The translations under genes and the position numbers were made by a program. The notes beneath the pieces were generated by a model, which ran no database searches, was not told where the DNA came from, and saw only the letters and a program-made list of their open reading frames with translations. Shown piece after piece: positions 1 through 15,623 of a stretch of DNA of 15,623 nt (positions within the stretch are counted from its first letter, which is position 1; every line of letters begins with the position of its first letter). This stretch comes from Candidatus Fermentibacterota bacterium (GTDB lineage Bacteria; JAFGKV01): positions 1 to 15,623 of the forward strand of contig JAFGKV010000123.1 in the NCBI GenBank assembly GCA_016928395.1, in the 5' to 3' direction.

Positions 1-6
1 CGTTCC

Positions 7-1311
7 ATGCCTTCCGTTACCATAGTGGGCGGCGGTCTCGCCGGGTCTGAGGCCGCGCTGCAGCTGGCCGCGCGGGGCGTAGACGTGACGCTTTATGAGA
101 TGCGGCCGGCCGTGATGACGCCGGCGCATCGGTCGGGTAGCCTGGCGGAACTGGTCTGCTCCAACTCGCTGAAGAGCGACGTCCTGCCATCGGGCCAGGC
201 ACTGCTCAAGGCCGAACTCCGGCTTCTGAACTGTGCGTTGCTCCTCATTGCAGAATCGAGCCGTGTGCCGGCGGGCAAAGCCTTGGCCGTTGACCGCGAA
301 CGGTTCGCAGGCGAGGTGACGCGGCGGATCGAGAGCGACCCCAGGATGAGCCTTCGGAGGGAGGAAACAGACTCCCTGGATCTGCCCGGTTTCGTCGTCC
401 TGGCCACCGGTCCACTGACCAGCCCCGGGCTCAGTTCATGGCTGGAAGCGCTTCTCGGTACAGCCGCGCTCCATTTCTACGACGCCATAAGCCCCATCAT
501 CGATGCCTCCTCCATCGACTTCAGCAGGCTTTTCCTGGGAGATCGCTACGGGGCGGGTAGTGGAGATTACTGGAATATCCCGCTGGACCAGGCGGCCTAC
601 CGCGCCTTTGTTCACGCCCTCAGGGATGCCGATGTGCTCCAGGGGAGAGACTGGGAGAACGTGGCCTGTTTCGAGGGGTGCCTGCCTATCGAGGAGCTGG
701 CCCGCCGGGGCGATGATGCCCTGGCCTTCGGGCCATTCCGCCCCGTGGGGTTACAGAGACCGGATCTTCCCCGCAGCGCTGCGGTCATCCAACTGCGGAG
801 TGAGAATCTGGCGGGTGACTGCTTCAACCTGGTCGGATGTCAAACGCGCCTCTCTTTCGGCGAACAGCAAAGAGTCTTCCGCACGCTTCCCGGGCTCTCC
901 GAGGCCCGGTTTCTGAGGTTCGGCCAGCTTCACAGGAATACATATCTTGATTCGCCACGCGTGCTCGAGCCAGACCTATCATTGCGGATGCGCCCGCTCG
1001 TGCGGGTCGCCGGGCAGCTCTGCGGCACCGAGGGCTACATGGAGAGCATCGGCATGGGGCTCGTGGCCGCATTGTTCACTCTGGCGGCGTTGGAGGGCCG
1101 CTCTCTTCCCACTCCTCCGCCGGACACCATGCTGGGCGCCCTCTGCCGCTATGTTGCCGGAGCCGAGGGCTCGTTCCAGCCCATGAACGCCCATTTCGGG
1201 CTCCTGCCTCCGGCGCCGCAGATGATCCGAGGCAAAATCAACCGACGAACGTGGCTCTGCCAGCGCTCGCTGGCCGCCTTGGAGGCCTGGAGGGGCGAGA
1301 ACCGGCTCTGA
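7..1311 (+). CDS. trmFO: TrmFO, folate/FAD-dependent tRNA (uracil-54-C5)-methyltransferase
   Basis: This cytoplasmic flavoenzyme makes ribothymidine at position 54 of the tRNA T-loop, using 5,10-methylene-tetrahydrofolate as carbon donor and FADH2 as reductant. The 434-aa length is normal for the family. Residues 5-20 form the FAD-binding Rossmann motif (VGGGLAGSEAA). The block CSNSLKS carries the conserved first cysteine (C51), and FEGCLPIEE carries the second (C225), which matches the catalytic cysteine pair of characterised TrmFO. The GPFRPVGL and late GMGLVAA blocks are also typical. The ATG at 7 gives the standard N-terminus directly before the Rossmann strand; its upstream ribosome-binding site lies outside the window. 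It is followed by a Xer recombinase gene, a common neighbour of trmFO in many phyla. Nothing in the sequence suggests damage. Confidence 0.96.
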   Translation: MPSVTIVGGGLAGSEAALQLAARGVDVTLYEMRPAVMTPAHRSGSLAELVCSNSLKSDVLPSGQALLKAELRLLNCALLLIAESSRVPAGKALAVDRERFAGEVTRRIESDPRMSLRREETDSLDLPGFVVLATGPLTSPGLSSWLEALLGTAALHFYDAISPIIDASSIDFSRLFLGDRYGAGSGDYWNIPLDQAAYRAFVHALRDADVLQGRDWENVACFEGCLPIEELARRGDDALAFGPFRPVGLQRPDLPRSAAVIQLRSENLAGDCFNLVGCQTRLSFGEQQRVFRTLPGLSEARFLRFGQLHRNTYLDSPRVLEPDLSLRMRPLVRVAGQLCGTEGYMESIGMGLVAALFTLAALEGRSLPTPPPDTMLGALCRYVAGAEGSFQPMNAHFGLLPPAPQMIRGKINRRTWLCQRSLAALEAWRGENRL

Positions 1312-1355
1312 GAGATCCATCGAGTGGCCGACGCAGGCCCCGACCGGATTCCTCA

Positions 1356-1383
1356 GGGACTATTCTAATATTAGAATAGTCCC
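1356..1383. repeat. Perfect 28-bp palindrome
   Basis: The left arm GGGACTATTCT, centre AATATT and right arm AGAATAGTCCC form an exact inverted repeat with no mismatch. It is AT-rich in its core within GC-rich surroundings. No T-tract follows it. It could be a REP-like element, an operator, or a cruciform-forming site. It lies 45 bases after the trmFO stop and 281 bases before the Xer gene. Confidence 0.9.
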
Positions 1384-1437
1384 ACGTCACCGCGGTTATG
1401 CTCCAGAGACGCCCGTCATTCTTCTGCGGTGAAAGCT

Positions 1438-1476
1438 GTGGGGCTGATTGTACGTCTGATTGACAATCAGCCCCAC
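1438..1476. repeat. 14-bp-stem hairpin with a duplicated inner arm
   Basis: GTGGGGCTGATTGT (1438-1451) pairs perfectly with ACAATCAGCCCCAC (1463-1476) across an 11-base loop. The loop ends in a second copy of CTGATTG (1456-1462). This second copy can itself pair with CAATCAG (1464-1470) around a single A. Two mutually exclusive hairpins can therefore form. The right edge CCCACGTC is shared with the palindrome at 1356-1383. Confidence 0.85.
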
Positions 1477-1555
1477 GTCCCCGGTAGCGGGCCCACGAAG
1501 AGGCTGCCGACCAGACGTTCAGTCGCATGGTACCCGGATTGCCGATCTCTCCTGC

Positions 1556-1592
1556 GGCACACGGTGCTTCCGGAACTGCGGGCTCGTGTGCC
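1556..1592. repeat. 8-bp-stem inverted repeat upstream of the Xer gene
   Basis: GGCACACG (1556-1563) is exactly complementary to CGTGTGCC (1585-1592) across a 21-base spacer. It lies 72 bases upstream of the Xer start codon, so it may sit in that gene's leader. The long spacer makes chance more plausible than for the two hairpins to its left. Confidence 0.4.
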
Positions 1593-1664
1593 CCATCTTC
1601 GTATTGCGTTTTCCCGGAGGAGCTTGCCATCTTGTGAGCAACACTCTTCCCGCTGGAGTAGGTC

Positions 1665-2597
1665 ATGCCAGACGCCTCAGACCTTTGCGATGAACCGCTG
1701 CTCGACGCCTTCGGGCGGCACCTTGCTCTGGAGCGGCGGCTGAGCCCGCATACCGTGCGGGCCTACCTCTCCGATTTGCGGCAGTTCGCCGAAGTCCTGC
1801 GCAGCATGCGTGCCCGGGGGAGGATCGAAGAGGCGACCCGGGAGCAGGTGCGCGCCTACCTGGCCCATCTTCACGGGACGGGAGTGGGCGGGAGAAGCCT
1901 GGGGAGAAAGCTCTCCAGCCTCCGGGCATTCTTCGCGTGGCTTGGCGGCCGGGACAATCACGACCCCACCGCAGCACTTACCAGGCCCAAGGAGCGCAGG
2001 GCATTGCCCCGGGTGCTCTCTGAGACCCAGGCAGGCGCTCTGGTGGAGTCGCCGGATCCCCAGTGCGCCGACGCAGGGCGGGATCGCGCGATTCTGGAAC
2101 TGCTCTATGGTTCCGGGCTGCGGGCATCCGAGGTTGTGGCGGCGGATGTGGAGGACCTCGACCTCTCGACGCGGCTCTTGCGGGTGCACGGCAAGGGAGG
2201 CAAGGAGCGGATCGTGCCTATGGGCGGGCCGTGCGTCATGGCGCTCAAGGCTCATCTGGAGGCCCGGGCCGCCGCGATCGGCTCGTGGCAGGGGCCGCTC
2301 TTTCCTGGGCGAGGATCGGGCGGGAGGATCAGTTCGAGGACAGTCCAGCGCATCGTAACAGCATGGGCGGGCCGTTCCGGCATGGGCGGCGTGCACCCTC
2401 ATCTCCTGCGCCACACGTTCGCGACGCATCTTCTGGACCGGGGCGCCGAGCTTCGCGCCGTCCAAGAACTCCTGGGCCACGCCAGCCTGGCCACCACGCA
2501 GATCTATACGCATCTTACTCTGGAACGGATGCGCACGGCCTACCAGCAGGCCCATCCCCATGCCGGGGAGGAAACGGGCTCAGACACCGATCCGTAG
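1665..2597 (+). CDS. xerC: Xer-type tyrosine recombinase (XerC family)
   Basis: This is a site-specific recombinase of the XerC/XerD family, which resolves chromosome dimers at dif sites during division. At 310 aa it has the usual length. Residues 10-100 form the SAM-like core-binding domain (ALERRLSPHTVRAYLSDL). Residues 110-290 form the catalytic domain with a full active site: R153 (GSGLRASE), K177 (HGKGGKER), H246 and R249 (HPHLLRHTFATHLL), H272 (LLGHASL) and nucleophile Y281. The 9-residue spacing between the last two matches XerD. The start is set by GGAG at 1655-1658, six bases before the ATG. XerC rather than XerD is chosen because of the trmFO neighbour; an XerD or single-Xer assignment cannot be excluded from the sequence. 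The expected downstream hslV and hslU are missing. Confidence 0.93.
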   Translation: MPDASDLCDEPLLDAFGRHLALERRLSPHTVRAYLSDLRQFAEVLRSMRARGRIEEATREQVRAYLAHLHGTGVGGRSLGRKLSSLRAFFAWLGGRDNHDPTAALTRPKERRALPRVLSETQAGALVESPDPQCADAGRDRAILELLYGSGLRASEVVAADVEDLDLSTRLLRVHGKGGKERIVPMGGPCVMALKAHLEARAAAIGSWQGPLFPGRGSGGRISSRTVQRIVTAWAGRSGMGGVHPHLLRHTFATHLLDRGAELRAVQELLGHASLATTQIYTHLTLERMRTAYQQAHPHAGEETGSDTDP

Positions 2598-2949
2598 TGG
2601 CGGGACTTGGCGCCCGCCCAACGTCTCGCCCGTCGGCTGGCGATCGTGCCATAGCCGTGTCACCCCGCATCCGCTGGTGCGGGGGCACCCTGTGTGAGGC
2701 GCAGTTCCCGGCGTGTGATCGCGGTGGCGATGGGCTGCTCGTCCATCACTCCGGGTCATACGTACGGTCACGAAATGAGGGCGACGGTCGACCAGGCAGA
2801 AGCGATCGATGAGGGCGCATATCCGCTGCGATATCGAACCGATCGAGCACCCCAGAGCGCCGGGATGCAACGGCGATCGAATGCGACCGCATCCGTACAT
2901 TCGAGTATGCAGGTACCCACAATCCCGAAGAACCCGGGAAGTCCTCAGT
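2598..2949. other. 352-base convergent intergenic region
   Basis: This region separates the Xer gene from the oppositely oriented deiminase-like gene. I see no credible gene in it. One inverted repeat (CCCCGCA at 2663-2669 and TGCGGGG at 2678-2684, 8-base loop) is described separately. Otherwise the region is notable only for several GATCG/CGATCG strings, which in GC-rich DNA I do not count as a signal. Confidence 0.55.
2663..2684. terminator. Weak candidate terminator hairpin between convergent genes
   Basis: CCCCGCA pairs with TGCGGGG in a perfect 7-bp, very GC-rich stem with an 8-base loop, 66 bases after the Xer stop. Its position between convergent genes is right for a terminator. It has no following T-run on either strand, so it would have to work without one or be merely a stem. 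Confidence 0.25.
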
Positions 2950-4179
2950 CTACTCCCGGAACTCCAGGGTCAGGCAGTGAGGGCCTGAGGAGCCGAACCC
3001 AAGGATGGCGCCTCCACGCATGTGATGGACCGTGCGGCCTGAAACGCGCCGGTAGACTCGCGTCGCGACACTGTCCAGGGCCGTGATACCGTAGACCGGC
3101 ATGATGATGCCGTCATCCCAGACCAGGCAGTTCGGGTAGGCGATGGTAGGCAGGTGGGGAGTGTGGCGATTCGGGCTGTGTATGGAGCCGGGCCAGAACG
3201 GTACCCGCACCACGGTGAACCCGCGAGTACGCAATGCCTCGGCGATTCGGTCGTCCCATTCGTAGGGGGGCTGCTGCTGTACCGCCGCCGCGAAGGCCTC
3301 GGGCGGGGCGAGTGAGGCCAGGAGCCTCAACTTGTCGCGGATGAACGGCCACAGGATCAGAGCGGGCTTCATATTCCTGCGAAACGAAAGCCTGCCTCCT
3401 CGCACGGCGTAGTCCATATTGCCCGCAGAAGCCGCAAATTCGGCCGACCAGCGCGCCACGATGGCGGTGCATTCCTCGGGAGTCAAGGCCTCAAGCACAG
3501 TCCTGGCCATGCCATCGTCACCGACAACGACGAGACTGTCGGAGAGCGGCATCACCAGGAGATCCAGGTGGAATCGCTCCGGGAGTGGGGGAGAGGGGAG
3601 GGCGACAAGCGTCCCCTCAAGGACCTCCTCCAGCGCAGAGACATCCAGCCGGTCAGGGTGGAGCACCACGCTGCCGCAGGAGAGGAGGTTGGCTCCCGCG
3701 AACTCGAGCGGAAGGTCGTGACGTTCTATGCCGTAGGTCTCATCGAGGGAATCGAAGACCGGGCGGAGCTGATGATGATCTCCTGCGCTGACCCACATCC
3801 GTCCCGCCGCATCAACGACCGCCTGGTCGCGGGGCCAGGGCCCGTATGCCCGGGCATCCTGGACGAAGTAGAGGTTCGGCCGCTTGGCCCCCGTCGCCCC
3901 CTTTCTCCCCTGGGCGAGAGTCGAGGAGAAGATCTCGAATGACGGGCTCGATAAAGCAAACTGGTTGATGATGATTGCCTGCTCATGAGGAAGCGCCTCC
4001 AGGATATCGATCATCGACGCGAGGCCGACCTCGGCCGTCTGCGAGTATACGAGGATGATTCTGGAGACATTGCCTTCCCACGAACTCTGAAGCTGGATAC
4101 TTGAAGGAGCGGGGGGGCCGGGCACGGCGAGGGCCACATGGACAGGAAGAAGGACTGCCAAGAACCGCGCTGCCCGCAT
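2950..4179 (-). CDS. Exported deiminase-like enzyme (agmatine/peptidyl-arginine deiminase fold)
   Basis: The gene encodes a divergent member of the guanidino-group-modifying superfamily (agmatine deiminase, peptidyl-arginine deiminase PAD_porph, amidinotransferases). I chose the ATG at 4179 (409 aa) because GGAGG lies 7 bases upstream (4187-4191 on this strand) and translation then starts with a clean signal peptide (MRAARFLAVLLPVHVALA, likely cut after ALA at residue 18). The frame itself runs 48 codons further upstream with no family similarity. Active-site blocks are in family order: GPWPRDQAVV (R117, D118), EFAGANLLSCG (159-169), FHLDLLVMPLSD (H204, D206), VWDDGIIMPVYG (353-364), and C402 in SSGPHCLTLE near the C-terminus, where the nucleophilic cysteine is expected. 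The enzyme therefore looks catalytically complete but exported. The substrate is unknown: free agmatine, peptide arginine and other guanidines are all possible. It lies 59 bases downstream of lpxH on the same strand. Confidence 0.78.
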   Translation of the reverse strand: MRAARFLAVLLPVHVALAVPGPPAPSSIQLQSSWEGNVSRIILVYSQTAEVGLASMIDILEALPHEQAIIINQFALSSPSFEIFSSTLAQGRKGATGAKRPNLYFVQDARAYGPWPRDQAVVDAAGRMWVSAGDHHQLRPVFDSLDETYGIERHDLPLEFAGANLLSCGSVVLHPDRLDVSALEEVLEGTLVALPSPPLPERFHLDLLVMPLSDSLVVVGDDGMARTVLEALTPEECTAIVARWSAEFAASAGNMDYAVRGGRLSFRRNMKPALILWPFIRDKLRLLASLAPPEAFAAAVQQQPPYEWDDRIAEALRTRGFTVVRVPFWPGSIHSPNRHTPHLPTIAYPNCLVWDDGIIMPVYGITALDSVATRVYRRVSGRTVHHMRGGAILGFGSSGPHCLTLEFRE

Positions 4180-4186
4180 CTGGATG

Positions 4187-4191
4187 CCTCC
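4187..4191 (-). promoter_or_regulatory. Ribosome-binding site that fixes the deiminase start
   Basis: On the minus strand these bases read GGAGG, seven bases before the ATG at 4179. No comparable signal precedes the upstream ATG at 4323. This supports the shorter, signal-peptide-bearing protein. Confidence 0.7.
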
Positions 4192-4238
4192 ATGGGGTCT
4201 CTCGGCGAGATGGCGATGCCAGGGCGCAGTCGGAGACA

Positions 4239-5132
4239 TCATCCTGGCATCTTTCCGCCGCCCAGAGGGGCTGTGCCGATCTCGCTGAGGGCCTGCAATG
4301 GCAAGACGCTTCGTTCGGGCCACGTGAGGACCCCGGTCCTTTCCGCATCGATCCGTGCGAAGCTTCTACGCCGGAGCCAGTCGCCGGGGTTCACCAGCAG
4401 TCCCGGGGCAAGGTCAACGGTCTGGGCGGTATGGGTATGCGCCACCACCACGGTGTCAATCCCTTCTGCGATGCAGCGGCGGGCAAAGGGGATGTAGCGG
4501 TCATTCTTCCACGTGCGTTTGTACTCCGCTGACTGTCGTGAGAGCCGCGACACGCTTCGTGCCAGCCAGAATGCGACTTCAGGGTGAAGGAGCCCGAAGG
4601 CGCGAATGGCCGCGCGGTTGCGTAGCAGGCGTTTGAGCAGGTGATACCCCCGGTCCGATGGGTTGAGCCCGTCACCGTGGGTGAGCATGATGCGTCTGGC
4701 GCCGACATTCCAGATCTCACGCTCCTCGGCGACACGGACGCCGATCTCTCTGGGGAAGAAGTTGCCCAGCCAGAAGTCGTGATTGCCCGGGAACAGGACG
4801 ACGTCCTTGCCTTGGCCGACCAGATCGCGGAGCGCGCACAGGAGCCGGTGGAATCCCCCGGGTACCACGTGGGGATACTCGAACCAGAAATCGAAGATGT
4901 CGCCCAGGAGCACGATGTGGGTCGCGCGCGGCGCTTCGACCGCGAGCATCTCAGCCAACTCATCAACCCGCGCCACTGACTCCTGCGTCGGCAGTTGCGG
5001 AAGATGAAGATCGGAGAAGATGAGGAGTCGGGAGTCGGCAGTCGGCAGTCGGGATATCCCCCCTGCGCGAAAGGGGGAGGCTGAGTCTCGACCTCGACCC
5101 CGGTCATTCGTCGTTGCCGGGCGGGATGTCAT
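4239..5132 (-). CDS. lpxH: UDP-2,3-diacylglucosamine hydrolase-like metallophosphoesterase
   Basis: This is a calcineurin-like metallophosphoesterase of the LpxH family. LpxH cleaves UDP-2,3-diacylglucosamine to lipid X and UMP at the inner membrane in lipid A synthesis. All metal-site blocks are present: SDLHL (D41, H43), LLGDIFDFWF (D78), PGNHDFWLGN (N117, H118), THGDG (H152) and VAHTHTA (H232, H234). The DFWF and GNHDFW context is characteristic of LpxH-type enzymes. The core begins only at about residue 36. Residues 1-35 are encoded by repeat DNA: a palindrome (5058-5078) and a 7-bp tandem (5026-5053). No ATG, GTG or TTG occurs in frame between 5132 and the core, so the extension appears real unless a rare CTG is used. 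The start codon overlaps the DUF559 stop in an ATGA, which suggests translational coupling. A specialised UDP-DAGn role versus another phosphoesterase role cannot be fully separated by eye. Confidence 0.85.
   Translation of the reverse strand: MTSRPATTNDRGRGRDSASPFRAGGISRLPTADSRLLIFSDLHLPQLPTQESVARVDELAEMLAVEAPRATHIVLLGDIFDFWFEYPHVVPGGFHRLLCALRDLVGQGKDVVLFPGNHDFWLGNFFPREIGVRVAEEREIWNVGARRIMLTHGDGLNPSDRGYHLLKRLLRNRAAIRAFGLLHPEVAFWLARSVSRLSRQSAEYKRTWKNDRYIPFARRCIAEGIDTVVVAHTHTAQTVDLAPGLLVNPGDWLRRRSFARIDAERTGVLTWPERSVLPLQALSEIGTAPLGGGKMPG
5026..5053. repeat. Four-copy 7-bp tandem repeat inside the lpxH 5' end
   Basis: Four back-to-back units read AGTCGGG, AGTCGGC, AGTCGGC and AGTCGGG, differing only in the last base. 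On the coding (minus) strand they encode about residues 27-36 of the lpxH product (SRLPTADSRL). Seven is not a multiple of three, so gain or loss of a single copy would shift the lpxH frame. Confidence 0.85.
5058..5078. repeat. GC-rich palindromic element, copy A (short form)
   Basis: CCCCCT (5059-5064) pairs with AGGGGG (5072-5077) around a 7-base loop. It is a shortened relative of the elements at 5197-5233 and 5611-5647, with the same C-run, short loop, G-run architecture. It lies inside the lpxH reading frame, where it encodes the SPFRAGG segment of the N-terminal extension. Confidence 0.6.
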
Positions 5133-5605
5133 GTTCCACCATCCGGCTGTTCACTCGAACCAAAGCATCCCGAATGCGATCTCGAGGCGCCACAAAGTCC
5201 CCCCTTCCAAGAAGGGGGGTGAGGGGGGATTTCTCCCGCGAGGCGTGCCGCCATCGCACGGTGGATAGTCTCCACGACTGCAACAGTGTCCTTAATCACC
5301 TCGGAGCTGTTGAAGCGCATGACCTGCAGCCCGATTCCGGCCAAATACCTGTCGCGTCGAGCATCTCGATTCGCCTGTGCTGGCTCGCCATGCTGTGAAC
5401 CGTCAATCTCGACAACCAGCCTCGCAGCAGGGGCGTAGAAGTCAACAATGTAATCTCCGATTGGCTTCTGACGGTAGAACTGCATGCCATGCAGCTGTTT
5501 CCTCCGAAGTCTGCTCCAGAGGCGTCGCTCACTATCCGTCAGAGTCGCCCTGAGAACCCTGGCCGGCCTCTTGAGCCGTGGTGCGTACCGTATGATCTTC
5601 GTCAT
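5129..5605 (-). CDS. DUF559-domain nuclease (PD-(D/E)XK, Vsr-like)
   Basis: This is a 158-aa protein with a complete DUF559 domain (about residues 10-120), a fold related to Vsr and other PD-(D/E)XK endonucleases. The visible catalytic residues are D55 in YIVDFY, E67 and D69 in VVEIDGSQH, and H72. The N-terminal block TDSERRLWSRLRRKQLHGMQFYRQ is typical of the family. From residue 125 on (EIPPHPPSWKGGL) the protein is encoded by palindromic element copy B, so the last 34 residues are probably not part of the fold. The only purine-rich ribosome-binding-site candidate, AAGGGGGA, lies within element copy C just upstream of the ATG. The gene lies 137 bases downstream of rarA and overlaps the lpxH start by 4 bases. 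The cellular role of such orphan DUF559 proteins is unknown; repair, restriction or mobility of the flanking repeats are possibilities. Confidence 0.88.
   Translation of the reverse strand: MTKIIRYAPRLKRPARVLRATLTDSERRLWSRLRRKQLHGMQFYRQKPIGDYIVDFYAPAARLVVEIDGSQHGEPAQANRDARRDRYLAGIGLQVMRFNSSEVIKDTVAVVETIHRAMAARLAGEIPPHPPSWKGGLCGASRSHSGCFGSSEQPDGGT
5197..5233. repeat. Palindromic element, copy B (right-hand end of the nuclease gene)
   Basis: The outer part is a perfect hairpin, CCCCCCTTC (5199-5207) with GAAGGGGGG (5211-5219) around loop CAA. It is followed by TGA, a second G-run (5223-5228) and the inner end GGGGGGATTTC. Read from outside to inside it matches the reverse complement of copy C at most positions, so B and C form imperfect terminal inverted repeats around the nuclease. 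It lies inside the DUF559 reading frame. Confidence 0.85.
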
Positions 5606-5610
5606 TTCGG

Positions 5611-5647
5611 GAAATCCCCCTTAGTCCCCCTTTGCCAAAGGGGGAGA
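5611..5647. repeat. Palindromic element, copy C (upstream of the nuclease gene)
   Basis: It contains the perfect 9-bp stem TCCCCCTTT (5625-5633) and AAAGGGGGA (5637-5645) with loop GCC. A second C-run and inner end (GAAATCCCCC, 5611-5620) precede it. It is inverted relative to copy B. Its inner end lies five bases from the DUF559 ATG, so its G-run may serve as the ribosome-binding site. Confidence 0.85.
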
Positions 5648-5742
5648 TCCTTGCGCACGCAGCTCGTGCCCATCAGGCTCCATAGCTCAGATCCCCTGAA
5701 CTGTCCCCGACACGCTCTGTCACTCATCTCTCAATCCCGGGC

Positions 5743-7140
5743 TCACTCTCTCTTCTGGGTCTTGGATTTCCCGACCCCGTCGGGTGTTCCGGATTTCCCG
5801 ACCCTGTCCGACGTTTCGGATTTCGGATTTCGTGCTTCGGGTTTCTCTCCGAGCTGCAGCTTCCCTTCCCAGCCCACACTTCTCGGCCTGTAGTACCGGC
5901 GGGGCTTCATGCCGTCGGGCCAGTGCTGTTGGGCAGACGCGGCGTGGGGATCGTCGTGGGCGTAGACATAGCCCTTGCCGTAGCCCAGATCATCCATGAG
6001 GCGCGTCGGGGCATTGCGCAGCACCATGGGAACGGGCAGTGAACCCATAGTGCGGGCGTCTCCCCTTGCCGCGGTCAGCGCAGTGTAGACAGCATTGCTT
6101 TTCGGGGCCAATGCCAAGTACACCACTGCTTGAGCCAGAGCGCAGTCCGCCTCGGGCAGACCGAGAAGTTGCACCGTATGCATCGCGGCAACCGCGACGG
6201 GCAGAGCTTGTGGATGCGCGGTGCCGATATCCTCACTGGCGACCCTGATTAGCCGCCGCGCGATGTACAAAGGGTCCTCGCCCGATTCCACCATCCGGGC
6301 AAGCCAATAGAGCGCCGAGTCGACATCGGAATCACGGATGCACTTGTGCAAGGCCGAAATGATGTTATAGTGCTCCTCGCCTCCTTTGTCATAGAGGAGC
6401 GCCTGCTGCCCGGCTACCTCCCGCACCGAGGCCGGGGTGACTGCCTCGCCGGATCGATTCGTCGCCGCCACCGCCTCCAGTAGATTCAGCCCCTTGCGGA
6501 GATCGCCGTCAGCCAGTTCGGCGATGAGAACGAGGGCCGCGTCACTCCAGCCCGTCGCATCGAGCCCCAAGCCGCGCTCTGTATGGACGAGAGCCCTTCG
6601 AATCACCACCAGGACGTCCTCACTCTCAAGCCGCTTCAGGGGGTACACCGTGCAGCGGGAGAGGAGCGGGCCGACGAGCTGGAATGACGGGTTCTCCGTG
6701 GTGGCGCCGATGAGCTGAAGCGTGCCGTCTTCCACATGGGGGAGCAACCCGTCCTGCTGGGTTTTGTTGAAGCGGTGAATCTCATCCACGAAGAGGATGG
6801 TCCGGCGGCCACTTCGCGCCAGAGCGTGCCTCGCTTGGGAGACGACGATTCGCAGCTCGGGAAGTCCCGACGTGACGGCACTGAATGCAAGGAATCGTTT
6901 CGAGGTGTACCGCGCGACGACTGACGCCAGCGACGTCTTGCCGCACCCGGGTGGGCCCCACAAGATAACCGATCCCAGGGTGTCCTCCTCCAATGCACGG
7001 CGGAACGCCGCGCCCGGCAGTAGGAGATGCCCCTGCCCCACGACTTCGTCGAGATTCACCGGCCTCATGCGGTGGGCCAACGGCGCATCCGCCGGTGGTG
7101 TCTCAGCGATATCAAGTTCAAAAAGGTCTAGCTGCTCCAT
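5743..7140 (-). CDS. rarA: RarA/MgsA, replication-associated recombination AAA+ ATPase
   Basis: RarA is a clamp-loader-like AAA+ ATPase that acts at stalled replication forks and in recombination. I chose the ATG at 7140 (465 aa) because the family N-terminus (MEQLDLFE, then PLAHRMRPVNLDEVVGQ) begins there and a GAGGAAG stretch precedes it; the frame extends 55 codons further upstream without similarity. Visible motifs are Walker A GPPGCGKTS (62-70), Walker B FVDEIHRFN (117-125), sensor 1 GATTENPSF (145-153), and R162 in LLSRC as arginine finger. The C-terminal MgsA tetramerisation region includes KSNAVYTALTAAR and YGKGYVYAHD. The usual protein ends near GWEGKLQ. The last 32 residues (434-465) are a low-complexity, charged tail encoded by repeats at 5764-5832. 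It is the first gene of the leftward cluster and is divergent from the TonB-receptor gene. Confidence 0.95.
   Translation of the reverse strand: MEQLDLFELDIAETPPADAPLAHRMRPVNLDEVVGQGHLLLPGAAFRRALEEDTLGSVILWGPPGCGKTSLASVVARYTSKRFLAFSAVTSGLPELRIVVSQARHALARSGRRTILFVDEIHRFNKTQQDGLLPHVEDGTLQLIGATTENPSFQLVGPLLSRCTVYPLKRLESEDVLVVIRRALVHTERGLGLDATGWSDAALVLIAELADGDLRKGLNLLEAVAATNRSGEAVTPASVREVAGQQALLYDKGGEEHYNIISALHKCIRDSDVDSALYWLARMVESGEDPLYIARRLIRVASEDIGTAHPQALPVAVAAMHTVQLLGLPEADCALAQAVVYLALAPKSNAVYTALTAARGDARTMGSLPVPMVLRNAPTRLMDDLGYGKGYVYAHDDPHAASAQQHWPDGMKPRRYYRPRSVGWEGKLQLGEKPEARNPKSETSDRVGKSGTPDGVGKSKTQKRE
5764..5832. repeat. Degenerate tandem repeats encoding the RarA tail
   Basis: GGATTTCCCGACCCCGT (5764-5780) recurs as GGATTTCCCGACCCTGT (5791-5807), a 27-bp period with one mismatch. 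This is followed by TTTCGGA twice and TTTCG (5814-5832). On the coding strand the last part reads as a GAAATCC tandem, a string type common in intergenic repeats of several environmental phyla. The 27-bp period keeps the frame and yields the repeated VGKS peptide. Confidence 0.8.
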
Positions 7141-7175
7141 CACCGTGCTCTTCCTCTTGCGTCGTGGCGGGCCAC

Positions 7176-7202
7176 AATATACTTTGTCTTTGGATTTCCC
7201 AA
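7176..7202 (-). promoter_or_regulatory. Candidate rarA promoter
   Basis: On the minus strand there is a TATATT box (7176-7181) with TTGGGA (7197-7202) 15 bases upstream. This would give a leader of about 30 bases before the rarA ATG at 7140. The -35 match is partial and the spacing is short, so this is only a candidate. Confidence 0.35.
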
Positions 7203-7395
7203 TAGGGGAACATGTTTGCCGCTGCCATCCCCCGTGAGAGCAGGCCGCCTGGTGGCCAGATGCGGGCCATATCGTGGTCTCATCCGGCCCATCGGCGTCC
7301 AACACCTCCGCCGTGCGACCCTACCACGCGGTGCGCATCGACGGAACGTGGCACGTTCACCCCTTCGGGTGGTTTTGCCATCCGAGGAGAATCAC

Positions 7396-7434
7396 TTGAC
7401 AGACTATGTCATCGCCAAGACATTTATCTAGTCT
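7396..7434 (+). promoter_or_regulatory. Candidate promoter/operator facing the envelope cluster
   Basis: A consensus TTGACA lies at 7396-7401. The best AT-rich downstream box (TTATCT, 7424-7429) is 22 bases away, which is too far for a standard sigma-70 promoter; a closer match is poor. Overlapping it is an inverted repeat: AGACTA plus TGTC (7401-7410) against GACA (7419-7422) and TAGTCT (7429-7434), interrupted by six bases. This could be a regulator site. Confidence 0.3.
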
Positions 7435-7707
7435 TAATGATTATGTGCCGTGCGCGAACTCTGACGCGCCCCTACCGCCAGGCCGTCCATGCGATGTGTC
7501 GTGCGGGGCGGCCGTCGGCAGTTCTGCTCAGGGATTCACCGCCATCGCCGCAGGGAGGAGGTGCGAACAAGGACGAAACCATTAGCTGGTCTTCCGGCCG
7601 CACCGAGCGCGCAGCCGAGAGACACCGCTTCGTCGTTCAGTTCGGGTATGCCGGCCTGCGGGCCGCGTTTGGAGGTCGCCCCGCCAGGGGCAAGACAGGA
7701 GGTTAGG

Positions 7708-10700
7708 ATGCGACACGGAGGGCTCCTCACCACCTTGCTGCTATTCTGCGTTATGCCGGCGCTTGTGTTCGCCGGCACAACCGGGAAGGTGGCGGGCATG
7801 GTGTCCGATGCCAGTACCGGCAAGCCGCTTGCCTACGTGAACATCATGATCGAGGGCACGACGCTCGGTCAGGCAACGGATGAGACCGGGGAGTTCAACA
7901 TCATCGGCGTTCCCGCCGGATCGTGGAGTGTGCGTGCCTCCATGATCGGCTACGCCGACCAAGTGGAACAGAGCGTTCCCGTCTCGGTCGATCTCACGAC
8001 CAAAGTCGACTTCGCGCTCTCCCCCAAGGCGCTCGTGGTGGGGGACGAGATCGTCGTTGTGGCGGAGCGTCGGCTGATCAGGCCAGACGAGACGCAGAGT
8101 ATGCGAACGACCTCGCGGGAAGATCTTGCCATCCTTCCCGTGACCACCATGCAGGACGTGCTCACCAAGAGCACCAGCACGGCGGGAACGGGCAACAATC
8201 TCCACGTTCGTGGCGGTCGAGCCGGTGAGGCAACCGTGCTGGTCGACGGAATGACCATCTCGGAGCCACAGTATCGGACAAACAATCTCGAGGTCGGCCG
8301 CGAGGCTCTGGCCGAGATGCAGATGTTGACCGGTGGCTTCAATGCCGAGTACGGAGACGCGCAATCCGGCATCATCATCGTCACGACCCGTGAAGGCACG
8401 CCCGAGTCGTACTCCGGCAAGATCATGTATCAGACCGACGACATCGCAGACAACGGCCTGACGCCAGCCAGCACCAATTACGACTACATGGAGTTCAGCA
8501 TTGGCGGCCCCGAGCCCATCACCAGCAAGCTTCTCCCGCAACTGGGCGTGAAGATCCCGGGGAACCTGACCATGTTTCTCCAGGGCGACGTGACGTTCAC
8601 CGATCGCCAGGCCTTCCACCAGGATGCCTTCGACAGCAGCGCCATTCGCCTCTCGTCGGAGCAGTGGCGGTGGTGGAATGATCACAATTCCTCCGCGCCG
8701 AATCTGGAGCCTGCCATATCCCGCGAGTTGGGGACTTCCGACCAGTTCAGGTCAGCCAATATCCTGGATGATCTTTTCGGCGTCGGCAAGAGGGAGCGGA
8801 ACTGGCAGAACGGCAATATCAAGCTGAGCTACTCCCCAAGCCCGACCTACAACCTGGCCTTCAGCAGCCGATGGAGCAACAAGGACCGCAACTTCTGGCA
8901 TGCCAGCCAGGGCAATGATCTGCGAAAGATGATCCCCATGGCCCAGGCTCTGGGCATTGATGACGGCATCGACAATGACGGTGACGGCCTCATCGACGAG
9001 GAAGTCTTCAACGGTATCGACGATGACGGAGACGGCTACGTCGACGAACTCGACGGTACGCTGATCGATCCGGCCACCTACCTCGGCGGCAGCTTGGGCG
9101 GTATGGACCTCAGTTGGGGCGTTGACCGCGACGGCGACGACCGCATCGACGAAGAGGCCTGGAACGGGATCGATGACGACGGTGATGGCCTGATCGACGA
9201 AGATCTCCAGCCGGACATCTTCCAGGGCCAATACTACAATGGCTGGGATTTCATGTTTACCCAGAAGAACGAGGATAACCAGCAACTGCTGACATGGAAG
9301 CACGTCGTCGGCAGGTCGACCTTCTACGAGGTCAAGCTCTCCCGTCTGCGGAACATGCAAGCCTGGATGCCCAAACGCGGGCAAGACGGAGAATCCGCAT
9401 CGGATATCGACGAGATCCGCGGCTGGCTTGACGACTACGAGGCCTACCGCGTCGCATACGCGGAGTACCTGCGCCTCCTTGATGCCGGCGACACGACGGC
9501 GGTCAGGCCGACCTCGCCAGATCCGTATCTGGGCATGGGCTATGTCCAGGAGCCGTATACTGACACGAACGGCAACTACCGGTATGACCTTGGAGAGCCT
9601 TTCGAGGATCTCGACGGTGACGGCATGTGGGACTTCTTCAATGCCTCGGGCGCGAACCGAACCTTGTGGTTCAGCGGCCAGAATCACCCGTTCAGGGGTC
9701 TCTGCTACTACGGAGTATCAGGGTACACCACCGGTGATGATCCTAGCTTCTACCGTTCGGGCGTGAACTACCGCGAATCCAAAACGTGGACACTGAAGGC
9801 AGATGTCACGAGCCAGATCGCCCGGAATCACATGCTCAAGGCAGGCATCGAGGGAAAGACCTACGACCTCCAGAACTGGAGCCGGCAGCTTCTGGCCGGA
9901 GACAACGGCGAAGGCTTGTTCGGCAATGATTATCACTTCAAGCCTCAGGCCGCAGCGGCCTATGTCCAAGACAAGATGGAGTACCAGAGCGCCATCGTGA
10001 ACATGGGGCTTCGTTTTGACTACTTCAGCCAGGGTGACAATGTGGACCCGTTGCCGCTTGACGCGGGGTCGAGTATCGCCCGTCGCGGCGAGGAAACTCC
10101 CGAGCCATCCTTCAGCCTTCTGCCTCGCTTTGGGATCAGCTTCCCGGTCACCGAACGCGACGTGTTCCACTTCTTCTACGGGCACTTCTTCCAACAGCCC
10201 CTGCTCTTCAATGTGTTCAACAAGGTTAACCAGGCCATCTCGAGTTCGAATGACATCATTGGCAACCCCTATCTCGAGCCTGAGAAGACCATCAGCTACG
10301 AATTCGGGATCAAGCACCAGTTCGGGATCAATTCGTTGGCAACCGTGACGGCCTTCTTCAAGGATGTCGACAATCTCGTACAGATTGACCGGATTTTCGA
10401 GGGTGCGCCGACTAACATGGTCTATCACACGTATGTGAACAGCACATACGGAACGGTTCGCGGATTCGAGGTCACCGCGTCGCAGCGGGATCTCTACAAC
10501 TTCAGCGGAGAGGTGAGCTACACCTACCAGATCGCCACCACGACGCACTCCACCTCGTATGACACGTACACCGGGTACGAGCAGTTCCAACTGCTGCCCG
10601 GCAAAGAGTACCCGGCGGATTGGGATCGGCGGCATAGCGTCACCTTCAACCTGAGCTACGGCCTGGGTTCCGGCGAGGGTCCCTCCATCGGTGGAATCAA

Positions 10701-11097
10701 GCCCTTCTCCGACCTTAGCGTGAGCGTGCTCGGCGAAATCGGAAGCGGGCTGCCCTACACGCCGACCTCCAGCAACGACTCGCCGCTGTACGAACTGACG
10801 AATGAAAACCGCCTGCCCTGGACCCATGAGTGGGATCTTCGCCTCCTGAAGAAGCTCACCCTCGGCAAGGTCAGATGGGGCATCCAGATGGACATGTACA
10901 ACGTGTTCGACAGCATGAACGTCGTGAGCATTGATGATGGCGGCGCCGTCGATCAATACCGCGACAGGATCGGCTACACCAATAGCAGCGGCGCGACCAG
11001 CCTGAGGAACTACGGCGGATTCGAGAACTCGATTGCCCTGCCCACGGCATGGGATTCGGGGCGCAGGATCCGTCTGGGAGTGTCGGTTGAGTTCTGA
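7708..11097 (+). CDS. TonB-dependent outer-membrane receptor with regulatory N-terminal domain and Asp-rich inserts
   Basis: This 1129-aa protein is predicted to be a gated outer-membrane beta-barrel. The ATG at 7708 is fixed by AGGAGG five bases upstream and by a signal peptide (MRHGGLLTTLLLFCVMPALVFA, residues 1-22). A carboxypeptidase-regulatory-like beta domain follows (about 24-105; GMVSDASTGKPLAYVNI). Next comes the plug (about 120-235), with LHVRGGRAGEATVLVDG and GFNAEYGDAQSGIIIVTT. The rest is barrel, ending in a terminal Phe (RLGVSVEF), a barrel-assembly signal. Two Asp/Gly-rich blocks are inserted at about 418-504 (units like NGIDDDGDGLIDED), with another at about 619-643 (DTNGNYRYD, DLDGDGMWD). 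They resemble calcium-binding loops and are probably extracellular. I do not see a clear TonB box. It heads a four-gene cluster, 43 bases before the next gene. The substrate is unknown; a role in protein export or surface assembly is as plausible as nutrient uptake. Confidence 0.9.
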   Translation: MRHGGLLTTLLLFCVMPALVFAGTTGKVAGMVSDASTGKPLAYVNIMIEGTTLGQATDETGEFNIIGVPAGSWSVRASMIGYADQVEQSVPVSVDLTTKVDFALSPKALVVGDEIVVVAERRLIRPDETQSMRTTSREDLAILPVTTMQDVLTKSTSTAGTGNNLHVRGGRAGEATVLVDGMTISEPQYRTNNLEVGREALAEMQMLTGGFNAEYGDAQSGIIIVTTREGTPESYSGKIMYQTDDIADNGLTPASTNYDYMEFSIGGPEPITSKLLPQLGVKIPGNLTMFLQGDVTFTDRQAFHQDAFDSSAIRLSSEQWRWWNDHNSSAPNLEPAISRELGTSDQFRSANILDDLFGVGKRERNWQNGNIKLSYSPSPTYNLAFSSRWSNKDRNFWHASQGNDLRKMIPMAQALGIDDGIDNDGDGLIDEEVFNGIDDDGDGYVDELDGTLIDPATYLGGSLGGMDLSWGVDRDGDDRIDEEAWNGIDDDGDGLIDEDLQPDIFQGQYYNGWDFMFTQKNEDNQQLLTWKHVVGRSTFYEVKLSRLRNMQAWMPKRGQDGESASDIDEIRGWLDDYEAYRVAYAEYLRLLDAGDTTAVRPTSPDPYLGMGYVQEPYTDTNGNYRYDLGEPFEDLDGDGMWDFFNASGANRTLWFSGQNHPFRGLCYYGVSGYTTGDDPSFYRSGVNYRESKTWTLKADVTSQIARNHMLKAGIEGKTYDLQNWSRQLLAGDNGEGLFGNDYHFKPQAAAAYVQDKMEYQSAIVNMGLRFDYFSQGDNVDPLPLDAGSSIARRGEETPEPSFSLLPRFGISFPVTERDVFHFFYGHFFQQPLLFNVFNKVNQAISSSNDIIGNPYLEPEKTISYEFGIKHQFGINSLATVTAFFKDVDNLVQIDRIFEGAPTNMVYHTYVNSTYGTVRGFEVTASQRDLYNFSGEVSYTYQIATTTHSTSYDTYTGYEQFQLLPGKEYPADWDRRHSVTFNLSYGLGSGEGPSIGGIKPFSDLSVSVLGEIGSGLPYTPTSSNDSPLYELTNENRLPWTHEWDLRLLKKLTLGKVRWGIQMDMYNVFDSMNVVSIDDGGAVDQYRDRIGYTNSSGATSLRNYGGFENSIALPTAWDSGRRIRLGVSVEF

Positions 11098-11099
11098 CC

Positions 11100-11119
11100 G
11101 AGGGGGCTTCGGCCCCCTC
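11100..11119 (+). terminator. UUCG-tetraloop hairpin between receptor and next gene
   Basis: GAGGGGGC pairs with GCCCCCTC in a perfect 8-bp stem closed by a TTCG loop, two bases after the receptor stop. No T-run follows, and the next ribosome-binding site lies only about ten bases further on. An attenuator, an mRNA-stabilising 3' end or a leaky terminator within the operon is more likely than full termination. Confidence 0.5.
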
Positions 11120-11140
11120 TCCGAAGGGAGAGAGGAACGT

Positions 11141-13534
11141 ATGAGAAGGACACACATGCTCGCGGTATGGGCAGCGCTGGCTGCCGTGTGCCTGAGCTTG
11201 GCCGTCCCTCCCCGGGCGATCGCGGCACGGTCTGAGGACGCCGTCATGGAGGCGTTCCAGGCGCCGGCGCTCATCGCCGAGAGGAGGTTCGCCAATCACG
11301 TCAAAGGTCTTCAATGGATGGGCATGTCCAACAAGGGAGAGTGGGGCAACCCTGACGGACTCCCGATCTCGCTGTATGAGCTGGAGTACCCGGGTGGAAG
11401 CGGCACGGTCTTCCTGTTCTCGGGCGGCGTCTGGGTAGGCGCCGTCAAGAACGGGGTGCCGATTGTATCCACCGCCACCGATGGCAACAATGGGACAGGC
11501 GAGTACGGCGGCCTCGACTTCGCAACGCCCGCAGACCAGCAGACCGACACCAGAAGCGTCGGATGGCTGGAAAAGACCAAGGATGCCGTGACCGATGCCG
11601 CGGTACTTGATGCGTTTCGCGCCGGGCGCTATCTGGGCAAGGGCGTCAAGGAGAAGGATGACGACGGAGACTGGAACGTCGAGGATGACGTCAACGGCGA
11701 CGGCAAGCCCAGTGCCGACTTCGATGGCCGACCCGGGATCGACGATGATGGAGACGGCGCCATCGACGAGGAGATCCTGAACGGCATCGATGACGATGGC
11801 GACGGCCTCATTGATGAGGATGTCGGCTCCATCGACGAAGCCTGGGTCATGGCCAATGCCGAGGTGCTTGACTACCTCTGCGATGATGGGACACGGATCA
11901 CCGCCGGCGATGCCAACGGCGACGGCGTCTTTGACTATGATCCCGAGACCCACATCGACGAGGATCCTGCGGGCGATATCTCCAACGACTTCCTGGACAA
12001 CGACCATGACGGCCTGTTCGACATGGACGATCCCGACTATGACGGCGATATGGTTGTCGAGAGTCTGGATGATGATGGCGACGGCCTCTTCGATGAGGAT
12101 GATCTGGCCCGGGCAGGCCAGGAGTTCATCGTCGCCTACGCGGATACCTGTGAACGGTGCGTCGAGGATGCCGACACCGATGGGTTCACTCCCCTGGGCG
12201 TTCGCGTCGTGCAGCATACCTACCAGTGGTCTGAAACCTATGCCGATGACTTCATCCTCATGGACTTTGAGATCACCAACATAGGGAACTCCCTCCTGGA
12301 AGGCGTCTGTGTGGGGACGTTCTTCGACTTCGACATCGGCCATGTGACCCAGGAAGGCGGGGCACGTTCGGAAGACGATGTCACTTCCTACGTGGATTCC
12401 CTGCAGCTTGCCATCGGCGGCGACAACGACGGCGACAATGGCCTGCTCGAGGCGCAGTTCTTCGGCGTCCGGGTCATTCAGACACCGTTGCCAGACGTGG
12501 GGGCGACCTACCGGAATTTCGATCGACTGACCGGTGGCGATCCTCCTGACAATGCAGCCAAGTACGAGCTCATGGCTTCCGGCGCCCGTGACCCGGATAA
12601 TGACACCCCCGGCGACTGGCGCTTCGTGTTGGCGTTTGGCCCCTTGGGCAACCTCCCGCCGGGGCAAACGCTTCCGGTCACCGTAGCCATCGTCAACGGG
12701 TTCGACATGGCGCAGATCGTGGTCAACGCCCGCCAAGCCAAGGCCATGTTCGATGCTGACTTCCGTGGCCCGTCATCCCCTGACTCTCCCGTGTTCACGG
12801 CACAGGCCGTCAATCGGGGCGCCACGATCGTATGGAAGGACAATGCCGAAGCCAGCGTTGACCCCATCTCCCAATACATGGATTTCCAGGGCTACAGTAT
12901 CTGGAGATCGCCGGAAGGGCTGACCTGGACCCGCGTCGCAACCTGGGACTTGCCCGACACCATCGGCCTGAACATAGGATGGCCGCCTCCGGCCTCCACT
13001 GTTGAGGGCTTCCTGTACCAGTATGAGGATGTCGGCTTGGCCAATGGCTTCCCGTACAGGTATGTGGTGACCGCCTTCGATGACGGCGGCAATGGCGACG
13101 GCATCAACAATCCTCAGTGGGACGAGCGGAACAGCGGGGTCGGCGTGTTGGAATCCAGCCGTGGCGTGGATCTCCAGCAGGTCGTGTATCCCGCGGTTGC
13201 GGCGGGCGCGGCGGATGATGTGAGCGGCGTGTTCGTCGTGCCGAATCCCTATATCGGATCGTCGCGCCTCGAGCAAGTGGCCCGGACCGACGAGGCTGGC
13301 GTGCGTCAGTACTACAAGGATATCGAGTTCCGAGGACTCCCCGGCGAGTGTGACATACAGATCTTCACGCTGTCCGGCGACCTCGTGCAAGAGATCCACC
13401 ATGACAGCGGTCTTTCGTGGTACGCCTGGAATCTGCGAACCAACAGGAACCAGGAGATCGCCGCGGGGATCTATGTCTACCGCGTTTCCCGCGGCGGTAA
13501 TGAGACCGTCGGCAAGTTCATCGTCGTGAAGTAG
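11141..13534 (+). CDS. Secreted Asp-repeat protein with FlgD-Ig/type-IX-like C-terminal domain
   Basis: This is a 797-aa exported protein of unknown function. The ATG at 11141 follows a purine-rich GAGAGAGG stretch and opens a signal peptide ending near AIA (residue 28). Residues 171-229 and 257-322 are Asp/Gly-rich repeats (GIDDDGDGAIDEE, NGIDDDGDGLIDED, DANGDGVFD, LDDDGDGLFDEDD), like thrombospondin type-3 or dockerin calcium loops. The middle region is beta-rich and includes an Ig/FN3-like segment at about 545-650 (FTAQAVNRGATIVWKDN, GYSIWRSPEG). The C-terminus (about 700-797) has the FlgD-Ig/type-IX sorting pattern: VVPNPYIGSS, IQIFTLSGDLVQEI, NLRTNRNQEIAAGIYVYRV, VGKFIVVK. In FCB bacteria such ends often direct type IX secretion and surface attachment. 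The following gene encodes a PorV/PorQ-type barrel, which fits. I infer a calcium-stabilised surface protein; no enzyme motif is visible. Confidence 0.8.
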   Translation: MRRTHMLAVWAALAAVCLSLAVPPRAIAARSEDAVMEAFQAPALIAERRFANHVKGLQWMGMSNKGEWGNPDGLPISLYELEYPGGSGTVFLFSGGVWVGAVKNGVPIVSTATDGNNGTGEYGGLDFATPADQQTDTRSVGWLEKTKDAVTDAAVLDAFRAGRYLGKGVKEKDDDGDWNVEDDVNGDGKPSADFDGRPGIDDDGDGAIDEEILNGIDDDGDGLIDEDVGSIDEAWVMANAEVLDYLCDDGTRITAGDANGDGVFDYDPETHIDEDPAGDISNDFLDNDHDGLFDMDDPDYDGDMVVESLDDDGDGLFDEDDLARAGQEFIVAYADTCERCVEDADTDGFTPLGVRVVQHTYQWSETYADDFILMDFEITNIGNSLLEGVCVGTFFDFDIGHVTQEGGARSEDDVTSYVDSLQLAIGGDNDGDNGLLEAQFFGVRVIQTPLPDVGATYRNFDRLTGGDPPDNAAKYELMASGARDPDNDTPGDWRFVLAFGPLGNLPPGQTLPVTVAIVNGFDMAQIVVNARQAKAMFDADFRGPSSPDSPVFTAQAVNRGATIVWKDNAEASVDPISQYMDFQGYSIWRSPEGLTWTRVATWDLPDTIGLNIGWPPPASTVEGFLYQYEDVGLANGFPYRYVVTAFDDGGNGDGINNPQWDERNSGVGVLESSRGVDLQQVVYPAVAAGAADDVSGVFVVPNPYIGSSRLEQVARTDEAGVRQYYKDIEFRGLPGECDIQIFTLSGDLVQEIHHDSGLSWYAWNLRTNRNQEIAAGIYVYRVSRGGNETVGKFIVVK

Positions 13535-13553
13535 CGCGGGCATGATAGACCAT

Positions 13554-13560
13554 AAGGAGG
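13554..13560 (+). promoter_or_regulatory. Strong ribosome-binding site fixing the PorV-like start
   Basis: AAGGAGG lies five bases before the ATG at 13566. This selects that start over an in-frame ATG at 13542, which would add eight residues ahead of the signal peptide. Confidence 0.8.
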
Positions 13561-13565
13561 GTAGC

Positions 13566-14585
13566 ATGAAGCGAGCAGTCGCGATCCTGGCGCTTGTGGT
13601 TCTGTTACTGCCCGCCACCGGCTTCGCAGTCGAGCGGGTAGGAACCACGGCATACCAGTTCTTGAAACTCAATGTCGGAGTCCGCGGCGTGGGCATGGGC
13701 AATGCCCTCGTCGCGGGCGTCAATGACGCTACAGCGGTGTACTGGAATCCCGGCGGCCTTGGCTGGATGGAGAATCGCGAGGTCGCCCTGACCCACGTGA
13801 ATCTCCCCGCCGATATCAGCTACGAGCTGGCGGCGCTGGCCTGGCCTCTGGGGGAGACGGGGGTCCTCGGCCTGCAGGCCGGGGTACTCCACATGGATGA
13901 CATGGAAGTTCGCACGGCCGAGAGGCCGGAGGGTACCGGCGAGTACTTCACCGCGTCGGACATACAATTTGGTCTGACATTCGCCAAGATGGTGACCGAC
14001 CGTTTCGTGTTCGGGATCACCGGCAAGTACCTCCGCGAAGAACTGGCGGAGTATGTGTCCAGCAATTTCACGGTGGACGTTGGTCTGCAGTATCAGACCG
14101 GGTTCCGCTCTCTGCGGCTGGGCATGGTGATGCAGAGCTATGGCCCCGATGCAACCTTTGACGGTTCGTTTATCGACTACCGCGAGAGCGCCGGCACGAC
14201 GGGTGAGCCGGTGGAGCGGGATTTTCAGCCCGCGACGCAGCCGCTGTCGTTCAAGGCAGGCGTGCTCGCCGACCTTGAGACCATGGCCGGCTTCGACATG
14301 GGCGGCAACATGGGTGGCCTGGTGGCGCTGCAGTTCGAACACCCCTCAGACAACCAGGAACGGGTGAATACCGGGCTGGAGATGACCTATGGGCCTCTGG
14401 CGTTGCGCGCCGGCTACAACTTCAACTACGACACTGACGGCTTCACCTTCGGGTTCGGCGTCACGCAGAACTTCTCCGGCAAAGCCGTTCGGATCGACTA
14501 CGCGTATGCGGACATGGGCGACATGACCGACACCAGCTCGTTCATGAACCAGCCCCACCGGTTCGCCTTCGCGTTCGAGTTCTGA
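13566..14585 (+). CDS. PorV/PorQ-family outer-membrane beta-barrel protein
   Basis: This 339-aa protein has a signal peptide (MKRAVAILALVVLLLPATGFA, residues 1-21). The mature N-terminus is diagnostic of PorV/PorQ (UPF0164-like) proteins: AYQFLKLNVGVRGVGMGNALVAGVNDATAVYWNPGGLGW. Alternating hydrophobic strands rich in Gly and aromatic residues follow, ending in a terminal Phe (FAFAFEF) as in outer-membrane barrels. In the type IX secretion system, PorV shuttles cargo from the translocon to the attachment complex. Related proteins in other phyla are simply FadL-like barrels of unknown role. The gene starts 31 bases after the repeat protein, so the two are very likely co-expressed. Specific pairing with that protein's C-terminal domain is inference. 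Confidence 0.85.
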   Translation: MKRAVAILALVVLLLPATGFAVERVGTTAYQFLKLNVGVRGVGMGNALVAGVNDATAVYWNPGGLGWMENREVALTHVNLPADISYELAALAWPLGETGVLGLQAGVLHMDDMEVRTAERPEGTGEYFTASDIQFGLTFAKMVTDRFVFGITGKYLREELAEYVSSNFTVDVGLQYQTGFRSLRLGMVMQSYGPDATFDGSFIDYRESAGTTGEPVERDFQPATQPLSFKAGVLADLETMAGFDMGGNMGGLVALQFEHPSDNQERVNTGLEMTYGPLALRAGYNFNYDTDGFTFGFGVTQNFSGKAVRIDYAYADMGDMTDTSSFMNQPHRFAFAFEF

Positions 14586-14613
14586 TGGCCCCGGAGTCAA
14601 GGGAGGACACGAT

Positions 14614-15623
14614 ATGTTCAAACCGACCGTGAAGCACTGGCTAGCCTTGGCGCTGGTGATGGGGCTGGTTTCGGCCTGCGGCCTGATCGAGCCCAAGGAT
14701 AGCGAGCCATACCCGAATCAGGCGCCGGAGACAATCCTGACTGCATTCCCGCCCAATGTCTACGACCATACGGTCACCTTCAACTGGAAGGGCCAAGACA
14801 ATGACGGGATCATCATGCACTATGAGACTTCCGTCGATGGCGGCTCCTGGAACGAGACCACCTCCAGGGATACGACCATCGCCTTCAGCGTGCTAGGCGA
14901 TGCGACCCACACCTTTGCCGTGCGCGCTGTTGACGATGATGGTACTGCTGATCCGACGCCCGCCGAGCGAACCTTCACCGCCACCAGTATTGCGCCGGAG
15001 ACGGTGCTCAAGGCGGCACCAGTCGGCGACGCGCAGGTCGGCCCCGCGCTGACCATCGAGCTGGATGCCGAAGATCCCGACGATGTGATGTTCACCTGGC
15101 GTTACCGTATCGATGAGGGGTCCTGGAGCGACTGGATGGCGGATTCTACATTTGCCTTCGCTCTTCCCACCATCGTGCCCGGCGCGCTGGGGATTCTTGA
15201 TGTCGGGACTCACATCTTCTACGGCCAGGCCCGGGATGCCTCCGGCCTTGAGGGTTCCTTGGCGAGCGTCTCCTTTGAGGTGATCGAGGGAACCGAGCCC
15301 ACGACATCGGTTGTGTTGAGCCAGATCAACGAACGGGCGACCTATGCCGACTATTCGATGTTCACGGCCATCGACAACAAGAACGCAGTGCACTACGAAG
15401 TCGATGCGGACGCATCGGGCTACAGCGGTGTTCTGGCCGGATTTTCCTACATCTGGTGTCGTGATGCGGATCTCGCCACGGCCCAGTTCTCGGAGTGGAC
15501 GATGGAGACCGAGTATGACTTCCCCAATGTCCCAGCGGGAACGTACTGGTTTATCCTCAAGGCCCGCGACACCGCCGGCAGCGAGGACTCCTCGCCCGAG
15601 AGCCTGTTCGTGGATATCGTCGA
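14614..15623 (+). CDS. Lipoprotein with repeated Ig-like domains (cut by window end)
   Basis: The frame is open from the ATG at 14614 to the window edge: 336 codons and no stop, so the gene is partial at its 3' end. GGGAGG lies seven bases before the start. The N-terminus is a lipoprotein signal peptide with lipobox VSAC (C22 would be lipidated), and the following GLIEPKD does not have Asp at +2. Three Ig/FN3-like units follow, at about 37-126, 127-226 and 227-336. Units 1 and 2 open with similar phrases (APETILTAFP, APETVLKAAP). Each unit contains a motif such as GGSWNETT, EGSWSDWM or FSEWTMET and ends with a tract like HTFAVRAVDDDG, HIFYGQARDASG or YWFILKARDTAG. Such modules usually mediate adhesion or assembly outside the cell. 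It is the fourth gene of the envelope cluster, 28 bases after the PorV-like gene. Confidence 0.85.
   Translation, partial: MFKPTVKHWLALALVMGLVSACGLIEPKDSEPYPNQAPETILTAFPPNVYDHTVTFNWKGQDNDGIIMHYETSVDGGSWNETTSRDTTIAFSVLGDATHTFAVRAVDDDGTADPTPAERTFTATSIAPETVLKAAPVGDAQVGPALTIELDAEDPDDVMFTWRYRIDEGSWSDWMADSTFAFALPTIVPGALGILDVGTHIFYGQARDASGLEGSLASVSFEVIEGTEPTTSVVLSQINERATYADYSMFTAIDNKNAVHYEVDADASGYSGVLAGFSYIWCRDADLATAQFSEWTMETEYDFPNVPAGTYWFILKARDTAGSEDSSPESLFVDIV

Follow-up and report, generated by a model that had tools for sequence, protein, structure and literature searches.

DUF559 endonuclease genes between inverted hairpin elements: evidence for a probable REP/RAYT-like mobile unit with a homing-type nuclease

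One of the closest described parallels to the locus studied here is the REP/REPIN-RAYT system, in which short hairpins tagged on one side flank an enzyme gene, the enzyme is matched to the type of element, and non-autonomous copies occur in pairs, singly and within genes (PMC3733652, PMC3116915). The DUF559 units resemble this system in each of these respects. The RAYT enzyme, however, is a Y1 (HUH tyrosine) transposase, whereas DUF559 is an unrelated Vsr/EDxHD nuclease, and in place of the GTAG/CGTC tag we find a G-rich tail. With the EDxHD homing endonuclease I-Bth0305I the units share sequence homology, fold and the insertion of one gene into another, but DUF559 is a stand-alone domain of ~100 aa with no long DNA-binding extension, and it is bounded by its own hairpins outside any intron or intein. 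A DUF559 gene of Thermosynechococcus has been assigned to the EDxHD family (PMC9403480). The Caulobacter protein VsrA, also a DUF559 protein, causes a DNA-damage response when the cognate cytosine methylation is lost, and hairpin boxes are not mentioned for it in the matching passages of the source (PMC12907096).

We analysed a window of 15,623 nucleotides from a Candidatus Fermentibacterota bacterium (the whole of contig JAFGKV010000123.1). It carries trmFO, xerC, a 457-aa reading frame for which no NCBIfam match was found, an lpxH-like gene, the DUF559 gene, rarA and genes for a TonB-type receptor, a large T9SS-tail-like protein (the match to the tail is weak) and a PorV/PorQ-family protein. 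The DUF559 gene and both of its elements are placed between lpxH and rarA (Table 1). A search of positions 4900-5900 against Rfam gave no match. The rarA-lpxH junction was sought in two relatives: the genome from the same genus has no true rarA and no lpxH match, and the genome from the same family has no true rarA and its lpxH lies at a contig edge. Other repeats in the window are a 27-bp tandem repeat (5764-5817), at which the rarA reading frame has its 3' end, and DxDGDG-like Asp-rich stretches in the TonB-type receptor and the T9SS-tail-like protein (8960-9200 and 11657-12100).

Table 1. Coordinates of the features at the DUF559 locus of the window
Feature	Position	Strand	Basis
DUF559 (PF04480) Vsr/EDxHD-type endonuclease gene, 158 aa, ATG at 5605	5129..5605	-	profile match, conserved residues, fold
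Upstream hairpin element TCTCCCCCTTTGGCAAAGGGGGACTAAGGGGGATTTC, tail toward the gene, end 5 nt before the ATG	5611..5647	-	
Downstream hairpin element GTCCCCCCTTCCAAGAAGGGGGGTGAGGGGGGATTTC, inverted, in frame, encodes the protein tail from ~residue 125	5197..5233	+	
Entire unit element-DUF559-element, 451 bp	5197..5647	.	
Incomplete third hairpin CCCCCCTGCGCGAAAGGGGG, similar in type but lacking the G-rich tail repeat	5057..5079	+	weak fold, z 0.26

The original prediction of two inverted 37-bp elements around a 451-bp unit was borne out. The two elements form the longest inverted repeat of the window, with 34-nt arms that are 74% complementary, and each consists of a 9-bp hairpin, a short spacer and an unpaired G-rich tail that points into the gene. 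Their folding energies are -10.1 and -8.6 kcal/mol. For the two elements 16/200 and 3/200 shuffled sequences folded equally well, and the hairpin alone is therefore modest evidence. A search of the 4.8-Mb draft genome gave 12 matches to the shared pattern CCCCCT-N-AGGGGG-N-GGGGGATT and none to the reversed pattern used as a control; after the arm the window elements read ACTAAGGGGGATTT and TGAGGGGGGATTT. The third hairpin, which had not been predicted, lies in the lpxH reading frame, in its N-terminal region. The AAGGGGG run of the upstream element ends ~10 nt before the ATG, and the element is a plausible ribosome-binding site at this locus. Some other DUF559 loci have separate Shine-Dalgarno-like stretches, and we rejected a general role of this kind because the spacing between element and gene varies widely among loci. 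The downstream element was predicted to supply the C-terminus of the nuclease. This holds in the window, where the encoded tail lies beyond the folded domain (ending at residue 122), but not as a universal rule, as such an extension was found at 31 of 48 boxed loci. The second DUF559 gene of the same genome (L001) has a different box of the same anatomy, with a CTCTCC hairpin and a GGGGTGAGGG tail. At its 3' end this gene is also adjoined by a hairpin from a different repeat family (CTGGATTCCCGC..GCGGGAATGAC).

The window protein matches PF04480 with an E-value of 3e-34. Its residues E26, D55, E66, D68, H72, D81 and R97 are conserved, the first five being invariant in 20 DUF559 sequences, and the active site of the endonuclease is intact. 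A profile built from the 20 domains matched PDB 3hrl (NGO0050) with E 2e-33 and 3r3p, the catalytic domain of I-Bth0305I, with E 9e-6. The AlphaFold2 model has a mean pLDDT of 78; most of residues 21-122 exceed 90, and the element-encoded tail is modelled with low confidence (near 50). Aligned to known structures, the model scored Z 16.2 with 3hrl, 13.1 with 3r3p and 11.5 and 10.8 with Vsr. The rank of Vsr alone is not decisive because the next matches, two mitochondrial-ribosome entries, reach 10.6 and 10.3. The sequence match to 3r3p is a firmer link than the Vsr fold rank, and the modelled enzyme is predicted to fold like both I-Bth0305I and Vsr.

We searched a sample of 290 genomes with PF04480, obtained a match in 97 and took the stretches around the stronger hits. 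Each upstream flank was compared to the reverse-complemented downstream flank, and a locus was counted as boxed at an inverted-repeat (IR) score of at least 32. This score was reached by 47 of the 82 DUF559 loci (the other 35 lie below it) compared to 2 of 130 other ORFs in the same stretches (Fisher p 4e-22) and 47 of 820 mismatched flank pairs. Rank tests on the scores gave p 2e-18 and 3e-23. All these p-values are optimistic because loci from one genome are not independent. The thresholds, flank widths and type patterns were picked after the data were seen, without correction; as the contrasts are large, we do not think that this choice decides the result. A protein scan of the contig collection yielded only one relative. 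We also considered ycjD, an unboxed DUF559 gene of E. coli, for a population test, which was uninformative: two strains that lack ycjD carry an unrelated efflux operon and a regulator beside fabI.

The boxes have a common anatomy of a C-rich arm, a loop, a G-rich arm, a short spacer and a G-rich tail similar to the 3' arm. The consensus of the spacer is (A)YYR or, in longer form, (A)YYRGG; 59 of 107 spacers begin with YYR, against an assumed expectation of 1/4, and the spacer often reads T-R-GG. Among the listed junctions GTAG stands at the start of the tail in L069 only. Boxed units have a median length of 468 bp (10-90% range 420-575); the window unit has 451 bp. The units on cyanobacterial plasmids show the same anatomy, and in S. 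meliloti the box around locus L142 is a repeated sequence, with 39 places in its record that match the query region. In a minority of cases the tail is on the outer side (L121, L094 and the Synechocystis units). Some loci have a second stem-loop in place of the spacer and keep hairpin and tail (L072, L108, L120 and L076), which suggests that the folded form matters. G-quadruplex formation, considered for some tails, was set aside, as type A has no four separate G-runs.

We then asked how the element type of the window, element A, is distributed over genomes. Of the 55 genomes with a strong DUF559 match 21 contain it, compared to 14 of the 235 others (OR 9.75, p 6e-9); these genome-level statistics ignore kinship, and most of the genomes come from different families. 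Together with the contrast between DUF559 loci and other ORFs, this bears out the predicted statistical tie between elements and DUF559 genes. At least 15 elements lie within 400 bp of a DUF559 gene where ~0.9 would be expected. On viral contigs none of 95 elements was near a DUF559 gene (80 loci with an element).

RAYTs use a similar boxed anatomy (PMC3733652, PMC3116915), and the hairpins could be ordinary REP-like repeats moved by a RAYT or some other transposase, with DUF559 as a trapped passenger. A weak association of element A with Y1_Tnp genes (OR 4.0, p 0.0016) agrees with this, as do genomes that are rich in the element without a strong DUF559: no strong DUF559 match was obtained in 14 of the 35 genomes with element A, among them G002 with 29 copies (98% complete), G189 with 65 and G026 with 15. 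However, none of 20 loci of Y1 transposases (RAYT-type) in genomes with element A carried it, up to 4.3 kb being checked, compared to 10 of 90 DUF559 loci that have it within 400 bp. The association with DUF559 also persists within Y1-negative genomes (OR 15.7, p 0.0035), other genes are boxed in only the two cases given above, and the match between enzyme and element described below is not expected of a passenger. We consider it unlikely that the nuclease is a passenger. In a separate, crude motif scan ATTCCCGC/CGTC-type repeats were paired with GIY-YIG genes in 0 of 30 cases, and this candidate was dropped.

That the element type follows the enzyme was supported by comparing protein identity with element similarity between genomes (Mantel rho 0.27, permutation p 0.0005; rho 0.27, p 0.001 with GC controlled), and the general matching claim rests on these tests. 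In a maximum-likelihood tree of 78 DUF559 domains the nine enzymes boxed by type A, from six genomes (one each in G000, G173, G250 and G227, two in G033 and three in G118), form one clade with support 98/86. None of 500 shuffles gave a value as low, a result inflated by near-copies within G118 and G033. The enzymes with elements of types B and C are scattered on the tree rather than forming single clades, so a strict relation of one clade to one element holds for A only. G000 and G227 each encode two DUF559 enzymes that fall in different parts of the tree and have different boxes. The comparison supports the view that the box sequence follows the enzyme family.

That units should be present or absent as blocks was largely supported, in three ways. 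The first is the extent of blocks shared within a genome. In G262 (L072/L108) the block ends at or near the hairpins on both sides, in G269 (L074/L077) on the upstream side and in G118 (L104/L118) on the downstream side; in G007 and G003 shared blocks reach beyond the elements. Beyond their hairpins, the units of G118 (L063, L104, L118 and L126) have additional ends, GGTAGTGTCAAA / TTTGACA-TACC, as though they were nested in a larger element. The second is the interruption of methylase genes. In Synechocystis sp. B12 a plasmid-borne DUF1156 methylase gene is split by a unit (L138) that is not present in four homologues of the gene, all uninterrupted (in Planktothrix, Nostoc, Geminocystis and Calothrix), although the empty site is not exact because the insertion replaced a variable linker. 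Boxed DUF559 domains are also found in frame inside Eco57I-type methylases (L064, L120 and L362). The third is the set of states at one position in PglX. It contains a unit on a Synechocystis sp. B12 plasmid (L139), is element-free in Planktothrix (L155, L356) and Oscillatoria (L355), and holds an in-frame element pair without a nuclease in Pseudanabaena (L154). Pseudanabaena has a second in-frame pair, where Synechocystis carries no element. DDE-type insertion sequences have terminal inverted repeats and a target-site duplication; the unit has inverted ends, no duplication is visible at the window unit, and none was seen by eye in the unit copies displayed.

A homing gene that cleaves an empty allele and is copied into it could account for the three states at PglX (empty, pair and unit). 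In a classical homing scheme the elements came first, as recognition sites, and the gene was copied into gene-less pairs by double-strand-break repair. By both sequence and fold, the nearest relative that has been characterised is a homing endonuclease, and the same PglX position holds a gene-less pair in one relative and the gene between the elements in another. Loss of the ORF from a unit could explain these two states equally, and L108 in G262 does look like an internal deletion of a unit. Homing alone would also leave the arrival of elements and units at element-free sites unexplained. Homing as the whole explanation is possible, but we regard it with some doubt; spread into pre-existing pairs and insertion into new sites both appear to fit the PglX states.

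DUF559 domains that are embedded in long reading frames or split a gene lie mostly in DNA methyltransferase genes (L064, L120, L362, L138, L139 and L103; Eco57I, PglX, DUF1156 and N6_N4_Mtase). The location of several units within methylase genes would also suit a host repair or defence nuclease of the Vsr type, with the hairpins flanking a mobile gene purely as terminators or regulatory signals. The response described for Caulobacter VsrA (PMC12907096) and a weak similarity to DpdF reported by PADLOC point the same way. Inverted copies with tails on either side of the gene, sequences matched to the enzyme, and paired and solitary copies elsewhere are not expected of such a nuclease, and in E. 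coli ycjD is a resident DUF559 gene without boxes. A host function with incidental hairpins appears improbable to us.

The unit is probably a compact mobile element in which a Vsr/EDxHD-type nuclease is bounded by two inverted cognate hairpin elements. From the sequence comparisons, the association of the box with DUF559 and past mobility as a unit are well supported, while hairpin cleavage and the mechanism of mobility are what we infer. E. coli Vsr acts at CTAGG-type sites. Given the frequent T-R-GG of the spacer, we propose that the DUF559 enzyme recognises the junction between hairpin and tail of its own element and would nick or cut there. Host repair or replication may then copy the unit, or an element pair without an ORF, into new sites, some of them intragenic. 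Elements are found also as ORF-less pairs and solitary copies; these would be to the unit what REPINs are to RAYTs, namely non-autonomous derivatives. The original proposal, a mobile unit of repeats plus enzyme that resembles REP/RAYT but has a PD-(D/E)XK enzyme, is supported by the association at gene and genome level, the matching and the block behaviour, and our best reading is a cognate pair of the REP/RAYT kind with a homing-type nuclease as its driving enzyme.

The boxes at the S. meliloti locus and on the cyanobacterial plasmids may be compared with the RIME-type repeats of Rhizobium and the small dispersed repeats of cyanobacteria, respectively. We found no paper that links either of these to a dedicated enzyme or DUF559 to palindromic repeats, in a literature search from which most subscription papers and all bioRxiv preprints were absent, and priority for the link is accordingly not proven.

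The widespread DUF559 family is listed as one of 'unknown function', and many bacterial families carry G-tailed hairpin repeats to which no enzyme has been assigned. The results suggest that the boxed DUF559 gene is a widespread selfish mobile unit, which would be the origin of a common class of bacterial repeats. We lean slightly towards the wider view that G-tailed hairpin repeats form a large, unrecognised superfamily across bacteria and have DUF559 endonucleases as their dedicated mobilising enzymes, with a homing-type PD-(D/E)XK nuclease acting alone, in parallel and unrelated to REP/RAYT. The matching gives predictions for enzyme pairs within one genome, as in G000 and G227 with two enzymes and two box types each. 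If the pairing is right, it would provide a function for the DUF559 family and an origin for the G-tailed repeats, and a second enzyme lineage would have to be considered in explaining the spread of REP-like sequences.
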